Assembly (NCBI RefSeq): GCF_007097245.1
Contig: NZ_VJZT01000007.1
Location: 62,001 to 126,000 of the forward strand
DNA length: 64,000 nt
Direction of reading: 5' to 3'
DNA from: Flavobacterium restrictum
GTDB taxonomy: Bacteria > Bacteroidota > Bacteroidia > Flavobacteriales > Flavobacteriaceae
Under the pieces are notes generated by a model. It was given only the letters and a program-made list of their open reading frames with translations. It was not told where the DNA came from and did not search any database. This document shows, piece by piece, positions 1 to 64,000 of the stretch (position 1 is its first letter; every line of letters starts with the position of its first letter). The translations under genes and the position numbers were made by a program.

Positions 1-78
1 TTTATTGAATCAAAAAAAATTTTGGTTTACAGTGCAAATGGTTTTGCCTCTTTGGATTTACTTCTGGAGTTTTTATAA
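1..78 (+). CDS. possible C-terminal tail of a gene cut by the window edge
   Basis: Reading frame 1 is open from the first base to a TAA at 76-78 and would encode the last 25 residues of a protein ending in LDLLLEFL. A hairpin with a T-run at 145-174 lies where its terminator would be. The stretch is too short to identify and the open frame could be chance. Confidence 0.28.
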   Translation, partial: FIESKKILVYSANGFASLDLLLEFL

Positions 79-144
79 TATGTCATCGCATCATTTTGAA
101 GTTTATACTTGTTAATTTTTAAGCGTTTTCAAAAATAAATAAAA

Positions 145-174
145 ATCACTAAATATAGTGATAGATTTTTTTTT
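145..174 (+). terminator. candidate intrinsic terminator
   Basis: A perfect 7-bp stem (atcacta / tagtgat) with a 4-base loop is followed after two bases by a run of T. It is AT-rich and therefore weak. It would end transcription of whatever gene finishes just left of it. The rest of 79-322 holds only AT-rich sequence and presumably the promoter of the following gene, where I see no clear TAnnTTTG box. Confidence 0.4.
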
Positions 175-322
175 AGTCAATTGAAAATGAGTTTATTGTC
201 AAATTGTTTTTGGTGGTTGTTTTCCTGTTTTTTTTTGATTTAGTAACGATTCGGTAATGGTATTTATTTTTTATTTAACAAGAATTAGCATAATATTGCC
301 GCTTAAATTTAACAAAACAAAA

Positions 323-940
323 ATGAAAAAAATTATTTTAGCAGCAGTTGCTGTATTGGTATTTGGAACTGTAAATGCACAAAAAGCTAAATTTGGAATC
401 AAAGCAGGTTTGAATCTTGCGAACCAGTCCTTTACGGGAATTTTTGAACCAAGTACATCTGCAACAACAGGTTTTAATGTTGGTGGTTTTGTAGCAATTG
501 ATGTTGCTGATAAGCTTGTATTTCAACCGGAATTACTTTATTCTACACAAGGTTCAAAATTTGATCAGCAAATAGTAATAGACGGTGTTAATTATGTTGT
601 AGCTACTCAATTTAAACTAGCGTATTTGAATGTTCCTTTGATGATGAAATATTATGCGGCTGAAAAGTTTAGTTTTGAAGCTGGACCGCAAATTGGTTTT
701 TTGACTTCTGCGAAAATAAAGGCTTCATATAATGGTAATTCTAATGAGCAAGACGCAAAAGATGGTTTTAAATCTATTGATTTTGGTGTTAATTTTGGTT
801 TGGGGTATGATTTTTCTAAAAATATTTCACTTGGAGCGCGTTATAATTTAGGATTGTCAAACACCGCTGATACCGATCCTGGAGAAGATGTTAAAATAAA
901 AAATAATGTTTTTTCAATTTCTTTGGGATATAAATTCTAA
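323..940 (+). CDS. porin-family outer-membrane beta-barrel protein
   Basis: This is a 205-residue secreted protein. I chose the ATG at 323, not the upstream ATG at 257, because it opens directly onto a signal peptide (MKKIILAAVAVLVFGTVNA, then Q). The mature part begins with a GIKAGLN motif and continues as alternating beta-strands, ending in aromatic strands (FSISLGYKF). That layout is typical of the small eight-stranded barrels of the Bacteroidetes outer-membrane beta-barrel family. Ligand and function are unknown. It stands alone, with a strong terminator 20 bases after the stop. Confidence is high for a small outer-membrane barrel and low for any specific role. Confidence 0.85.
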   Translation: MKKIILAAVAVLVFGTVNAQKAKFGIKAGLNLANQSFTGIFEPSTSATTGFNVGGFVAIDVADKLVFQPELLYSTQGSKFDQQIVIDGVNYVVATQFKLAYLNVPLMMKYYAAEKFSFEAGPQIGFLTSAKIKASYNGNSNEQDAKDGFKSIDFGVNFGLGYDFSKNISLGARYNLGLSNTADTDPGEDVKIKNNVFSISLGYKF

Positions 941-961
941 TCAATTTTTTAAACAAAACAC

Positions 962-990
962 AACCCTTTGCAGTAGCAAAGGGTTTTTTT
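962..990 (+). terminator. intrinsic terminator of the barrel gene
   Basis: A 9-bp GC-containing stem (aaccctttg / caaagggtt) with a 6-base loop is followed by seven T. It separates the barrel gene from xerD. Confidence 0.85.
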
Positions 991-1018
991 ATGCCCAAAA
1001 ATAACGTTACTTTGTATT

Positions 1019-1915
1019 ATGAATTGGGAAAGTTACATAAAAAGCTATCAATCGTATTTAAAAATTGAGCGGGGTTTGTCAGCAAACACGATTGCTAATT
1101 ATTGTTTTGATATAGAGCGGTTGTGCCTTTTTTTGGAACAAAATAATATAGCCATTTCACCAGTTAAAATCAAGGCAGAGACGCTCCAAGAATTTATTTA
1201 TCAGGTCTCCAAAGAGGTCAATCCTAGGTCTCAAGCACGAATAATTTCAGGATTGAAAAGTTTTTTTAAGTACTTATTATTCGAAGAGTACAGGACGGAT
1301 AGTCCATTAGAATTGATAGAATCGCCCAAAATGGGACGTAAACTTCCAGATACATTGGCCGTTGCCGAGATTGATGCGCTTATTGCCGCAGTAGATTTAT
1401 CCTCGAACGAAGGCGAACGCAATCGCGCTATGCTGGAAACACTTTATGGATGCGGACTTCGGGTTTCGGAGTTGGTGGCGTTGAAAATTTCCGACTTGTT
1501 TTTTGAAGAAGGATTTGTTCTGATTACAGGGAAAGGAAACAAACAACGCTTTTTGCCTATAGGATTGCTAAATCAAAAATACATTACCATTTATAAAGAA
1601 AACAGTAGGACCGAAATCCCAATTCAAAAAGTTGCAGAAGACACGCTCTTTTTGAACCGAAGAGGAAAACCATTGACACGTGCCATGATTTTTACAATTA
1701 TAAAACAGTTAGCAGTCAAAATTGATTTACAAAAAAAAATTAGTCCACATACTTTTCGGCATTCTTTTGCTACACATCTTCTAGAGAATGGTGCTGATTT
1801 GCGCTCTATTCAACTTATGCTTGGTCATGAATCGATAACTACTACAGAAATTTATGTTCACTTGGATCGAAAATATTTGGCACAAGTACTGAATACGTTT
1901 CATCCTCGAAAATAA
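1019..1915 (+). CDS. xerD: tyrosine recombinase XerD
   Basis: This 298-residue protein has the usual XerC/XerD length. An N-terminal SAM-like core-binding domain covers roughly residues 1-90, with the segment IERGLSANTIANY. The catalytic domain covers roughly 110-298 and shows the tyrosine-recombinase residues: Arg in YGCGLRVSEL, His-x-x-Arg in SPHTFRHSFATHLL, the LGH motif (LGHESITTTEIY) and the nucleophilic Tyr just after it. It should act with a partner at the dif site to resolve chromosome dimers. It is monocistronic, and no prophage or integron genes flank it, so a housekeeping role is far likelier than a phage integrase. A TACTTTG sequence ends only four bases before the start codon, so the leader is short or absent. 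Confidence 0.93.
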   Translation: MNWESYIKSYQSYLKIERGLSANTIANYCFDIERLCLFLEQNNIAISPVKIKAETLQEFIYQVSKEVNPRSQARIISGLKSFFKYLLFEEYRTDSPLELIESPKMGRKLPDTLAVAEIDALIAAVDLSSNEGERNRAMLETLYGCGLRVSELVALKISDLFFEEGFVLITGKGNKQRFLPIGLLNQKYITIYKENSRTEIPIQKVAEDTLFLNRRGKPLTRAMIFTIIKQLAVKIDLQKKISPHTFRHSFATHLLENGADLRSIQLMLGHESITTTEIYVHLDRKYLAQVLNTFHPRK

Positions 1916-2122
1916 TTTTTCTTAATTTTTAATTTTTAAGTTAGTATTGTAACAATAATTTGTATATATTGTATTCATCAAACATAAGGAATGCTTTAAA
2001 ATATTTAGACTTATATTGATAAATTCGTATAAAAATATTTAATAAATTAGAGATGTCGAATGCTATTCACAGTTTATTATTTTAATCTAATTTAGCGGTA
2101 ATGCTCTTAAAAAAGTCTTGTT

Positions 2123-3628
2123 ATGGTTTTTAATCTATCAAAAAAAGCGACCCAACTTGAGTCGGATACTATTTATAAAAAATTGTTAGCCGAGATTCCA
2201 GATTTGATATTTCAATTTATTGTTACGCCTAGTGATGATTATTTTTTTCCAATTATAAGCGACTCTATTTTCGAAATTTTCGAATTAACGCCTGAGGATT
2301 TGAATAGAGATTCGATGAATGCTGTTTATGATAGAATTTTGGATAAAGACCGGGATTTATTTCTGGAATCATACACTTTGGCACGAGCCAATTTAGAGCG
2401 TTGGGAACTAGAGTTTCGGATTTTTGTACCCATAAAAGGGGAGCGTTGGTTAAAAGTTTCCTCAAAATCCGAGTTGCAATCCGATGGTGCGATTACTTTT
2501 TACGGACGAATTTCGGATATTACCGATAAAAAAGAACAAGACTTGCGACTCAAAATTTCGGAAGCGAGATTTCAATTTGCCCTTGAGGCGTCTACAGCTG
2601 GTGTTTGGGATTGGGATTTGAAATCAAATGATGTTTTTTATTCTTCGCAATCTATGAAAATTTTAGAGGTAGATGCTATGGATGTATTTGATACACCTGA
2701 ACGATGGGATGAAATGGTACACAGTGATGATTTAGAAAACTATTATTCAGATATTCAAAATCATTTTCAAAATAAAATTCCTTATTATGAAAATCAGCAT
2801 CGGGTTTTAACGTCAAAAGGAGAATACAAATGGATTCTTGACCGAGGAAAAGTAATCGAGAGAGATGAATTAGGAAATCCTTTGCGTGTTATAGGAACTC
2901 ATACGGATATCTCGGCTCAAAAACAAAAAGAATTAGAACTCCAAAAAACAATGGAGTTGTATGCGGAACAAAATAGTAGGTTATTGAATTTCTCGTACAT
3001 CGTTTCTCATAATTTGAATACCCATGCAGGAAATATTAAGTCCATTCTAGATTATATTGATAAGGAAGAAACCTTTGATGGAAAAGAGGAAATGTTAGCT
3101 CATTTACGGACAGTTTCAAATGATTTGAATAGAACGATTCGTAATTTAACTAAAATTGTAGCTATTCAAAACAATGAAACAATTTTCAAAGAACCCTTAC
3201 AATTGCAGTATTATATTGATAAAATTGCTGCTATCATCAATATTAACGATGAGAAAATTAAGATTATCAACACCGTTTCGGATTTAGTTTTTGTTAATTT
3301 TAATCCAGCCTATCTAGAAAGTATTTTGTTGAATTTTATTACTAATGCTATAAAATATGCACATCCTGATCGATTTCCTAGTATTGAGTTCCGTTTTGAA
3401 ACTAGTAAATTTGTTTTGGCTATTTCGGATAATGGTTTAGGAATTGATTTAGATAAATATGGTGATCAGTTGTTTGGGATGTATAAAACGTTTCACAAGA
3501 ATGAAGATGCACAGGGAATAGGATTGTATATTACCAAAAATCAAATTGAGGCTATGAACGCAAGTATTGACGTGACCAGCGAAATAGCAGCGGGGACAAC
3601 TTTCGAAATTTTTTTTGATAATAAATAA
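2123..3628 (+). CDS. PAS-domain sensor histidine kinase with an unusual H-box
   Basis: This 501-residue protein has no membrane segment, so the kinase is probably cytosolic. A first PAS/PAC unit spans about residues 20-140, ending in GRISDITDKKEQ. A second spans about 145-270, ending in GTHTDISAQKQK. The phosphoacceptor segment reads SYIVSHNLNTHAGN, with His296. The HATPase follows, with an N-box (NFITNAIKYA), a G1-box (SDNGLGID) and a G2-box (GIGLYITKNQIE). The H-box lacks the Arg-x-Pro that normally follows the histidine. No response regulator is adjacent, so its partner is unknown. The 207-base gap before it shows no clear promoter motif. Confidence 0.87.
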   Translation: MVFNLSKKATQLESDTIYKKLLAEIPDLIFQFIVTPSDDYFFPIISDSIFEIFELTPEDLNRDSMNAVYDRILDKDRDLFLESYTLARANLERWELEFRIFVPIKGERWLKVSSKSELQSDGAITFYGRISDITDKKEQDLRLKISEARFQFALEASTAGVWDWDLKSNDVFYSSQSMKILEVDAMDVFDTPERWDEMVHSDDLENYYSDIQNHFQNKIPYYENQHRVLTSKGEYKWILDRGKVIERDELGNPLRVIGTHTDISAQKQKELELQKTMELYAEQNSRLLNFSYIVSHNLNTHAGNIKSILDYIDKEETFDGKEEMLAHLRTVSNDLNRTIRNLTKIVAIQNNETIFKEPLQLQYYIDKIAAIININDEKIKIINTVSDLVFVNFNPAYLESILLNFITNAIKYAHPDRFPSIEFRFETSKFVLAISDNGLGIDLDKYGDQLFGMYKTFHKNEDAQGIGLYITKNQIEAMNASIDVTSEIAAGTTFEIFFDNK

Positions 3629-3630
3629 AT

Positions 3631-3663
3631 TGGATAAGTAGCAATTGAGTTGCTACTTATCCA
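3631..3663. other. perfect 14-bp stem-loop between convergent genes
   Basis: Arms tggataagtagcaa and ttgctacttatcca enclose a 5-base loop, starting two bases after the kinase stop codon. No T-run follows on either strand, so it is not a classical intrinsic terminator. It may stabilise the 3' end of the kinase mRNA or stop transcription from one side. Confidence 0.6.
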
Positions 3664-3748
3664 GTTTCCAAATAAAGTATTGTTTCTTTAAACGAATATC
3701 TTCCTGTTTGGGTTAATAGGAATGATAGTTTATGAATGATTTTTGGTA

Positions 3749-4573
3749 TTATGCACCCTTCTCAATAGGCAAATCGCTAGAACCCCATTCCGTCCAGGAG
3801 CCATCATAAACAGCTTTTGGATTGTCCGAAACTAATTCGCAGGCCAATAAAACGATACAAGCAGTAATTCCAGAACCGCAAGTAAAGAGTAAAGGTTGTC
3901 CGTTTAGGTTTAGGATTTCTTTTAGCTCGGCTGTCGATTTGTATTTTCCGTCTTGTTGCAAGGCTGTAAAAGGAATATTTATGGAATCTGGAATATGACC
4001 ACTTTTTAAACCAGCTCTTGGTTCTTCTAGTGTACCTTCGAAACGATCAGCTGATCTAGCATCTATAAGTACCGCTTTTTTTGTAGTACTGTTTTCTAGA
4101 ATTTGCTCTTTATTTTTGATTGAATCGGGTTGTAGTTTGGCTTCAAAATTTCCTTTTTCATGCTTTTTTTGTTCTTGATTTTCAGTAGGATAGCCTTCTT
4201 TAATCCAAGCTGGGAGGCCGCCGTCTAGTACAAAAACAGTTGCATGTCCCATGGCTTTAAACATCCACCACGCTCTTGGGCTCGAATACACTCCTACCGT
4301 ATCATAAACTACAATTATGCTGTTGGTGTTGATGCCTAATTTTTGACTTCCGAGCGTAAATTGTTCTTCGGTAGGGAACGTGTTGGGCAAGGGATTTGTC
4401 GTGTCGCTAAAATTGTTTTTAATATCAAATAGGCGAGCACCTTTTATTTGTACATCAGGATTTTGATTGTCAAGATTGGCTTGATTTTGTTCCAAACGGG
4501 CGTCAAGGACAATGATATTTTCGTCATTCAAATGGCTGTTGAGCCAAGCTGCGGTAACTATAGGATGTGTCAT
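3749..4573 (-). CDS. 3-mercaptopyruvate/thiosulfate sulfurtransferase (tandem rhodanese)
   Basis: This 274-residue cytosolic enzyme has two rhodanese folds. The N-terminal one is inactive (about residues 5-130, with VLDARL and VVYDTVGVYSSPRAWW). The C-terminal one is catalytic (about 160-274). The active-site loop is CGSGITA with nucleophile Cys232, which is closer to SseA-type mercaptopyruvate sulfurtransferases (CGSG-T) than to classical rhodaneses (CRxG). The start is the ATG of MTHPIVTAAW at 4573. Its ATG overlaps the TGA of the upstream hydrolase gene as ATGA, so translation is probably coupled. It is the last gene of a three-gene minus-strand unit. Confidence 0.88.
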   Translation of the reverse strand: MTHPIVTAAWLNSHLNDENIIVLDARLEQNQANLDNQNPDVQIKGARLFDIKNNFSDTTNPLPNTFPTEEQFTLGSQKLGINTNSIIVVYDTVGVYSSPRAWWMFKAMGHATVFVLDGGLPAWIKEGYPTENQEQKKHEKGNFEAKLQPDSIKNKEQILENSTTKKAVLIDARSADRFEGTLEEPRAGLKSGHIPDSINIPFTALQQDGKYKSTAELKEILNLNGQPLLFTCGSGITACIVLLACELVSDNPKAVYDGSWTEWGSSDLPIEKGA

Positions 4574-5124
4574 TTTGTAGGGTTTATTTGTGCTATTAAT
4601 TGGTTTAAAAACTGTTGCCCTTCCTCCCAAAAGGCAAGGTCGGAATCCGAGTTGATGTGTCCTTCATATCCAATATTTATAAAAGTACTTCCCCATTTTT
4701 TGGCCAAAAATTGTACTCTTTCTGGGGCGCAATAGGTGTCGTTTTCGGTACCAATAACTATAGCGGGAAAAGGCAATTTGTCAGTTGGAATGGGTGCAAA
4801 ATTCCTTAAAAAATCGGGTGTGTGATCAGGTGAATCCACATCGGCGGGTGCGACTAATAATGCGCCTATGATGTTTGGATTACTGTTTTGAGCAACCCAA
4901 TGCAGGACTAGCGAAACCGCAAGGCTGTGTGCTACTAGAATGGTGGGTTGATCCAGTTTATGAATCGTTTGGGTTAGTCGGTTTAGCCATTGATCCAGTT
5001 GTGGTTCGTTCCAATTGTCTTGCACTACTTTGGTAGCATTGGGGAATTTTTGTAGCCAAAAATGCTGCCAATGTTTTTCGCCAGAATCACCAAGTCCTGG
5101 GATTATGAGTAAATGAGGTATCAT
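4570..5124 (-). CDS. RBBP9/YdeN-family alpha/beta hydrolase
   Basis: This short (184-residue) alpha/beta hydrolase starts with the family signature IPGLGDSGEKHWQHFW. The nucleophile elbow is AHSLA, where this family has Ser in a degenerate G-x-S-x-G. The acid lies in GTENDTYC and the histidine in YEGHINSDS. There is no signal peptide. Family members are cytosolic serine hydrolases whose substrates are mostly unknown. It sits one base after the esterase gene upstream and overlaps the sulfurtransferase gene by four bases, so all three are presumably one transcript. Confidence 0.85.
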   Translation of the reverse strand: MIPHLLIIPGLGDSGEKHWQHFWLQKFPNATKVVQDNWNEPQLDQWLNRLTQTIHKLDQPTILVAHSLAVSLVLHWVAQNSNPNIIGALLVAPADVDSPDHTPDFLRNFAPIPTDKLPFPAIVIGTENDTYCAPERVQFLAKKWGSTFINIGYEGHINSDSDLAFWEEGQQFLNQLIAQINPTK

Positions 5125-5125
5125 T

Positions 5126-5950
5126 TTAGTTCTTTTTTAAAGCTGATATTCGGAGTACTGCTGCTACAACCAGCGGAAAAGCGGGTTCGGTCATCATGTG
5201 ACCAAATCCTTGTAATTCATACAAAGTGGTTTCCTTGTGTCCTGCAATTTTCATCATGCGCATGAGGTAGGCGTTTTCTTCATAGCGTCCTAAAAGTTCT
5301 TTTTCTCTATCGCCTGTAATGAGTAAAAGTGGCGGCGCATCCGGGCGAACGTGGTACAAGGGCGCAAATTCATCAATTACGGGTTGTGTATCTGGGATGC
5401 CTCTTTCTTTTCGAATTTCAAAATGGGTTATGGCTTGACCGCTCAATGGGATTAGTTCCGCAATCGAATTGGCGTCGACACCATTGGTAGCCAACCATTT
5501 TTTGTCCAATCCTACCATCAAAGCCAAATAACCGCCTGCCGAGTGTCCAGAAACAACAATCATGGAGGCATCACCGCCATAAGCAGCGCAATTTTTGAAA
5601 ACCCAAGCTACGGCAGCAGCGGCATCTTCAATACATTTTTGCACCTTTACTTTTGGCGATAATCTATAATTTACGGATACTACGGCAAAGCCTTTGTCTT
5701 TCAATCCATCAGGCAGTTCTTTGTTGCCGGAGGTTAAACCGCCTCCGTGAAACCAAATGATAGTGGCAAAACCTTTGGTGTTTTTGGGGTAATAAATATC
5801 CAGCACACAGCGTTCTTTTAGGTAGGAATCGGTTTTGGTGACGGATTCTGGGTAATAAGGAATGTTTAATTGGGTGGTATATTCGGTTTTTTGAGCCGAA
5901 AGGGAAAGCCCAAAAAGGAGGAAGCAAATGCAAAGTGTGATTTTTTTCAT
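5126..5950 (-). CDS. exported alpha/beta hydrolase (BD-FAE/carboxylesterase type)
   Basis: This 274-residue protein has a clear signal peptide ending at LSLSAQ. The fold follows with the oxyanion motif WFHGGG, the nucleophile motif SGHSAGGYLA, an acid in ITGDREKE and a histidine in GFGHMM, so the triad is complete. Such enzymes hydrolyse acyl or aryl esters of sugars and small molecules in the periplasm. It is the first gene of the three-gene unit with the YdeN-like hydrolase and the sulfurtransferase. Its exported location contrasts with those two cytosolic enzymes, so a shared pathway is not obvious. The substrate cannot be told from the sequence. Confidence 0.85.
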   Translation of the reverse strand: MKKITLCICFLLFGLSLSAQKTEYTTQLNIPYYPESVTKTDSYLKERCVLDIYYPKNTKGFATIIWFHGGGLTSGNKELPDGLKDKGFAVVSVNYRLSPKVKVQKCIEDAAAAVAWVFKNCAAYGGDASMIVVSGHSAGGYLALMVGLDKKWLATNGVDANSIAELIPLSGQAITHFEIRKERGIPDTQPVIDEFAPLYHVRPDAPPLLLITGDREKELLGRYEENAYLMRMMKIAGHKETTLYELQGFGHMMTEPAFPLVVAAVLRISALKKN

Positions 5951-6027
5951 TTGGGTTGATTTTGATGTATAAAAGTACTGTTTTTTGTTCGTTGCGTTCT
6001 ACTGTTTTTATGAAAAAAAATGTTTTG

Positions 6028-6108
6028 GCGTAGCCCCGATGGGAGCAAGTATCCTTATGTGCCGGTGTTCGGCACGTAAGATACTGCGTACAGCGGGACA
6101 GATTTTTT
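6028..6108. repeat. GC-rich intergenic hairpin element, likely a dispersed flavobacterial repeat
   Basis: The block stands out from the AT-rich surroundings. It opens with gcgtagccccgatgggagc and closes with cagcgggacagatttttt, whose agccccg and cgggac can pair as an outer stem. Inside is a hairpin at 6050-6083, where tatccttatgtgccg pairs imperfectly with cggcacgtaagata. I recall similar blocks (agccccgat ... gcgggac) between genes in Flavobacterium genomes; this is memory, not a search. Confidence 0.55.
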
Positions 6109-6140
6109 GGTAGGAACGGACTTTTATGCTACAAAAATGC

Positions 6141-6176
6141 AAAAAGTCCAAAAATCAAATGACTTTTGGACTTTTT
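6141..6176 (-). terminator. intrinsic terminator downstream of the DUF3276 gene
   Basis: A 13-bp inverted repeat (aaaaagtccaaaa / ttttggacttttt) with a loop of about ten bases starts 26 bases beyond the DUF3276 stop on the minus strand, with a T-rich 3' arm. The A/T symmetry means it may work in both directions. Confidence 0.75.
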
Positions 6177-6201
6177 GGAAGTGTAAGTAGGGAATTGTAA
6201 T

Positions 6202-6582
6202 CTAAATATCGTCGAAATCAATATCGGTAAACGAGGAAATGGCTGGCAATTCGGTTTCAGCGGTATTTTCGGCAGGATATTCTTTTTTGAAATCTTTTTG
6301 ATGTCTTTCGGAAATTACCTCTTCGCCTTTGTGGTTCAAAACATAGGAAGTCATGTCGCCTAGAATTTCGGCAAAAGCGGTAAAATCTTCTTTGTACAAA
6401 TAGATTTTATGTTTCTTGAAGTGGAATGATCCATCTTCTTCGGTAAATTTTTTGCTTTCGGTGATGGTGATGTAATAATCGTCGGCTTTGGTGGCTCTTA
6501 CATCAAAAAAATAGGTTCGTCGACCCGCTCTTAAAACTTTAGAAAAGATTTCTTCTTTTTCTAACATATCATTTTCTCTCAT
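6202..6582 (-). CDS. PUR-family nucleic-acid-binding protein (DUF3276)
   Basis: This 126-residue protein matches the bacterial Pur-alpha-like family (DUF3276): EIFSKVLRAGRRTYFFDVR, then TKADDYYITITESKK and the KHKIYLYKEDF block. These form one PUR repeat that binds single-stranded DNA or RNA as a dimer. The C-terminus is acidic (FTDIDFDDI). I start it at MRENDM (6582), because a GGAGAG lies just upstream and homologues start there; an in-frame ATG at 6615 would add 11 residues. It follows the ABC transporter gene by about 70 bases and probably shares its transcript. Confidence 0.85.
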   Translation of the reverse strand: MRENDMLEKEEIFSKVLRAGRRTYFFDVRATKADDYYITITESKKFTEEDGSFHFKKHKIYLYKEDFTAFAEILGDMTSYVLNHKGEEVISERHQKDFKKEYPAENTAETELPAISSFTDIDFDDI

Positions 6583-6650
6583 AATTCTTTCTCTCCATTT
6601 TTTATTTAATAGCAATCAAAAATCATAAAAATATATCTATTACGCAACAA

Positions 6651-8429
6651 TTAAAGCAATTCTTTTTCAGAAAGTTGTTTCAAATAGAGTGCTGCATAAT
6701 AGCCATCTTGATTTATCAATTGATTATGAGAACCTTGTTGGATAATTTTTCCGTCTTCGAGAATGAGGATTCGGTCGGCATTTTTGGCTGATGAAACACG
6801 GTGGCTAACAATTATTGTAGTTTTGTCCTTGCAAATTTCGAATAAGTTATTCAAGATGGCTTCTTCGGTTTCGGTATCCACCGCCGAAAGGCAGTCGTCA
6901 AAAAGCAGTATTGCTGGATTCTTGATAATGGCTCTAGCAATGGAAACGCGTTGTTTTTGACCGCCAGAAAGGGTGATGCCTCGCTCGCCAAGAATGGTCT
7001 CGTATTGCTTGTTGAAATCCATAATGTTGTCGTGAACGACGGCACTTTTGGCAGCTTCGATTACTTGATTGTCGGTGGCGTTTTCGTTGCCAAATTTAAT
7101 ATTGTTTTTGATGCTGTCCGAAAACAAGAAAGCGTCCTGCGGAACAATACCAATGCTGTTGCGCAAATCATATAAGTTTAGGCTCGCTATTTCATGATTG
7201 TCAATGCGAATGCTGCCTTGGTTGACATTGTAAAGACGAGAAAGAAGCGATAGAATAGTCGATTTTCCAGAACCTGTTTTGCCCAGAATGGCAATGGTTT
7301 CGCCTTTTTTTACCGAAAATGAAATGTTTTGCAATGCCTTAATATTCGTGTCTTGGTAGGTGTAGCTTACGTTTTCAAAACTGATGGCACCATCTATTCG
7401 AGATGGATTTGGGTTTTTATTTTGTATTTCGGGAACAATTTTCAGGAATTCGTTGAGTCTTTTTTGCGAGGCTTCGGCTTCTTGAACCATGGAGGAAACC
7501 CAGCCCAATGAGGCAACTGGCCAAGTGAGCATGTTGACATATAAAATAAATTCAGCAATGGTTCCAATGCTTTGAATGCTGCCGTTGATGTACATAAGTC
7601 CTCCAAAATAAATGACAATCAAGTTGCTAATCCCAATGAGTGCCAGCATTAAAGGACCAAAAAGAGATTGTACTTTGGCTAGATTCAAGCTTTTGCTTTT
7701 GCTTTCGTCAGCTAGATCGATGAGGTTGTTTTGCTGTTGGTTTTCTAGTGAGTAGGCTTTGATGACCCGAATTCCAGAGAATATTTCCTGTGTAAAACTG
7801 GAAACTTTAGAAAGATATTGCTGAAAAACGGTACTTCGAATGTTGATTTCGGAGCTTAATTTAAAAATGCAATACGATAATATAGGAAGCGGCAATAGGG
7901 TATAGAGCGTTAATCGAGGCGATACATTGTACATATATCCTATCACAATAGCAAATCGAATGAAGGTGTTTATGGTGTACATTACCGCTGGACCTACGTA
8001 CATTCGTACCTTGGAGACGTCTTCGCTGATGCGGTTCATTAAATCTCCCGTGCGGTTTTGCTTGTAGAAATTTTGCGAAAGATTCTCGTATTGTCTAAAA
8101 ACTTCATTTTTTAAATCAAATTCTACATGGCGGGACATCACAATGAGCGTTTGTCGCATCAAGAAAGTGAGTAGACCTGCAATGATTGTGGTGCCAATAA
8201 TGAGTAGGACATTATGAACGAGTTCCTCCGTAAAATGAGAAATAACCACTTGTGATTGTCTTTGGGTCTTGGTTAACTTGTCAAATTGTTCAATTGCTTT
8301 GAAGGATTTGCTAATGAGTTTTGGGGTAAACAACGAAAATATTTGTGCGATAATCGTGAATATAATGCCTAGTGAAAAACTGTATTTGTATTTAATAAAG
8401 TATTTGTTTAAATAACGTAATTCTTTCAT
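6651..8429 (-). CDS. ABC transporter, fused permease and ATPase (exporter half-transporter)
   Basis: This 592-residue type IV ABC exporter half-molecule is expected to work as an inner-membrane homodimer. An ABC_membrane domain of six helices fills about residues 15-320. The nucleotide-binding domain shows Walker A (GKTGSGKST, about 381-389), a Q-loop in GIVPQDAFLFSD, the signature LSGGQKQR (about 485), Walker B ILLFDDCLSAVD (about 506) and the H-loop SHR. The Walker B residue after Asp is Asp rather than the usual catalytic Glu, seen in asymmetric or slow ATPases. The substrate is unknown; MsbA/LmrA-like lipid or drug export is typical. It heads a minus-strand unit with the DUF3276 gene. Confidence 0.9.
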   Translation of the reverse strand: MKELRYLNKYFIKYKYSFSLGIIFTIIAQIFSLFTPKLISKSFKAIEQFDKLTKTQRQSQVVISHFTEELVHNVLLIIGTTIIAGLLTFLMRQTLIVMSRHVEFDLKNEVFRQYENLSQNFYKQNRTGDLMNRISEDVSKVRMYVGPAVMYTINTFIRFAIVIGYMYNVSPRLTLYTLLPLPILSYCIFKLSSEINIRSTVFQQYLSKVSSFTQEIFSGIRVIKAYSLENQQQNNLIDLADESKSKSLNLAKVQSLFGPLMLALIGISNLIVIYFGGLMYINGSIQSIGTIAEFILYVNMLTWPVASLGWVSSMVQEAEASQKRLNEFLKIVPEIQNKNPNPSRIDGAISFENVSYTYQDTNIKALQNISFSVKKGETIAILGKTGSGKSTILSLLSRLYNVNQGSIRIDNHEIASLNLYDLRNSIGIVPQDAFLFSDSIKNNIKFGNENATDNQVIEAAKSAVVHDNIMDFNKQYETILGERGITLSGGQKQRVSIARAIIKNPAILLFDDCLSAVDTETEEAILNNLFEICKDKTTIIVSHRVSSAKNADRILILEDGKIIQQGSHNQLINQDGYYAALYLKQLSEKELL

Positions 8430-8504
8430 TTTTATAAGATATGCGGTGTTGAATTGTTTTTTGTGTTCCTTTTTTTGGGAAGGAAAATAGTAAATACTTC
8501 CCTA

Positions 8505-8556
8505 GTAATAGGATTTTTGTATCGCTTTTGCGCCACGATGTAAATCCTGTTTTCTC
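8505..8556. repeat. degenerate inverted element, also present near 32.4 kb
   Basis: The block aataggatttttgtat ... aaatcctgttttc forms an imperfect inverted repeat (aggattt / aaatcct). The same edge sequences occur in the same order at 32412-32501, also in the leader of a gene. Here it lies in the probable 5' leader of the ABC transporter gene. A small hairpin (gggaag / cttccc, 8477-8502) precedes it. The rest of the 8430-8750 gap holds the two promoter boxes listed separately and nothing else I can name. Confidence 0.4.
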
Positions 8557-8570
8557 CATACAAAGATACA

Positions 8571-8578
8571 GGTTTTAA
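8571..8578 (-). promoter_or_regulatory. -7 box for the ABC transporter/DUF3276 unit
   Basis: On the minus strand the sequence is TATCTTTG, an exact match to the Bacteroidetes -7 consensus TAnnTTTG. I see no TTG at the expected -33 distance. It would give a leader of roughly 130 bases. Confidence 0.4.
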
Positions 8579-8715
8579 TACTATTTTATGGTTTTTGATT
8601 GGGAGGTGCAATTACTTTTTTTAGTTAAAAATGCAATAAAACGCTACTCCTTACTGCATTAAATAGGGATTGTTAAAAAAAGTGGTTTTAATTTTATTTT
8701 AAGCGATGAAATTCT

Positions 8716-8723
8716 TAATTTTG
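8716..8723 (+). promoter_or_regulatory. -7 box for nusB-yajC
   Basis: TAATTTTG matches TAnnTTTG and ends 27 bases before the nusB start codon. No TTG stands at the expected upstream spacing, so the -33 element is weak or absent. Confidence 0.45.
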
Positions 8724-8750
8724 CAAACTAATTTTTAAAGTTCTTACAAG

Positions 8751-9695
8751 GTGGTAAACAGAAGACACATTCGGGTAAAAGTCATGCAATCTATTTATGC
8801 GATGCATCAAAACGGATCGGATAATCTCGAAAAAGAAGAGAAATTTCTTTTTTACAGTATTGATAATATTCTAGATTTATACCTTATAATGGTAAGTTCA
8901 TTGATAGAAATTTGCAAAAAAGAAACCATCTTTTTACACCTATCAAGTCAAAAACATCTTGCTACTCCGCAAGAACGCAAACCCAACGAAAAGTTTATAA
9001 AAAACAGTATTTTTCAAATTCTCGCCGAAAATAATTCCTTGAGTATTGCCCTTGAAACTAGAAAAATAAACAACTGGGCACTTAACGATGATTACATTAT
9101 TTTGCTGTTAAATGCTATCAAGGAAAGCAAATTGTATGCGGATTATATGAGCAATACCGTGAACACCTTTGCCGAAGATAAAGCCTTTATTATCGCTGTT
9201 TTTACAGAAGTGATTGTTCCTAACGAAAAATTATACGAGTATTTAGAAGACGATAAACTAACTTGGATTGATGATATTCCTGTAGTAAATACACAAATTA
9301 TCAAACAGTTGGGTAGAATTAAACAAGGCGAAGACGATAATTTTAGAGTGCCAAAATTGTATAAAGACAATGAAGACCGCGATTTTGTGAAAGACTTGTT
9401 CCGAAAAACAGTGCTTAACGAAAAAGAATTGGCCAAGGAATACGACGACAAAACACCCAATTGGGACAGTGATCGTATTGCCGAAATTGATACGATTATT
9501 CTTAAAATGGCTATTTGTGAATTCTTGAAATTTCCATCTATTCCAGTAAAAGTAACTCTTAACGAATATTTAGAAGTGGCCAAAGAGTATTCTACACCAA
9601 AAAGCAGTATTTTTATCAACGGAATTTTGGATAATTTAGTCAAAGAGCTGCAAACCAATAACAGACTTCTTAAAGTGGGACGTGGTTTGATGTAA
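8751..9695 (+). CDS. nusB: transcription antitermination factor NusB
   Basis: This 314-residue protein has the extended length seen in Bacteroidetes. The start is a GTG directly encoding MVNRRHIRVKVMQSIYA, the conserved family N-terminus. The canonical NusB fold occupies the C-terminal part, with DRIAEIDTIILKMAICEFL and the conserved TLNEYLEVAKEYSTPKSSIFINGILD. The middle region (about residues 60-200) is the lineage-specific extension. NusB with NusE binds boxA RNA to promote antitermination of rRNA operons. It is followed after 54 bases by yajC, the usual flavobacterial order. Confidence 0.93.
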   Translation: MVNRRHIRVKVMQSIYAMHQNGSDNLEKEEKFLFYSIDNILDLYLIMVSSLIEICKKETIFLHLSSQKHLATPQERKPNEKFIKNSIFQILAENNSLSIALETRKINNWALNDDYIILLLNAIKESKLYADYMSNTVNTFAEDKAFIIAVFTEVIVPNEKLYEYLEDDKLTWIDDIPVVNTQIIKQLGRIKQGEDDNFRVPKLYKDNEDRDFVKDLFRKTVLNEKELAKEYDDKTPNWDSDRIAEIDTIILKMAICEFLKFPSIPVKVTLNEYLEVAKEYSTPKSSIFINGILDNLVKELQTNNRLLKVGRGLM

Positions 9696-9749
9696 ATTTG
9701 AAATTTTAGACATTTAAAAAAAAACAAAAAACAAAAAAGAATTAAAATT

Positions 9750-10022
9750 ATGGGAAATTACACATTGTATATTCAGTTAGCATTAATGTTTGTAGTAATC
9801 TATTTCTTTATGATTAGACCACAACAAAAGAAAGCAAAAAACGAAAAAGAATTCGAAAGTGCCTTGAAAGTGGGAGACAAAATTATAACCAAAAGCGGTC
9901 TTCATGGTAAAGTATCTGAATTGGCAGCTACCACAGTGGTTATCGAAACGATGTCAGGAAAATTGAAAATGGAACGCTCCGCTATTTCTATGGAAATGAG
10001 TGCTGCATTGACTAAAAAATAG
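9750..10022 (+). CDS. yajC: Sec translocase accessory subunit YajC
   Basis: This 90-residue protein has one N-terminal membrane helix (about residues 5-23, LYIQLALMFVVIYFFMI) followed by the family hallmark RPQQKKAKNEKEFESALKVGDKIITKSG and a short cytosolic beta domain. YajC associates with SecDF and the SecYEG translocon. It shares the nusB transcript and ends at a strong bidirectional terminator. Confidence 0.94.
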   Translation: MGNYTLYIQLALMFVVIYFFMIRPQQKKAKNEKEFESALKVGDKIITKSGLHGKVSELAATTVVIETMSGKLKMERSAISMEMSAALTKK

Positions 10023-10046
10023 TATTTCATATACCATTTAAAATGT

Positions 10047-10085
10047 AAAAAGTCCCAACCGTTATTTTCGGATTGGGACTTTTTT
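10047..10085. terminator. bidirectional terminator between yajC and the unknown gene
   Basis: The stem aaaaagtcccaa-ccg / cgg-a-ttgggactttttt has a 7-base loop and is flanked by A and T runs on both sides. It serves the convergent genes ending at 10022 and 10108. Confidence 0.88.
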
Positions 10086-10107
10086 AATGGATTGTTGTAA
10101 AGGGAAA

Positions 10108-11571
10108 TTAATCGTTTTCTTTCAATACTTTGTTGGGGTCGTACCCAAAAAGTTCTTTGTCCTTTATGATTTCGGCAACACCAGCGGGTAGCATGGATTC
10201 CCATCCTGGTTTTCCAGCGTTAATCATTTTGAGGACTTCACGAGAGAAAACTTCTAGAATTTCATGATTGTAATCGTCTATATCGACTACTTTTCCGTTG
10301 AATTTAAAGAATTTGTATAATTCTTTCATTCTAGGATGTACTTTCAAGGTTTCGGAAGTGATGATTTCACCATTTTCACCAATCATTGGGTACAAGAAGA
10401 CCTTCATGTCGCGGTAAAATAATTTTCCAAAAGCTTCGAGTATGCCACCGCTTAAATGGCGGTAATATTTTTCATCGAATATATCGACTAAATTATTAAC
10501 ACCCATGGCGAGTCCCATTCTAGCTTTGGTATAATTGGCAAAATATTCCACTACTTTGTAATATTCCTGAAAATTAGAAATCATAACCGTTTGTCCCAAC
10601 GAGCACAATAATTCGGCACGATCCATAAAGTCACGTTCGTCTATTTCGCCATCGGAGCGTAAATTCGACAAGGTAATTTCAAAAATAACGAGAGTATTAT
10701 TTTTTTCGACTTTATTTTCTTCGAGAAACATTTTTAGTGATTTCTCGTACATGTCCATATTTACTTTGGTTACAGGACGAAAACTTCCTCTAAACGCTAG
10801 TATGTTTTTCTTGTACAGAATGGCTGCTGGAAGTATGTTTTTTCCATCGGGATTGAACATTACGGCATCGGTCATGCCGTTTTTTACTAATTGCAAACTC
10901 ATCAAGCGATTGTCTACATGAGCAAAACGAGGTCCTGAAAAATTGATCGTGTCAATTTCTAATTGGTCTTTGTCTAAATGATCGTATAAATAACGGAGTA
11001 ATTTTTTGGGGTCATTGTATTTGTAAAAAGCACCGTAAATTAAGTTTACACCAAGTACACCTAGAGTTTCTTGTTGCAGTCGCGAATCCGTTTCCTTAAA
11101 CCTGATGTGAATAATGATTTCGTTGTAGGCTTCGGTAGGATCTATTTGGTACCTAATTCCAACCCAACCGTGTCCTTTAAATTGTTTAGCAAAATCAATA
11201 GTTGCCACGGTATTAGCATAACTAAAAAACATTTTATTGGGATGTTTTTCTCGGCTTAATCGTTCTTCAATTAATTCGCCTTCAAAATTCAGCATTTTTT
11301 TGAGGCGACTTTCAGTTACATAACGTCCATCGCCTTCGATGCCATAAACCGCGTCACTAAAGTCTTTATCATAAGCTGACATTGCTTTTGCAATCGTTCC
11401 AGATGAGCCACCAGATCTAAAAAAATGGCGAACGGTTTCTTGTCCAGCACCAATTTCAGCAAAAGTTCCGTATATATTTTCATTCAAATTTATACGAAGT
11501 GCTTTGTCTTTTATCGAAGGAATTTGTTCAATAACTTTATCTCCTTTGAGTTTTATCTTTTTTGGATCCAT
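10108..11571 (-). CDS. conserved protein of unknown function, 487 residues
   Basis: I recognise this as a conserved Bacteroidetes protein but cannot assign a function. It has no signal peptide, no membrane helix and no barrel features, so it should be cytosolic. Recognisable blocks are LNENIYGTFAEIGAGQETVRHFF near residue 30, FFSYANTVATIDFAKQFKGHGWVGIRYQ near 115, LGVLGVNLIYGAFY near 165, and VMFNPDGKNILPAAILYKKNILAFRGSFRPVT near 240. As I recall, homologues carry conflicting database labels such as TonB-dependent receptor or nicotinate-nucleotide adenylyltransferase. Neither fits: there is no plug or barrel, and no HxGH nucleotidyltransferase motif. It diverges from the MBL-fold hydrolase gene. 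Confidence 0.85.
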   Translation of the reverse strand: MDPKKIKLKGDKVIEQIPSIKDKALRINLNENIYGTFAEIGAGQETVRHFFRSGGSSGTIAKAMSAYDKDFSDAVYGIEGDGRYVTESRLKKMLNFEGELIEERLSREKHPNKMFFSYANTVATIDFAKQFKGHGWVGIRYQIDPTEAYNEIIIHIRFKETDSRLQQETLGVLGVNLIYGAFYKYNDPKKLLRYLYDHLDKDQLEIDTINFSGPRFAHVDNRLMSLQLVKNGMTDAVMFNPDGKNILPAAILYKKNILAFRGSFRPVTKVNMDMYEKSLKMFLEENKVEKNNTLVIFEITLSNLRSDGEIDERDFMDRAELLCSLGQTVMISNFQEYYKVVEYFANYTKARMGLAMGVNNLVDIFDEKYYRHLSGGILEAFGKLFYRDMKVFLYPMIGENGEIITSETLKVHPRMKELYKFFKFNGKVVDIDDYNHEILEVFSREVLKMINAGKPGWESMLPAGVAEIIKDKELFGYDPNKVLKEND

Positions 11572-11601
11572 TTTTTTTGTATAAATAGGGCTAATATGTT
11601 A

Positions 11602-11609
11602 CAAAGTTA
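11602..11609 (-). promoter_or_regulatory. -7 box for the 487-residue unknown gene
   Basis: The minus-strand sequence TAACTTTG matches TAnnTTTG and lies 31 bases before the start codon at 11571. No clear TTG stands at the -33 position. Confidence 0.4.
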
Positions 11610-11643
11610 ATTAAATAGGCTTCTAATGAAAGGGAATTAACCC

Positions 11644-11651
11644 TATTTTTG
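11644..11651 (+). promoter_or_regulatory. -7 box for the MBL-fold hydrolase gene
   Basis: TATTTTTG matches TAnnTTTG and ends 16 bases before the TTG start at 11668, predicting a leader of about ten bases. No clear -33 TTG is present. Confidence 0.4.
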
Positions 11652-11667
11652 TAAAAAAAAGAAACAA

Positions 11668-12432
11668 TTGAAAGTATATTTTTTAGGCACTGGCACTTCG
11701 CAAGGTATTCCCATAATAGGAAGCGATCACCCCGTTTGTAAAAGCACTGATTATAAGGATAAAAGACTCCGAGTTGCAGTTTGGATTACGTGGGAAAACA
11801 ATTCGTACGTAATCGATTGCGGTCCTGACTTTAGACAACAAATGCTTGCTTGCGGTTGCAAAAAGGTAGATGCCATCCTTTTTACCCACGAACATTCGGA
11901 TCATACAGCAGGTTTAGACGATATTCGGCCATTTAATTTTAAGCAAGGTGAAATTCCCATTTATGCGCATCAGCGGGTAATTGCTAATTTAAAAAGGCGT
12001 TTTGAGTACGTTTTTGAAACCGTAAATAAATACCCTGGAGCGCCATCTGTCAAAACGATTACTGTTTGTAACAACGAACCCTTTGCAATAGGCAATAAAA
12101 CTGCAATTCCTATCAATGTGATGCATGGTGACTTACAGGTTTTTGGGTACCGTATCGATGATTTTGCCTATCTCACCGATGTGAAAACAATTGCGCCCGA
12201 AGAAATTGCGAAACTAAAAAACCTCAAAGTTTTAGTGGTAAATGCGCTTCGTGATGCGCCGCACAATACGCATTTTAACTTGCAAGAAGCATTGGATTTT
12301 ATAGCCTTAATCCAGCCCGAAAAAGCGTATCTTACTCACATAAGCCATCTTTTAGGCTTTCATGAAGCCGTACAAAAAAGACTTCCAGACCATGTTTTTC
12401 TCGCTTACGACAATTTAGAAATTACAATTTAA
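11668..12432 (+). CDS. metallo-beta-lactamase-fold hydrolase, PhnP-like
   Basis: This 254-residue cytosolic enzyme opens with MKVYFLGTGTSQGIPIIGSDHPVC. Zinc-binding motifs are FTHEHSDHTAGLDD (HxHxDH), a later His in NVMHGDLQVFGYR, Asp in YLTDVKTI and His in AYLTHISHLLG. The GTGTSQG...C start resembles PhnP phosphoribosyl cyclic phosphate phosphodiesterases and lipoate-locus MBL proteins, but no phosphonate or lipoate genes are near. Translation starts at TTG, since no ATG or GTG precedes the conserved first residue in frame. The next gene follows by ten bases. Confidence 0.86.
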   Translation: MKVYFLGTGTSQGIPIIGSDHPVCKSTDYKDKRLRVAVWITWENNSYVIDCGPDFRQQMLACGCKKVDAILFTHEHSDHTAGLDDIRPFNFKQGEIPIYAHQRVIANLKRRFEYVFETVNKYPGAPSVKTITVCNNEPFAIGNKTAIPINVMHGDLQVFGYRIDDFAYLTDVKTIAPEEIAKLKNLKVLVVNALRDAPHNTHFNLQEALDFIALIQPEKAYLTHISHLLGFHEAVQKRLPDHVFLAYDNLEITI

Positions 12433-12442
12433 TTCCAACAAA

Positions 12443-12943
12443 ATGAAACGATCATTACTCCTTTATGCCTTTATTTTAGCCTTACTTTTTAATGTATACA
12501 CTTATATGTTCTTGAGCAAAGAAGTCAAATTTGAACAAGATAAATTCAACAAAGTGACCACCAGACTCAAAGATAGTTTAAATGTTGTTTCGGGAAAACT
12601 TGCCGATGCTAACTATTTTTCATTAGAAAGAGATGAAAATGCTCAAAATTATTTCAATCCAGAAGCTGCTACCAAAACCATTCAAATCGAAAAATTAGTA
12701 CCTGTAATTACCGAAAAGTTACTGGATTTAAATACCAATCCAAAAGGGAATCCCTATACTGGTCAAGACCAAATAGGGGTTAATAAATTTATAATCAACA
12801 AAGTAAAGGTTTTGAACCACCGCTGGATTATTGCCGATTTTAGCGATGGTGATTATTGGGGCGAAGTGTTATTGAAGTATTTTGTCAATGAGGACGAAAG
12901 TATTTCATTTGAAGTCAATCAATCCTTGTTGTACCAAAAGTAA
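12443..12943 (+). CDS. membrane-anchored protein of unknown function
   Basis: The gene encodes 166 residues. One hydrophobic helix at about residues 4-24 (LLLYAFILALLFNVYTYMFL) is followed by a coiled-coil-prone stretch (KFNKVTTRLKDSLNVVSGKL) and a compact domain with INKVKVLNHRWIIADFSDGDYWGEVLLKYFV. The lack of a cleavage site suggests an inner-membrane anchor with the rest in the periplasm. I do not recognise the family. It probably shares the hydrolase transcript; a common function is not evident. Confidence 0.8.
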   Translation: MKRSLLLYAFILALLFNVYTYMFLSKEVKFEQDKFNKVTTRLKDSLNVVSGKLADANYFSLERDENAQNYFNPEAATKTIQIEKLVPVITEKLLDLNTNPKGNPYTGQDQIGVNKFIINKVKVLNHRWIIADFSDGDYWGEVLLKYFVNEDESISFEVNQSLLYQK

Positions 12944-12991
12944 AAATGTACTGCTGCAGTATTCGGTTTCTTAACAACTGAATGCTGTAAA

Positions 12992-13639
12992 CTATTTTCC
13001 AAGCAACCAATTCTTGAAATCATAGAAATTTTGTGGAGAAACGCCGTGACCAACAGGGTATTCCTTATAGGTAATTTCGATGCCAAGATTCTCTAAAATT
13101 GCTGGTGTTTTTCGAGCCCAATCAATGGGAATAACTTGGTCAACCGTTCCGTGAGAAGCAAATATTTTGAGTTGTGTCAAATTGTTTTTCAAGTAATCGT
13201 CGGTTGCAATTTCTAGATTCAAATAGCCACTCATAGCCACCACTTTTTCGATTTTTTCGGGATACGAAAGTGCCACCGCATAACTCAAAATGGATCCTTG
13301 ACTGAAGCCAATTAACGTCACTTGTGTAGCGTCAATAGGATAATTTGCAACCAATTCGTCAATAAATCCCGCAATCAAATCTCGAGATTCTTTGGCTTGT
13401 GCCACATCCGAAAATTTATTTTGATCGGCATCAAAATTGATGGCATACCACGCATAACTCCCATATTGCATGTTGTAAGGCGCACGAGCCGAAATGATAT
13501 AATAGTTGTCTGGCAATTCCGTGGCAAACGAGAACAAATCGTCTTCGTTGCTGCCATAACCGTGAAGCAACAGTAACACGGGGTTTTTTTCCAGAATTAT
13601 TTTGGGTTCTCGTATTTTATATTCTAAAGATAGATTCAT
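12992..13639 (-). CDS. phospholipase/carboxylesterase-family alpha/beta hydrolase
   Basis: This 215-residue cytosolic protein belongs to the acyl-protein thioesterase/YpfH-like group. Motifs are LLHGYGSNEDDLFSFA near the N-terminus, the nucleophile elbow LIGFSQGSILS, Asp in SHGTVDQVIP and His in YPVGHGVSP, a complete Ser-Asp-His triad. It hydrolyses small esters; the natural substrate is unknown. It is the last gene of a minus-strand cluster that runs from the BatA/VWA gene through the dihydroorotase homologue. Confidence 0.88.
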   Translation of the reverse strand: MNLSLEYKIREPKIILEKNPVLLLLHGYGSNEDDLFSFATELPDNYYIISARAPYNMQYGSYAWYAINFDADQNKFSDVAQAKESRDLIAGFIDELVANYPIDATQVTLIGFSQGSILSYAVALSYPEKIEKVVAMSGYLNLEIATDDYLKNNLTQLKIFASHGTVDQVIPIDWARKTPAILENLGIEITYKEYPVGHGVSPQNFYDFKNWLLGK

Positions 13640-13652
13640 AATCAGATTATAG

Positions 13653-13679
13653 GATTTTAGAATTCAGATTTTAGAATTC
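13653..13679. repeat. short tandem direct repeat
   Basis: The 13-mer gattttagaattc occurs twice, 14 bases apart, between the esterase and the small membrane protein gene. Its role is unknown and it may be simple-sequence drift. Confidence 0.55.
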
Positions 13680-13698
13680 TTGATTTTGGATTTAAAAA

Positions 13699-14025
13699 TT
13701 ATGAAATGCTTTTCAGTCCTTTCTGAAAGTATTTACCCAATAACGGTACTGGTTTTGTCTCGCCTTTTATCGCACTAAAAATGCCATACGACCATAAAAC
13801 AGAAACAAAAATCCACATGGGAGCCGATATCATCAGGCTGTCAAAGTTGCTGATAATCAATCCTAAAGAAATAAATGTGAGCGTTAGTCCTAATCCTTGG
13901 CGAATATGAAAACTGGCAAATTCATTCTTGTCTTCGGAGTTCATAGACATTGCTATAAGTACGCCAATGCCTAAAATATAACTGGTAATTGCGGCTGTTT
14001 TTCCAGCTTCGATGGTGTTGTTCAT
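13699..14025 (-). CDS. small multi-helix membrane protein (DUF4870/Tic20-like)
   Basis: This 108-residue protein has three or four predicted membrane helices. The pattern AAITSYILGIGVLIAM, then FASFHIRQGLGLTLTFISLGLI and IFSAIKGETKPVPLLGKYFQ, matches the DUF4870 / import-component group. The FHxRQG turn between the first two helices is its hallmark. The function is unknown. It starts seven bases after the dihydroorotase-like gene stops, so the two are co-transcribed. Confidence 0.75.
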   Translation of the reverse strand: MNNTIEAGKTAAITSYILGIGVLIAMSMNSEDKNEFASFHIRQGLGLTLTFISLGLIISNFDSLMISAPMWIFVSVLWSYGIFSAIKGETKPVPLLGKYFQKGLKSIS

Positions 14026-14032
14026 GCTGTTT

Positions 14033-15286
14033 TTAGTTTAGAATCAATTGATTTTGATTCACAATTCCATACACTTTTCCTTTGGTTTTTATACCAATAA
14101 AAGCGGAGTTTTTTGATTTGGATAAAATGTTTTCTTTTGTAAAAACACTTTCTCCTTCGGGGTTAAAAAGCGTAAAACTTGCTTTTTGTCCTTCGGCAAT
14201 AGGATTTATTTGCAGTCCAAAAGGGATTCTTCCAGCAGTTAATTTCGCAATGATAATTTCCATTGGCAACATGGTGATCAAAGTTCCAAAAGCACTTTCG
14301 AGCCCGATAGTCCCGTTTTTGGCACCGTCAAATTCCATTTTTTTATGTTCAATGTCTATCGGATTATGGTCAGAAGTAATCATATCAATCGTGTTGTCCA
14401 GAATTCCTGCGAGCAACGCTTGTCTATCGGTTTCGGTACGCAATGGTGGCGAAACTTTGAAACGGGTATCAAAATTTTCTAGTGTTACGTCGGTTAAAAC
14501 TAGGTGATGCACGGCGACGCTACACGTAACGTGCAATCCTTTGGCTTTGGCTTCCTTAATTAATTGCACTGATTTGGCAGTCGAAATCGTTGGGATGTGT
14601 AATTTTCCACCCGTGTATTCTAGCAAAAATAAGTTTCGGGCAATTTGCAATTCTTCGGCTAGATTCGGGATTCCTTTCAAGCCTAATTTTGTGGAAACTA
14701 CGCCTTCATTGGCCACACCATTGCCTTTTATTTTATCATCTTGGGAGAAAGCAATTACTAATCCGTCAAAATCTTGCACGTATTGCAAGGCAATTTTGAG
14801 CAAATTGGCATTATCTAAACTTTTTGCATAATCACCAAAAGCAATCGCTCCTGCATTTTTCATGTCAAATAATTCCGCCATGTCTTTTCCTTCGCTTTCT
14901 TTGGTCAAAGCGCCAATCGGAAAAAGCTCGGTAGCATAACCATTGGCTTTATTTTTCACAAAATTCACCTGCGATTGATTGTCAATAATCGGGAAGGAGT
15001 TGGGTTGTAAAGCGATGGCGGTAAAACCACTTTTGGCAGCAACATTCAAGCCGTTTGCAATGGTTTCACGGTCTTCAAAACCAGGTTCTCCAAGCGAAAC
15101 ACTCGAATCGAACCAACCTTGCGAAAGGTGTAAATTATCGAGTTTTACCTCGGTGGCATTATCTGGATTTTCAAGCGAAGTTCCTATTTTTTGTATGAAA
15201 CCATCACCTATTAATACATCAAGAGTTTGGTTGTGAAAAGCACTTTCTGGGTCGATAATTGTTGCGTTTCGGATGATTATTTTCAT
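14033..15286 (-). CDS. dihydroorotase homologue lacking the HxH metal site (probable pseudoenzyme)
   Basis: This 417-residue protein has the full amidohydrolase layout of class I dihydroorotase: a small N-terminal beta domain, a TIM barrel, and the C-terminal strand returning to the beta domain. The metal-binding motif D-x-H-V-H-L-R-E-P-G is present but altered to D60-S-S-V-S-L-G-E-P-G69. Both metal-binding His and the substrate-binding Arg are therefore gone, while the scaffold Glu-Pro-Gly remains. Later elements persist in part, such as KLHIPTIST, TCSVAVHHL and TSDHNPID. By analogy with known inactive DHOase partners of aspartate transcarbamoylase it may be structural, or it may have a new activity. 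An active pyrC should exist elsewhere. Confidence 0.85.
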   Translation of the reverse strand: MKIIIRNATIIDPESAFHNQTLDVLIGDGFIQKIGTSLENPDNATEVKLDNLHLSQGWFDSSVSLGEPGFEDRETIANGLNVAAKSGFTAIALQPNSFPIIDNQSQVNFVKNKANGYATELFPIGALTKESEGKDMAELFDMKNAGAIAFGDYAKSLDNANLLKIALQYVQDFDGLVIAFSQDDKIKGNGVANEGVVSTKLGLKGIPNLAEELQIARNLFLLEYTGGKLHIPTISTAKSVQLIKEAKAKGLHVTCSVAVHHLVLTDVTLENFDTRFKVSPPLRTETDRQALLAGILDNTIDMITSDHNPIDIEHKKMEFDGAKNGTIGLESAFGTLITMLPMEIIIAKLTAGRIPFGLQINPIAEGQKASFTLFNPEGESVFTKENILSKSKNSAFIGIKTKGKVYGIVNQNQLILN

Positions 15287-15313
15287 AGATTTTATAATTT
15301 TTTGAACCTCGTT

Positions 15314-17242
15314 TTACTTCACAAATCGGATGATTGCCATTTCGGTTGCTAGAAATAATAATGCAAAGATAAGAAACCATTTCCAAATTTGATTGTCCGT
15401 TCTGTTGGTTTGTAATGTGTCAAAAACGGTCGCAATGGAATCGATTGTTTTATAGTTGGATACGGCGTTTTCATTGGTCAAAGCGAGGTTGCTTTCGGAT
15501 CGATTGTAATTAAAACTGATGTTTTCTACCCATTCCTTTTTGTTGAAAATACTAAAGTTTCCTGCTTGCTCGGGATAATCAGCAAAGGTCAACTTGACTT
15601 TGGAAGACATCATTTGCTGAATTGGAATAAAATCTTCGGAGGCATTTTTTACATTCAAAACGGCATCTTTTTCCAGTAAAACATCCACAAAATAAGGATT
15701 GGTTGTGCCTATTGTAAACGCATTTATGCCCGTATTTTGGTTTTGCAACGCCATTTTGTAAAAAACAGGAACAATCAACGGCGATTGCTGAAAGTTAGAA
15801 TTCAACCTATTTATGGGCGCCGAAAAAAGGAAAACGGATCCAACGATATTTTGTAAACTCGTCAAAAAAGGCGTTTGATCTTCGTACGTCAAAACCGCTG
15901 GATTTGCTGTGGTAATGGCGAAGGAATGCGTCGTTTTTGGATACTGAAAATTACTAATTTTAGTCTCGAAAACTCCGCCAAACAAAGGATGGTTGAAATT
16001 GATTTTGGTAATTCGTTTTTCCTTATTTTCGAGTGTTTTGAATTGGATGTTTCCAAAGGTATTTAAGAATGTATTCGTTGTTGTAATCAAACCCAAAGCC
16101 GATGGAATCACAATTAAATTGCCTCCTTTGGCCACAAATGATTTCAAAGTGGTTTGTAAGGCTTGCGGGATTTCGTCTAATTCGTTTAGAACTATAGCAT
16201 CTTGTTTTTCTAAACTATTGTAATCCAAAGTTGGCAACGAAAAATTGCTGTAATCGAACTCGTCATTGGTGTAAATTCGGGACAAAAAGTCGCTTTTTGC
16301 GGTTTCGCCAATACTCAAAACGGTGCTTTTTTTGGTTTTTGAAATACTGAAATACAACACATTATCATACGCTAAACCCGAATCTACGATAGAAACGTAG
16401 CCGTGGAATGTTTTTTTGGGAATGGTAAAAAGAACATTTTTTTTCGTTTTATCAAGCGTGACTATTGTTTTGGCAATGAGTTTGTTTTGGTTGTACAACG
16501 CCATTGAAACTGGCTTAAAATCCTCGCCATAACCTGATAAAGCAACGCTTATTTCATAAAAATCATCTAGCGTTTGGTGTATAAAAACGCTGTCAATGGC
16601 AATGTTATTTTTTTGTTCCACTTTTGGAATAATGAAATACGTGTTGTTGGTTTTGTCGTTATTTTGCAGTTGTTTGGTCGTTAACCCAACGGCATCGGTG
16701 ATGATGATAATGTCTTTTTTAGCCGCAGATTGGTGTGCTTTTATCTTGGCTAGGATTGGGTCTAATTCGAATGGAGCGGTACTGTATTTTAGGTTTTGCA
16801 ACTCGGTTCGGATGGATTTTATATCGGTATTCCAGTAGTTTTCGGAGTTGGTCAATAAAGAAAAAGTGCTATTTTCGGGCGTTTCTTCGAGTAATTCTTG
16901 TACGGCACGTTTGAGCAATTCGCCTTTTTTGCCTTTGGCTTGCATGCTAAAGGAATTGTCCAGTACGATATACATTTCGTTGTTGGCGTTTTTGCTGTCT
17001 TTGGCGTCAAAATAGGGTTGTGCAAAAGCGATTATGATGCAGGTTAGCAATAGCATTCGAGTGGCAAGCAGCAACCATTTTTTGATTTTGGAACTCTTTC
17101 TGGTTTGAATCGAAAGGGCTTTGAGCAAGCGAACATTTGTGAAATATTCTTTTTTAAACCGTCGCAATTGAAACAAATGCACCAAAACGGGAACAATCAA
17201 AAGGAAAAGAAAGTATAAAATTTCGGGCTGTTTGAAGTGCAT
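15314..17242 (-). CDS. BatA/VWA-domain membrane protein
   Basis: This 642-residue inner-membrane protein starts at the ATG giving MHFKQPEILYFLFLLIVPVLVHLFQLRRF, the conserved BatA N-terminus; a TTG seven codons upstream is less likely. A second helix (about residues 55-77) precedes a von Willebrand A domain whose MIDAS motif DNSFSM (D-x-S-x-S) is intact. A long periplasmic beta-rich region ends in a final helix (WKWFLIFALLFLATEMAIIRFV). Bat-type proteins are linked to aerotolerance and envelope assembly in Bacteroidetes, but this one stands apart from a MoxR-Bat operon. It heads the cluster with the dihydroorotase homologue. Confidence 0.85.
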   Translation of the reverse strand: MHFKQPEILYFLFLLIVPVLVHLFQLRRFKKEYFTNVRLLKALSIQTRKSSKIKKWLLLATRMLLLTCIIIAFAQPYFDAKDSKNANNEMYIVLDNSFSMQAKGKKGELLKRAVQELLEETPENSTFSLLTNSENYWNTDIKSIRTELQNLKYSTAPFELDPILAKIKAHQSAAKKDIIIITDAVGLTTKQLQNNDKTNNTYFIIPKVEQKNNIAIDSVFIHQTLDDFYEISVALSGYGEDFKPVSMALYNQNKLIAKTIVTLDKTKKNVLFTIPKKTFHGYVSIVDSGLAYDNVLYFSISKTKKSTVLSIGETAKSDFLSRIYTNDEFDYSNFSLPTLDYNSLEKQDAIVLNELDEIPQALQTTLKSFVAKGGNLIVIPSALGLITTTNTFLNTFGNIQFKTLENKEKRITKINFNHPLFGGVFETKISNFQYPKTTHSFAITTANPAVLTYEDQTPFLTSLQNIVGSVFLFSAPINRLNSNFQQSPLIVPVFYKMALQNQNTGINAFTIGTTNPYFVDVLLEKDAVLNVKNASEDFIPIQQMMSSKVKLTFADYPEQAGNFSIFNKKEWVENISFNYNRSESNLALTNENAVSNYKTIDSIATVFDTLQTNRTDNQIWKWFLIFALLFLATEMAIIRFVK

Positions 17243-17380
17243 TCTGATTTTAGTTTGGTTCAAAAATACGAATTTGTATACAGTTTTTGGTGAAGTTGTT
17301 ATAAATTTTCAAATGATGAAATAGATGACATGTATTGTTTAATTATTATGTATTTTAGCTTTTCAATAAATTTTAGTATT

Positions 17381-18493
17381 ATGAAAAAATCGTTCGTTAT
17401 TCTTCTTCTAATTTCAATGTTTACAACCGTGCAAGCACAAACTAAATCCATCAACTTGATTGTAGGAACGTACACCAATAGCTGCGATAGCAAAGGGATT
17501 TATGTCTATGATTTTGATACCAATTCAGGGGATTTTAAATTAAAAAATGTATCCGAAAGCACTGTAAATCCTAGTTATGTTTCGCTTTCTAGCAACAATA
17601 AAATCATTTATGCCGTTAACGAAAATGGAAAAGAAAGCACCGTTAGTTCGTTTGGATTTGATGCTGCAAGCGAAAAATTAGATTATATTAACAAACAAGA
17701 TTCCAAAGGAGCTGATCCTTGCTACCTAATAAATGATGCTAAAAATGTGATTGTTGCCAATTATTCAGGTGGGAATATTGCTGTTTTTGGAAAAAACACT
17801 GATGGTAGTTTAACCGAAGCCAAACAAGTAATTCAGCATTTTGGAAAAGGAAAAAACACACAAAGACAAGAAAGTCCGCATGTGCACATGGTTTATTTTT
17901 CGCCTGACAAAAAGTATGTTTTATCGAATGATTTAGGAACCGATAAAATATACACTTACCGCTATAACCCAACTGCCACAACGAATGTTTTGGAATTAAA
18001 AGACAGTATATCAGTAACAGCAGGAAGTGGACCAAGGCATTTGACTTTTAGCCAAGACGGAAAATTAGTCTATGTTTTGCAAGAATTGAATGCCGCTTTG
18101 ACCACCTTTAGTTACGCCAACGGTGTGCTTAAAAAAATGGACGAAACGACTGTTTTAGCTCCTGATTTCAAAGGAACTTTCAGCGCAGCCGACATTCATT
18201 TTTCGCCTGACGGAAAATTTTTATACGCTTCGAATAGGGGAGAAGCCAATACGATTTCGATTTTCAAAGTGTTGAAAAACGGAAAATTAGAATCCAAAGG
18301 GCAAACGAGTTCTTTGGGCAAAGGCCCACGAAATTTTGTTATAGATCCAACTGGGAATTTTCTTTTGGTAGGGCATCAATACACAAATGAAATTGTAATT
18401 TTCAAAATCAATAAAACTACGGGAAGCCTTACGGATACTGGAAAAAGAATTGCTTTGTGCGCACCAGTTTGTTTGGTTTTTGGGAAGATTTAA
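17381..18493 (+). CDS. secreted lactonase-family seven-bladed propeller
   Basis: This 370-residue protein starts at the ATG of MKKSFVILLLISMFTTVQAQ, a signal peptide; an upstream in-frame ATG at 17330 has no signal character. The mature protein is a beta-propeller of the 6-phosphogluconolactonase/carboxy-cis,cis-muconate cyclase family: VGTYTNSCDSKGIYVYDFD, ADPCYLI, ESPHVHMVYFSPDKKYV, GSGPRHLTFSQDGKLVYV, ADIHFSPDGKFLYASNRGEANTI and GKGPRNFVIDPTGNFLLVGHQ. Export makes a pentose-phosphate role unlikely, and extracytoplasmic sugar lactone hydrolysis is more plausible. It is monocistronic. Confidence 0.85.
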   Translation: MKKSFVILLLISMFTTVQAQTKSINLIVGTYTNSCDSKGIYVYDFDTNSGDFKLKNVSESTVNPSYVSLSSNNKIIYAVNENGKESTVSSFGFDAASEKLDYINKQDSKGADPCYLINDAKNVIVANYSGGNIAVFGKNTDGSLTEAKQVIQHFGKGKNTQRQESPHVHMVYFSPDKKYVLSNDLGTDKIYTYRYNPTATTNVLELKDSISVTAGSGPRHLTFSQDGKLVYVLQELNAALTTFSYANGVLKKMDETTVLAPDFKGTFSAADIHFSPDGKFLYASNRGEANTISIFKVLKNGKLESKGQTSSLGKGPRNFVIDPTGNFLLVGHQYTNEIVIFKINKTTGSLTDTGKRIALCAPVCLVFGKI

Positions 18494-18513
18494 TTTTAAG
18501 TAATCAGTAGTCA

Positions 18514-18563
18514 GTTTTTAGTGATTAGTATTTAACTGAACACTAAAAACGGAACACTTTTTT
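18514..18563. terminator. weak candidate terminator between convergent genes
   Basis: A 10-bp inverted repeat (gtttttagtg / cactaaaaac) with a 17-base loop is followed by a run of seven T. The long loop and AT-rich stem make it uncertain. Confidence 0.35.
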
Positions 18564-18606
18564 TGTCCCTAATGTTGCTTCCTTTGGTTTTTTCACTATC
18601 GTTCTA

Positions 18607-19686
18607 TTACTGATTTTCGGTATTTAACCAAATCAAAAACAGCTTGTATCCAATGGTTAATACCACGGCTCCAAGAAATAATCCCAAAAATCCGTTGTAA
18701 ATAAAGCCACCAATTGCACCCAGAAAAACGACTAACATGGGTACAGGAGATGCTCTTCCTAACAAAATGGGTTTCAAAATATTATCCGAAAGCATTGTAA
18801 TAAGCAACCAAATGGACAAAATAGTAGCCGTAGTTGTATCTGAAACCGAAAACATATAAATGGCAACTGGAATCGCAATAGGGCCAATTCCTATTTGAAT
18901 AATGGCTAACACAAGACAAGCAACTGTCCACAAACCAGCAAAAGGAACACCTGCGATAAAAAACGCAATTCCTACCATTACGGATTGAATTATAGCTACG
19001 CCAATAAATCCTTTTATCACATTTCGAATAGTCATTACCGTAACATCAGCAAAATGTTCTCCGTTTTGTCCCGCCAATTTTAGGAATATTTTTTGCGAAA
19101 CGCTTTGTAACGATTCCGAGTAAATCAATAAAACTCCCGCAATGATGATGGAAACGATAAACTCCAAAATGCCTTTGCCAAAACCTGCAAATAAGTTCAA
19201 AAGCCACGTACCCACTTTGGTCACTTGATCCGAATATTGCAACATGGTATCTTGCCAATTATCCGATGCTGATTGCCAAATATCAACAATTGGTTTGGCA
19301 ATAGTAGGCCAATTAGCTGTGGTAGCACCCGGTGGCGGAATCAAAGGTTGGCCTTCGGTATACATTTCGGTGATGTGGCTAATGCCTTCATACAGCGATT
19401 CTCCAACCAGAACACTGGGTAGAATCAAAAAGCTTAATAACAAGAGTGTTAAAAAAATACCGGGCACCACTTTTTTTCCCCTAAAGATTTTTACAATGGC
19501 ACTATAAATTGGCGATAGCGCAATAGCAATCACTGCTGCCCAAATCAAAATCAATATGAAGGGTTTTAAAATGTCAAAACACCACGACAACAACACGAAA
19601 AGGACGCCCAAACGGATGATGATATCTACAATTTTATCAAATTTATTGGGAATTGGACTGGAATCAACTGGGTTCATTGGGTTCAT
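18607..19686 (-). CDS. AI-2E family transporter (PF01594)
   Basis: This 359-residue polytopic membrane protein has paired N-terminal helices (IIRLGVLFVLLSWCFDILKPFILILIWAAVIAIAL), a soluble stretch around residues 110-165, then five or more further helices. The family blocks IGFAFFIAG-like VGIAFFIAGVPFAGLWTV, IQIGIGPIAIPVAIYMF and DNILKPILLGRASPVPMLVVFLGAIGG are present. Some members export autoinducer-2 and others act in Na+/H+ exchange, so the name says little about the substrate here. A second in-frame ATG lies three codons downstream and may be the real start. Confidence 0.88.
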   Translation of the reverse strand: MNPMNPVDSSPIPNKFDKIVDIIIRLGVLFVLLSWCFDILKPFILILIWAAVIAIALSPIYSAIVKIFRGKKVVPGIFLTLLLLSFLILPSVLVGESLYEGISHITEMYTEGQPLIPPPGATTANWPTIAKPIVDIWQSASDNWQDTMLQYSDQVTKVGTWLLNLFAGFGKGILEFIVSIIIAGVLLIYSESLQSVSQKIFLKLAGQNGEHFADVTVMTIRNVIKGFIGVAIIQSVMVGIAFFIAGVPFAGLWTVACLVLAIIQIGIGPIAIPVAIYMFSVSDTTTATILSIWLLITMLSDNILKPILLGRASPVPMLVVFLGAIGGFIYNGFLGLFLGAVVLTIGYKLFLIWLNTENQ

Positions 19687-20113
19687 TTTTTAGTTGTAAA
19701 AGGAATTGTAAACATAAAAAAATTAGTTCGCTTTATGTCTTTTTTATCAAAAAAAACAGCTGCTCCATGCTAAATTTTTGTAGTTTAATGTATTGATAGT
19801 GATACTAAAAACTATCTTATTGCCTGTTTTTGCACTTTTTAAAGAACGACTATTTCAATGCAGACTAAATTATTTGCAACAGATTAACGCATTACAAAGC
19901 TTTAAAATGTTTTTAATCTATAAAATCTAGGACAAAAACTTTTTTTTCCAATTGTTATCGTATTTCAATAATGCAAAAATAGGTCTTTCTGGTTGCTTAT
20001 TATTATGATTTGTTGTTAGTTAATGTGTTTGAATTTGACTACATTTGTTTGCAATTAACATTTGTTTATCATAAAACAACTCTAAATTGATTTACTATTT
20101 TCCTAAATAAATT
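19687..20113. other. 427-base divergent intergenic region
   Basis: The stretch separates the AI-2E transporter and the CheB/CheR hybrid. It is AT-rich without an open frame or hairpin that I trust. A promoter-like TACATTTG lies near its right end. No structured RNA is evident by eye. Confidence 0.5.
20013..20047 (+). promoter_or_regulatory. promoter candidate for the CheB/CheR hybrid kinase
   Basis: TTG at 20013-20015 and TACATTTG at 20040-20047 are separated by 24 bases, one more than the usual upper limit for the Bacteroidetes -33/-7 pair. The leader would be about 60 bases. Confidence 0.4.
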
Positions 20114-23100
20114 GTGGCGAAAATGAAATCAGCAGTTCCTAAAAGTTCTCCTTTACCAATCCTCAAAACCGAAAAAGTAAAGTCAAATCACAATCTTGAT
20201 CCAGAAGTACTAGCAACTCAATTACTTTCCAATCAAGAAAATGAGGGCGTTGCGCATGGTTTTACAGTAGTGGCCATTGGCGCATCGGCAGGTGGTCTTG
20301 AAGCCATTACGCAATTGCTGCAAAGTGTATCGCCAACCACAGGAATGGCGTTTATATATGTACAACATTTGAGTCCCGATCATAAAAGCATTCTCCCTTC
20401 CTTATTGTCCAAGGCTACCCAAATGGAAGTGCAAGATATTGATGACATGGAAAAAATGATTCCTAATAATGTGTATGTAATTCCGTATAATAAAGAAATT
20501 GAAGTTATTGATGGGCATATTAAATTAATACCCAGACCTAAAAACCGAATTTCGAATCTCTCCATCGATTTGCTTTTTTCATCATTGGCCGAGACGCATA
20601 AGGAAAATGTTGTTGGAATCGTTTTGTCAGGCAATGCACATGACGGAACTAGTGGTCTGAAAGAGATAAAACAAGCGGGAGGCATTACTTTTGCTCAAGA
20701 CGATTCGGCTAAATTTGTGAGTATGCCACATTCCGCAATTGCTTCTGGGGTTGTAGATTTTGTTTTATCACCCAAAGAAATTGGGTTGGAAATAAACCGA
20801 ATAAGCAAACATCCATTGATTAAACGCAATCCTACCAAAAAAAATCCCGAAGCAGAAATTGAAAATAATGATTCTAATTTACAACTTATTTTGCAACTTT
20901 TGCACAAGCATAAAAATGTAGATTTTAGTCATTATAAAATGAATACCATCAAACGGAGAATGTTGCGTAGAATGCTTATTCATAAAATAAAAACGCTAAA
21001 GGAATATGCCCTATTACTTCAAGAAAGTACTACCGAAATCGATTTGCTCTATCAAGATTTATTAATAAATGTGACCGACTTTTTTAGAGATCCAGATGCT
21101 TTTTCTCTTCTAAAAAGTACAATTTTAACCAAATTATTAAACGCCAAAACTTCGGGAGAAACACTCCGAATATGGGTTGCAGCCTGTGCTACTGGCGAGG
21201 AAGTCTATTCCATTGCCATGTCATTGCTGGAAATTCAGAATCATACGATTAGCAGTATTCCTTTTCAAATATTTGCTTCGGATTTGAGTGCCGATGCCAT
21301 AAATCTAGCTCGTATTGGGGAATATTCGACACATCAATTAACGACAGTTTCTCCCGAAAGACTGCAGCGTTTTTTTACAAAATCCAAAGACAAATACCGC
21401 ATTTCTAAATCGTTGCGGGATGTTTGCGTTTTTGCACATCACAATATTTTGCGTGACCCACCCTTTTCTAGAATGGATTTTATTAGTTGTAGAAACGTCC
21501 TTATTTATCTAGATACCATTGCACAAAAAAAAGCTATTGCAACGTTTCATTACGCCTTAAACGAAGGCGGTTATTTAATGCTCGGCAAGTCGGAAACTAT
21601 TGGAGCATCGGGACACCTTTTTGGGGTTACCAATAAAAAATACAAATTCTATTCTCGAAAAAACCATTCGGGAGTGAAAACCATACCGGATATAACATCC
21701 CGAATAGCCAATTATACTATGCCAAATAAAAATACAAATCCCGCATTAATTCATAAAAAAAACACCACTTCTCCCAACGGAAATGTTGGATTGGCTTTCG
21801 ATTCGGTATTGCTCGAAAACTATGTTCCAGCCAGTGTGATTATCAATTATGATTTAGAGATTCTTCAATTTAGAGGTGCTACAACACTTTATTTGCAACA
21901 TTCATCAGGAAAAGCCAGTTTTAATATCCTGAAAATGGCACATCTAGAAATTACTTTTGAGTTGCGCAACGCCATTCACCACGCCATCAAAACCAAGCAA
22001 ACGGTCATAAAAACAGGTATTGAAATGAACCGTGACAAAACGGGAAATGCGTTCCGAATTGTAAATCTAGAAGTTACCCCAATTGCGATTGAAGGCGAAG
22101 AACCGTTACTGGTTGTTGTATTTACGGGACAACAAATTGCAGAAGTAGAACATGATCCTATAAAAGCGGATAATAATAACGCTATTGCAAAAGACCGCCG
22201 CATCAAAAAATTAGAAGAAGAATTGACCGCTGCCCGAGCAGATATGGGTTCCATAACGCACGATCAAGAAGCTGCAAACGAGGAATTACAAAGCTTAAAC
22301 GAGGAAATTGTGTCCAGCAACGAGGAGTTGCAAAGCTTAAACGAAGAGCTCGAAACCTCCAAAGAGGAAATTGAATCGACCAATGAAGAACTTACCACAA
22401 GCAACCAAGAATTACACTCTCGCAACCAGCAAATAGAGGAATTGTATTCCTACTCCGAGGCCATTATGGCAACTATTCACGAACCTATGCTGGTACTGGA
22501 CAAAGACATGAAAATTAGATCAGCCAACAAGTCTTTTTGTAATATGTTTCAGGTAAATGAGGAGGAAAGCATTGGAATATCGCTGTATAAACTGAATAAT
22601 AACCAATGGAATTTTCAAGGATTACGGGAGCTTCTGGAGGATATTGTACCCAAAAATATTCGTTTCCATGATTTTGAAGTCGATCATACTTTTTCAACAA
22701 TTGGACACAAAATCCTGCTATTGAATGCTCATCGAGTAAGTCAACCTAGTCAAAATGAAGAGTTAATTGTACTTACTATTATTGACATTACAGCGGTTCG
22801 AAAACTAGCGTTGGAAGTCCAAGAAAAAGAGCAAAAAATTCGTGAGATTCAAATGGATGTCGAAAAGAAAGCCCTGAAAATCGTCGAAGATAGTAATAAA
22901 CGCTATGAAATGATGCTCTTGCAATCGCCATTTGCCTTTGCTATTTTGAAAGGAAAAGAAATGACCATTGCATTGGCTAACGATAGTGTCAAAAAACTGT
23001 GGGGAAAAGGAAATCACATAGAAGGAAAATCACTATTTGATGTTTTGCCAGAAATTGTCACTAGCGCAGTGCCCGCTTTACTTCACGAAGTATTTACAAC

Positions 23101-24442
23101 TGGAAAACCCTTTAACGGATATGAACTTCTGGTGCCGCTTATGCGAAAAGGAAAAATGGAGGATGTGTATTTCAATTTTGTGTATCAACCGTATATGGAG
23201 GCTGACAAAACCATTTCGGGCGTGGCGGTTATTGCGTATGATGTCACGAATCATGTTATTTTAAAAGATAAATTGATTGAATCCATTGCAAATGCAGAAC
23301 AAAAAACAACAATTGCGCAAGATGCCCTCAAAGCCAAGCAACAGTTTTTATCGAACATGAGCCACGAGATACGAACACCTATGAATGCTATTATTGGTTT
23401 TACAAATGTGATGCTCAAAACCGAATTGAACATCCAACAAAAAGAATGTATCAACGCCGTTAAAACCTCTGGAAATGCCTTGATTGTGATTATAAATGAC
23501 ATTCTAGACCTTGCAAAAGTCAATGCAGGCAAAATGAATTTTGAAGAAAAGCCATTTCATTTAGAACAAACAATCACAGAAATTTTTCATTTATTCGAAA
23601 TTAAATGCCACAAAAAAAAGATAGCATTAGTAAAAGAAATAGACACCAAAATTCCAAAAATAGTATTGGGTGATGCCATTCGTTTACGTCAAATTATTTT
23701 AAATCTCGTTAGCAATGCCATCAAGTTTACCGAAATTGGCAAAATCACATTAAGTGTTAAAATCCTGAACGAAGATGTGCAACAAACAACTGTAGAATTT
23801 GCCTTAACGGATACAGGAATTGGGATTCCCGAAAATAAACTAAAAACTATTTTTGATAATTTCGAACAAGCTTTTGACGAAACATCACGATTGTATGGCG
23901 GAACTGGATTGGGACTCGCCATTGTAAAACAACTGGTGGAACATCAAGGAGGAACACTAATCCTTAAAAGCGAATTAGGAAAAGGATCCACGTTTGGATT
24001 TGTAATGAGTTTTAAAAAAACAACACAAGAAATCCCCATTGAAACCATAGTTGCCATAGATAAAAATAACGCCATCAACAACATCAAAGTTTTGGTTGCC
24101 GAGGATATGCCGCTCAATCAACTGTTGATAAAAATCATATTGGAAGATTTTGGTTTTCAATGTGATATTGCCGAAAACGGTAAAATTGCTATTGAAAAGC
24201 TACAAAATAACACTTACGATATTGTGCTAATGGACATTCAAATGCCCGAAATGAACGGTTTTGAAACGACTGAATTCATTAGAAACAAAATGAATTCAAA
24301 AATTCCTATTATCGCTCTAACAGCAGATGTGACAACGGTTGACATCAAGAAATCGTTGGAAGTAGGTATGAATGATTATATCTCAAAACCTATTGACGAA
24401 AAACTATTGTACCACAAAATCAGCAATCAATTGATGAAATAA
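20114..24442 (+). CDS. CheB-CheR-PAS-histidine kinase-receiver hybrid sensor
   Basis: This 1,442-residue cytosolic protein has these domains in order. A CheB methylesterase domain (about 50-235) has Ser58 in GASAGG, QHLSPDH and GNAHDG, the full triad. A CheR methyltransferase domain (about 255-520) has DFFRDPDAF, WVAACATGEEVYSIAM and SCRNVLIYLD. A coiled coil of repeated NEELQSLNEE-like units spans about 690-785. Two PAS domains span about 785-1060. HisKA carries His1084 in MSHEIRTPMNAIIGF. HATPase has GTGLGLAIVKQLVEHQGG. A receiver domain has Asp1374 in VLMDIQMPEMNG. No receptor gene or CheB phosphorylation domain is nearby. The start is GTG at 20114 or ATG at 20123; neither has a clear ribosome site. 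Confidence 0.92.
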   Translation: MAKMKSAVPKSSPLPILKTEKVKSNHNLDPEVLATQLLSNQENEGVAHGFTVVAIGASAGGLEAITQLLQSVSPTTGMAFIYVQHLSPDHKSILPSLLSKATQMEVQDIDDMEKMIPNNVYVIPYNKEIEVIDGHIKLIPRPKNRISNLSIDLLFSSLAETHKENVVGIVLSGNAHDGTSGLKEIKQAGGITFAQDDSAKFVSMPHSAIASGVVDFVLSPKEIGLEINRISKHPLIKRNPTKKNPEAEIENNDSNLQLILQLLHKHKNVDFSHYKMNTIKRRMLRRMLIHKIKTLKEYALLLQESTTEIDLLYQDLLINVTDFFRDPDAFSLLKSTILTKLLNAKTSGETLRIWVAACATGEEVYSIAMSLLEIQNHTISSIPFQIFASDLSADAINLARIGEYSTHQLTTVSPERLQRFFTKSKDKYRISKSLRDVCVFAHHNILRDPPFSRMDFISCRNVLIYLDTIAQKKAIATFHYALNEGGYLMLGKSETIGASGHLFGVTNKKYKFYSRKNHSGVKTIPDITSRIANYTMPNKNTNPALIHKKNTTSPNGNVGLAFDSVLLENYVPASVIINYDLEILQFRGATTLYLQHSSGKASFNILKMAHLEITFELRNAIHHAIKTKQTVIKTGIEMNRDKTGNAFRIVNLEVTPIAIEGEEPLLVVVFTGQQIAEVEHDPIKADNNNAIAKDRRIKKLEEELTAARADMGSITHDQEAANEELQSLNEEIVSSNEELQSLNEELETSKEEIESTNEELTTSNQELHSRNQQIEELYSYSEAIMATIHEPMLVLDKDMKIRSANKSFCNMFQVNEEESIGISLYKLNNNQWNFQGLRELLEDIVPKNIRFHDFEVDHTFSTIGHKILLLNAHRVSQPSQNEELIVLTIIDITAVRKLALEVQEKEQKIREIQMDVEKKALKIVEDSNKRYEMMLLQSPFAFAILKGKEMTIALANDSVKKLWGKGNHIEGKSLFDVLPEIVTSAVPALLHEVFTTGKPFNGYELLVPLMRKGKMEDVYFNFVYQPYMEADKTISGVAVIAYDVTNHVILKDKLIESIANAEQKTTIAQDALKAKQQFLSNMSHEIRTPMNAIIGFTNVMLKTELNIQQKECINAVKTSGNALIVIINDILDLAKVNAGKMNFEEKPFHLEQTITEIFHLFEIKCHKKKIALVKEIDTKIPKIVLGDAIRLRQIILNLVSNAIKFTEIGKITLSVKILNEDVQQTTVEFALTDTGIGIPENKLKTIFDNFEQAFDETSRLYGGTGLGLAIVKQLVEHQGGTLILKSELGKGSTFGFVMSFKKTTQEIPIETIVAIDKNNAINNIKVLVAEDMPLNQLLIKIILEDFGFQCDIAENGKIAIEKLQNNTYDIVLMDIQMPEMNGFETTEFIRNKMNSKIPIIALTADVTTVDIKKSLEVGMNDYISKPIDEKLLYHKISNQLMK

Positions 24443-24465
24443 AACCGTATTTTAGGAATTTACTT

Positions 24466-27400
24466 TTACTCTAAATGTTTAAAATGCTTTTCGTTTTTAT
24501 ACACTTGCGCCAATAAGCTCGGCAAAACAATCAATAATAATGGCATGGCGATTACAAACCCACCAATTACGGCAATGGCAAGCGGTTGGTGCAGTTCAGA
24601 CCCAGTTCCTATGCCAATTGCTAATGGCAAAAGTGCAATTATTGCTCCCAGAGCCGTCATTAATTTGGGGCGCAATCGAGTTGAAATAGAATAAATTATG
24701 GATTCCTTTACGTTTCTAGTTGCTTTGAACGTTTCCTTAAATTGAAGAAATGTAAAAATAGCGTTCTCGGCAATTATACCAACAATCATAATAATTCCAG
24801 TATAACTTCCCACGTTTAAAGGAGTTCCAGTTACAAAAAGCAACATATAACTTCCTGCAATTCCTAAAACCGAAATGAATAGGATAACAATTGCGATTCT
24901 AAAATCTCGAAAAAGAAATAAAATAACCCCAAAAACGAGTAAAGAGGCTGCGATTAAAATTAGTAATAATTCCTTGAAGGATTGTTGTTGGTCTTTGTAA
25001 GCACCAGCATATTCAATATAATAGCCATTGGGCAAATGAATTTGACTGGAAACTTTGGACTGAATTTCTTGCATGACACTTCCTAAATCCCGATCGTCCA
25101 ATCGTCCAGTTACCACATTCATCATTTGGAGGTTCTCACGCTCGATTTCGGCAACCCCTTTTTGCACCGAAATAGTCACCATACTCGAAATGGGAACCGC
25201 TTGACCGTTTGGCAAAAATATTTTGAGTTGTTTGATGTCTTCCAAGCTTCGTTTTTGACCATTGGCATAAATCAATCGAATGGGAGTTTGTTTTTCGTTT
25301 TCTAATAAAGTACCTACCACATTTCCTTCGAGAGCGGTTTGCATTTGAAACTGTAAATCGGTTGGCGTAATGCCGTATTGCGCTAGTTGTGCATAATTTG
25401 GAACAATATTTATTGCTGGGCCAGCCAAAACAATTCCGTCAAAAACATCGGCAGTTCCTTTTACTTTTTCGATAATGGCGGTTACTTTTTTGGCTATTTT
25501 TTGTAATTCGGCTTGGTTGTTCCCAAAAATTTTTACTTCTATTGGCGAAACAGAGCTCATTAAATCGCCCAACATATCCATGATAACTTGCCCAAAATCG
25601 ATGCGCAAAGCGGGTTGTGTGGCTTCTACTTTGGTACGAATTTCATCAATGACATCGTTGCTCGTTTTGTTTCGGTCTTTTTTTAATTGAATTAAATAAT
25701 CGCCACGATTGGGTTCGGTGATAAAAAATCCCATTTGTGTTCCCGTTCTGCGGCTGTAGGCTTCGACTTCGGGAATTTTTATGATGATTTTTTCCACTTC
25801 GTTTAGCATTCTATCAGTTTCTTCAAGAGAAGTTCCTGGCGGAGATTCATAATCCAAAACAATACTTCCTTCATCCATTTCAGGTAAAAATCCTGTTTCA
25901 AGATTAGGCAAAATAATAATTATGGAAAGGAGTAAAACAACACAAAAAGCAAGACTAATAATGGGTTTTCCTATAAAATACGCCACCCAGTTTTGGGTTT
26001 TTACTTCGTGAATTTCGGTTTTGTTTTTAGCAGAACTAGTTGAATTTTCTTTTTTAGACAACCACAAATAAATCACAGGAAGCAACAACCAAGTCACAAA
26101 AAACGAACAAACCAAAGTGATAATCATGGTATCCGTAAGCACTTTAAAATAGGAACCAGCCACGCCACTCATCAATGCAAATGGAATAAAAATCACAATC
26201 GTACTGACGGATGAGCCCACCATTGCTGGAAACAAATACTGAATGGCTTTTTGCAAAAGCGTTACCGTTGGCTCGTCTGGATGTTCCTCGTGTGTGCGAT
26301 GAATTTGCTCTACAACCACAATTGCATCGTCAATAATTAACCCTAAAGCCGCTGCAATAGCACCCAAAGTCATGATGTTGAATGTTTGTCCAGTTAGGTA
26401 CAAAACGAGCAAGGTCAATCCTAATGTTACTGGAATTACAATCAAAATAGTAGCACTTGCTTTGGCTGATTTCAAAAATAAAACAGCTACAATTATGGCT
26501 AATAATAGTCCAATTAACAAACTATCGGTCACACTTTTTACGGCATCGTTTACAAAAGTAGCTTGCTGGTAATAAGGTGTGATTTTGATCCCGTTGGGAA
26601 GTATTTTTTTTAGCTCTTCTAATTTCGCATTCATCGCATCCGTAAGCGAAATCAAATTAGCATTGGGTTGCTTGATAACGGCAACCAATATACTTTCTTT
26701 GCCATTGGCATTGACTTTTATGTATTCTTTGGCTTCCTTAACTGCAACGCTCGAAATGTCTTTTAGGGTAATAATTCCTTTGCCATTATTGCTAATCACG
26801 AGGTTTTCGAGTTCGTCTTTTTTATCGACTTGCGCATCAGTAATGGTTAAATACAAATACCGATAATCCGACAAATATCCATTGGATTTTATAAAATTGG
26901 TCTCACTTAACACCTGCGTAATCGCATTGGGAGTAATTCCTAAAGCGGTCATTTTATTAAAATCCAATGCCAACCAATACTCTTTTTCTTTACCGCCAAT
27001 AATCCGAATTTCCGAAACGCCATCGATTTGCGACAGAAAGGGTTTGATGGTATAAGTAGCAATTTTCTTGAGTTCGATAGCCGATTTTCCTTTGCTTTCA
27101 ATCGCATAACCAATAACTGGCAGTATGGACGGATTCATTTTTTCGACTGTAATTTGAACATTGGGAGGCAAATCGTTTTGAATTTGACTTATTTGCTCTT
27201 CGATACGCGTTTTGCTCAAATCAATATCCGCTTTCCAATCCATAAAAGCCGAAATTTCACAACTTCCACGACTCGTGGTACTGCGAACGGTTTTTAGATC
27301 TTGTACTTTTTTGATGGCATTTTCTAGCGGTTTAGTCACCGTAACCATCATTTTATCAATGGGTTGCTGACCTGCATCGGCAATGATTTTGATTTTTGGG

Positions 27401-27519
27401 AATGTGATTTCAGGAAATAAACTGGTTTGCATTTTAGAATACGCAAAAAAACCTCCCAAAATAATCAGGAAAATTATGGCACTCAAACCGTTTTTATGCT
27501 TTACAAAGAAGTTGTTCAT
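24466..27519 (-). CDS. RND efflux pump, inner-membrane permease
   Basis: This 1,017-residue protein is of the AcrB/CzcA superfamily, with twelve membrane helices in two repeats and two large periplasmic porter domains. The N-terminus shows FPEITFPKIKI. The proton-relay pair Asp397-Asp398 is in GLIIDDAIVVVEQIHRTHEEHP, and the second repeat ends with LRPKLMTALGAIIALLPLAIG. It forms a trimer that pumps substrates through the TolC-like channel encoded upstream. Residues do not single out drugs from metals; the acidic pair fits a proton-driven drug or organic-solute pump. It is the last gene of the four-gene minus-strand unit. Confidence 0.92.
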   Translation of the reverse strand: MNNFFVKHKNGLSAIIFLIILGGFFAYSKMQTSLFPEITFPKIKIIADAGQQPIDKMMVTVTKPLENAIKKVQDLKTVRSTTSRGSCEISAFMDWKADIDLSKTRIEEQISQIQNDLPPNVQITVEKMNPSILPVIGYAIESKGKSAIELKKIATYTIKPFLSQIDGVSEIRIIGGKEKEYWLALDFNKMTALGITPNAITQVLSETNFIKSNGYLSDYRYLYLTITDAQVDKKDELENLVISNNGKGIITLKDISSVAVKEAKEYIKVNANGKESILVAVIKQPNANLISLTDAMNAKLEELKKILPNGIKITPYYQQATFVNDAVKSVTDSLLIGLLLAIIVAVLFLKSAKASATILIVIPVTLGLTLLVLYLTGQTFNIMTLGAIAAALGLIIDDAIVVVEQIHRTHEEHPDEPTVTLLQKAIQYLFPAMVGSSVSTIVIFIPFALMSGVAGSYFKVLTDTMIITLVCSFFVTWLLLPVIYLWLSKKENSTSSAKNKTEIHEVKTQNWVAYFIGKPIISLAFCVVLLLSIIIILPNLETGFLPEMDEGSIVLDYESPPGTSLEETDRMLNEVEKIIIKIPEVEAYSRRTGTQMGFFITEPNRGDYLIQLKKDRNKTSNDVIDEIRTKVEATQPALRIDFGQVIMDMLGDLMSSVSPIEVKIFGNNQAELQKIAKKVTAIIEKVKGTADVFDGIVLAGPAINIVPNYAQLAQYGITPTDLQFQMQTALEGNVVGTLLENEKQTPIRLIYANGQKRSLEDIKQLKIFLPNGQAVPISSMVTISVQKGVAEIERENLQMMNVVTGRLDDRDLGSVMQEIQSKVSSQIHLPNGYYIEYAGAYKDQQQSFKELLLILIAASLLVFGVILFLFRDFRIAIVILFISVLGIAGSYMLLFVTGTPLNVGSYTGIIMIVGIIAENAIFTFLQFKETFKATRNVKESIIYSISTRLRPKLMTALGAIIALLPLAIGIGTGSELHQPLAIAVIGGFVIAMPLLLIVLPSLLAQVYKNEKHFKHLE

Positions 27520-27534
27520 GTTTTATATTTTTTA

Positions 27535-27597
27535 GCCACAGATTTAAAGGATTAAAAAGGATTTCAAGAATCTGTGAAAATCTTTTTAATCTGTGGC
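27535..27597. repeat. palindromic intergenic repeat inside the efflux operon
   Basis: The ends gccacagatt and aatctgtggc form a perfect 10-bp inverted pair around further imperfect pairing (aaaggattaaaaagg / aaatcttttt), giving a long hairpin between the adaptor and the permease genes. Similar (a)gccacagatt...aatctgtggc blocks are, as I recall, common between Flavobacterium genes. In the mRNA it could slow nucleases or lower permease expression. Confidence 0.65.
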
Positions 27598-27605
27598 AAA
27601 CCATT

Positions 27606-28532
27606 TTAATTTTTAACTACTTTCACCTTAATCGTATCGCCTACACCATAATTTCCGGTCAATAAAATTTTGTCTTCACGAGTTAAAACTGGCGATAGAA
27701 TTTCGATTTTATTTTCGGTTTCAGTTCCTTTTTTGATTGGAATTTTTATAGCGGTATTGGCATTTATCATTTTCATAATCCAAAAATTAGTTTCGGTTTC
27801 GTCGCTTAAAACTGCGGCTTTGGGCAACGAAATAGTATTCGAATTCGAAGTTTTATTGATTCGAACTTTTACAATTAAATTTTCTGGAATGTCCTGTTTA
27901 CCATTGATTTTGAGTACCACATTTTGCGTTTGCGAAGCGGTATCAACGGTTGGCATAAATTTTTGAACTGTTGCTATTCTGCTACTGCCGTCTGGAAGCG
28001 TAACGGAAAACGTTTTGCCAATAGTGACAATTTTTTTCAATTCATAAGGTAAACTCAACACCATTGCAAAACTTTTGGTATCGTTAATCGTTACTAACGC
28101 ATCGCCATCCTGCACATAATCGCCTTGTTGCACATTGACCATCGTTACAATACCGCTGGTATTGGATGTTACTTTTATAGCACCGCCAAAATGGAGCGTT
28201 GGGTCAATTTTATTTACCGAATTGCCTAAAATTTTTGCTTCTCTCGTTTTGATAGAAAACAGTTCCTTTCCATGGGTTACAAAATCATTTGTTGCCACAT
28301 TTACCGAGTTCAAATAACCGGTTGCATTGGCTTTGACAACGTTTTTGACTAGATACGTTGCCGTTGCATTTAGCTCCACATAAGTATCAATTCCTGATGT
28401 ATCAATAGAGGTAATTGTTACGGGAATAGTGGTATCGATAGGTTTTTCTTCGGCTGTTTTATTTTGGCAAGAAAAAAACAGAAGCGGAATTAGGGCAAAT
28501 AGGAATAGCTTTTTTCTCATAGTTTTAGTCAT
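27606..28532 (-). CDS. RND efflux periplasmic adaptor lipoprotein
   Basis: This 308-residue membrane-fusion protein has a lipobox LLFFSC (Cys22) after a short signal, so it should be lipid-anchored. A lipoyl/barrel-sandwich domain is split by a very short hairpin: ANATGYLNSVNVATNDFVTHGKELFSI and SNTSGIVTMVNVQQGDYVQDGDALVTI. The beta-barrel domain follows (VLSLPYELKKIVTIG...). The coiled-coil hairpin of AcrA is nearly absent, as in adaptors of the shorter RND systems. The ATG at 28532 overlaps the end of the tolC-like gene by eight bases; an ATG at 28520 is an alternative start. Confidence 0.88.
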   Translation of the reverse strand: MTKTMRKKLFLFALIPLLFFSCQNKTAEEKPIDTTIPVTITSIDTSGIDTYVELNATATYLVKNVVKANATGYLNSVNVATNDFVTHGKELFSIKTREAKILGNSVNKIDPTLHFGGAIKVTSNTSGIVTMVNVQQGDYVQDGDALVTINDTKSFAMVLSLPYELKKIVTIGKTFSVTLPDGSSRIATVQKFMPTVDTASQTQNVVLKINGKQDIPENLIVKVRINKTSNSNTISLPKAAVLSDETETNFWIMKMINANTAIKIPIKKGTETENKIEILSPVLTREDKILLTGNYGVGDTIKVKVVKN

Positions 28533-29763
28533 TAGAATTCCAATAATTAATTTCGTTAATCAATTGCAGTTGGTTTATTTTGTTTTGCGAAATGGTGTTG
28601 TTTATCGCAATTATAGTTGTTATCGCAATCACAAAATCGGTAATTTGTGCATCGCCACTGACTAATAATTTTTTATCAGCTTCAATAAGTGCCTCACTAA
28701 TTTGGAGTTGTGAATGCAATTGCTTTTCGGTGGCAAAGGTTTGTTGTAACTTCAAATGTAGCATCGTCAATTGCTGTTGGTATTGTTTATTGAAATTGGT
28801 TTTATATCCTAAATTGGTTGCTAGAGCGATTTCGTTTTTTTGATGTTGCAATGCTTTTTGTCCGCCATCATAAATGGGAATTGACAATCCAAAACCAACA
28901 CTTAATCCAAAATTTTTATATCCTTGACTGGCAAAACTGGATAAATATCCTGCATCGCCAAGCAATGCTGCTGTGGGTTTGTAATTGTTGTCAATGAGTT
29001 TGTTTTGATTCTGGATTTTCAAACTATCGATTTCAAATTGTTTTAGAAACACGAATTTTTCGTTGTTTTTCAGGCTTTTTAAAGTGATTTTTGGGTTTTT
29101 TAATCGTACAAAAGTGGTGTCATTTTCGCCCGAAAGATAGTTTAGCAACCCCAAATCGTTTTGATATTGTTGCTTTAAACTTAAAACTTGCAATTCCTGG
29201 TGCTGTACTGTGGACAGAAAAATTAAATAATCAGTTTGTTTGTAAATGGAATTTTGGGTTAATTTTTTTAGAATTTGCGATTCGGATTTTAATAATTCCA
29301 ATATTTTTTGATTGTAAACAATTTGTTCTTGGTTTCCAGAAGCCGAAATGTATTGAGAAACAATCGTTTTATTCAAATCCTTGAAGGCAATTTTTTTATT
29401 CAAAACCAAACCTTCTTTTAGTAATTTAAAGGTTTCGGCTTGCGTATTAATCCTATTTTTACTCATTATTTTTTGATTAATTCCAACCAATCCCGACACC
29501 GATTGCCCATTTGTAATCGCATTATCGTAACCAAAACCATTGTAATTGGGCGCATAATTCGCAAGAAGATTTCCAGTAACTTGAGGCTTATATGAAGCTT
29601 TAGTGATTAAACTATCTATTGCATTCGACTTAATTTGATTGGATAAATCGTTAAGCAAAGGCGAGTTGGTTTGTGCTTTTTCGATATAAAAGCGCAACTC
29701 TTTTTCTTGCGAAAAAGAGTTGGTTACACAAAGTAAAAAAAGTATTGCAAGGGGTATTTTCAT
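28525..29763 (-). CDS. TolC-family outer-membrane efflux channel
   Basis: This 412-residue protein has a signal peptide (MKIPLAILFLLCVTNSFSQ) that fixes the start at 29763; the frame is open for 32 more codons upstream but without signal character. The body has the helical repeats of outer-membrane efflux proteins. One strand region is NNYKPTAALLGDAGYLSSFASQGYKNFGLSVGFGLSIPIYDGG, where the YKP...P.YDGG pattern is diagnostic. It forms a trimeric channel with the adaptor and RND permease encoded directly downstream. Confidence 0.9.
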   Translation of the reverse strand: MKIPLAILFLLCVTNSFSQEKELRFYIEKAQTNSPLLNDLSNQIKSNAIDSLITKASYKPQVTGNLLANYAPNYNGFGYDNAITNGQSVSGLVGINQKIMSKNRINTQAETFKLLKEGLVLNKKIAFKDLNKTIVSQYISASGNQEQIVYNQKILELLKSESQILKKLTQNSIYKQTDYLIFLSTVQHQELQVLSLKQQYQNDLGLLNYLSGENDTTFVRLKNPKITLKSLKNNEKFVFLKQFEIDSLKIQNQNKLIDNNYKPTAALLGDAGYLSSFASQGYKNFGLSVGFGLSIPIYDGGQKALQHQKNEIALATNLGYKTNFNKQYQQQLTMLHLKLQQTFATEKQLHSQLQISEALIEADKKLLVSGDAQITDFVIAITTIIAINNTISQNKINQLQLINEINYWNSND

Positions 29764-29801
29764 TTGATTCCTAGTAAATTTAAGGGTAGAAAAATCAGCA
29801 T

Positions 29802-30821
29802 TTATTGCCCGCTTGAAACCACCAAAATCATAAAGGAATTGGGAGCAATGCTTGGCCATGGATTTGGATTTTCGGGAGTAGGTTTTGGTTTTGCACCAAA
29901 ATTTGCTGTGGATAAATATAGTTTACTATTGCTTGGATTCAAAGCAATTGTTCGTGCTCCTTTTTTGGATTTTACTGTTTCTTGAACCATAAAACTAGTG
30001 TTATTTTTTTCTTTAATTACCGTAATCGTTCCCTCTCCATTGGAACTAAAAACGAGTTTCTTTTTGGCATCAAAAGCAACACCGTCGCAACCATCTCCAA
30101 TTGGGAGCGTTTTGATTATTTTACCCTTAAGAGCATCAACAATTACCATCAATTTATTGCCACAAACCGAAAACAAACGATTGGTTTCCAGATCAATTGC
30201 TAAACCAGACGGTTCGTCACCAGGCGCAATAGACCAAGTTGCTGTAACTTCTAATTTGGTGGCATCTATGGTTTTAATTTGGTTTTTATCTTCAATATTC
30301 ACATAAATCAACCCTTTGGTATTGGTGACTGAAAATTCAGGTTTTCCGCCTAACGGAATCGTTTTTATGACTTTATGGGTTACGGCATCTAGAACGGTGG
30401 CGTCATTGGATTTGGCATTATAAGTAAACACTTTTTTAGAAAAGGCATCATACAAAACGGCATCTGGTTTTTGGCCTTCAATGGCGACTTTTTCTATTAA
30501 TTCAAAAGTTTTTAGATTGACAATTGCAACGGCATTTTCTGCACCGCAAGTGATAAAAGCTTTGTTCAAATCATTGGCAATCGCAATTCCGTGAACGCCT
30601 TTGGTATTGGGAATGGTAAAAATCACGGCATCCGATTTTAAATCAACCACATTAACAACGTTTCCGTGAGAGACAAATAGCTTTTGGTTTACATCATCTA
30701 CAGCTAAATAATCCCAGCCAGAATCGCCATTTATTGCTATTTTTTTTGAAACTTTAAAGGTTTGACCAATGCCATTTGTGAGGTAGAAAACTACGAATAA
30801 TAAGGTGACAATTTTTTTCAT
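29802..30821 (-). CDS. secreted YncE-like seven-bladed beta-propeller
   Basis: This 339-residue protein has a signal peptide ending near TNGIGQ. The mature part consists of repeated YncE-type 40-residue blades: YLAVDDVNQKLFVSHGNVVNVVDL, GIAIANDLNKAFITCGAENAVAIVNL, AVLYDAFSKKVFTYNAKSNDATVLD, GLAIDLETNRLFSVCGNKLMVIVD and GVAFDAKKKLVFSSNGEGTITVI. It should lie in the periplasm. It starts the efflux operon, 38 bases before the tolC-like gene. A propeller in that position could bind or sense the pump substrate or support assembly, but that is inference from position only. Confidence 0.85.
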   Translation of the reverse strand: MKKIVTLLFVVFYLTNGIGQTFKVSKKIAINGDSGWDYLAVDDVNQKLFVSHGNVVNVVDLKSDAVIFTIPNTKGVHGIAIANDLNKAFITCGAENAVAIVNLKTFELIEKVAIEGQKPDAVLYDAFSKKVFTYNAKSNDATVLDAVTHKVIKTIPLGGKPEFSVTNTKGLIYVNIEDKNQIKTIDATKLEVTATWSIAPGDEPSGLAIDLETNRLFSVCGNKLMVIVDALKGKIIKTLPIGDGCDGVAFDAKKKLVFSSNGEGTITVIKEKNNTSFMVQETVKSKKGARTIALNPSNSKLYLSTANFGAKPKPTPENPNPWPSIAPNSFMILVVSSGQ

Positions 30822-30854
30822 TTGATATAAAAATAAGAATTGTTAGTGTTGTCT

Positions 30855-30862
30855 CAAAAATA
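30855..30862 (-). promoter_or_regulatory. -7 box for the propeller/efflux operon
   Basis: The minus-strand sequence TATTTTTG matches TAnnTTTG and lies 34 bases before the propeller start codon. It is divergent from the sdaA box 42 bases away. No -33 TTG is clear. Confidence 0.42.
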
Positions 30863-30904
30863 CATTAATTTAATTATAAAATTCGTTTTGCGTTAGCATT
30901 ACTT

Positions 30905-30912
30905 TATATTTG
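30905..30912 (+). promoter_or_regulatory. -7 box for sdaA
   Basis: TATATTTG matches TAnnTTTG. A TTG at 30888-30890 is only 14 bases upstream, shorter than usual. The leader would be about 13 bases. Confidence 0.42.
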
Positions 30913-30931
30913 CTTTAGAAAATCGATGCTC

Positions 30932-32356
30932 ATGGAAGAATGTATTTCTGTTTTTGATATGTTAAAAATAGGTGTTGGGCCTTCAAGTTCGCACACATTA
31001 GGGCCATGGCGTGCCGCTGAACGCTTTTTGTTAGAATTGGGATTAGATAAGCGTCAAGCAATAACCCGCATTCGAGTTGATTTATATGGTTCCCTGTCGC
31101 TGACAGGAAAAGGTCACGCCACTGATTTGGCCATTATGCTCGGACTTTCGGGGCAAGATCCAGAAACGATTCCGATTCAAAATATTGACTCCATCATCAA
31201 ATCAATCAAGACCACAAACGAGATTCTTTTAGGTAATCAAAAAAGGATTCCATTTCATTGTTTGGAAGACCTCGTTTTCAATAAAAACTTCCTTCCTTTT
31301 CATGCTAATGGACTTCGTTTTACCGCTTTTTTTGAGGATAAAACCCAGTATGTTTCGACATTTTATTCTATCGGTGGTGGTTTTGTAGTCAAAGAAGAAC
31401 GGAGTAACGCCAAGAAAAAATTGGACATCAAATGTGCTTTTCCGTTTCCAATTCAAAATGCCGAGGAACTCTTAAATTATACCATTTCTCAAAACAAATC
31501 CATATCCGAAATTGTTTATGAGAACGAAAAATCCATGCGTTCCGAAACCGAAATCCATCATGAATTATTACGAATTTGGCATACAATGCTCGAGTGTATG
31601 TACATAGGTTGCCACTCGGAGGGCGTGCTTCCTGGCGGATTGAACGTGCACCGACGTGCTTTTGATATGCACCAAAATCTCATTGGGTTGGCCAATTACA
31701 ACTCGCCACAAACATGGTTAGAAGAAATTAGAAAAACGGAAGTGAAGTTCCGACAAATATTAAAATGGGTTTCCTGTTTTGCCCTAGCGGTAAATGAGGT
31801 AAATGCCGCCTTGGGTCGTGTTGTTACCGCTCCCACAAACGGAAGTGCTGGTGTAATTCCTGCCGTTTTAATGTATTATTTGGTCATAGAAAAACATGAA
31901 GCGGGCGACAACGAAATCAAAAAATTCCTAATGGTTGCGGGCGAAATTGGTAGTATTTTCAAAAAAGGGTCTACCATATCAGCCGCTATGGGAGGTTGTC
32001 AAGCCGAAATTGGGGTTTCGAGTGCTATGGCAGCAGCCGCCTTAACCGAAGTCATGGGAGGAACGCCAGCGCAAGTACAAATTGCTGCCGAAATTGCTAT
32101 GGAACATCACCTAGGATTAACCTGTGATCCTATAGGTGGTTTGGTTCAAATACCGTGTATCGAGCGCAATACAATGGGTGCTATAAAAGCGATAAATGCC
32201 GCCGAATTAGCCCTAGAAACCAATGCCAAAAATGCCAAAGTTCCCCTCGACAAAGTGATTGATACCATGTGGCAAACCGCCAAAGATATGAACTCCAAAT
32301 ACAAAGAAACCTCACAAGGCGGACTAGCAATTGCTGTGAATATGGCGGATTGTTAG
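30932..32356 (+). CDS. sdaA: L-serine ammonia-lyase, iron-sulfur-dependent, single chain
   Basis: This 474-residue enzyme converts L-serine to pyruvate and ammonia. The N-terminal beta domain begins [26 protein letters not shown]. The alpha domain holds the [4Fe-4S] cysteines and substrate loops: [60 protein letters not shown] and [20 protein letters not shown] start it at the ATG before EECIS; an ATG two codons upstream (30926) is equally readable. It is monocistronic and diverges from the efflux operon. Confidence 0.93.
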
Positions 32357-32411
32357 GGAATTGTTTGGAGGTTGATTTCGGGTGTTATAAACGTTGTTTT
32401 TTAGGGATTTA

Positions 32412-32501
32412 AATAGGATTTTTGCATATTAATTCCTAAAAACAGGGATGCTATTTCCCAGTAATAAATGATACTCTTTAAAACTCGAAAATCCTGTTTT
32501 T
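32412..32501. repeat. degenerate inverted element, second copy
   Basis: Edges aataggatttttgcat and cgaaaatcctgttttt form an inverted pair (aggatttt / aaaatcct) and match the block at 8505-8556 in order and sequence. The centre holds gggatgctatttcccagtaata, which also resembles cttccctagtaata next to the first copy. It lies just before the -7 box of the following kinase gene. Confidence 0.4.
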
Positions 32502-32516
32502 ATATAATGGGTTTGC

Positions 32517-32524
32517 TATATTTG
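32517..32524 (+). promoter_or_regulatory. -7 box for the second PAS kinase
   Basis: TATATTTG matches TAnnTTTG and lies about 90 bases before the start codon. No TTG stands at the -33 distance. Confidence 0.38.
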
Positions 32525-32614
32525 CCAACAGTAAATAACCGTTTTTTCAAACTGACTTCCTGCGCTATTTTAGGGGAAACAACAAGATAATTCATTTTAT
32601 ATAATATACTTTCA

Positions 32615-33811
32615 ATGGAAAATAAACAAGAAAATTCGAAAATTACAAAGAACAAATACATGCCTACGGCTGCATTTTATAGTCAAATAATTGATAGCTT
32701 ACAGGATTATTCGATTTTTACATTAGATCAAGAATTTGTCATTAACAGCTGGAGTTCAGGTGCTGCAAAAATATTTGGTTACGAAACCGATGAAGTTATA
32801 GGAGAATCTTTTGAATTGATTTTTACAGACGAAGATTTAAAAAATGGTGTTCCAAAAAAGGAAATTGAAACTGCTCTTAAAGAAGGCAGAGCAACTGATA
32901 ATAGGTGGCATATTGCCAAAGATAAAAGCCTTTTTTATGCCTATGGGTTGGTTTTTCCACTCATTGGTTTAGGGGGAGAAATGTTGGGTTATGTAAAAAT
33001 TTTACGCGATTTGACAGAAAGAAAACATTCTGAAGATGCTATCAAAAAATACGTCAAAGAATTAGAGGAACTCAACACACATAAAGAAAGTGTTTTGGCC
33101 ATACTGTCTCACGATTTAAGAAGTCCATTATCGGCTATCATTGGAACAGCCAAGTATTTAAAAGAGAATTTCCAAAAAATGAAGCCCGAAGCGGTTCAGG
33201 AAATGCTTAATTTACTCTACAAATCCTCTATCGACGAGTTGGAAATGTTAGACTATCTTGTAGAATGGGCAAGAATAAAATACGCATCTGACGTTTTTTC
33301 TCCGCAAAAAATAAAATTAACGGAATACATCAATAAAGTTTTTGAAACCTTGAACGAAACGGCTTCGATAAACGCTATCAATTTGCATCACGAAATTGAA
33401 GAAAACACTTCCGTTTTTGCCGATGGTAAAATGCTGATTTCGATAATTCAAAATATCGTTTCAAACGCTATAAAACATACCGAAAAAGGAGGGTCTATTA
33501 CAATTTCTGCAAAAACTATGGCAGATAAAATCATTGTCCAAGTCAAGGATACAGGAATTGGAATGTCAAAAGAAATCATGGAAAAACTTTTTACGCCACA
33601 AATGAAAACCCTTTCGGAAACAAGAAAAAAGAACAAAGGAGCTGGGATTGGATTGTTATTAGTAAAAGGATTTTTAGAAAAAAATGGTGGTGAAATTTGG
33701 GTTGAAAGCATCGAAGGCGAGGGATCTACTTTTTATTTTACATTGCTACTCAATGAGCCTTTATATAAAATAGGCAGTTCCGACGAAATTATGTTTGACG
33801 AAAGTGCGTAA
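32615..33811 (+). CDS. PAS-domain sensor histidine kinase
   Basis: This 398-residue protein has no membrane helices. One PAS domain (about residues 20-140) carries SWSSGAAKIFGYETDEVIGESF and ends GYVKILRDLTERK. HisKA (about 150-220) has a canonical H-box AILSHDLRSPLSAIIG with His166. HATPase (about 265-385) has the N-box IVSNAIKHT, G1-box VKDTGIGM, F-box LFTPQ and G2-box GAGIGLLLVKGFLEKNGG. The signal is unknown and no response regulator is adjacent. A strong terminator lies about 140 bases downstream. Confidence 0.9.
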   Translation: MENKQENSKITKNKYMPTAAFYSQIIDSLQDYSIFTLDQEFVINSWSSGAAKIFGYETDEVIGESFELIFTDEDLKNGVPKKEIETALKEGRATDNRWHIAKDKSLFYAYGLVFPLIGLGGEMLGYVKILRDLTERKHSEDAIKKYVKELEELNTHKESVLAILSHDLRSPLSAIIGTAKYLKENFQKMKPEAVQEMLNLLYKSSIDELEMLDYLVEWARIKYASDVFSPQKIKLTEYINKVFETLNETASINAINLHHEIEENTSVFADGKMLISIIQNIVSNAIKHTEKGGSITISAKTMADKIIVQVKDTGIGMSKEIMEKLFTPQMKTLSETRKKNKGAGIGLLLVKGFLEKNGGEIWVESIEGEGSTFYFTLLLNEPLYKIGSSDEIMFDESA

Positions 33812-33952
33812 TTGCTATTTGTAGGACTCATTTAAGTACTTGATTTTAATACTATTGTTTATCCAAATGGGAGTAGAAATAGAAATCAAAAGGGATTAAG
33901 TTTATTGCGGTATCAATCGTTTTTGACTATTAAAATCCCAAATAACAATCAC

Positions 33953-33990
33953 AAAAAAAGGTTCAACTCACAAAGTTGAACCTTTTTTTT
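33953..33990. terminator. bidirectional terminator between the kinase and ccsBA
   Basis: The stem aaaaaaaggttcaact / agttgaacctttttttt has a 5-base loop and flanking A and T runs. It serves the convergent genes ending at 33811 and 34008. Confidence 0.88.
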
Positions 33991-34007
33991 GGGTCAATAA
34001 ACGATCT

Positions 34008-37000
34008 TTATTTCTTATAGTATTTTCTGTATTTAGGATAGGTGATGGCACCAATACCCGCAATAGTTCCTAATGAGTAATAAATCCAATCCAAGGATTT
34101 TGCCTCGCCACTGGCGTAGGAGTGCATGCCCACCAAGTGAAAATTCACTCCATAATACGTGAACAAAATAGATACAAAAGCAAACATACTCATTAAGTTA
34201 AAAATCCATTTCCCTCGTAACGAAGGAACAAATCGAGCGTGAATCACAAAGGCGTAGACCATAATACTAATCAAAGCCCAAGTTTCTTTTGGATCCCAAC
34301 CCCAGTAACGTCCCCAACTTTCGTTTGCCCATTGTCCGCCAAGAAAATTCCCTATGGTAAGCATAATGAGTCCAATGGTCAATGCCATTTCGTTGATGTA
34401 GGTGATTTCTTGAATGTTTAAATCCATTTTGGCTTTGTTTTTTTCATTGGTAAAAAAGATTAAAACAAGCGATACAAAACCTAAAATTAGTCCTAAAGCA
34501 AATGGGCCGTAACTTGCCACGATAACCGCCACGTGAATCATCAACCAGTAGGAATTAAGCACGGGTTGCAGGTTGGCAATTTCGGGATCAATCCAGTTGG
34601 CATTGGCGGCCATAAAAATCATTGAAGTGACAAATGCTGCCGAGGCGACTGTTAATTTTGACTTACTGTCGAATGCCAATCCAAAAAACATCGTTGCCCA
34701 AGCCACATAAATAATGGCTTCGTAGGCATTACTCCATGGGGCATGCCCAGATATGTACCAGCGTGCCACTAGCGCTATGGTGTGTAAAAGAAAGAAGAAC
34801 CCAATACTGATGTGAAAAGCGTTAACGGTAACTCGGAATACTTTTTTGTCAAAGAAAATAGAGAGCAGTGTAAAAACGAGCATCAAGATTCCCGCAAGCG
34901 AATAGCAGTAAAACAATTTGGGTAAAATATCGTATTTGTTGTACGCAATTTCAAGGTCTATTTTACGCTGTGAAGGCATTACTTTGCTTCCAAATTTTTT
35001 CTGGAAACCGTTTATACTTTCTATTAATTCGTTTGCTGTTTTATAATTTTTGCTAGTTGCGGCATCGTTTAAAGTGCCAAAATACAACGGCAAAACGTTT
35101 TTGGTATAGGTAGCATCCATTCCTTTGAGTCCAGCATGATCGATTTCTAGGTACGAAATCCACTTGTTATTGGGGTCTTTTGGAATCGGGAAAATGCGCA
35201 AGATACTTCCCGTCAAAGCGGATTCCATTAGGTTTACTTTTTTATCGGTTTCTATAAAACCTTTTTCAAAAGAATCTGGATTGGCAGCTTTGTAGGCTTC
35301 ATCAAGATACGGTGTCAATTTGTAGTTCCCTTTTTCGTCAAAGAAAGCAATAAAAGGAGCATATTTTGCCTGTGAATCAATACCAATAATTTTGCGAATA
35401 CTGTCGTTTTCTGGCTTAATGTAAATGAGCGGTACTTCAATCCAAATTTTGGCATATTGCGTCATCGACAATAATACCTGATCAGAATTCATATTTTGGT
35501 ACGTATCGGCATGGCTCACTTTACGCAACAATTCCGACGAAAAGGTATTGATTGGTTTCATTCTACCGCCCGCATCCTGAATGATTAATCGCCCAAACTT
35601 GGTCGCATGCGACTCGGGAACGGTGTATTTAATGAGTAAGGAGTCCAATGCTTTTTGGGTTGGAATTTGGTGTTGATGGGCCTCATGATTTTGAGCAAAA
35701 CCAACAAAGCTAAACAAGAACAACAGTGTAAGCAATGCCGCTTTTTTGGCTTTGACCACTTCTAACTTGCGTTTCAAATCGGCAAAACGGGAATGCTTGG
35801 TAAATAGAATGGACATCATGGCAAAAAACAGCATGAAATAGCCCGCATACGTAATGCAAGTTCCCCAAAAATCATGGTTTACGGACAACACCGTTCCTTT
35901 TTCGTCAGGGTCAAAAGAGGATTGAAAAAACCGATATTGCTTGTAATCCAGTACATTATTCATAAAAATACGCGCATTAAATGATTTTAAAGAATCCTGA
36001 ACGGTAACTTTACTTTCAAAGGCCGAGTAACTTTTCTCGGTTCCGGGATATTTTTTGGCTATAAAATCGTTTAATTTTATTTTAAAAGGCAAAACGTATG
36101 CTTTACTACCATAGAAAAAGGTGTACTCAATCTTGCCAATTTTTACGGTTTTGAAATCTCCTACTTTGCCTTTGGAACCCAAAACGGTAACTGATTTTTC
36201 TTGCCCTTCGGCTTTGACTTTCAAGACCAAAGCATCTTCATGCGTTTTGGCTTTGTAATCAATTTTTTCTTCGTAATCAATCACGCCTTTGCTAGCAGGA
36301 TCCGGAAAAACAAACCGTTTTTCGCCTATGCTGTATAGCGATCGCATCATCAATGGTTGTGCGGCATCCTTGATTACCTTGCCTTGTAATTTATCAGCCA
36401 TGCGCATAAAATTTCCTTCAAATGGGGTTTGAATCGTGTAGGTTGCGCCCGTTGTATTGATGTTTATGGCTCCAGCAGTATATTTATTTAAAGCAAAAAG
36501 TACGTTGTGAATGTTTTGAACTTCGCCTTCTTTCAAAAAATGTTCTTCACGTCCACCCGCACCCGCTTCGACTAATTTCAAATACACAATCCCTTTTGGA
36601 TCTGGTTTTACATATTCTTTGGCACCCATAATATACTTTTGATATTCAATTTCAAAAGGGGTTGTAGCGAAATTTTCTTTGATCGAAAAAGCATTGTTGG
36701 TAACAGGAGATAGGAGCAAAGGCTTCTCGAAAATACGGCGTTTCATGTCGCCCTTGTATTCGCCATCTACAAAAACGGTCAAAAAAGTCTTATCCGAAAA
36801 AAACTGATTCTCGGCAGCACCTTCGCGAATGGGCATCATGCCTTCGTAACTGATATAACGGGTTACAAACGCTCCCAAAATGATGAATATAAAAGCCAAA
36901 TGCAACAATAAAGTAGCCCATTTTTCTTTCTTCAAAAGTTGGTATCGCTTGATGTTTCCAATGAAATTTATCAAGAAAAAAACGTGAATGGCTTCAAACC

Positions 37001-37148
37001 ACCACGCATTGTAAATCCAAATTTTAGCGGTATCCGTATTGTATTTGCTTTCGATAAAGGTTCCTGAGGCCATGGCAACGGCATATCCTAGAAATAAAAC
37101 AGCCATTAATCGTGTCGAAAACAAAAAGGAGTAGTATTTTTTATCCAT
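34008..37148 (-). CDS. ccsBA: fused cytochrome c biogenesis protein CcsBA (system II)
   Basis: This 1,046-residue inner-membrane haem exporter and cytochrome c synthetase combines a ResB/CcsB half and a CcsA half. The N-terminal part has helices at about 10-30, 48-66 and 78-97 and a large ResB-type periplasmic domain (about 100-430), closed by a helix in TCITYAGYFMLFFAMMSILF. The C-terminal CcsA part has eight or so helices and the haem-handling WWD-type motif WGRYWGWDPKETWALIS near residue 950, with flanking His in HVAVIVASYGP and VIHARF. Between the halves, about residues 465-485, lies a signal-peptide-like LLTLLFLFSFVGFAQ followed by a His-rich stretch. It is monocistronic. Confidence 0.92.
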   Translation of the reverse strand: MDKKYYSFLFSTRLMAVLFLGYAVAMASGTFIESKYNTDTAKIWIYNAWWFEAIHVFFLINFIGNIKRYQLLKKEKWATLLLHLAFIFIILGAFVTRYISYEGMMPIREGAAENQFFSDKTFLTVFVDGEYKGDMKRRIFEKPLLLSPVTNNAFSIKENFATTPFEIEYQKYIMGAKEYVKPDPKGIVYLKLVEAGAGGREEHFLKEGEVQNIHNVLFALNKYTAGAININTTGATYTIQTPFEGNFMRMADKLQGKVIKDAAQPLMMRSLYSIGEKRFVFPDPASKGVIDYEEKIDYKAKTHEDALVLKVKAEGQEKSVTVLGSKGKVGDFKTVKIGKIEYTFFYGSKAYVLPFKIKLNDFIAKKYPGTEKSYSAFESKVTVQDSLKSFNARIFMNNVLDYKQYRFFQSSFDPDEKGTVLSVNHDFWGTCITYAGYFMLFFAMMSILFTKHSRFADLKRKLEVVKAKKAALLTLLFLFSFVGFAQNHEAHQHQIPTQKALDSLLIKYTVPESHATKFGRLIIQDAGGRMKPINTFSSELLRKVSHADTYQNMNSDQVLLSMTQYAKIWIEVPLIYIKPENDSIRKIIGIDSQAKYAPFIAFFDEKGNYKLTPYLDEAYKAANPDSFEKGFIETDKKVNLMESALTGSILRIFPIPKDPNNKWISYLEIDHAGLKGMDATYTKNVLPLYFGTLNDAATSKNYKTANELIESINGFQKKFGSKVMPSQRKIDLEIAYNKYDILPKLFYCYSLAGILMLVFTLLSIFFDKKVFRVTVNAFHISIGFFFLLHTIALVARWYISGHAPWSNAYEAIIYVAWATMFFGLAFDSKSKLTVASAAFVTSMIFMAANANWIDPEIANLQPVLNSYWLMIHVAVIVASYGPFALGLILGFVSLVLIFFTNEKNKAKMDLNIQEITYINEMALTIGLIMLTIGNFLGGQWANESWGRYWGWDPKETWALISIMVYAFVIHARFVPSLRGKWIFNLMSMFAFVSILFTYYGVNFHLVGMHSYASGEAKSLDWIYYSLGTIAGIGAITYPKYRKYYKK

Positions 37149-37179
37149 TTATAAAGAGAATAGTTTTGTAAAAGTGGTA

Positions 37180-37187
37180 CAAAAGTA
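37180..37187 (-). promoter_or_regulatory. -7 box for ccsBA
   Basis: The minus-strand sequence TACTTTTG matches TAnnTTTG, 32 bases before the start codon. A clear -33 TTG is missing. Confidence 0.4.
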
Positions 37188-37413
37188 CTCAAAAATGTTG
37201 ACTCCATTCTTGACACATTTGTTAATTTAATCCAAAATTAAGGAAGCCTTTTTTGCTGAATGAAAAGAGAATTTACGATACAAAAACCAACAAAAAGCAT
37301 TCGTTTTTAAGGTTTTTACTATCATAATGAATCAGTGAAATAAAAACAGTAGTATTTTATTTCAAAATCTGTGACCCGAGCGATAGCGAATAGGCGAAGC
37401 GATCTGCGGTGAA

Positions 37414-37454
37414 CTTTTAAAAGCGGTTATCTAGCAGGGCATTCGCTTTTAAAA
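37414..37454. repeat. hairpin element, copy 1 (TTTTAAAAGCG family)
   Basis: The arms ttttaaaagcg and cgcttttaaaa enclose an 18-base loop. The right side contains cagggcattcgcttttaaaa, the reverse complement of the motif repeated at 37578 and 37797. The flanking 37188-37413 contains no open frame or recognised feature. Confidence 0.65.
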
Positions 37455-37577
37455 AAAAGTTAAACACGAATTTCACGAATTACGATCAGTTTTAATTACA
37501 CTAACTCTAAAAATAGGCAAAATTTATTCTGTTCAATTATTAAATTTGTGATAATCTGTGTAATTTGTGGTAGAAAA

Positions 37578-37627
37578 TTTTAAAAGAGAATGCCCTGGAT
37601 TCTTTGCCACGGCATTCGCTTTTAAAA
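37578..37627. repeat. hairpin element, copy 2, long inverted repeat
   Basis: A 17-bp stem with one mismatch (ttttaaaagagaatgcc / ggcattcgcttttaaaa) encloses a 16-base loop. It lies inside a wider inverted arrangement: ctgtgtaatttgtggt on its left mirrors accacaaattacacaaatt on its right, so the full palindromic block runs from about 37544 to 37700. Confidence 0.75.
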
Positions 37628-37644
37628 AGCATAATCTTCTTTAA

Positions 37645-37707
37645 CCACAAATTACACAAATTACACAAATTACACAAATTACACAAATTACACAAATTAT
37701 ATAAATT
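37645..37707. repeat. tandem 9-bp repeat, seven units
   Basis: The unit acacaaatt is repeated seven times: five copies are perfect, and the first (ccacaaatt) and last (atataaatt) are degenerate. It extends the right arm of the palindromic block around copy 2 of the hairpin element. Confidence 0.85.
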
Positions 37708-37796
37708 TACGCAAAAATGAACCCGTCAATAACATCATAATTAACTCAAACAGACCAAAAACAGACTTTGAATTTGTGAAAATTTGTGATGAAAAA

Positions 37797-37817
37797 TTTT
37801 AAAAGCGAATGCCCTGG
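37797..37817. repeat. hairpin element, copy 3 (half)
   Basis: The sequence ttttaaaagcgaatgccctgg repeats the motif of copies 1 and 2 and is again preceded by aatttgtga-type sequence (37771-37790). Its inverted partner is decayed (gttttatcctttaaaa), so it looks like a degenerate copy. It ends about 35 bases before the -7 box of the next gene. Confidence 0.65.
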
Positions 37818-37851
37818 TTGTCTAGCTGTTTTATCCTTTAAAAAAAAATGG

Positions 37852-37859
37852 TAGTTTTG
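37852..37859 (+). promoter_or_regulatory. -7 box for the DUF2520-kdsC-ubiA-maf unit
   Basis: TAGTTTTG matches TAnnTTTG and ends four bases before the ATG, which would make the transcript almost leaderless. No -33 TTG lies at the right distance. Confidence 0.38.
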
Positions 37860-37863
37860 TAGC

Positions 37864-38625
37864 ATGATCAAAGTAACAATTATAGGTTCAGGAAATGTAG
37901 CACAGCACTTAATCAACGTGTTTTTGGCTAGTGCGCAAATTGAGCTCGTACAGGTTTTTGCTAGAAAAAAAGAATCCGTACTTCATTTGCTTGATTTTGA
38001 CAAAATTGTTACCGCATACACTGATTTGAAAGAAGCCGATTTGTATATATTAGCAGTATCCGATGGCGCAATTAGTACCGTTTCATCGCAACTGCCTTTT
38101 GTAAATAAATTGGTAGTTCACACCTCTGGAAATGCTTCAATTACTGCTTTGGACGATAAGAATAGGAAAGGTGTTTTTTATCCTTTGCAAACATTTTCTA
38201 AAAATAAACCTATCGATTTTAGCGTTATTCCAATTTGTTTAGAAACCGAAAATCCTACTGATTTTCAATTGATAGACAAAGTAGCCAAGAGTATTTCGAC
38301 AGCTGTTTTTACCATCAATTCGCAACAGCGAAAAGCCTTGCATGTAGCGGCTGTTTTTGTCAATAATTTTACGAATCATTTGTACCAAATAGGGCAGGAT
38401 ATATGTGAGGAACACCAAATTCCTTTTGGAATTTTGATGCCTTTAATTCAAGAAACTGCTCAAAAAATAAAAACCCTTTCGCCTCAAGATGCACAAACGG
38501 GGCCTGCAAGGCGGCATGACGAGACTACAATTCAATCGCACGAGAATTTTTTGACGCATGACAATCAAATACTTATCTATAAAATACTAACCCAATCGAT
38601 ACAAAATCATGGCAAAAAGCTATAA
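37864..38625 (+). CDS. Rossmann-fold DUF2520 protein, ProC-like
   Basis: This 253-residue protein begins with a nucleotide-binding fingerprint (VTIIGSGNVAQHL) and continues as an NADP Rossmann domain (about 1-125), then an alpha-helical DUF2520 domain with HVAAVFVNNFTNHLYQIG and the C-terminal GPARRHDETTIQSH block typical of the family. The fold resembles pyrroline-5-carboxylate reductase, but the reaction is not established. It heads a four-gene operon and its end overlaps kdsC by 17 bases. Confidence 0.88.
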   Translation: MIKVTIIGSGNVAQHLINVFLASAQIELVQVFARKKESVLHLLDFDKIVTAYTDLKEADLYILAVSDGAISTVSSQLPFVNKLVVHTSGNASITALDDKNRKGVFYPLQTFSKNKPIDFSVIPICLETENPTDFQLIDKVAKSISTAVFTINSQQRKALHVAAVFVNNFTNHLYQIGQDICEEHQIPFGILMPLIQETAQKIKTLSPQDAQTGPARRHDETTIQSHENFLTHDNQILIYKILTQSIQNHGKKL

Positions 38626-39136
38626 AGAAATAATGAATACCATCACAACCTTTGTTTTTGATGTTGATGGAGTACTTACGGACAGTTCCGTATTGGTAAC
38701 CAATGAAGGCGAAATATTGCGAACCATGAATATCAGGGATGGATATGCTATGAAAGCAGCCGTAGAAAGTGGCTATAATGTTTGTATTATTTCGGGCGGA
38801 AGCAACGAAGGTGTTCGGGTGCGTTTGCGCAATCTGGGCATTACGGACATTCATTTAGGAACGCCTGATAAAGTCGAAACTTTTAAAGAATATACAGCGG
38901 TGTACCAAATAAATCCAGAACAAGTGCTCTATATGGGCGATGATATTCCAGATTATCATGTGATGCAATTGGTTGGTTTGCCTAGCTGTCCGCAAGATGC
39001 TAGCCCCGAAATAAAAGCGATTTCAGGCTACATTTCGCATAAAAATGGAGGAAAAGGTGCCGCTCGAGATGTCATTGAGCAAGTTATGAAAGTACAAGGA
39101 AAATGGATGGCACATTTTGACGGGAAACACGATTAA
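38609..39136 (+). CDS. kdsC: KdsC-like HAD phosphatase (KDO-8-phosphate phosphatase)
   Basis: This 175-residue HAD hydrolase has no cap domain, the KdsC size. The motifs are FVFDVDGVLTD (nucleophile Asp and acid Asp), IISGGSN (motif II Ser), and LYMGDDIPD with the preceding Lys in TPDKVET. The RDGYAMKAAVESG block matches KdsC. It should release phosphate from KDO-8-P in lipopolysaccharide core synthesis. Its start overlaps the DUF2520 gene by 17 bases, pointing to coupled translation. Confidence 0.88.
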   Translation: MAKSYKEIMNTITTFVFDVDGVLTDSSVLVTNEGEILRTMNIRDGYAMKAAVESGYNVCIISGGSNEGVRVRLRNLGITDIHLGTPDKVETFKEYTAVYQINPEQVLYMGDDIPDYHVMQLVGLPSCPQDASPEIKAISGYISHKNGGKGAARDVIEQVMKVQGKWMAHFDGKHD

Positions 39137-39205
39137 ATAAGCTTTTAAAATACTAAAATTCAGTATACTTTCTATTGAAAAAGCAATACTCTTTAGACAA
39201 AAAAA

Positions 39206-40132
39206 ATGAAATACCTTACACTCATACGCTACCAAAACCTACTGTTTCTTGCCATTATGCAACTGGTTTTTAGGTATGGTTTTCTGGAACTGCAAAACGT
39301 TTCCTTGGCATTGGCCTATTGGCAATATGGCTTATTAGTGCTTTCGACATTATTAATTGCGGCTGGTGGTTATGTTATCAATAATATTTTTGACCAAGAT
39401 ACGGATGCCATCAACAAACCCAATCAAGTTGTTGTAGGCAAAACTATTCCCGAAACTACTGCATACACTATCTATATGGGGCTTACGGTTACGGGTGTTG
39501 CCATTGGATTTTATTTATCGAATGTGATCCAAAGACCTAGCTTTGCAACGCTTTTTATTTTAATTGCAGCAACACTTTATTTCTACGCCACGAGTTTGAA
39601 ACAAATGCTGCTAATAGGCAATATTGTTGTGGCATTATTGCTGTCTATAAGCGTTCTTGTCATTGGTGTTTTTGATATTTTTCCTGCAACCGATGCAAGC
39701 AACCAACAACAAATGCGAAACCTTTTTTCGATCCTTTGGGATTATGCTGTTTTTGCATTTATGATTAATTTTATTCGGGAAATTGTCAAGGATTTAGAAG
39801 ATTTGGATGGCGATTACCAACAGGGTATGAGCACTTTGCCTATTGTTTTGGGAGTTTCAAGAACTACCAAAATTGTTTTTGGGTTGAGTTGTGTTCCCGT
39901 TTTGGTACTGTTGAATTACATCAATACTTATTTTGTTCCCAATAATTTAATGTTGATTACCGCCTATAGTTTTGCTTTTATTGCCGCACCTTTGCTCTAT
40001 TTTTCAATTCAAATTTGGTCTGCCAAAACCACCAAAGCTTTTCATCATTTGAGTACCATTTTAAAATTAATATTGCTTTTTGGACTTTTTTCAATAGCGC
40101 TTCTCATGTATACCATTCAGCACCATGCTTAA
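39206..40132 (+). CDS. UbiA-family prenyltransferase (geranylgeranylglycerol-phosphate type)
   Basis: This 308-residue integral membrane protein has about eight to nine helices. The first aspartate motif is NNIFDQDTDAINKP (N-x-x-x-D-x-x-x-D) and the second is VKDLEDLDGDYQQG, both binding Mg-diphosphate of the prenyl donor. Bacteroidetes members at this locus are usually named geranylgeranylglycerol-phosphate geranylgeranyltransferase-like. Quinone or ether-lipid precursors are possible acceptors, and the sequence does not decide. It overlaps the maf gene by eight bases. Confidence 0.87.
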   Translation: MKYLTLIRYQNLLFLAIMQLVFRYGFLELQNVSLALAYWQYGLLVLSTLLIAAGGYVINNIFDQDTDAINKPNQVVVGKTIPETTAYTIYMGLTVTGVAIGFYLSNVIQRPSFATLFILIAATLYFYATSLKQMLLIGNIVVALLLSISVLVIGVFDIFPATDASNQQQMRNLFSILWDYAVFAFMINFIREIVKDLEDLDGDYQQGMSTLPIVLGVSRTTKIVFGLSCVPVLVLLNYINTYFVPNNLMLITAYSFAFIAAPLLYFSIQIWSAKTTKAFHHLSTILKLILLFGLFSIALLMYTIQHHA

Positions 40133-40709
40133 AAATAAATTAAAAAAATACAACTTAATTTTGGCTTCGGGATCACCTAGAAGACAACAATTTTTCAAAG
40201 ATTTGGATTTGGATTTTGAAATCCGATTAAAAGAAATACCTGAAATTTACCCACCTGAATTAAAATCGGGAGCCATTACGAACTATCTCGCGGCACTAAA
40301 AGCGAGTGCTTTTGAGGGCGATTTGCAAGACAACGATATTCTAATTACCAGCGACACGATTGTTTGGCACAACGGCAACGCATTAGGAAAACCCAAAGAC
40401 CACGAGGATGCTTTTGCTATTTTAAAATCATTGTCTAATGCCACTCATGAGGTAATTACATCAGTCTGTTTCAAGACAAATGCTGGCTCGACGCTGCTTC
40501 AAGAAACGACCAAAGTGACGTTTAATGCCTTGAGCGATGAAGCCATTTTGTATTATTTAGAACACTACAAACCCTATGATAAAGCGGGTGCTTACGGTAT
40601 TCAAGAATGGATTGGCTTTATAGGCGTTGCAAAAGTTGAAGGTTCTTACGCCAATGTTATGGGATTGCCTACGGATAAGGTGTACGCTTATTTGAGTACA
40701 TTAGCTTAG
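40125..40709 (+). CDS. maf: Maf family nucleoside triphosphate pyrophosphatase
   Basis: This 194-residue protein shows the Maf signatures: LASGSPRRQQF at the N-terminus, SDTIVWHNGNALGKPKDHEDAF in the middle, and KAGAYGIQEWIGFIGVAKVEGSYANVMGLP near the C-terminus. Maf enzymes hydrolyse dTTP, UTP or modified nucleotides and restrain septation. It is the last gene of the operon, overlapping ubiA by eight bases. Confidence 0.92.
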   Translation: MLKNKLKKYNLILASGSPRRQQFFKDLDLDFEIRLKEIPEIYPPELKSGAITNYLAALKASAFEGDLQDNDILITSDTIVWHNGNALGKPKDHEDAFAILKSLSNATHEVITSVCFKTNAGSTLLQETTKVTFNALSDEAILYYLEHYKPYDKAGAYGIQEWIGFIGVAKVEGSYANVMGLPTDKVYAYLSTLA

Positions 40710-40838
40710 TCAAACCGTATTGCGTTGCTGTAGTAGTAGCTAGAAAAAAACAGCTTGTAAGTACACATAGTAAATGTGTGAATTTTATAATTTTTTTGAC
40801 TAAATCTATAATTATTATTTTTAAAATAAATACCACCT

Positions 40839-40866
40839 TTGATGGCGTTATTTTTCTTTATTCTTG
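40839..40866 (+). promoter_or_regulatory. promoter of the POTRA/barrel gene
   Basis: TTG at 40839-40841 and TATTCTTG at 40859-40866 are spaced by 17 bases, the normal Bacteroidetes -33/-7 geometry with one mismatch in the -7 box (C for T). The start codon follows 25 bases later. Confidence 0.5.
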
Positions 40867-40891
40867 CTAAAAAAAACATAGAATACTGCTT

Positions 40892-42709
40892 ATGAAAGTC
40901 TTCTTTACCTTGATCTGTTTTTTTTTAATGCTAAACGGTCAACTCTTGTTTTCGCAAGTTAGCGTTCCTAAAACCGATAGTTCGAAGGTTTATAACTCCA
41001 TTCAAAACTATTCGAAAAAGAAAAAATTCACTACTTTTTTGCACAAATTAGTTTTTAGACCTGTAAATGTCAAAAAGAGAAAAAACAAAATTATCCTTCA
41101 AAATTTTGGGCCTTTTGAAGGAAAGATTATCCGCACGATTACAATTACAACGCTAGATCCTTTTGGCTATTCAACAACCGATACCACACAAAAACCAGAT
41201 AAATGGCGAGAAAGAACAGGAAATAGAATCCACGTTAAGACCAAAAAACTAGTGGTAAAAAATTTCCTGCTCATTAAGGAAAATGACGTACTAGATTCGT
41301 TATTGGTTAAAGAATCAGAACGATTGTTGCGAGCGCAACGGTTCATAAACACGGTCGATGTTGTTGTAAAACCAGTTTCAAACGCTGCTGATTCGGTTGA
41401 TGTTGTGATTCGTGTTTTAGATTCTTGGAGTTTGATTCCAAGAGCTTCTTTTTCGCCATCACAGGTGACTTTAAAGCTCAACGAACGCAACTTTATGGGC
41501 ATGGGGCACGAGTTTCATAATGAGTATAAGAGTCGGAAAAACGATGGGAATATTGGCTATTTATGGGATTATACGATTCCTAATATCAAGAACACTTTTA
41601 TCAAAACAAACTTTAAATATCAAATAGATTTAGACCGTTATTACAGCAAAAGCATTACTATCGAGCGTCCTTTTTACTCTGCTTTTACTAAATGGGCGGG
41701 CGGGATTTATGTTGACCAACAGTTCAGGAAAGATACACTCCCTGACAGTGCGCTCGAGTATGCTTCGCAAAATTTCAAGTACAATTCACAGGATTATTGG
41801 GTGGGTCACGCCTTTAGCATTTTTAAGGGAAATACTCCAAACAATAGAACAACGAACTTAATTGTTTCAGGGCGTTACTTACATATCAATTATTTAGAAA
41901 ATCCTACTGCTGCTTACGATCCTATTAATTTCTATTCGGATGAGAAATTGTACCTTATGGGAATTGGTATTACGTCTCAAAAATTTGTGCAAGACAAGTA
42001 TATTTTTAGAAATGGTGTTGTTGAGGATATTCCCATTGGCAAAATTTATGGCATCACGAGTGGGTATCAATACAAGAATAGCACGGGTCGTTTTTATTTG
42101 GGTGCTCGAGCTTCGTTAGGAAATTATTATTCGTGGGGTTTTTTGAGTGTTAATATGGAATTAGGTACTTTTTTTGAAAAATCAAATACCAGTCAAACTG
42201 CCTTTACGTTTCAAGCCAACTATTTTACGAACCTAATGCACCTGGGCGATTGGAAAATTAGACAGTTTATAAAACCCCAATTTATTATAGGATCTCATAG
42301 ATTGAATGCTATTGGCGATAGCCTCACACTCAACGAGCAATACGGAATTGAAGGATTTAATAGTGCACTCTATGGCACTCAAAAAATGGTTTTAACCTTG
42401 CAAACCCAAGCCTATTCGCCCTGGAATGTTTGGGGTTTTCGATTAAATCCCTATTTTAGTTATTCTTTAGGGTATTTGGGAACTCCCCAAAAGCATTTAA
42501 ACCACAGTCAACCGTATTCCAAAATTGGGATTGGATTAATTATCAATAATGATTTTTTGGTGTTTAGTTCGTTCCAAATCTCATTGGCCTATTTTCCTAA
42601 TACAGGTACCAATGGCGACTCCAATTTTAGAACAAACACTTTTGATACTGATGATTTTGGTTTGCAAGATTTTGAATTGGCTAAACCAAGAACCGTAATT
42701 TTCAAGTAG
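40892..42709 (+). CDS. outer-membrane POTRA plus beta-barrel protein, Omp85-like
   Basis: This 605-residue protein has a signal peptide ending near LLFSQ. A POTRA-like module is visible at about residues 75-180: GKIIRTITITTLDPFG, then KNFLLIKENDVLDSLLVKESERLLRAQRFINTVDVVVKP and DVVIRVLDSW. The rest (about 190-605) is a beta-barrel with repeated aromatic strands, including LNERNFMGMGHEFHNEY, which resembles the start of BamA/TamA barrels (ER-NF-G-G-). It is shorter than BamA, with a single clear POTRA. I would call it an accessory Omp85-superfamily translocator or transporter; its substrate is unknown. Confidence 0.75.
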   Translation: MKVFFTLICFFLMLNGQLLFSQVSVPKTDSSKVYNSIQNYSKKKKFTTFLHKLVFRPVNVKKRKNKIILQNFGPFEGKIIRTITITTLDPFGYSTTDTTQKPDKWRERTGNRIHVKTKKLVVKNFLLIKENDVLDSLLVKESERLLRAQRFINTVDVVVKPVSNAADSVDVVIRVLDSWSLIPRASFSPSQVTLKLNERNFMGMGHEFHNEYKSRKNDGNIGYLWDYTIPNIKNTFIKTNFKYQIDLDRYYSKSITIERPFYSAFTKWAGGIYVDQQFRKDTLPDSALEYASQNFKYNSQDYWVGHAFSIFKGNTPNNRTTNLIVSGRYLHINYLENPTAAYDPINFYSDEKLYLMGIGITSQKFVQDKYIFRNGVVEDIPIGKIYGITSGYQYKNSTGRFYLGARASLGNYYSWGFLSVNMELGTFFEKSNTSQTAFTFQANYFTNLMHLGDWKIRQFIKPQFIIGSHRLNAIGDSLTLNEQYGIEGFNSALYGTQKMVLTLQTQAYSPWNVWGFRLNPYFSYSLGYLGTPQKHLNHSQPYSKIGIGLIINNDFLVFSSFQISLAYFPNTGTNGDSNFRTNTFDTDDFGLQDFELAKPRTVIFK

Positions 42710-42833
42710 TTTGACCGCTATATTTTTTTGAACTGTGAATTTTACAACAATTGACAATAATCGTACAACAAATTGTTTTGGAATGTTATTGACCTTTACC
42801 CTGACAATAATGTTAAACCAAAATACAAATAAA

Positions 42834-43151
42834 ATGAAAAAATTGACTTTCTATTTAATGGTAATCGTTTTATCCTTAAATGCTTTTCCTAGTTCATTGT
42901 ATGCAGCTGAAAAAAATCCAACTGCTATTGCAACCACACCAAAAGAGATGCCCGAAAACGTAAAAGTAATGCTGAATCGCTTGAACGAAATCAAAGACAT
43001 GGACAAATCCAATTTGAGTTCGACTGAAAAAAAAGAACTTCGTAAGGAAGTACGCACCATTAAAGCAAACTTAAAATCAAGCGGTAACGGCGTGTATCTT
43101 TCAGTAGGTGCGATTATCATTGTAATCCTTTTGCTGATTCTTATCTTGTAA
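42834..43151 (+). CDS. small exported protein with a C-terminal membrane helix
   Basis: This 105-residue protein starts at the ATG of MKKLTFYLMVIVLSLNAFP, a signal peptide; an upstream in-frame ATG at 42735 has no such character. The mature part is charged and helical (ENVKVMLNRLNEIKDMDKSNLSSTEKKELRKEVRTIKANL) and ends in a hydrophobic tail VYLSVGAIIIVILLLILIL. Similar proteins occur in Flavobacteria without assigned function. The topology suggests an inner-membrane protein with a periplasmic helical region. It is followed 72 bases later by another small secreted protein. Confidence 0.75.
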   Translation: MKKLTFYLMVIVLSLNAFPSSLYAAEKNPTAIATTPKEMPENVKVMLNRLNEIKDMDKSNLSSTEKKELRKEVRTIKANLKSSGNGVYLSVGAIIIVILLLILIL

Positions 43152-43223
43152 TAAAACAGGCAGTTGCTGGCTAATAAAATAGTAGTAAAGCAAATTGCAA
43201 AAAAATAACGAATAAAAACAAAA

Positions 43224-43745
43224 ATGAAAATAGTAAAACTTATTGTAGTAGGTACAATCCTTTTGGTAACAACGGCTATGCACTCGCAAATTTCGGTTAG
43301 TGTTAATTTTGGAACTCCACCAGCTTGGGGGCCAGTAGGATATTCATCTGTAGACTATTACTACCTACCTGATGTTGAAGCGTATTATGATATTAGGGAG
43401 TCACAATTTATTTATTTTGGAAACGGAAGATGGATTCGTTCTGCTCGTTTGCCCAAAAAATATAGCAATTACGATTTGTATCATGGATATAAAGTGGTCT
43501 TAAACGATTACCATGGTCGCAGTCCGTATGCGAATTTCAACCAGCACAAAGTTACTTATTATAGGGGTTACAAAGGAAATCCTCAAAAAGTATATGGCAA
43601 AAACTATTCAAAAGAAAATAGAAGAAACGAGAATAGAGGAAATTTTGAACACGGCAACGGCAACCGTGGGAACGAACATAACAACAATGGAAATCATGAC
43701 AATGGAAATCATGGTAACAAAGGAAATGGTCACGGGAAGCACTAA
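43224..43745 (+). CDS. secreted protein with an Asn/Gly/His-rich tail
   Basis: The gene encodes 173 residues, with a signal peptide ending near AMHSQ. The first part (about 20-125) is rich in Tyr and aromatic residues (DYYYLPDVEAYYDIRESQFIYFGNGRWIR). The last 45 residues are low-complexity repeats such as GNHDNGNHGNKGNGHGKH. A His/Asn/Gly tail often binds divalent metals or stays disordered. I cannot name the family. A strong bidirectional terminator follows 20 bases later. Confidence 0.75.
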   Translation: MKIVKLIVVGTILLVTTAMHSQISVSVNFGTPPAWGPVGYSSVDYYYLPDVEAYYDIRESQFIYFGNGRWIRSARLPKKYSNYDLYHGYKVVLNDYHGRSPYANFNQHKVTYYRGYKGNPQKVYGKNYSKENRRNENRGNFEHGNGNRGNEHNNNGNHDNGNHGNKGNGHGKH

Positions 43746-43765
43746 TTTCTAGAACTTGCTTTCCT

Positions 43766-43807
43766 AAAAAAATGAGGCTGTATTTTATGTACAGCCTCAT
43801 TTTTTTT
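43766..43807. terminator. bidirectional terminator
   Basis: The stem aaaaaaatgaggctgta / tacagcctcattttttt has a 7-base loop and lies between the convergent genes ending at 43745 and 43825. Confidence 0.9.
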
Positions 43808-43824
43808 ATATACCAATTTAGCTT

Positions 43825-44784
43825 TTAAAAATTAGCGTTCAACCAACCAAACAATGTTTCAAAAACGGTTTTTCGTACCGCTTTTTTGGACAAAACTAGG
43901 TCGTGAATGGCGCCACGTATAGCCAAAATCTCCTTTTTGGGTGCTTGTATTAATGACGCTTTATGCGCAATAGCTGTTACATTCAAAATAGCATCGCCTT
44001 CAAATAGTGATTCACTCCATTGTTTAGGATAAAGGGATTGCTCCGAATGTAAAATCAAAATAGGAACGCCTACTGTAATTCCAGCTCTTATTTTAAGATG
44101 CCCTTTGTGAATGGCTGCTATCCAACCTGCATTCAAAGTACCAATCAAATGAGGTTTCCAATTCAAATTATAATCCCATTCGCCATGATCGTTTTGATGC
44201 AAACTTTCGCCATACAATGCCGAAAAGCCAACGGGAATTGGAAGATTTGGAATGATTTTACCCAATAAAGCAACAATCGGGATTAGCGTTTTCTTTTGAA
44301 TCTCGGGTAGATTCATATCATAAAATGGACTATTACAAAAAACAGCATCAAAAAGTTCATATTCAATGCGTTCCGCAGCATATAAACTGGCAATCAATCC
44401 TCCTGTTGAATGACCGTAAAGCAAGATTTTCTCATTTCCTTCTTGTTTCATAAGAAGCAATGCGTCATCTAAATCTGTGTAATATTCCGCAAGATTCCGT
44501 GTGTTGTTTTGTCTTTGATTCGGCAATATCGAACGACCATATTTTCTTAAATCAACCGCATAAAAATGAAACCCTTTTTGAATAAATTCAGCAGCCATTT
44601 CCTCCTGAAAAAAATAATCATTAAAACCATGTACGTATAAAACGGCTTTTGTGCTGGGTATTGTAGTGCGTTTTCGGATTACAGTTGTGATTACTTTGCC
44701 CTCATAATCATTGGGCTGGTTTATCGTTGTTTGTTCAAAACCATGGCTTAAAACATCTTCGATATATTTTATTTCTTGCTTCAT
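43825..44784 (-). CDS. serine aminopeptidase/monoglyceride-lipase-type hydrolase
   Basis: This 319-residue alpha/beta hydrolase of the S33-like lysophospholipase group has no signal peptide. Motifs are VLYVHGFNDYFF, the nucleophile LLYGHSTGGLIASLYA, Asp near GVPILILHSEQ and the final His in GAIHDLVLS, so the triad is complete. Such enzymes act on monoacylglycerols or lysophospholipids. It stands alone with its own promoter. Confidence 0.86.
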   Translation of the reverse strand: MKQEIKYIEDVLSHGFEQTTINQPNDYEGKVITTVIRKRTTIPSTKAVLYVHGFNDYFFQEEMAAEFIQKGFHFYAVDLRKYGRSILPNQRQNNTRNLAEYYTDLDDALLLMKQEGNEKILLYGHSTGGLIASLYAAERIEYELFDAVFCNSPFYDMNLPEIQKKTLIPIVALLGKIIPNLPIPVGFSALYGESLHQNDHGEWDYNLNWKPHLIGTLNAGWIAAIHKGHLKIRAGITVGVPILILHSEQSLYPKQWSESLFEGDAILNVTAIAHKASLIQAPKKEILAIRGAIHDLVLSKKAVRKTVFETLFGWLNANF

Positions 44785-44824
44785 AGAACGGTGTTAAATG
44801 GCTGTTGTAATCCTATTTTGCCCC

Positions 44825-44856
44825 CAAAACTAAAATTAATATTGGTATAACCACAA
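44825..44856 (-). promoter_or_regulatory. promoter of the lipase-like gene
   Basis: On the minus strand a TTG (44854-44856 on the plus numbering) and TAGTTTTG (44825-44832) are separated by 21 bases, a good match to the Bacteroidetes TTG-N17-23-TAnnTTTG promoter. The leader would be about 35 bases. Confidence 0.58.
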
Positions 44857-45128
44857 TTTGTAACTGTTTATTCCATGAAATTAATACAATCTTAAGAAAA
44901 ACGCATCATTTTGAATAAAAAAGGAGTCGTTTTGAATACTTTTCTGAATCAAAAAAGAGTGTACACTTGGTTTTTTAGTGCTGTAGTATCGTTTTTTTTA
45001 GGATATTTTTTTCTCAAAAGATACTTTTTTAACCCATTCAAAATAGTAATTCTTCGATTGCCTTTTATTTAAAACAAACATTAACATAATGTTTTGAATG
45101 ACGGCTAAAAACCCAATTGTTTTATTAG

Positions 45129-45136
45129 TATTTTTG
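45129..45136 (+). promoter_or_regulatory. -7 box for the PIG-L/symporter operon
   Basis: TATTTTTG matches TAnnTTTG and ends 28 bases before the start codon. No TTG stands at -33. The rest of the 380-base divergent region (44857-45128) is AT-rich and holds nothing I can name. Confidence 0.42.
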
Positions 45137-45164
45137 AAGCAAAGACCAAACTAAACCCTACGCA

Positions 45165-47696
45165 ATGCAAAAAATTCAAGGTTACTTTTTTTTAATTCTT
45201 TTTTGTAGCTTACAAATAGTATGTGCACAACAACCACAAAAACCCGATGCAGTTGCTATTTATGACCAAATTCAAAAACTCAACTTTTTGGGTTCCGTGC
45301 TCTACATAGCAGCGCATCCTGATGATGAAAACACACGCTTAATATCCTATTTATCCAACCATACCAAAGCGCGCACGGGTTATTTGTCCTTAACTCGTGG
45401 CGACGGCGGTCAAAACTTAATTGGTGCCGAATTGCGAGAATTACTGGGAGTGATTCGCACGCAAGAACTCATTGAAGCTCGGAAAATTGATGGCGGAGAA
45501 CAATTTTTTTCTCGTGCCAATGATTTTGGATATTCAAAAAATCCCGACGAAACACTGCAAATTTGGGATAAAGAAAAAGTGCTTTCTGATGTGGTTTGGG
45601 CCATCCGAAAATTCCAACCCGATGTCATTATCAATCGGTTTGACCACCGTTCGCCAGGCACAACACATGGACATCATACCGCATCGGCGCTGTTGAGTGT
45701 GGCCAGTTTTACAATGGCCAATGACCCCACTATTTTCCCAGAACAATTGCAATGGGTTCAACCGTGGCAAGCCAAACGACAATTTTTTAATACTTCTTGG
45801 TGGTTTTATGGCAGTCAAGCTAAATTTGATGCGGCTGATAAAACCAATTTGTTGGCCATTCAAAACGGAGTTTACTTTCCCTCTATTGGCAAATCAAACC
45901 AAGAAATTGCAGCTTTGAGTCGCAGTCGTCATCAATCACAAGGTTTTGGTAGCACGGGTGTTCGTGGCGAAGATGTTGAATATTTAGACCTCATAAATGG
46001 AGATTTAGTCAAGGATAAAACCTCAATTTTTGAAGGAATTGACACCACTTGGAATCGTGTAGCAGGCGGTAAACCCATTGGCGAATTACTATCCAAAATC
46101 ACCTCTCAATATGATTTCAAAAATCCTGCAGCCAGTATTCCAAATTTGATAAAAGCCTACAACAAGATGCAAGCTTTAGGCACAAATCATTGGACAATTT
46201 TAAAATCCGAAGCCATAAAAAACATCATTGCTGCCTGTGCTGGTTTGTATCTAGAAGCCGTGGCTCAAAACCAAGAAGCCACTCCCGGCAGTACCATAAA
46301 AATCAAAATCGAAGCTATAAATAGGAGCGATGTTCCGATGCAATTGGTACGTTTAACGGCACTTCCTAATCGTCAAATTGTACCACAAAACCTAATGTTG
46401 AAAAATAATAGTGCCCCAAAAATCGGTTTTGATATGCTATTGCCAACAACCATAAACTACACACAACCCTATTGGCTTGCCGAAAAAGGAACTGTAGGAA
46501 TGTATATCGTAAAGGATCAAAAAAATAGAGGGATTCCAGATATTATAAGGGAAGCAAAAGTGATTTTTACGGTTTTGATAAATGGAACCGAACTTGATTT
46601 TGAACAAAATGTGGTCTACAAATACAATGATGGCGTAAAAGGCGAAGTCTACAATTACTTGGATATTGTTCCCGAGGTGACCACTGCAATTCAGGACAAA
46701 GTATTTTTATTTAAAGAGGAAAAAACCAAAACTATTCCCGTAAAAGTAATTGCTGGGAAAGACGCAATTACAGGAAGGGTACAACTCGAATTACCTGAAA
46801 ATTGGATTGTTTCACCCCAGTCATTTCCATTTACTTTAGAAAAAAAAGGAAGCGAACAGCTGTTCTATTTTGATGTCACCCCACCAAAGGAAGCCTCCGA
46901 AGCAACTGCCAAAAGTAGCGTCACAATCGATTATAAACAATTCGATAAAGAAAAAATAAGTATCGATTACAATCACATTACCAAGCAGCAGGTTTTGAAA
47001 TCAGCAGAAGCAAAATGTATCAAAATTGATTTAAAAACCAATTCCGAAAAAATAGGTTATATTATGGGAGCTGGCGATGAAGTTCCCAAAAGCTTAATCC
47101 AAATGGGCTATAGCGTTACACTCCTCAAACCCGAGGATATCACGCCCGAAAAATTAGCCGTTTTTGATGTCATTATAACTGGAATTAGAGCCTACAACAC
47201 CATGGAATTCCTTGCCAAAAAACAAACTATTCTTTTTGATTTTGTCAAAGAAGGCAAAACCATGATTGTACAATACAATAATCCAGACGAATTGATTACC
47301 CAAAACATAGCACCATACCCGATGAAAATTTCAAAAGATCGCGTTACCGAGGAAAATACTCCAGTTCGATTTTTGGCCCCCAATCATCCCGTTCTCAATA
47401 TTCCCAATACCATTACGGAAAAGGATTTTACAGGCTGGAAACAAGAGCAAGGATTGTATTACCCCAATGAATTTGACAAAGCTTTTACTCCAATTTTAAC
47501 TGCAAATGACAAAGGCGAAACACCCAAAAATGGGGCTTTATTAGTGGCTCCATACGGAAAAGGATTTTATGTGTATACAGGTTTAAGCTTTTTTAGAGAA
47601 TTACCAGAAGGTGTTTCGGGGGCTTTTAGATTGCTATCCAATATGATTTCCTTAAAAAATGCTACGCAAGAAACCGTCCAAAAAACCACTCACTAA
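45165..47696 (+). CDS. exported PIG-L family deacetylase, large
   Basis: The gene encodes 843 residues with a signal peptide (MQKIQGYFFLILFCSLQIVCAQ). The PIG-L/LmbE domain covers about residues 40-260: the zinc motif AAHPDDEN at about 50-57, GDGGQN, LGVIRTQELIEAR, DVIINRFDHRSPGTTHGHHTAS. A beta-sandwich middle region follows (about 370-630). The C-terminal third resembles a class I amidotransferase-like fold: GYIMGAGDEVPKSLIQMGYSV, ITGIRAYNT and APYGKGFYVYTGLSFFRELPEG. PIG-L enzymes remove acetyl groups from N-acetylglucosaminyl substrates; this one would act in the periplasm. The two genes behind it encode a tiny membrane protein and a symporter. Confidence 0.88.
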   Translation: MQKIQGYFFLILFCSLQIVCAQQPQKPDAVAIYDQIQKLNFLGSVLYIAAHPDDENTRLISYLSNHTKARTGYLSLTRGDGGQNLIGAELRELLGVIRTQELIEARKIDGGEQFFSRANDFGYSKNPDETLQIWDKEKVLSDVVWAIRKFQPDVIINRFDHRSPGTTHGHHTASALLSVASFTMANDPTIFPEQLQWVQPWQAKRQFFNTSWWFYGSQAKFDAADKTNLLAIQNGVYFPSIGKSNQEIAALSRSRHQSQGFGSTGVRGEDVEYLDLINGDLVKDKTSIFEGIDTTWNRVAGGKPIGELLSKITSQYDFKNPAASIPNLIKAYNKMQALGTNHWTILKSEAIKNIIAACAGLYLEAVAQNQEATPGSTIKIKIEAINRSDVPMQLVRLTALPNRQIVPQNLMLKNNSAPKIGFDMLLPTTINYTQPYWLAEKGTVGMYIVKDQKNRGIPDIIREAKVIFTVLINGTELDFEQNVVYKYNDGVKGEVYNYLDIVPEVTTAIQDKVFLFKEEKTKTIPVKVIAGKDAITGRVQLELPENWIVSPQSFPFTLEKKGSEQLFYFDVTPPKEASEATAKSSVTIDYKQFDKEKISIDYNHITKQQVLKSAEAKCIKIDLKTNSEKIGYIMGAGDEVPKSLIQMGYSVTLLKPEDITPEKLAVFDVIITGIRAYNTMEFLAKKQTILFDFVKEGKTMIVQYNNPDELITQNIAPYPMKISKDRVTEENTPVRFLAPNHPVLNIPNTITEKDFTGWKQEQGLYYPNEFDKAFTPILTANDKGETPKNGALLVAPYGKGFYVYTGLSFFRELPEGVSGAFRLLSNMISLKNATQETVQKTTH

Positions 47697-47707
47697 CCTA
47701 TCCTAAA

Positions 47708-47815
47708 ATGGAAAATAAAAAAACAAAAACTTGGAAAAAAGAGTACAGTTGGGTACTGGCAATGAATGTTATTTATATCCTTATTTTTTTTCTAATCATG
47801 AAATTATACTCGTAA
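47708..47815 (+). CDS. 35-residue membrane protein preceding the symporter
   Basis: This is a complete ATG-to-TAA frame of 35 codons, too short for usual gene calling. It starts 11 bases after the PIG-L stop and ends three bases before the symporter ATG. The product has a Lys-rich N-terminus with two Trp (KTKTWKKEYSW) and one membrane helix (VLAMNVIYILIFFLIMKLY). Positive-inside charge suggests an N-in, C-out topology. The tight spacing, start codon and helix pattern argue for a real gene. A small stabilising or regulatory partner of the symporter is the most natural inference. Confidence 0.72.
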   Translation: MENKKTKTWKKEYSWVLAMNVIYILIFFLIMKLYS

Positions 47816-47818
47816 ACT

Positions 47819-49546
47819 ATGCAATTATTTGATTGGATTATCTTGATCGTAACCTTATTATTCATTGTGATTTATGGGGCTTGGAAAACCAAAGGCAGCA
47901 AAAACGTAGAAGACTTTATTCTCGGCAGCAACGAGACGCCCTGGTATACCGTGGGTTTGTCAGTCATGGCGACGCAAGCAAGTGCCATCACCTTCCTGTC
48001 TACACCCGGACAGGCGTACCACGACGGAATGGGTTTTGTGCAATTCTATTTTGGTTTGCCCATTGCTATGATACTTATTTGTGTCACTTTTATTCCCATT
48101 TACCATAAATATAAAGTGTTTACGGCTTATGAATATCTCGAAAAACGCTTCGATTTAAAAACACGTTCGCTGGCAGCTATCCTTTTTTTGGTACAACGAG
48201 GTTTAGGAACGGGACTTACCATTTATGCGCCAGCCATTATTTTATCGGCGTTGTTGGGATGGAACCTTACGTATATGAATATTATAATTGGGATTTTAGT
48301 TATCATTTACACATTTTCGGGAGGGACAAAAGCAGTAAATGTGACTCAAAAACAACAAATGTTTGTCATTATGCTGGGGATGTTTATTACTTTTTTCTTG
48401 ATTTTGCATTACCTTCCTAACGACATGACTTTTACAAATGCGATGCATATTGCTGGGGCAAATGACAAAATGAACATTGTAAATTTCTCTTTCGACCCCG
48501 AAGAAAAATACACTTTTTGGAGTGGTATTACGGGTGGTTTTTTTCTGGCATTGGCGTATTTTGGTACCGATCAATCGCAAGTAGGACGCTATTTATCAGG
48601 GAAATCAGTTCGTGAAAGCCAAATGGGTCTTATCATGAACGGACTTTTGAAAGTGCCCATGCAATTTTTTATTCTGCTTACTGGTGTGATGGTTTTTGTT
48701 TTTTTTCAGTTCAATCCTGTTCCACTGAACTTTAATCCAAACAATAAAATTATCATCGAAAAATCGATTTACAAGGACGAATACCATGTTTTAGAAAAAA
48801 AACTGGATGCCCTTTCCGAGGATAAAAAAGTAATCAACCTTTTGTACATTGATCAATTGAATCAGGATTATGACAACCCAACCTTGCGAAAAGAATTGGT
48901 GGCCTTATCCAATAAGGAAAAAGATTTGCGTGACCGTGCCAAAGAAATCATCTCAAAAGCAGACAGCAATAGCGAGACCAACGACAAAGATTATGTGTTT
49001 TTCCATTTTATTTTGAATTATTTGCCCAAAGGACTCATTGGTTTATTATTGGCCGTAATTATCTCGGCAGCGATGTCATCTACAGCATCGGGATTGAATG
49101 CATTGGCATCTACAACTGCAATCGATATTTACAAACGCAACCTAAAAGAAGAAAAATCCGAAAAACATTACCTCAATGCTACCAAATTTTTTACCCTTTT
49201 ATGGGGGATTATCGCTATCCTTTTTGCGTGTATTGGCACTCTGTTTGAAAATTTAATCCAGCTAGTAAATATCATCGGATCCGTGTTTTATGGTACGGTA
49301 TTAGGCATTTTCTTGGTGGGATTTTATATCAAATTTGTTCATGCCAAAGCTATTTTTTATAGTGCTATTATCAGTCAAATTACTATTTTTATCATATACT
49401 ATTACGCCATTTATATCTATCCAAGTGGCGAAGAAAAATTAGGTTATTTGTGGCTTAATTTTATTGGAGCGGTCTTGACTATAATGATAGCCTCGGTGTT
49501 GCAAGCGACTATTTGTAGAACCTCAAAAAGTAGTACTGCTTCTTAA
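47819..49546 (+). CDS. sodium:solute symporter (SSS family)
   Basis: The 575-residue protein has about 13-14 membrane helices in the LeuT-type fold of SSS. Recognisable parts are DWIILIVTLLFIVIYGAWKTKG, the early FLSTPGQAY motif, TFSGGTKAVNVTQKQQ, and AAMSSTASGLNALASTTAIDIYKR, which carries the conserved Ser/Thr sodium site. A charged helical stretch of about 85 residues (about 310-395) interrupts the helices before the sodium-site helix. The substrate is unknown; linkage to an exported PIG-L deacetylase suggests a sugar or amino-sugar product. A strong terminator follows. Confidence 0.9.
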   Translation: MQLFDWIILIVTLLFIVIYGAWKTKGSKNVEDFILGSNETPWYTVGLSVMATQASAITFLSTPGQAYHDGMGFVQFYFGLPIAMILICVTFIPIYHKYKVFTAYEYLEKRFDLKTRSLAAILFLVQRGLGTGLTIYAPAIILSALLGWNLTYMNIIIGILVIIYTFSGGTKAVNVTQKQQMFVIMLGMFITFFLILHYLPNDMTFTNAMHIAGANDKMNIVNFSFDPEEKYTFWSGITGGFFLALAYFGTDQSQVGRYLSGKSVRESQMGLIMNGLLKVPMQFFILLTGVMVFVFFQFNPVPLNFNPNNKIIIEKSIYKDEYHVLEKKLDALSEDKKVINLLYIDQLNQDYDNPTLRKELVALSNKEKDLRDRAKEIISKADSNSETNDKDYVFFHFILNYLPKGLIGLLLAVIISAAMSSTASGLNALASTTAIDIYKRNLKEEKSEKHYLNATKFFTLLWGIIAILFACIGTLFENLIQLVNIIGSVFYGTVLGIFLVGFYIKFVHAKAIFYSAIISQITIFIIYYYAIYIYPSGEEKLGYLWLNFIGAVLTIMIASVLQATICRTSKSSTAS

Positions 49547-49563
49547 TTAAGCGTCTTAAGTTC

Positions 49564-49600
49564 AAAAAAAAATCCTGAAATACTATTTCAGGATTTTTTT
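49564..49600. terminator. bidirectional terminator between the symporter and rny
   Basis: The stem aaaaaaaaatcctgaaa / tttcaggattttttt has a 5-base loop, located between the convergent genes ending at 49546 and 49620. Confidence 0.9.
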
Positions 49601-49619
49601 ATAAATAGGTGAGAGGTGT

Positions 49620-51185
49620 TTATTTAGCAATATTCACCGCTCTAGTTTCTCTAATTACGGTTACTTTTACTTGACCAGGATAGGTCATTTCAGTTTGTAT
49701 TTTTTGAGAGATTTCAAAGGAAAGCGTTGCCGCATTATCATCCGAAACTTTTTCGCTTTCTACAATAACACGAAGTTCTCTACCGGCTTGAATTGCATAC
49801 GCATTTTTTACACCGTTAAATCCGTAAGCTACTTCCTCAAGGTCTTTTAATCGCTGGATGTAAGAGTCTAAAACTTGACGTCTTGCACCAGGTCTTGCGC
49901 CTGATATAGCATCACAAACTTGTACAATTGGAGATAGTAAAGATTTCATTTCTATCTCGTCGTGGTGCGCTCCAATAGCGTTACACACTTCTTCTTTTTC
50001 GCCATATTTTTCAGCCCATTGCATTCCTAATAAGGCGTGAGGCAAATCGCTTTCGGCATCTGGAACTTTACCTATATCGTGAAGTAATCCAGCTCTTTTG
50101 GCTAGTTTCACGTTCAATCCTAGTTCAGCTGCCATGATACCGCAAAGTTTAGAAACTTCGCGCGAGTGTTGCAATAAATTTTGTCCGTAGGAAGAACGGT
50201 ATTTCATGCGTCCTACTACTTTTATCAATTCAGGATGCAAACCATGAATACCTAAATCAATTACGGTACGTTTTCCTACTTCAATGATTTCGTCATCAAT
50301 TTGTTTGGCTGTTTTAGCAACTACTTCCTCGATTCTAGCGGGGTGAATACGTCCATCAGTTACTAATTTATGCAATGCTAAACGAGCAATTTCTCTACGA
50401 ACGGGATCAAAACAAGAAAGGATAATAGCTTCTGGTGTGTCGTCAACAATGATTTCTACGCCCGTAGCAGCTTCTAGCGCTCTAATATTTCGACCTTCAC
50501 GACCTATAATTCTTCCTTTTACATCATCAGACTCGATATTGAAAACAGAAACGCAGTTTTCTACCGCTTCTTCTGTTCCAACTCTTTGAATGGTGTTGAT
50601 AATTATCTTTTTGGCTTCTTGTTGTGCCGTTAATTTAGCTTCTTCAATTGTGTCTTGAATGTGTGCCATAGCTTTGGTTTTGGCTTCGGCTTTCAAGCCT
50701 TCTACCAATTGATCTTTGGCTTCTTCTGCGGATAAACCTGAAATTACTTCCAATTGTTGCAACTGACTTTTATGAAGTTTATCTACTTCAACTTGTCGTT
50801 TGTCTAGCGTGTCGATTTTGGTGTTGTATTCTAACGTTTTGGCTTCAAAATCATCATTTACTTTCTTGGCTTTGGATAATTCATTAGAAATTTGAGATTC
50901 TTTGTCACGAACTCTTTTTTCAATTTCGGCTACTTTTTTGTCACGACCCAAAATTACTTGTTCGTGTTCTGATTTTAATTCGATAAACTTTTCTTTTGCT
51001 TGAAGAATTTTATCTTTTTTAATGTTTTCGCCTTCAAGATTGGCATCTTTTAAGATAGAAGCAGCTTCTTTTTTAGCATTTTTAATCAAATTCGAAATAT
51101 TGCTTTTTTCTATAATTTTTGCGATACCAAAACCGCCTGCAATACCAATGATTCCTGAAATAAAGATCGTTATAATGTTGTCCAT
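49620..51185 (-). CDS. rny: ribonuclease Y
   Basis: This 521-residue endoribonuclease initiates mRNA decay. It has one N-terminal membrane helix ([19 protein letters not shown]), a long coiled coil (about 25-200), a KH RNA-binding domain (about 205-275, with [21 protein letters not shown]) and an HD phosphohydrolase domain with the metal motif LLHDIGK near residue 367 plus NAIGAHHDE. Length and order match RNase Y. Upstream on the same strand lie the structured RNA and zapA. Confidence 0.95.
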
Positions 51186-51212
51186 GTTTGTTAAAATTTA
51201 TATATAAAAAAA

Positions 51213-51366
51213 CCTACATTAGTGGGATTGTATAAACTCGGAATGACAAGTTTTGAGCTAACTCACTGTTCAAGTTTCCTAGCCGAGGCTTGGCATGCTT
51301 TAGTAGTGATGATTCGCTCATTCTAAAATGTTAGTGTTGAGTTTACCAAATAAGAACTAATGTAGG
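51213..51366 (-). ncRNA. ssrS: rod-shaped structured RNA, probable 6S RNA (6S-Flavo type)
   Basis: The 207-base gap between rny and zapA is bounded by a perfect 11-bp closing stem (cctacattagt / actaatgtagg). Nested inside on the minus strand are pairs taaactc/gagttta, gaatga/tcatt(c), tcact/agtga and an apical ccaagcc/ggctagg hairpin, with a large one-sided bulge of about 15 bases. That extended rod with a central bulge is the shape of 6S RNA, and ssrS lies next to zapA in other bacteria. It is more GC-balanced than its neighbours. Strand is inferred from the flanking genes. Family assignment needs a covariance search. Confidence 0.62.
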
Positions 51367-51392
51367 CAGTATCTTAATCTATTGTAAGAACG

Positions 51393-51686
51393 TTAATTAT
51401 CGAGATATTGATCTAAAAGCGCGTTTAATTTATTTATTCTCGCTATCGTTTCTTTGCCATCTATGGCATTATCAATTTGTTTTTGTTCGGATTGTGAGGC
51501 AAATTGCAAGGCACACATGGCCAATACATCTTGTTTATCACGAACGGCATAATTTTCTTCAAACTGCTTAATCATCACATCAATTTTTTTAGAAGCACTT
51601 CGCAATCCTTCTTCTTGCGACAATTCTACCGTTAACGGATAGACTCTGTCAGCTATTGATATTTTTATTTTAAGCTTTTCGTCCAT
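51393..51686 (-). CDS. zapA: cell division protein ZapA
   Basis: This 97-residue protein has the N-terminal ZapA globular domain (KIKISIADRVYPLTVELSQEEGLRSASKKIDVMIKQF) followed by an amphipathic helix for tetramer formation (QDVLAMCALQFASQSEQ...). ZapA cross-links FtsZ filaments. It lies eight bases after a coiled-coil gene, and the structured RNA begins 26 bases downstream of its stop. Confidence 0.9.
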   Translation of the reverse strand: MDEKLKIKISIADRVYPLTVELSQEEGLRSASKKIDVMIKQFEENYAVRDKQDVLAMCALQFASQSEQKQIDNAIDGKETIARINKLNALLDQYLDN

Positions 51687-51694
51687 ATCTTTTA

Positions 51695-51985
51695 TTAATC
51701 TGATAGTTGTGCTATACAGTAATCAATTTCACGAATTAATGAATTTATTTTAAGCTTTGTATCTCTTTTATTATCGTCACTGCCCAGCAAAGTATTGGCA
51801 ATTTTAAGTGTTTCATACTGTGCTTTTACAGCTTCAATCTCTTGGGATTGTTTTTGTATGATTTGTGCGGCTGTACTTAATTCTGTTCTTAATTCAAGGT
51901 TGTTTTTTTCTAAATTTTTGATTTTAGAAAAAAGTTTTTCAACCTTATTTTCAAGAGTATCAATTATTTCCGCAATTACACTCAT
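51695..51985 (-). CDS. small coiled-coil protein, ZapB-like in position
   Basis: This 96-residue protein is almost entirely coiled coil (IIDTLENKVEKLFSKIKNLEKNNLELRTELSTAAQIIQKQSQEIEAV...) with a short C-terminal helix. The length, heptads and position immediately before zapA resemble ZapB-type division proteins, but heptad similarity alone does not prove homology. It is the first gene of the zapA-RNA-rny unit and has the best promoter in this part of the window. Confidence 0.8.
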   Translation of the reverse strand: MSVIAEIIDTLENKVEKLFSKIKNLEKNNLELRTELSTAAQIIQKQSQEIEAVKAQYETLKIANTLLGSDDNKRDTKLKINSLIREIDYCIAQLSD

Positions 51986-52014
51986 TATTAGTCCAATTCA
52001 TTACTTAATCTTAC

Positions 52015-52044
52015 AAAGTTAGTATTCCTTTTTAGTATTCCAAT
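52015..52044 (-). promoter_or_regulatory. promoter of the coiled-coil/zapA/RNA unit
   Basis: On the minus strand a TTG (52042-52044) and TAACTTTG (52015-52022) are separated by 19 bases, an exact match to TTG-N17-23-TAnnTTTG. The start codon is 30 bases further. Confidence 0.62.
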
Positions 52045-52164
52045 ATTTTATTTGCTTTTTTATGCTAAAAAAAATAAATAACTGGGAGTCAGTCTTTTGA
52101 ATTTTGAATTTTATTATTGTATTTATTTCTGATACTTTTATTTATCTTAGCCAAAACGATTCGG

Positions 52165-53865
52165 ATGAAATTTTTACTAACGCTACTAGTATTTTGCAAT
52201 TTTTGTATTGCCCAAACCCAATATCCCAAGGATTATTTTGGTTCACCGCTAGACATACCCTTGCAATTGTCAGGAAATTTTGGAGAATTACGACCCAATC
52301 ATTTTCATGCTGGTTTTGATTTTAAAACTGCACAAAAAGAAGGCTTAAACGTTTATGCGGTGGCTGATGGTTATGTTTCTAGAATTAAAATATCGACTTT
52401 TGGCAACGGAAAAGCCATTTATATTACCCACCCAAACGGGTTTACCTCGGTCTATGGGCATTTGCAAAGAGCAGCTGGAGCGATTGAAGGGTACATCCAA
52501 AAAACACATTATGCCGATCAATCTTTTGAGATTGAAATGTATTTGAAACCAAATGAATTGCTGGTTAAAAAAGGTGACGTGATTGCTTTTTCTGGAAATA
52601 CAGGTTCGTCAGAAGGGCCACATTTGCATTTTGAAATTCGGGATACGCCATCCGAGAAAATTATAAATCCACTTTTTTTTGGTTTTGATAAAACTATTGT
52701 GGATTCCAAAAAACCAATTGTTTCCGCAGTTTACGTGTATCCATTGGACGACAAAACAATGGTAAATCAATCCATGCGACAACTACCACTTACTATTTCC
52801 TTGCAAAAAGACGGAACCTACTTGGCAGATAAGGTTCGGGCAAATGGTAAAATTGGTTTCGGAATTATTGCTAATGATTATGATGATGTTTCGTTTAATA
52901 AAAATGGGATTTACAAAGTACAGACTTTTTATAACGGTTTGCCCAATTTTGGATATGAATTCAATATGTATTCATTTGATGAAATGCGGTATGTAAATGC
53001 ACTCATTGATTATCCTTTTTATAAAAAAACGCAACAACGAATCCAGAAATTGTATTGGAAAACGCCCTTTGGATTGAGTATCATCAAAGCGGATCAAAAC
53101 AACGGAATTATTACGGTGTTGCCTAACTTGACGAGTGTTTATAGAATAGAAGTTTCGGATTATTTTGGCAATACAACTGTGATTGCTATTCCTATTGAAT
53201 ATGATTTATTGCCAACGATTATTGAAAAAGAGACTGTCGTTTCTGATTATTTTGTCAAAGCAAGCAAAGACAATATGTTTGCCAAAGGGGATTGGTCTGT
53301 GTTTTTTCCCGCAGGAACTTTTTATGACGATTTTGATCTTAATTTTGATGTAAAAAACAATCAGTTGCTGCTTCATGACGATACCGTTCCTGCACATACT
53401 AATTTTACAATTACCGTTACCGACACGATTTATACTGCTGCACAACGAGCGAAAGGTTTTATAGGAAGGGCGGAAGGCAAAAATATAAACTATAATCCAA
53501 CCTATTTGAAAGATAATGTTTGGACTACAAAAGTAAAAACATTAGCAAAATATGCGCTTGTTCTGGATACAATTGCACCAAAAATCACCATCAAAAAACC
53601 TATTGAAGGGAAATGGATTACGGAGCAAAAGACACTTGAGCTGACCATTACCGATGATTTGTCAGGAATAAAATCCTATAACGGCTACCTAAACGGAAAT
53701 TGGATTTTAATGGAGTATGATAATAAAACTAAAAAAATAACGTATTACTTTAACGATGGAAAAGTTTCTGAAGGTGGCAACGATTTAAAAGTGGTTGTGG
53801 TCGATAACGTAGGAAATTCAACTATCTTTGAAACTCATTTTTTTAGAAGTCAAATACTTAAATAA
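52165..53865 (+). CDS. exported M23 family metallopeptidase
   Basis: The 566-residue protein starts at the ATG of MKFLLTLLVFCNFCIAQ, a signal peptide; an ATG at 52117 in frame is less suitable. The LytM/M23 domain (about 30-175) has zinc ligands H48-x-x-x-D52 (HAGFD) and H-L-H (residues 153-155, HLHFEI), all intact, so it should cut peptidoglycan cross-links or other Gly-rich peptides. The large C-terminal region contains beta-sandwich-like segments ending in an Ig-like ITIKKPIEGKWITEQKTLELTITDDLSGI. The TonB receptor gene follows after two bases. Confidence 0.9.
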   Translation: MKFLLTLLVFCNFCIAQTQYPKDYFGSPLDIPLQLSGNFGELRPNHFHAGFDFKTAQKEGLNVYAVADGYVSRIKISTFGNGKAIYITHPNGFTSVYGHLQRAAGAIEGYIQKTHYADQSFEIEMYLKPNELLVKKGDVIAFSGNTGSSEGPHLHFEIRDTPSEKIINPLFFGFDKTIVDSKKPIVSAVYVYPLDDKTMVNQSMRQLPLTISLQKDGTYLADKVRANGKIGFGIIANDYDDVSFNKNGIYKVQTFYNGLPNFGYEFNMYSFDEMRYVNALIDYPFYKKTQQRIQKLYWKTPFGLSIIKADQNNGIITVLPNLTSVYRIEVSDYFGNTTVIAIPIEYDLLPTIIEKETVVSDYFVKASKDNMFAKGDWSVFFPAGTFYDDFDLNFDVKNNQLLLHDDTVPAHTNFTITVTDTIYTAAQRAKGFIGRAEGKNINYNPTYLKDNVWTTKVKTLAKYALVLDTIAPKITIKKPIEGKWITEQKTLELTITDDLSGIKSYNGYLNGNWILMEYDNKTKKITYYFNDGKVSEGGNDLKVVVVDNVGNSTIFETHFFRSQILK

Positions 53866-53867
53866 TA

Positions 53868-56342
53868 ATGCACTTGAACGTAAATAAAATAATACTAGTT
53901 TTGGTTTTCTTTTGGGCAACAGCACTAACCTTTGGTCAAAATGCCAAAATAAAAGGAATCATTCTGGACGAGAAACAACAACCTGTGGCCAATGTAAACA
54001 TAACGGCTTCTGGCGGTGCAACACAATCGAATGATAATGGCTATTATACCATTGTTGTTCCGTCTAATCAAAAGGTGACAGTTGTTTTTACTCATATTTC
54101 TTTGAAAAAAATCACAGTAACGCTTACTTTAAAACCCAAAGAAGATTACGAGCTCAATCTAGTCATGAAAAACCAAGAAGAGCAAATGGGAGAAGTTATT
54201 GTAACCTCCAAAAACAGAAAGCGGGTACAGGGAATAACAAGCATTGAGCCCGAAATGATTCGGAAAATTCCGGGAGCTAATCCTGGTGTAGAAAATATTT
54301 TGAAAAGTTTACCAGGCGTAAATTCCAATAATGAATTAAGTTCGCAATACGCCGTACGAGGAGGTAATTATGATGAAAATTTAGTGTATGTCAACGAAAT
54401 CGAAGTCTATCGCCCGTTCCTTATTCGGTCTGGTCAGCAAGAAGGTTTGAGTTTTACTAATACTGATTTAATTCAGAATATCGATTTTTCGGCGGGTGGT
54501 TTTCAAGCCAAGTTTGGAGATAAGCTATCATCAGTTTTAGACATTACTTACAGGAAGCCAACGCAATTTGGTGCAACTATGGAGGCAAGTTTTTTAGGCG
54601 GAAGTGTTGCTGTTGACGCCATTTCCCAAAATAAAAAATGGACAGCCATAACGGGTGTTCGTTATCGCAACAACAGTTTACTGGTGCAAAGCCAAGAAAC
54701 ACAATCCAATTATACACCCTCATTTGCCGATGTTCAAACGAACATCAACTACCAAGCTTCGGCTAAATGGCAATGGAGTTTTCTAGGGAATATTTCGCAA
54801 AATAAATACCAATACCAGCCGTTGACGCGTCAAACAAATTTTGGTACAATTGATAGTCCTATGGCGCTTTCTATTTATTATGAAGGACAGGAAAAGGACA
54901 AATACGACACTTATTTTGGAGCATTGAAAACTACTTTTAAAGCTACCGAAAATTTTACTTTAAAATTTATAGGGTCGCTGTACCACACTTTGGAGCAAGA
55001 ATATTTTGATATTTTTGCCCAATACCGTTTGGGGGAAGTAGATACCAATATAGGCTCTGAAACTTTTGGTGATGTTGCTTTTTCGAGAGGAATTGGTTCA
55101 CAATTGAATCATGCACGCAATGATTTGGACGCTTTGATTGTAAATACCGAAGTCAAAGGATTCCACGATTGGAAGGAAAATCAGGTGGAATGGGGCGTAA
55201 AATACACCAGAGAATCCATTAGAGATCGAATTGTAGAGTGGGAGGTAATCGATTCAGCGGGATTTTCTATTAATCCTCCTGTTGTTATTTTGCCTAAAAA
55301 CGATCAGCCCTATACGCCTTACACAGGGCCATTAGTTCCGTATCAAAATACCCGAGCGACAAATTATAATACCATTAATCGGTTTTCAGGCTACGCACAA
55401 TGGAGCCGAAAAGGAACTTTAGGAAGTAGCGAAGTATGGTATAATGCGGGAATTAGAATGCACAATTGGGAAGTTTCTGGAGCGGATATAACGAGTAAAT
55501 CTCAAATGACCATTAGTCCAAGAGCACAATTTTCGATAAAACCAAACTGGCAAAAAGACATGGTTTTTCGACTCTCGGGAGGATTGTATCATCAGCCGCC
55601 ATTTTACAGGGAATTACGTGATGCCGCAGGAGTGGTACAACCCGATGTAAAAGCACAGCAATCCGTACACCTTGTTTTAGGCAATGATTTTAATTTCAAA
55701 TTATGGAATCGCCCTTTCAAGCTAGTCTCGGAATTGTATTATAAATCCATGACTAATGTCAATACATATACAATTGATAACGTTAGAATTCGATACGATG
55801 CTTCCAATAATGCCAAAGCCTATGCGCAAGGTTTGGATTTTCGTTTGAACGGTGAATTTGTTCCGGGTACCGAATCTTGGTTTAGTTTTGGCTACCTCAA
55901 AACCGAAGAAAACAGCAACAACAGAGGCTATATAGCAAGACCAACGGATCAATTATTGAAATTTGGATTGCTATTTCAGGATTATATGCCTAATATCCCG
56001 AGTGTAAAATTATACTTGAATTTAGTCTATAATACCGGATTGCCAGGTGGATCTCCGTCCTATGCCGATCCTTATTTGTATCAAAACAGGCTCAAGGATT
56101 ACCGTCGTGCCGATGTGGGATTCTCCAAAGTGCTAATCGATAAAAATACCAAAAAAATAGCATCGGGCTGGTTCAAAGATTTTAAAGAATTAGCAATTGG
56201 TGTCGAAATTTTTAATCTATTTGACAATCAAAATGCCATTACTAATACTTGGGTTCGTGATGTGTATTCCAAAAATCAATACGCTATTCCTAATTATATG
56301 ACCACACGCGTTTTTAATATAAAACTAAATGCGAGGTTGTAA
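53868..56342 (+). CDS. TonB-dependent outer-membrane receptor
   Basis: The 824-residue protein has a signal peptide (FFWATALTFGQ). A carboxypeptidase-regulatory-like domain spans about residues 25-105 (KIKGIILDEKQQPVANVNITASGG). The plug spans about 110-225 with MGEVIVTSKNRKRV, PGVENILKSLPGVNSNNELSSQYAVRGGNYDENLVYVNEIEVYRP and FQAKFGDKLSSVLDITYR. The barrel covers the rest and ends with FNIKLNARL. No SusD partner gene is present, so this is not a polysaccharide-utilisation pair. The ligand is unknown. It is co-transcribed with the M23 peptidase gene. Confidence 0.93.
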   Translation: MHLNVNKIILVLVFFWATALTFGQNAKIKGIILDEKQQPVANVNITASGGATQSNDNGYYTIVVPSNQKVTVVFTHISLKKITVTLTLKPKEDYELNLVMKNQEEQMGEVIVTSKNRKRVQGITSIEPEMIRKIPGANPGVENILKSLPGVNSNNELSSQYAVRGGNYDENLVYVNEIEVYRPFLIRSGQQEGLSFTNTDLIQNIDFSAGGFQAKFGDKLSSVLDITYRKPTQFGATMEASFLGGSVAVDAISQNKKWTAITGVRYRNNSLLVQSQETQSNYTPSFADVQTNINYQASAKWQWSFLGNISQNKYQYQPLTRQTNFGTIDSPMALSIYYEGQEKDKYDTYFGALKTTFKATENFTLKFIGSLYHTLEQEYFDIFAQYRLGEVDTNIGSETFGDVAFSRGIGSQLNHARNDLDALIVNTEVKGFHDWKENQVEWGVKYTRESIRDRIVEWEVIDSAGFSINPPVVILPKNDQPYTPYTGPLVPYQNTRATNYNTINRFSGYAQWSRKGTLGSSEVWYNAGIRMHNWEVSGADITSKSQMTISPRAQFSIKPNWQKDMVFRLSGGLYHQPPFYRELRDAAGVVQPDVKAQQSVHLVLGNDFNFKLWNRPFKLVSELYYKSMTNVNTYTIDNVRIRYDASNNAKAYAQGLDFRLNGEFVPGTESWFSFGYLKTEENSNNRGYIARPTDQLLKFGLLFQDYMPNIPSVKLYLNLVYNTGLPGGSPSYADPYLYQNRLKDYRRADVGFSKVLIDKNTKKIASGWFKDFKELAIGVEIFNLFDNQNAITNTWVRDVYSKNQYAIPNYMTTRVFNIKLNARL

Positions 56343-56366
56343 AGAGAAATGAGTTTGACTGTTTTT

Positions 56367-56401
56367 TTTGTACCCAACCCTTTTTTTAAATGATTACATT
56401 T
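56367..56401 (+). promoter_or_regulatory. promoter candidate for the EF-hand lipoprotein gene
   Basis: TTG at 56367-56369 and TACATTTG at 56394-56401 are separated by 24 bases, slightly over the usual range. The start codon follows 22 bases later. Confidence 0.45.
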
Positions 56402-56423
56402 GATTTTTAATACTTTTTGAAAT

Positions 56424-57146
56424 ATGAAAAAGAGATATAGTGTTTTAGTAGCGACTTTTGTTTTGCTTGCGACAAGTTGCAAAGAGGATGTAGCCAAGCC
56501 AAAAGTGAGCTACGATACAGCTACTAATGCCAAAGTGATTTCGAAAATTGATTCTACACAAGTAGAAATTGCTGATTTACCTATTCAAATGGAGGGAACA
56601 CAATACCTGATTCATCCCGTAGGCGATTTAAGTGTTTTTGATAAAGGTACCAAGACCAAATATGGTTCTTCGAGTGTGAATGATTTGAGTTTTACCATAT
56701 CCAATGTTTCCCAGTTTGAGATTACAGGCTATTTGCAAAATCTAAAATTCCAAAAAATAGGTTCCGATTCGATAAAAGCATTGACCGATAAACCAGTTTT
56801 GATAGAAACAGCTACCTATTTAAAATCAGTTTCGGATAATATAAAGAAGCAAATTATGGTCTATTCTATGGCTGATATGGATACCAATAAAGACGGAAAA
56901 TTAGATGCGAGCGATATCAAAGCGTTGTATTTAAGTAAAATAAGCGGTGAGAAATTCACCAAAATTTCGGCCGATTTTCAGGAGTTAATCGACTGGAATT
57001 TAATAGAATCTTCAAATAGATTGTATTTTAGAACCGTCGAGGATACCAATAAAAACGGGCAATTTGACAAGAAAGATGTCGTGCAATACCATTATGTAGA
57101 TTTGTCTACTGCGGATTGGAATGTGATGAGTTACAATCCCATATAA
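56424..57146 (+). CDS. lipoprotein with two EF-hand-like calcium loops
   Basis: The gene encodes 240 residues. The signal ends in a lipobox VLLATSC (Cys19), so it is lipid-anchored. The C-terminal half carries two D-x-D/N-x-D/N-G-type loops: DMDTNKDGKLDASD (about residues 151-164) and EDTNKNGQFDKKD (about 206-218), spaced like paired EF-hand or dockerin-type repeats and expected to bind calcium. The central domain is a beta-rich unknown. Its position after a TonB receptor suggests surface or periplasmic placement, but it has its own promoter candidate. It ends nine bases from the convergent DUF2971 gene. Confidence 0.8.
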   Translation: MKKRYSVLVATFVLLATSCKEDVAKPKVSYDTATNAKVISKIDSTQVEIADLPIQMEGTQYLIHPVGDLSVFDKGTKTKYGSSSVNDLSFTISNVSQFEITGYLQNLKFQKIGSDSIKALTDKPVLIETATYLKSVSDNIKKQIMVYSMADMDTNKDGKLDASDIKALYLSKISGEKFTKISADFQELIDWNLIESSNRLYFRTVEDTNKNGQFDKKDVVQYHYVDLSTADWNVMSYNPI

Positions 57147-57155
57147 ATTTTGGTT

Positions 57156-57857
57156 TTATATCAAAATATCACTCTCCAAGTCCGATTTCTCTATTTGAAT
57201 ATCAAAATTAAGATTCGAAACCAATTGAATTACTAGATTTTTATACCAGTTTTCGGATTTGGGATGAATGTAAATTTTCTCGATAAGCTGGTTTACATCG
57301 ATGTTTATTTTTAAACCTTCATTGATTTTGATGTTATTCTCTGTCACATCCGATAAAATTCGGACTTCACGTTCGTACTGAAAGCTTTTTCTTTTGTACA
57401 AAAAAGGGAAAAACAAATCGTCAAATGGAATGTATTCTTTTTTGTAATCAATGTAATTCACCTCGCCAATATATTGTTTGAAATTTTCTTCTTTTGCGAC
57501 AGCATTTTGCAACCTTCCAATGGTAGATTGAATGGCTAAACCTTCACTGTTTTGAGTGAAAATTTGCCACATCGCAAACGATTCATATTCATTGATGTGC
57601 CAACTGCTTATGGCGACTTTCTCGCGATGTGATTTGTAATATTTTAAAAAATCAGGTTTGTCTATCGAAAGTTTTCGGATTTCCTCATAAGTGGGTTCGC
57701 TAAAAGTTCCTTCATATTGATCCTCAAATTTGTCAGATCGGGACATGAACAATTTTTTCGAAAGTAATAAATCTAGAAATTTGGACAAATCCAAGTATTT
57801 CCAAACAATAGTATCTGGATCTTCGGGCAATTTAATGTTCGGGTTGTTGAGGTACAT
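57156..57857 (-). CDS. DUF2971 domain protein
   Basis: This 233-residue cytosolic protein has the DUF2971 pattern: an N-terminal VWKYLDLSKFLDLLLSKKLFMSRSDKFEDQYEGTFSE, then WHINEYESFAMWQIFTQNSEGLAIQST (the conserved W-x-x-Y...G-A-I region), and KRKSFQYEREVRIL near residue 165. The family is widespread in accessory and defence-associated regions, and its biochemical role is unknown. It lies 21 bases after the ParE-like toxin gene on the same strand and is probably on its transcript. Confidence 0.85.
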   Translation of the reverse strand: MYLNNPNIKLPEDPDTIVWKYLDLSKFLDLLLSKKLFMSRSDKFEDQYEGTFSEPTYEEIRKLSIDKPDFLKYYKSHREKVAISSWHINEYESFAMWQIFTQNSEGLAIQSTIGRLQNAVAKEENFKQYIGEVNYIDYKKEYIPFDDLFFPFLYKRKSFQYEREVRILSDVTENNIKINEGLKINIDVNQLIEKIYIHPKSENWYKNLVIQLVSNLNFDIQIEKSDLESDILI

Positions 57858-57878
57858 TTTTTAAGTTAAAATCAGGAA

Positions 57879-58202
57879 TTAAAAATTTTCATTTAAAAAA
57901 ATGTTGAGCTTTTCTGGATTTTGTCGAGTGTCAAAAACGGTTGCAATTACAATAGATTGATTGGATATAAAATAGATTAATTTGTAATGCCCTGTCAAGA
58001 TGTACCGATAATAATAATTTCGGGCTGGATATACTTCTTGTTTGGTTCCTAATTCTGGAAATTTTTTCAAGACCATAGAAGAGGTAACAATTTCTTTAAT
58101 TAAATTTTTTGCTTTAAGTTTTGACGATTGGAGTTCGTATAATTCTGAAATTAATTTAATTTGCAATTCGGCAATTTCAGACCAAACTACTTCCTTTACC
58201 AA
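57879..58202 (-). CDS. ParE/RelE-superfamily toxin
   Basis: This 107-residue protein has the ParE-type layout: an N-terminal strand and two helices (VVWSEIAELQIKLISELYELQSSKLKAKNLIKEIV), then FPELGTKQEVYPARNYYYRYILTGHYKLIYFI and a final DTRQNPEKL. The PARNYYYRYILTGHYKLIY segment is the characteristic core. ParE toxins poison gyrase and RelE members cut mRNA; the sequence alone does not settle which. It overlaps the antitoxin gene by seven bases. Confidence 0.86.
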   Translation of the reverse strand: MVKEVVWSEIAELQIKLISELYELQSSKLKAKNLIKEIVTSSMVLKKFPELGTKQEVYPARNYYYRYILTGHYKLIYFISNQSIVIATVFDTRQNPEKLNIFLNENF

Positions 58203-58444
58203 CTTTTCATTTTTTCAAGCAATTGCGCTGCACTTATAACTTTTCCATTTTTAAAATCATCTTCGGCTTTGTCTAACATTTCATTTAGCTCTTGATGCGC
58301 TATTCGTTTCGAAATAGATTCTTCGTAAATACGTGCTTTTTCGGCATCGAGCAAAACTTCTACTTTAGCAATCGTTTCTTGATTATCTAATGCTAGAAAA
58401 TTTTGAACCAAATTTATTTTTCGTGTTGCTAAAGTAGTTTTCAT
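58196..58444 (-). CDS. antitoxin partner of the ParE-like toxin
   Basis: The gene encodes 82 residues with a short N-terminal segment (KTTLATRKINLVQNFLALDNQETIAKVEVLLDAE) and a long amphipathic helix rich in acidic and basic residues, ending in VISAAQLLEKMKSW, the shape of type II antitoxins that wrap the toxin. It precedes and overlaps the toxin gene, the usual order, and has a good promoter of its own. No standard DNA-binding motif is clear. Confidence 0.8.
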   Translation of the reverse strand: MKTTLATRKINLVQNFLALDNQETIAKVEVLLDAEKARIYEESISKRIAHQELNEMLDKAEDDFKNGKVISAAQLLEKMKSW

Positions 58445-58460
58445 ATAGAATCATTTTATT

Positions 58461-58493
58461 CAAAAATACAAAATTTTAGTTCGCATTAAACAA
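58461..58493 (-). promoter_or_regulatory. promoter of the toxin-antitoxin/DUF2971 unit
   Basis: On the minus strand TTG (58491-58493) and TATTTTTG (58461-58468) are separated by 22 bases, matching TTG-N17-23-TAnnTTTG, 16 bases from the antitoxin start codon. It lies between the ABC transporter stop and the antitoxin, so the unit is independently expressed. Confidence 0.6.
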
Positions 58494-58510
58494 AATTCTA
58501 ATTTTAGAAT

Positions 58511-60340
58511 TTATTCAAAACTCTGCATCGTTACCAGTTTATTATAGGTTCCGTTCAGCGCAATGAGTTCCTCATGTGTTCCTTGTTCAACAATTTTTCC
58601 TTTTTGCATAACCACAATTTTATCCGCTTTTTGAATGGTCGAAAGACGGTGTGCAATCACAATCGAAGTCCGGTTTTGCATCATGTTTTCGAGTGCAATT
58701 TGTACGAATTTTTCACTCTCGGTATCCAATGCCGATGTGGCTTCGTCCAAAATCATAATGGGAGGATTTTTCAAAACGGCACGAGCAATTGACAAGCGTT
58801 GTTTTTGTCCACCTGAAAGTTTGTTCCCACTATCGCCTATGTTGGTATGAATGCCGTTTGGTAACTCCTTTGCAAATTCATACGCATTAGCAATTTTCAA
58901 AGCTTGGATGATTTCGTCATCCGTTGCGTCTAGTTTTCCTATGGCAACATTCCCTTTTATAGAATCATTGAACAAGATACTGTCTTGAGTTACCAATCCC
59001 ATCAATCCCCGTAGCGATTGCAAATTCAGGTCTTTTATATTGATACCGTCTATAGAAATTGTACCGTCATTTACATCATAAAAACGAGTCAATAAATTGG
59101 CAATCGTACTTTTTCCGCTTCCAGATTGCCCAACGAGTGCCACTGTTTGTCCTTTTTTTACCTCCAATGAAAAGTCTTTTAGAACCGTTTCATCTTCGTA
59201 TTTGAAGTTAATGTTTTTAAGCGAAATTGCAGTTTCAAAGGTGTTTTTTTCGATGGCATTTTCTTTTGAAGTAATCGTATTATCAACTTCTAAAACTTCA
59301 AAAACTCGTTCCGCTGCGGCTAATCCATTTTTTACGGAATACAATGCTTTTGAAATGGCTTTGGCGGGAGTCAGGATGTTAAAAGCCAATGTTAAATAGA
59401 CTATAAATGCCGATCCATTCAACGTTTTGTCAACCAATACCAGATTGCCTCCATAAAAAAGCAATACCGCAATAGTGGTCACTCCTAAAAACTCACTTAA
59501 TGGTGTAGCTAAATTATTTTTCCGACCAATACTGTTTGATAAATCTAATAATCTTGTTACTGATTTGTTGAATTTTCCTTTGAAATTGGTTTCGGCATTG
59601 TAACTTTTTATCACCTTTAAACCACCTAAACTTTCGTCCACTATCGAAATAAGAAAGCCGCTTTCTCTTTGTGCTTCTAATGATTTTGCTCTTAAATTTT
59701 TGGCTACTTTTGAAATAATATAACCAGAAATAGGCATAAAAATCAACACAAATAAAGTCAATTTCAAACTGATAAAAAACATGGTAACAAGGGCAAAAAT
59801 AATGGTTAACGGTTCTTTGACAACTAGTTCTAAAATGGAGAAAAAGGAGTTTTGGACTTCGTTAACATCACCCAGCATTCGGGCCATAATATCTCCTTTT
59901 CTTTTTTCGGAATAATAGGAAATAGGCAATTCTACGATTTTATCATACATTGATCTTCGTAAATCTCGTAAGACTCCGTTCTTGAGATGCATGATATGAT
60001 GTGATGCGAGGTAGTTGAATAAGTTTTTGAATAAAAAAGTAATAATTACCACTAAAACAACTAACAAAAGGACCACTTGGATATTATTTTCCTTCGTCAA
60101 TGCTGCAATTTTGTAATAAAAAAAATCAGAACCAAACTCCTTTATAGTTCCTATTCCTTTGTATACGGGCTCTTTTAGAATCTTTTTTGTTTTACCAAAA
60201 AGGACTTCAAGCACCGGGAAAATGGTTAACATTGAGATTGTGCTAAACAAGGCATACAAAATATTGTAAACCACATTCCAAACGATATGTGATTGATATG
60301 GTTTTGTATACGGAATTAATTTTATCAGGTTTTTGTCCAT
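58511..60340 (-). CDS. ABC exporter, fused permease and ATPase (MsbA-like)
   Basis: This 609-residue half-transporter has an ABC_membrane domain (about 15-325, six helices). The ATPase domain has Walker A GQSGSGKST (about 403), Q-loop GLVTQDSILFND, signature LSGGQKQRLS (about 505), Walker B PIMILDEATSALD (about 523, catalytic Glu present) and H-loop AHRLSTI. The N-terminal LIPYTKPYQSHIVWNVVYN resembles flavobacterial MsbA-type lipid flippases; lipid A export is the best guess. Its ATG directly follows the TAA of the nuclease gene with no base between. Confidence 0.92.
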   Translation of the reverse strand: MDKNLIKLIPYTKPYQSHIVWNVVYNILYALFSTISMLTIFPVLEVLFGKTKKILKEPVYKGIGTIKEFGSDFFYYKIAALTKENNIQVVLLLVVLVVIITFLFKNLFNYLASHHIMHLKNGVLRDLRRSMYDKIVELPISYYSEKRKGDIMARMLGDVNEVQNSFFSILELVVKEPLTIIFALVTMFFISLKLTLFVLIFMPISGYIISKVAKNLRAKSLEAQRESGFLISIVDESLGGLKVIKSYNAETNFKGKFNKSVTRLLDLSNSIGRKNNLATPLSEFLGVTTIAVLLFYGGNLVLVDKTLNGSAFIVYLTLAFNILTPAKAISKALYSVKNGLAAAERVFEVLEVDNTITSKENAIEKNTFETAISLKNINFKYEDETVLKDFSLEVKKGQTVALVGQSGSGKSTIANLLTRFYDVNDGTISIDGINIKDLNLQSLRGLMGLVTQDSILFNDSIKGNVAIGKLDATDDEIIQALKIANAYEFAKELPNGIHTNIGDSGNKLSGGQKQRLSIARAVLKNPPIMILDEATSALDTESEKFVQIALENMMQNRTSIVIAHRLSTIQKADKIVVMQKGKIVEQGTHEELIALNGTYNKLVTMQSFE

Positions 60341-61375
60341 TTATTTTCTGTTAGTATTTGTTGCTATTGCCATGGCTTTTTCCAGTTTTTCTAGCAATAA
60401 TTGTTTTTCGGGCAATAGTGTTAAATACTCTGCCACTTTAATGTGCTTGTCATTATCAAGCATTAAATAATTAATTTGTTCGGGTGATTTTTCGCTACAA
60501 AGTATTAAACCAATGGGGTTGTTTTCGCCTTCTTTTTGTTCGTTTTTCTCTAACCAACGAAGATAGAGCTCCATTTGATCTTTGTAATTGGCTTTGAATT
60601 TTCCCAATTTTAAATCTATAGCAACCAAACTTTTTAGGCCTCGATGATAGAAAAGCAAATCGATATAAAAATCTTCATTGTCAATAATTATCCTTTTTTG
60701 ACGGGCTAAAAAAGCAAATTCGCTTCCCATTTCGGTAATAAAATATTGAAGTTGTGCCAAAATAGAACTTTCTAAATCTTTCTCCGAGTAACTATCGTGC
60801 AAGCCTAAAAAATCTAAAAAATAAGGATCTCGAAAAACCAAATCGGGACTTATTTTCTTTTCTATTTCTAAAACTTTCAATTCATTGGCAATCGTTTCTT
60901 CGGGTTTTTTGCTAATTGCCGTTCTTTCAAAAAGCATACTGTCAATTCGTTCTTGTAAAGTTCGTACACTCCATCTTTCGTGAACTGCCATTTGAATGTA
61001 AAACTCTCGTTTTATGGGGTTTGCTATGTAAATGATATTTCGAATATGCGACCAACTCAATTTTGCACACACTGTGTGCAAAATTGTAATGTCCTCTATA
61101 ACAGTATTTAATTTAATAAAACTTTGTAGATTTCTTTTATTGAAACCTACTCCGTATTTATCTGTAAGAGCTAAACTTAAAGTTGGAATCAACTTCTTCC
61201 CGTAATCCGCTCTGTCGTTTTTTAGGATGTCATCATTGATGGTTTTTCCAATATTCCAATACAACAAAGTCAGTTCTTGATTGACCGTTTTGGCAACAAT
61301 ATGACGTGTTTGGTCTATTAAACCGATAATCGAATTTAAGAGTTTTGGTGCGTCATTAGTGTCCGGTTTGGTCAT
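60341..61375 (-). CDS. DUF1016/YhcG-type protein with a PDDEXK nuclease domain
   Basis: This 344-residue protein has an N-terminal DUF1016 domain (about 10-165) with LLYWNIGKTINDDILKNDRADYGKKLIPTLS, GFNKRNLQSFIKL and LSWSHIRNIIYIANPIKREFY. The C-terminal PDDEXK domain (about 190-325) has DPYFLDFLGL, ESSILAQLQYFITEMGSEFAFLARQKRI, EDFYIDLLFYHRGLKSLVAIDLKLGKF (the D-x(n)-D-x-K core) and DQMELYLRWL. The active residues appear intact. Such proteins occur next to restriction systems and mobile DNA. Here it sits between the phosphohexomutase gene (8-base gap) and the ABC exporter gene (no gap). Confidence 0.88.
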   Translation of the reverse strand: MTKPDTNDAPKLLNSIIGLIDQTRHIVAKTVNQELTLLYWNIGKTINDDILKNDRADYGKKLIPTLSLALTDKYGVGFNKRNLQSFIKLNTVIEDITILHTVCAKLSWSHIRNIIYIANPIKREFYIQMAVHERWSVRTLQERIDSMLFERTAISKKPEETIANELKVLEIEKKISPDLVFRDPYFLDFLGLHDSYSEKDLESSILAQLQYFITEMGSEFAFLARQKRIIIDNEDFYIDLLFYHRGLKSLVAIDLKLGKFKANYKDQMELYLRWLEKNEQKEGENNPIGLILCSEKSPEQINYLMLDNDKHIKVAEYLTLLPEKQLLLEKLEKAMAIATNTNRK

Positions 61376-61383
61376 TTTATGAA

Positions 61384-63111
61384 TTAACTCAACTGCATTG
61401 CAGCAATAATATTTTTAATTTTATCGTCTAAAACTGCTTCCACTTTCGTAAAATTTTCTACGCTATCCAATTCGGTATTTACGCTGATATAAAATTTGAT
61501 TTTTGGTTCGGTTCCGCTTGGTCTGGCACAAATTTTAGAACCATCTTCAGTATAATAAATCAATACATCAGCTTTTGGCATATCGATGGTTTCTTCTTCG
61601 CCAGTCAATAAATTTTTAGCGATAGACGATTTGTAATCTTCGAGCATAATTACCCTTTGTCCGCTGATTTCTTTCACCGGATTTTCACGCATTGAAACCA
61701 TCATTTGATTGATTTCGGCTAAACCATCCATTCCTTTTTTGGTAAGCGAGATCAAATGTTCTTTGTAAAAACCGTGTGCTACATATAGTTTTAATAATTC
61801 TTTGTAAGTGGTACTACCATTAGCTTTGGCTTGAGCCGCCAATTCGCAAATAAGTAATGTTGCAGCAACGGCATCTTTATCCCGAACGGCATCGCCTACC
61901 ATATAACCAAAACTTTCTTCGCCACCACCAATGAATTGCAATTCTGGAAAGTCCTTAATCATTTTGGCAATCCATTTAAAACCAGTCAAACCTACTTTGA
62001 ACCCGACTTCATAAGCCGAAGCTAATTCCATAATCATGGGAGTAGAAACGATAGTCGAACCCACGAATTGTTTTCCGTTGATTTTACCTGCTTTTTTCCA
62101 TTCTTCCAATAAAAAGGCAGTCATCAAAATCATCGTTTGGTTTCCGTTCAACAACGTCATTTTGCCTTCGTTATTTCGAACTGCAACACCCAAACGGTCG
62201 CAATCAGGATCTGTTCCAATAACTATATCCGAGTTGGTTTTGTCTGCCAATGCCAATGCCATTGCCAACGCTTCTGGCTCTTCGGGATTGGGAGATTTTA
62301 CGGTTGGGAAATCGCCATTTGGAACTCTTTGTTCTTCAACAATATTTACGTTTTTATAACCCGCTTGCTCAAAAGTTTCAGGAACTACAGTAATCGAAGT
62401 CCCGTGTAAAGAAGTAAATACAATATTCAAATTGTCTTTCGCTTCTTGCGAAGTTCCAAAACTAGCATTTTCGATAGTTGATTTGATGAACGCTTGATCA
62501 ATTTCAGTATCTATATATTGAATCAAATCTTCGTTAGCGTCAAATTTGATTTGGTTGTAATTCAATGCTTCAATAGTGTTGATAATGTCGCCATCTTGCG
62601 GAGGAACAATTTGTCCACCATCTTCCCAATATACTTTGTATCCGTTGTATTCTGGGGGATTGTGAGAAGCCGTAAGTACAATTCCGCATTGGCAACCTAA
62701 ATATTTTAAGGCAAAAGACAATTCTGGAGTGGGGCGTAAATCCGTAAATAAATACACTTGGATTCCATTCGCAGAGAAAACATCCGCAACCACTTTTGCC
62801 AACGATTTACTATTATGACGACAGTCAAAAGCAATAACCGCTTTCAAAGGTTGGCTTGGAAACGCAATTTTCAAATAATCCGACAATCCTTGTGTGCTTT
62901 TTCCAAGGGTGTATTTGTTGATTCTGTTGTTTCCAACGCCCATTACACCGCGCATTCCACCCGTTCCGAATTCCAGATTTTTATAAAAACTTTCTTCCAG
63001 ATCTTTTGGTGAAGTCGTCATCATTTCGATTACTGCTTCTTGCGTAGTTTTGTCAAATGTTGGTGTGAGCCATTCGTTTACGGCATCTAAAATGTTTTGT
63101 TTGATTTCCAT
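61384..63111 (-). CDS. phosphoglucomutase/phosphomannomutase (alpha-D-phosphohexomutase)
   Basis: This 575-residue enzyme is of the long bacterial phosphohexomutase type. Domain 1 has the phosphoserine loop TASHNPPEYNGYKVYWEDGGQ (Ser at about residue 148), domain 2 the metal loop GTDPDCDRLG (about 299-308), domain 3 the sugar loop GGGEESFGYM, and domain 4 the phosphate loop RPSGTEPKIKFY. It interconverts hexose-1- and hexose-6-phosphates for envelope sugar synthesis. A nuclease gene follows after 8 bases and an ORF6N gene precedes it. Confidence 0.94.
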   Translation of the reverse strand: MEIKQNILDAVNEWLTPTFDKTTQEAVIEMMTTSPKDLEESFYKNLEFGTGGMRGVMGVGNNRINKYTLGKSTQGLSDYLKIAFPSQPLKAVIAFDCRHNSKSLAKVVADVFSANGIQVYLFTDLRPTPELSFALKYLGCQCGIVLTASHNPPEYNGYKVYWEDGGQIVPPQDGDIINTIEALNYNQIKFDANEDLIQYIDTEIDQAFIKSTIENASFGTSQEAKDNLNIVFTSLHGTSITVVPETFEQAGYKNVNIVEEQRVPNGDFPTVKSPNPEEPEALAMALALADKTNSDIVIGTDPDCDRLGVAVRNNEGKMTLLNGNQTMILMTAFLLEEWKKAGKINGKQFVGSTIVSTPMIMELASAYEVGFKVGLTGFKWIAKMIKDFPELQFIGGGEESFGYMVGDAVRDKDAVAATLLICELAAQAKANGSTTYKELLKLYVAHGFYKEHLISLTKKGMDGLAEINQMMVSMRENPVKEISGQRVIMLEDYKSSIAKNLLTGEEETIDMPKADVLIYYTEDGSKICARPSGTEPKIKFYISVNTELDSVENFTKVEAVLDDKIKNIIAAMQLS

Positions 63112-63137
63112 TTTATGTGTTTTTTAAAATTTGATTT

Positions 63138-63629
63138 TTATTTTTTATATCCTATTTTATTTCTTTCTTCGTTGTTTTTGGAAACAGCATCTTTGTCAAC
63201 TAGATAATTTAAAGCCTTGTAAATGTCTGGGAATTGACTTTCTATTTCTACAATTCTATCTTTTAATTCATTATAAGTTAACGAAAATTGTCTAAAAGTA
63301 ACAAATGCTCTGATAATTGAAATGTTTACTTCTATTGCTTTCTCGCTATTTAACACGCTCGAAAGCATTGCAATTCCTTGTTCAGTAAAGGCAAAAGGCA
63401 TATATCGTGAGCCTCCTCGGTTTGAGGTCACAATTTGTGACCTCAAACTATTGAACTCAATTTCAGTAAGTTCAAACATAAAATCTTCCGGAAACCTATT
63501 TATATTACGCCTGACAGATTGCTTAAAAACTTTTGTTTCAACATTATACATCAATGCTAAATCAAAATCAAGCATTACTTTACAGCCTCGAATTTCAAAT
63601 ATTTTGTTTTGAATAACTTCTATTTCCAT
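63138..63629 (-). CDS. ORF6N-domain protein
   Basis: This 163-residue protein has an ORF6N domain (about residues 5-95): IFEIRGCKVMLDFDLALMYNVETKVFKQSVRRNINRFPEDFMFELTE, then LRSQIVTSNRGGSRYMPFAFTEQGIAMLSSVLNS, the phage antirepressor-like DNA-binding module. A helical tail follows (about 100-155). Family members are known from phages and as scattered accessory genes in Bacteroidetes. It stands between the glycosyltransferase and phosphohexomutase genes. Its own coding sequence contains a perfect 27-base palindrome, with a related palindrome upstream, which suggests self-recognition by the protein. Confidence 0.88.
   Translation of the reverse strand: MEIEVIQNKIFEIRGCKVMLDFDLALMYNVETKVFKQSVRRNINRFPEDFMFELTEIEFNSLRSQIVTSNRGGSRYMPFAFTEQGIAMLSSVLNSEKAIEVNISIIRAFVTFRQFSLTYNELKDRIVEIESQFPDIYKALNYLVDKDAVSKNNEERNKIGYKK
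63421..63447. promoter_or_regulatory. perfect 27-base palindrome inside the ORF6N gene
   Basis: Arms tttgaggtcacaa and ttgtgacctcaaa around one central base are perfectly complementary over 13 bp. They encode the LRSQIVTS part of the ORF6N domain. Confidence 0.75.
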
Positions 63630-63641
63630 AGCATTTTAGTT

Positions 63642-63668
63642 TTTGAGGACGAAATTTGCGTCCTCAAG
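63642..63668. promoter_or_regulatory. 27-base palindrome upstream of the ORF6N gene
   Basis: Sequence tttgaggacgaaa-t-ttgcgtcctcaag has the same length and ends as the palindrome within the gene (tttgagg ... cctcaa) with 11 of 13 pairs. It starts 13 bases upstream of the ORF6N start codon, where an operator would sit. Confidence 0.7.
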
Positions 63669-63682
63669 TTGTCTTAAAGGGA

Positions 63683-63694
63683 ACAATTTGTGAC
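63683..63694. promoter_or_regulatory. third partial copy of the palindrome core
   Basis: The 12-mer acaatttgtgac is identical to the core of the in-gene palindrome (63430-63441). It lies just after the stop codon of the glycosyltransferase gene and without the outer gagg/cctc arms. Confidence 0.6.
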
Positions 63695-63698
63695 ATCA

Positions 63699-64000
63699 TT
63701 AATTTATTTCCTTCGCAATTTTATACCGTTCCTCATTATTCTTGGTTCTCAAAATAATTTCTCCAAGAAATCCCGCCAAGAACAATTGTGTTCCCAAAAC
63801 CATGGTAGTCAAAGCGATATAAAACCAAGGATTATTGGTCACTAATGTGTACCGCATTCCATTATACAAATGGTACAATTTAGAAACTCCAATGTATCCA
63901 GCAGCCATAAAACCTATTATAAACATCAATGAACCCATGGCGCCAAATAAGTGCATAGGTCTTTTTCCGAATCGTGACAAGAACCAAATCGTGATTAAAT
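63699..64000 (-). CDS. glycosyltransferase family 2, C-terminal part (cut by the window edge)
   Basis: The frame is open through the window end at 64000, so only the last 99 or so residues are visible. They contain WFLSRFGKRPMHLFGAMGS and two membrane helices (about MFIIGFMAAGYIGVSKLY and WFYIALTTMVLGTQLFLAGFLGEIIL) and end in ILRTKNNEERYKIAKEIN. The RPMHxFG block and paired helices are typical of the C-terminus of GtrB/DPM1-like GT2 enzymes that charge a lipid carrier or build glycans. An internal ATG at 63980 should not be taken as the start. Confidence 0.8.
   Translation of the reverse strand, partial: LITIWFLSRFGKRPMHLFGAMGSLMFIIGFMAAGYIGVSKLYHLYNGMRYTLVTNNPWFYIALTTMVLGTQLFLAGFLGEIILRTKNNEERYKIAKEIN

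Follow-up and report, generated by a model that had tools for sequence, protein, structure and literature searches.

MAP17 (PDZK1IP1) is a one-helix partner of the SSS/SLC5 transporters SGLT2 and SGLT1, and the sections of two reports that deal with it describe it as an essential auxiliary component of human SGLT2 (PMC9616851, PMC10803289). It docks on TM13 of SGLT2, where it and the bundle domain form a fixed scaffold, and the same sections favour an effect on folding and localisation over a direct one on activity (PMC10803289; see also PMC9616851). AcrZ, MgtS, MgtU, MgtR and SgrT, all under 50 aa, also act on transporters, as the relevant part of PMC10710835 sets out, but these belong to other transporter families, and we compared the proteins through the family libraries only. 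That part of the source gives no small protein for any SSS symporter (PMC10710835). The terms 'small subunit', 'accessory' and 'small protein' never occur in a review of prokaryotic SSS transporters (PMC7918813), and malic enzymes are the only proteins to which the relevant portion of a Haloferax acetate paper assigns small subunits (PMC7746861).

Two models in the protein family libraries likewise describe small proteins named after a symporter, NF045580 (symport_access, a symporter accessory protein) and TIGR03647 (Na_symport_sm, the VC_2705-type small subunit). We take the members of NF045580 to be one-helix proteins encoded beside SSS genes, and those of TIGR03647 presumably have two helices. 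One-helix accessory proteins of SSS symporters elsewhere are mostly named by context.

Here we examined a 64,000-nucleotide stretch of Flavobacterium restrictum DNA (the window), in which the original prediction had placed a small membrane protein gene in front of a sodium symporter gene. A literature search by title and start of abstract found no paper on this protein, and the phrase 'symporter small accessory protein' was absent.

Results

A small gene between PIG-L and symporter genes

The small gene occupies positions 47708-47815 on the forward strand and consists of 35 codons followed by TAA, encoding the peptide MENKKTKTWKKEYSWVLAMNVIYILIFFLIMKLYS. It had been predicted to fill the space between its neighbours with gaps of 11 and 3 bases, and the coordinates agree: the PIG-L gene ends at 47696 and the symporter gene starts at 47819. 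The description of a single-helix protein with a Trp- and Lys-rich N-terminus was also borne out, as five Lys fall within residues 1-11, Trp is found at positions 9 and 15, and there is one hydrophobic stretch. A scan for sigma-70-like promoters and terminators, outside whose scope Bacteroidota promoters fall, listed none between the genes.

The upstream gene (45165-47696, forward strand) encodes an 843-aa PIG-L family deacetylase (Pfam PIG-L, 7.4e-14) with an apparent signal peptide by eye. The downstream gene (47819-49546, forward strand) encodes an SSS/SLC5-type sodium symporter of 575 aa, in which we found both the SSF domain (Pfam SSF, 2.9e-40; TIGR00813, 7.6e-69) and the SSS fold. Its model has 13 transmembrane helices by eye, TM7 and TM8 being separated by an inserted helical hairpin, and is nearest to SiaT (5nva; Z 44.5, rmsd 2.3, 465 residues aligned), followed by NIS, SMCT1 and SGLT1/2; solved SSS chains match the symporter sequence mostly as two stretches. 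The hairpin, of about 75 residues, is encoded at 48737-48961 of the window and would be expected from the topology to be periplasmic. The insert is independent of the small frame, with a median of 90 aa at 234 scorable loci that have the frame versus 89 aa at six that do not. Assignment of the symporter to the VC_2705 type was rejected (TIGR03648 gave 67.6 bits, short of its cut-off of 320.75). No symporter match at E<=1e-60 was found in plasmid records. The pairing of PIG-L and symporter genes seen at 45165-49546 is common in Bacteroidota and suggests that an amino sugar or conjugate is taken up in deacetylated form.

The small gene accompanies one kind of symporter

To follow the gene in other genomes we used a profile, A1, built from 29 small frames, and an iterated HMM; adjacency in the genus and family tables was judged by eye from coordinates. 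The symporter was found in 91 of 101 genus genomes and a match to A1 at E<1e-7 in 90 of 101, all of them among the 91. The single symporter genome of the genus without a strong match (G182) shows only symporter residues 235-563, and none of the ten symporter-less genomes gave a strong match, three of them reaching E 0.03-0.09. In the family, 136 of 149 genomes carry the symporter and 128 of 149 match A1 (E<=0.01), with no match in the 13 genomes that lack the symporter. Seven of the eight family symporter genomes without an A1 match have a diverged frame detected by the iterated HMM, and one has none (G064, locus L191). In one further genome (G079) the small frame lies on a different contig from the symporter.

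Across the phylum the symporter was present at E<=1e-80 in 114 of 296 genomes, and the small frame was still found beside symporter relatives as distant as about 37-40% identity. The iterated HMM matched 181 of 196 loci versus 2 of 16,185 control frames, both of which were displaced copies of the small gene. In a separate collection of named organisms, including Chryseobacterium, Pedobacter, Chitinophaga, Dyadobacter and Taibaiella, 70 of the best 80 loci had the frame (in 62 cases overlapping the symporter by 4 bases), and 0 of 10,717 control frames matched; these 80 loci carry Bacteroidota-type organism titles except for one uncultured bacterium. The frame was present at 79 of 80 additional family loci, at all 58 loci of genus and family that were retrieved through the symporter and at 330 of 355 loci pooled. 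Once loci fetched through the small protein were left out, it was found at 282 of 304 symporter loci. Neither absence of the frame from relatives nor a frameshift with the symporter preserved, the outcomes named beforehand as telling against the gene, was seen as a rule. Collectively, these data show that the small gene lies directly before one kind of sodium symporter in many Bacteroidota lineages.

The PIG-L gene is a usual but not an obligatory neighbour: we detected it upstream of the symporter at 217 of the 272 loci for which 900 or more bases of preceding sequence could be read. Where PIG-L was not detected upstream, the small frame was retained at 43 of 55 loci, and PIG-L plus symporter with no recognised frame occurred at only 11 of 217 loci, indicating that the frame tracks the symporter and not PIG-L.

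Symporters without the frame

No recognised frame was found at 19 of 350 distinct symporters, of which two are outgroup paralogs and one has no upstream sequence. The remote paralogs L196 and L197 (35-36% identity) and, by eye, the nearer paralog L379 have no such frame. At L111, L191, L258 and Kapaibacterium loci the small gene appears, by eye, to have been cleanly deleted, so that PIG-L immediately precedes the symporter. The retention of the symporter at such loci indicates that the small protein is dispensable in some lineages and not universally required. Five loci with Kapaibacterium or Melioribacter titles (L175, L177, L200, L211 and L212) have PIG-L abutting the symporter and no small gene, while their sister L174 has one. 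At L185 and L187 the position immediately in front of the symporter is taken, as judged by eye, by a different one-helix frame that lacks the W/Y motif; it may be a replacement or a case of extreme divergence.

Spacing and natural separations

The distance between the small gene and the symporter gene ranged from -7 to +16 bases in 319 of 330 matches and from 17 to 88 bases in the other 11, and in 96 of 330 the small gene overlapped the symporter start by 4 bases. Four genomes from a single genus (G271, G282, G298 and G344) have about 15 kb between the two genes. Named by eye at L194 and L195, the block in between holds NagB-like, PIG-L, ECF/FecR/SusCD-like, MFS transporter and ROK kinase genes; this block is of amino-sugar type. 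The displaced small gene was intact in all four genomes, and no replacement frame was noticed at the symporter. Comparisons of the displaced copies gave synonymous to non-synonymous codon differences of 8:1, 7:4, 6:3, 4:3, 3:2 and 1:1, a modest synonymous excess. At L285 (G087) the small gene lies 379 bases from the symporter, and another frame lies within that spacer. The intact state of the gene at about 15 kb and at 379 bases argues that its product would act in trans.

Codon evolution and translation start

The original prediction had proposed a dN/dS test. Comparing 42 distinct loci of the genus across the final 30 codons, we found pS 0.60 and pN 0.15, giving a dN/dS of about 0.14 versus 0.03 for the symporter. 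The excess of changes at third positions was reached in 0 of 20,000 permutations of the same 42 loci. As judged from these codon comparisons, selection on the small gene is purifying, with protein-like codon evolution.

The translation start region (47693-47707, forward strand) overlaps the end of the PIG-L gene and has A at -3. The relevant part of a ribosome profiling study of F. johnsoniae reports that A at -3, -6, -12 and -13 favours initiation (PMC6847099). Of 82 distinct loci, 83% have A at -3 and 73% have it at -12, figures that are supportive only, with the nearest ATG chosen as the start; A at -6 was unremarkable (45%).

One conserved helix face

Six columns are invariant in the 29 rows of A1, namely W9, Y13, V16, N20, Y23 and F27 (codons within 47732-47788, forward strand), with a spacing of 4-3-4-3-4. 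The conservation moment at 100 degrees was 0.486 versus 0.163 on average after shuffling (p about 5e-5), and the conservation periodicity peaked at 101 and 99 degrees in the near and distant parts of the family. Conservation on one side is predicted by packing of the helix on a partner, and is not predicted by a lipid-only anchor or a leader. The net charge on the N-side averaged +2.0 versus +0.35 on the other side, and was greater on the N-side in 117 and smaller in 36 of 181 sequences; this distribution suggests an N-in/C-out orientation.

Structure models and coevolution

When the window's own small gene and symporter were modelled by AlphaFold as a read-through with a 2-residue spacer, the small helix had a pLDDT of only 55-65. 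In a natural read-through locus with a 15-residue spacer, helix residues 11-30 reached 85-88 and the spacer about 36; read-through pLDDT does not show contact, as a lone helix might score as high. In fold searches with the models, coverage is limited to the symporter and does not extend to the small helix. Reduced-alphabet mean-field DCA (324 pairs, Neff 204) gave a top inter-protein score of 0.77 versus 0.65-0.71 for three shuffled pairings, and its top inter-protein pairs were scattered across the symporter.

Discussion

The small gene at 47708-47815 is confirmed as a real, conserved gene. Its product is probably a one-helix accessory subunit of the inner membrane that would pack against the SSS/SLC5 symporter and support it. 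The small protein would be made together with the downstream symporter, and its helix would span the inner membrane with the Lys/Trp-rich N-terminus inside and the C-terminus in the periplasm. The face formed by W9-Y13-V16-N20-Y23/I24-F27-M31 would lie on the transporter at a putative binding site, and the helix may support folding, stability or activity of the symporter through a presumed stabilising or activating effect. The suggestion that the protein is a small subunit or regulator of the symporter is supported in part: conservation widely in the phylum, tracking of the symporter and one conserved helix face speak for it, with physical contact still putative. The protein is not a universal requirement, since in a few lineages the symporter persists and the frame is absent.

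The very short spacing between the genes, with four-base overlaps in 96 of 330 matches, would also be expected of a leader or translational-coupling element, at which ribosomes that stop reload at the symporter start and the sequence of the peptide is irrelevant. We consider this highly improbable, because residues are conserved on one face of the helix and dN/dS is about 0.14. The separations likewise speak against a leader alone: the gene has stayed intact at about 15 kb in four genomes, at 379 bases (L285) and at 17-88 bases (11 of 330). There were no Rfam matches at E<=0.1 within 47400-48100. Service to PIG-L, or to the inner membrane generally, or self-assembly of the small protein, with adjacency to the symporter for co-expression only, would fit the frequency of PIG-L as a neighbour (217 of 272 loci), and the conserved face could equally reflect self-association. 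This too is very improbable, given that the frame is kept at 43 of 55 loci without PIG-L, that the frame is only exceptionally missing where PIG-L and the symporter occur together (11 of 217), and that PIG-L has an apparent signal peptide and, by eye, no evident membrane anchor.

A protein that binds the symporter might instead restrain it, as a negative regulator or turnover adaptor, in the manner of SgrT on PtsG or of MgtR, which acts through FtsH-dependent degradation. Such small regulators of transporters are known, as the part of PMC10710835 devoted to them describes, and the losses in some lineages show that the symporter can exist without the small protein. The fixed coupling of the two genes would be atypical of a conditional inhibitor, and we regard this explanation as unlikely. 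The supporting accessory subunit is the reading that we prefer. The small proteins form a family that is found widely within one phylum and is closely linked to a single clade of transporters, and heterologous studies of such symporters may have left out a subunit.

Identity with a known family was rejected. When 57 members were compared with the libraries, the weak and scattered matches were taken as chance between hydrophobic helices. The best in Pfam were DUF2976 (3 of 57, best E 0.0017), DUF5964 (0.0036), FixQ (0.0058) and others, and the best in NCBIfam were AmaP (2 of 57, 0.004) and others; a PDB search with the small protein gave nothing better than E 0.72. NF045580, a 33-position model, resembles the small protein in its proposed role. 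A short one-helix protein beside an SSS gene, the trait ascribed above to NF045580 members, was found at 282 of 304 loci, with a single helix in both models. However, none of the 57 members matches NF045580 at E<=0.1; this model found nothing above its 35-bit cut-off in the window's own genome or in 296 Bacteroidota genomes, where matches at E<=0.001 were absent as well. TIGR03647 (DUF4212) is a longer model of 77 positions, which none of the 57 members matches at E<=0.1 and for which the window's own genome has nothing over the cut-off. The small protein therefore apparently represents, as far as these searches reach, an undescribed family of candidate one-helix accessory proteins of SSS symporters.

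In our best reading, the role of the small protein may be comparable to that of MAP17. Homology in sequence to MAP17 (PF15807) was not found, as one of 57 members matched at E 0.099, taken as chance, and the rest gave nothing at E<=0.1. The modelled symporter differs from the SGLTs in having no counterpart of their TM13, the alignments stopping near SGLT residue 550-570; the IL6 loop, placed at SGLT1 residue 581 in the sections that describe it, lies beyond that end (PMC9616851, PMC10803289). It is conceivable, if rather doubtful, that the small protein is a bacterial counterpart of MAP17, in which case the symporter would stop at TM12 and the 35-residue helix would supply a scaffold helix in trans. 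If so, one-helix auxiliary subunits would be a general, perhaps convergent, feature of SSS transporters. The locus offers tractable bacterial genetics for asking what makes a one-helix partner necessary for some SSS/SLC5 transporters, human SGLT2 among them.
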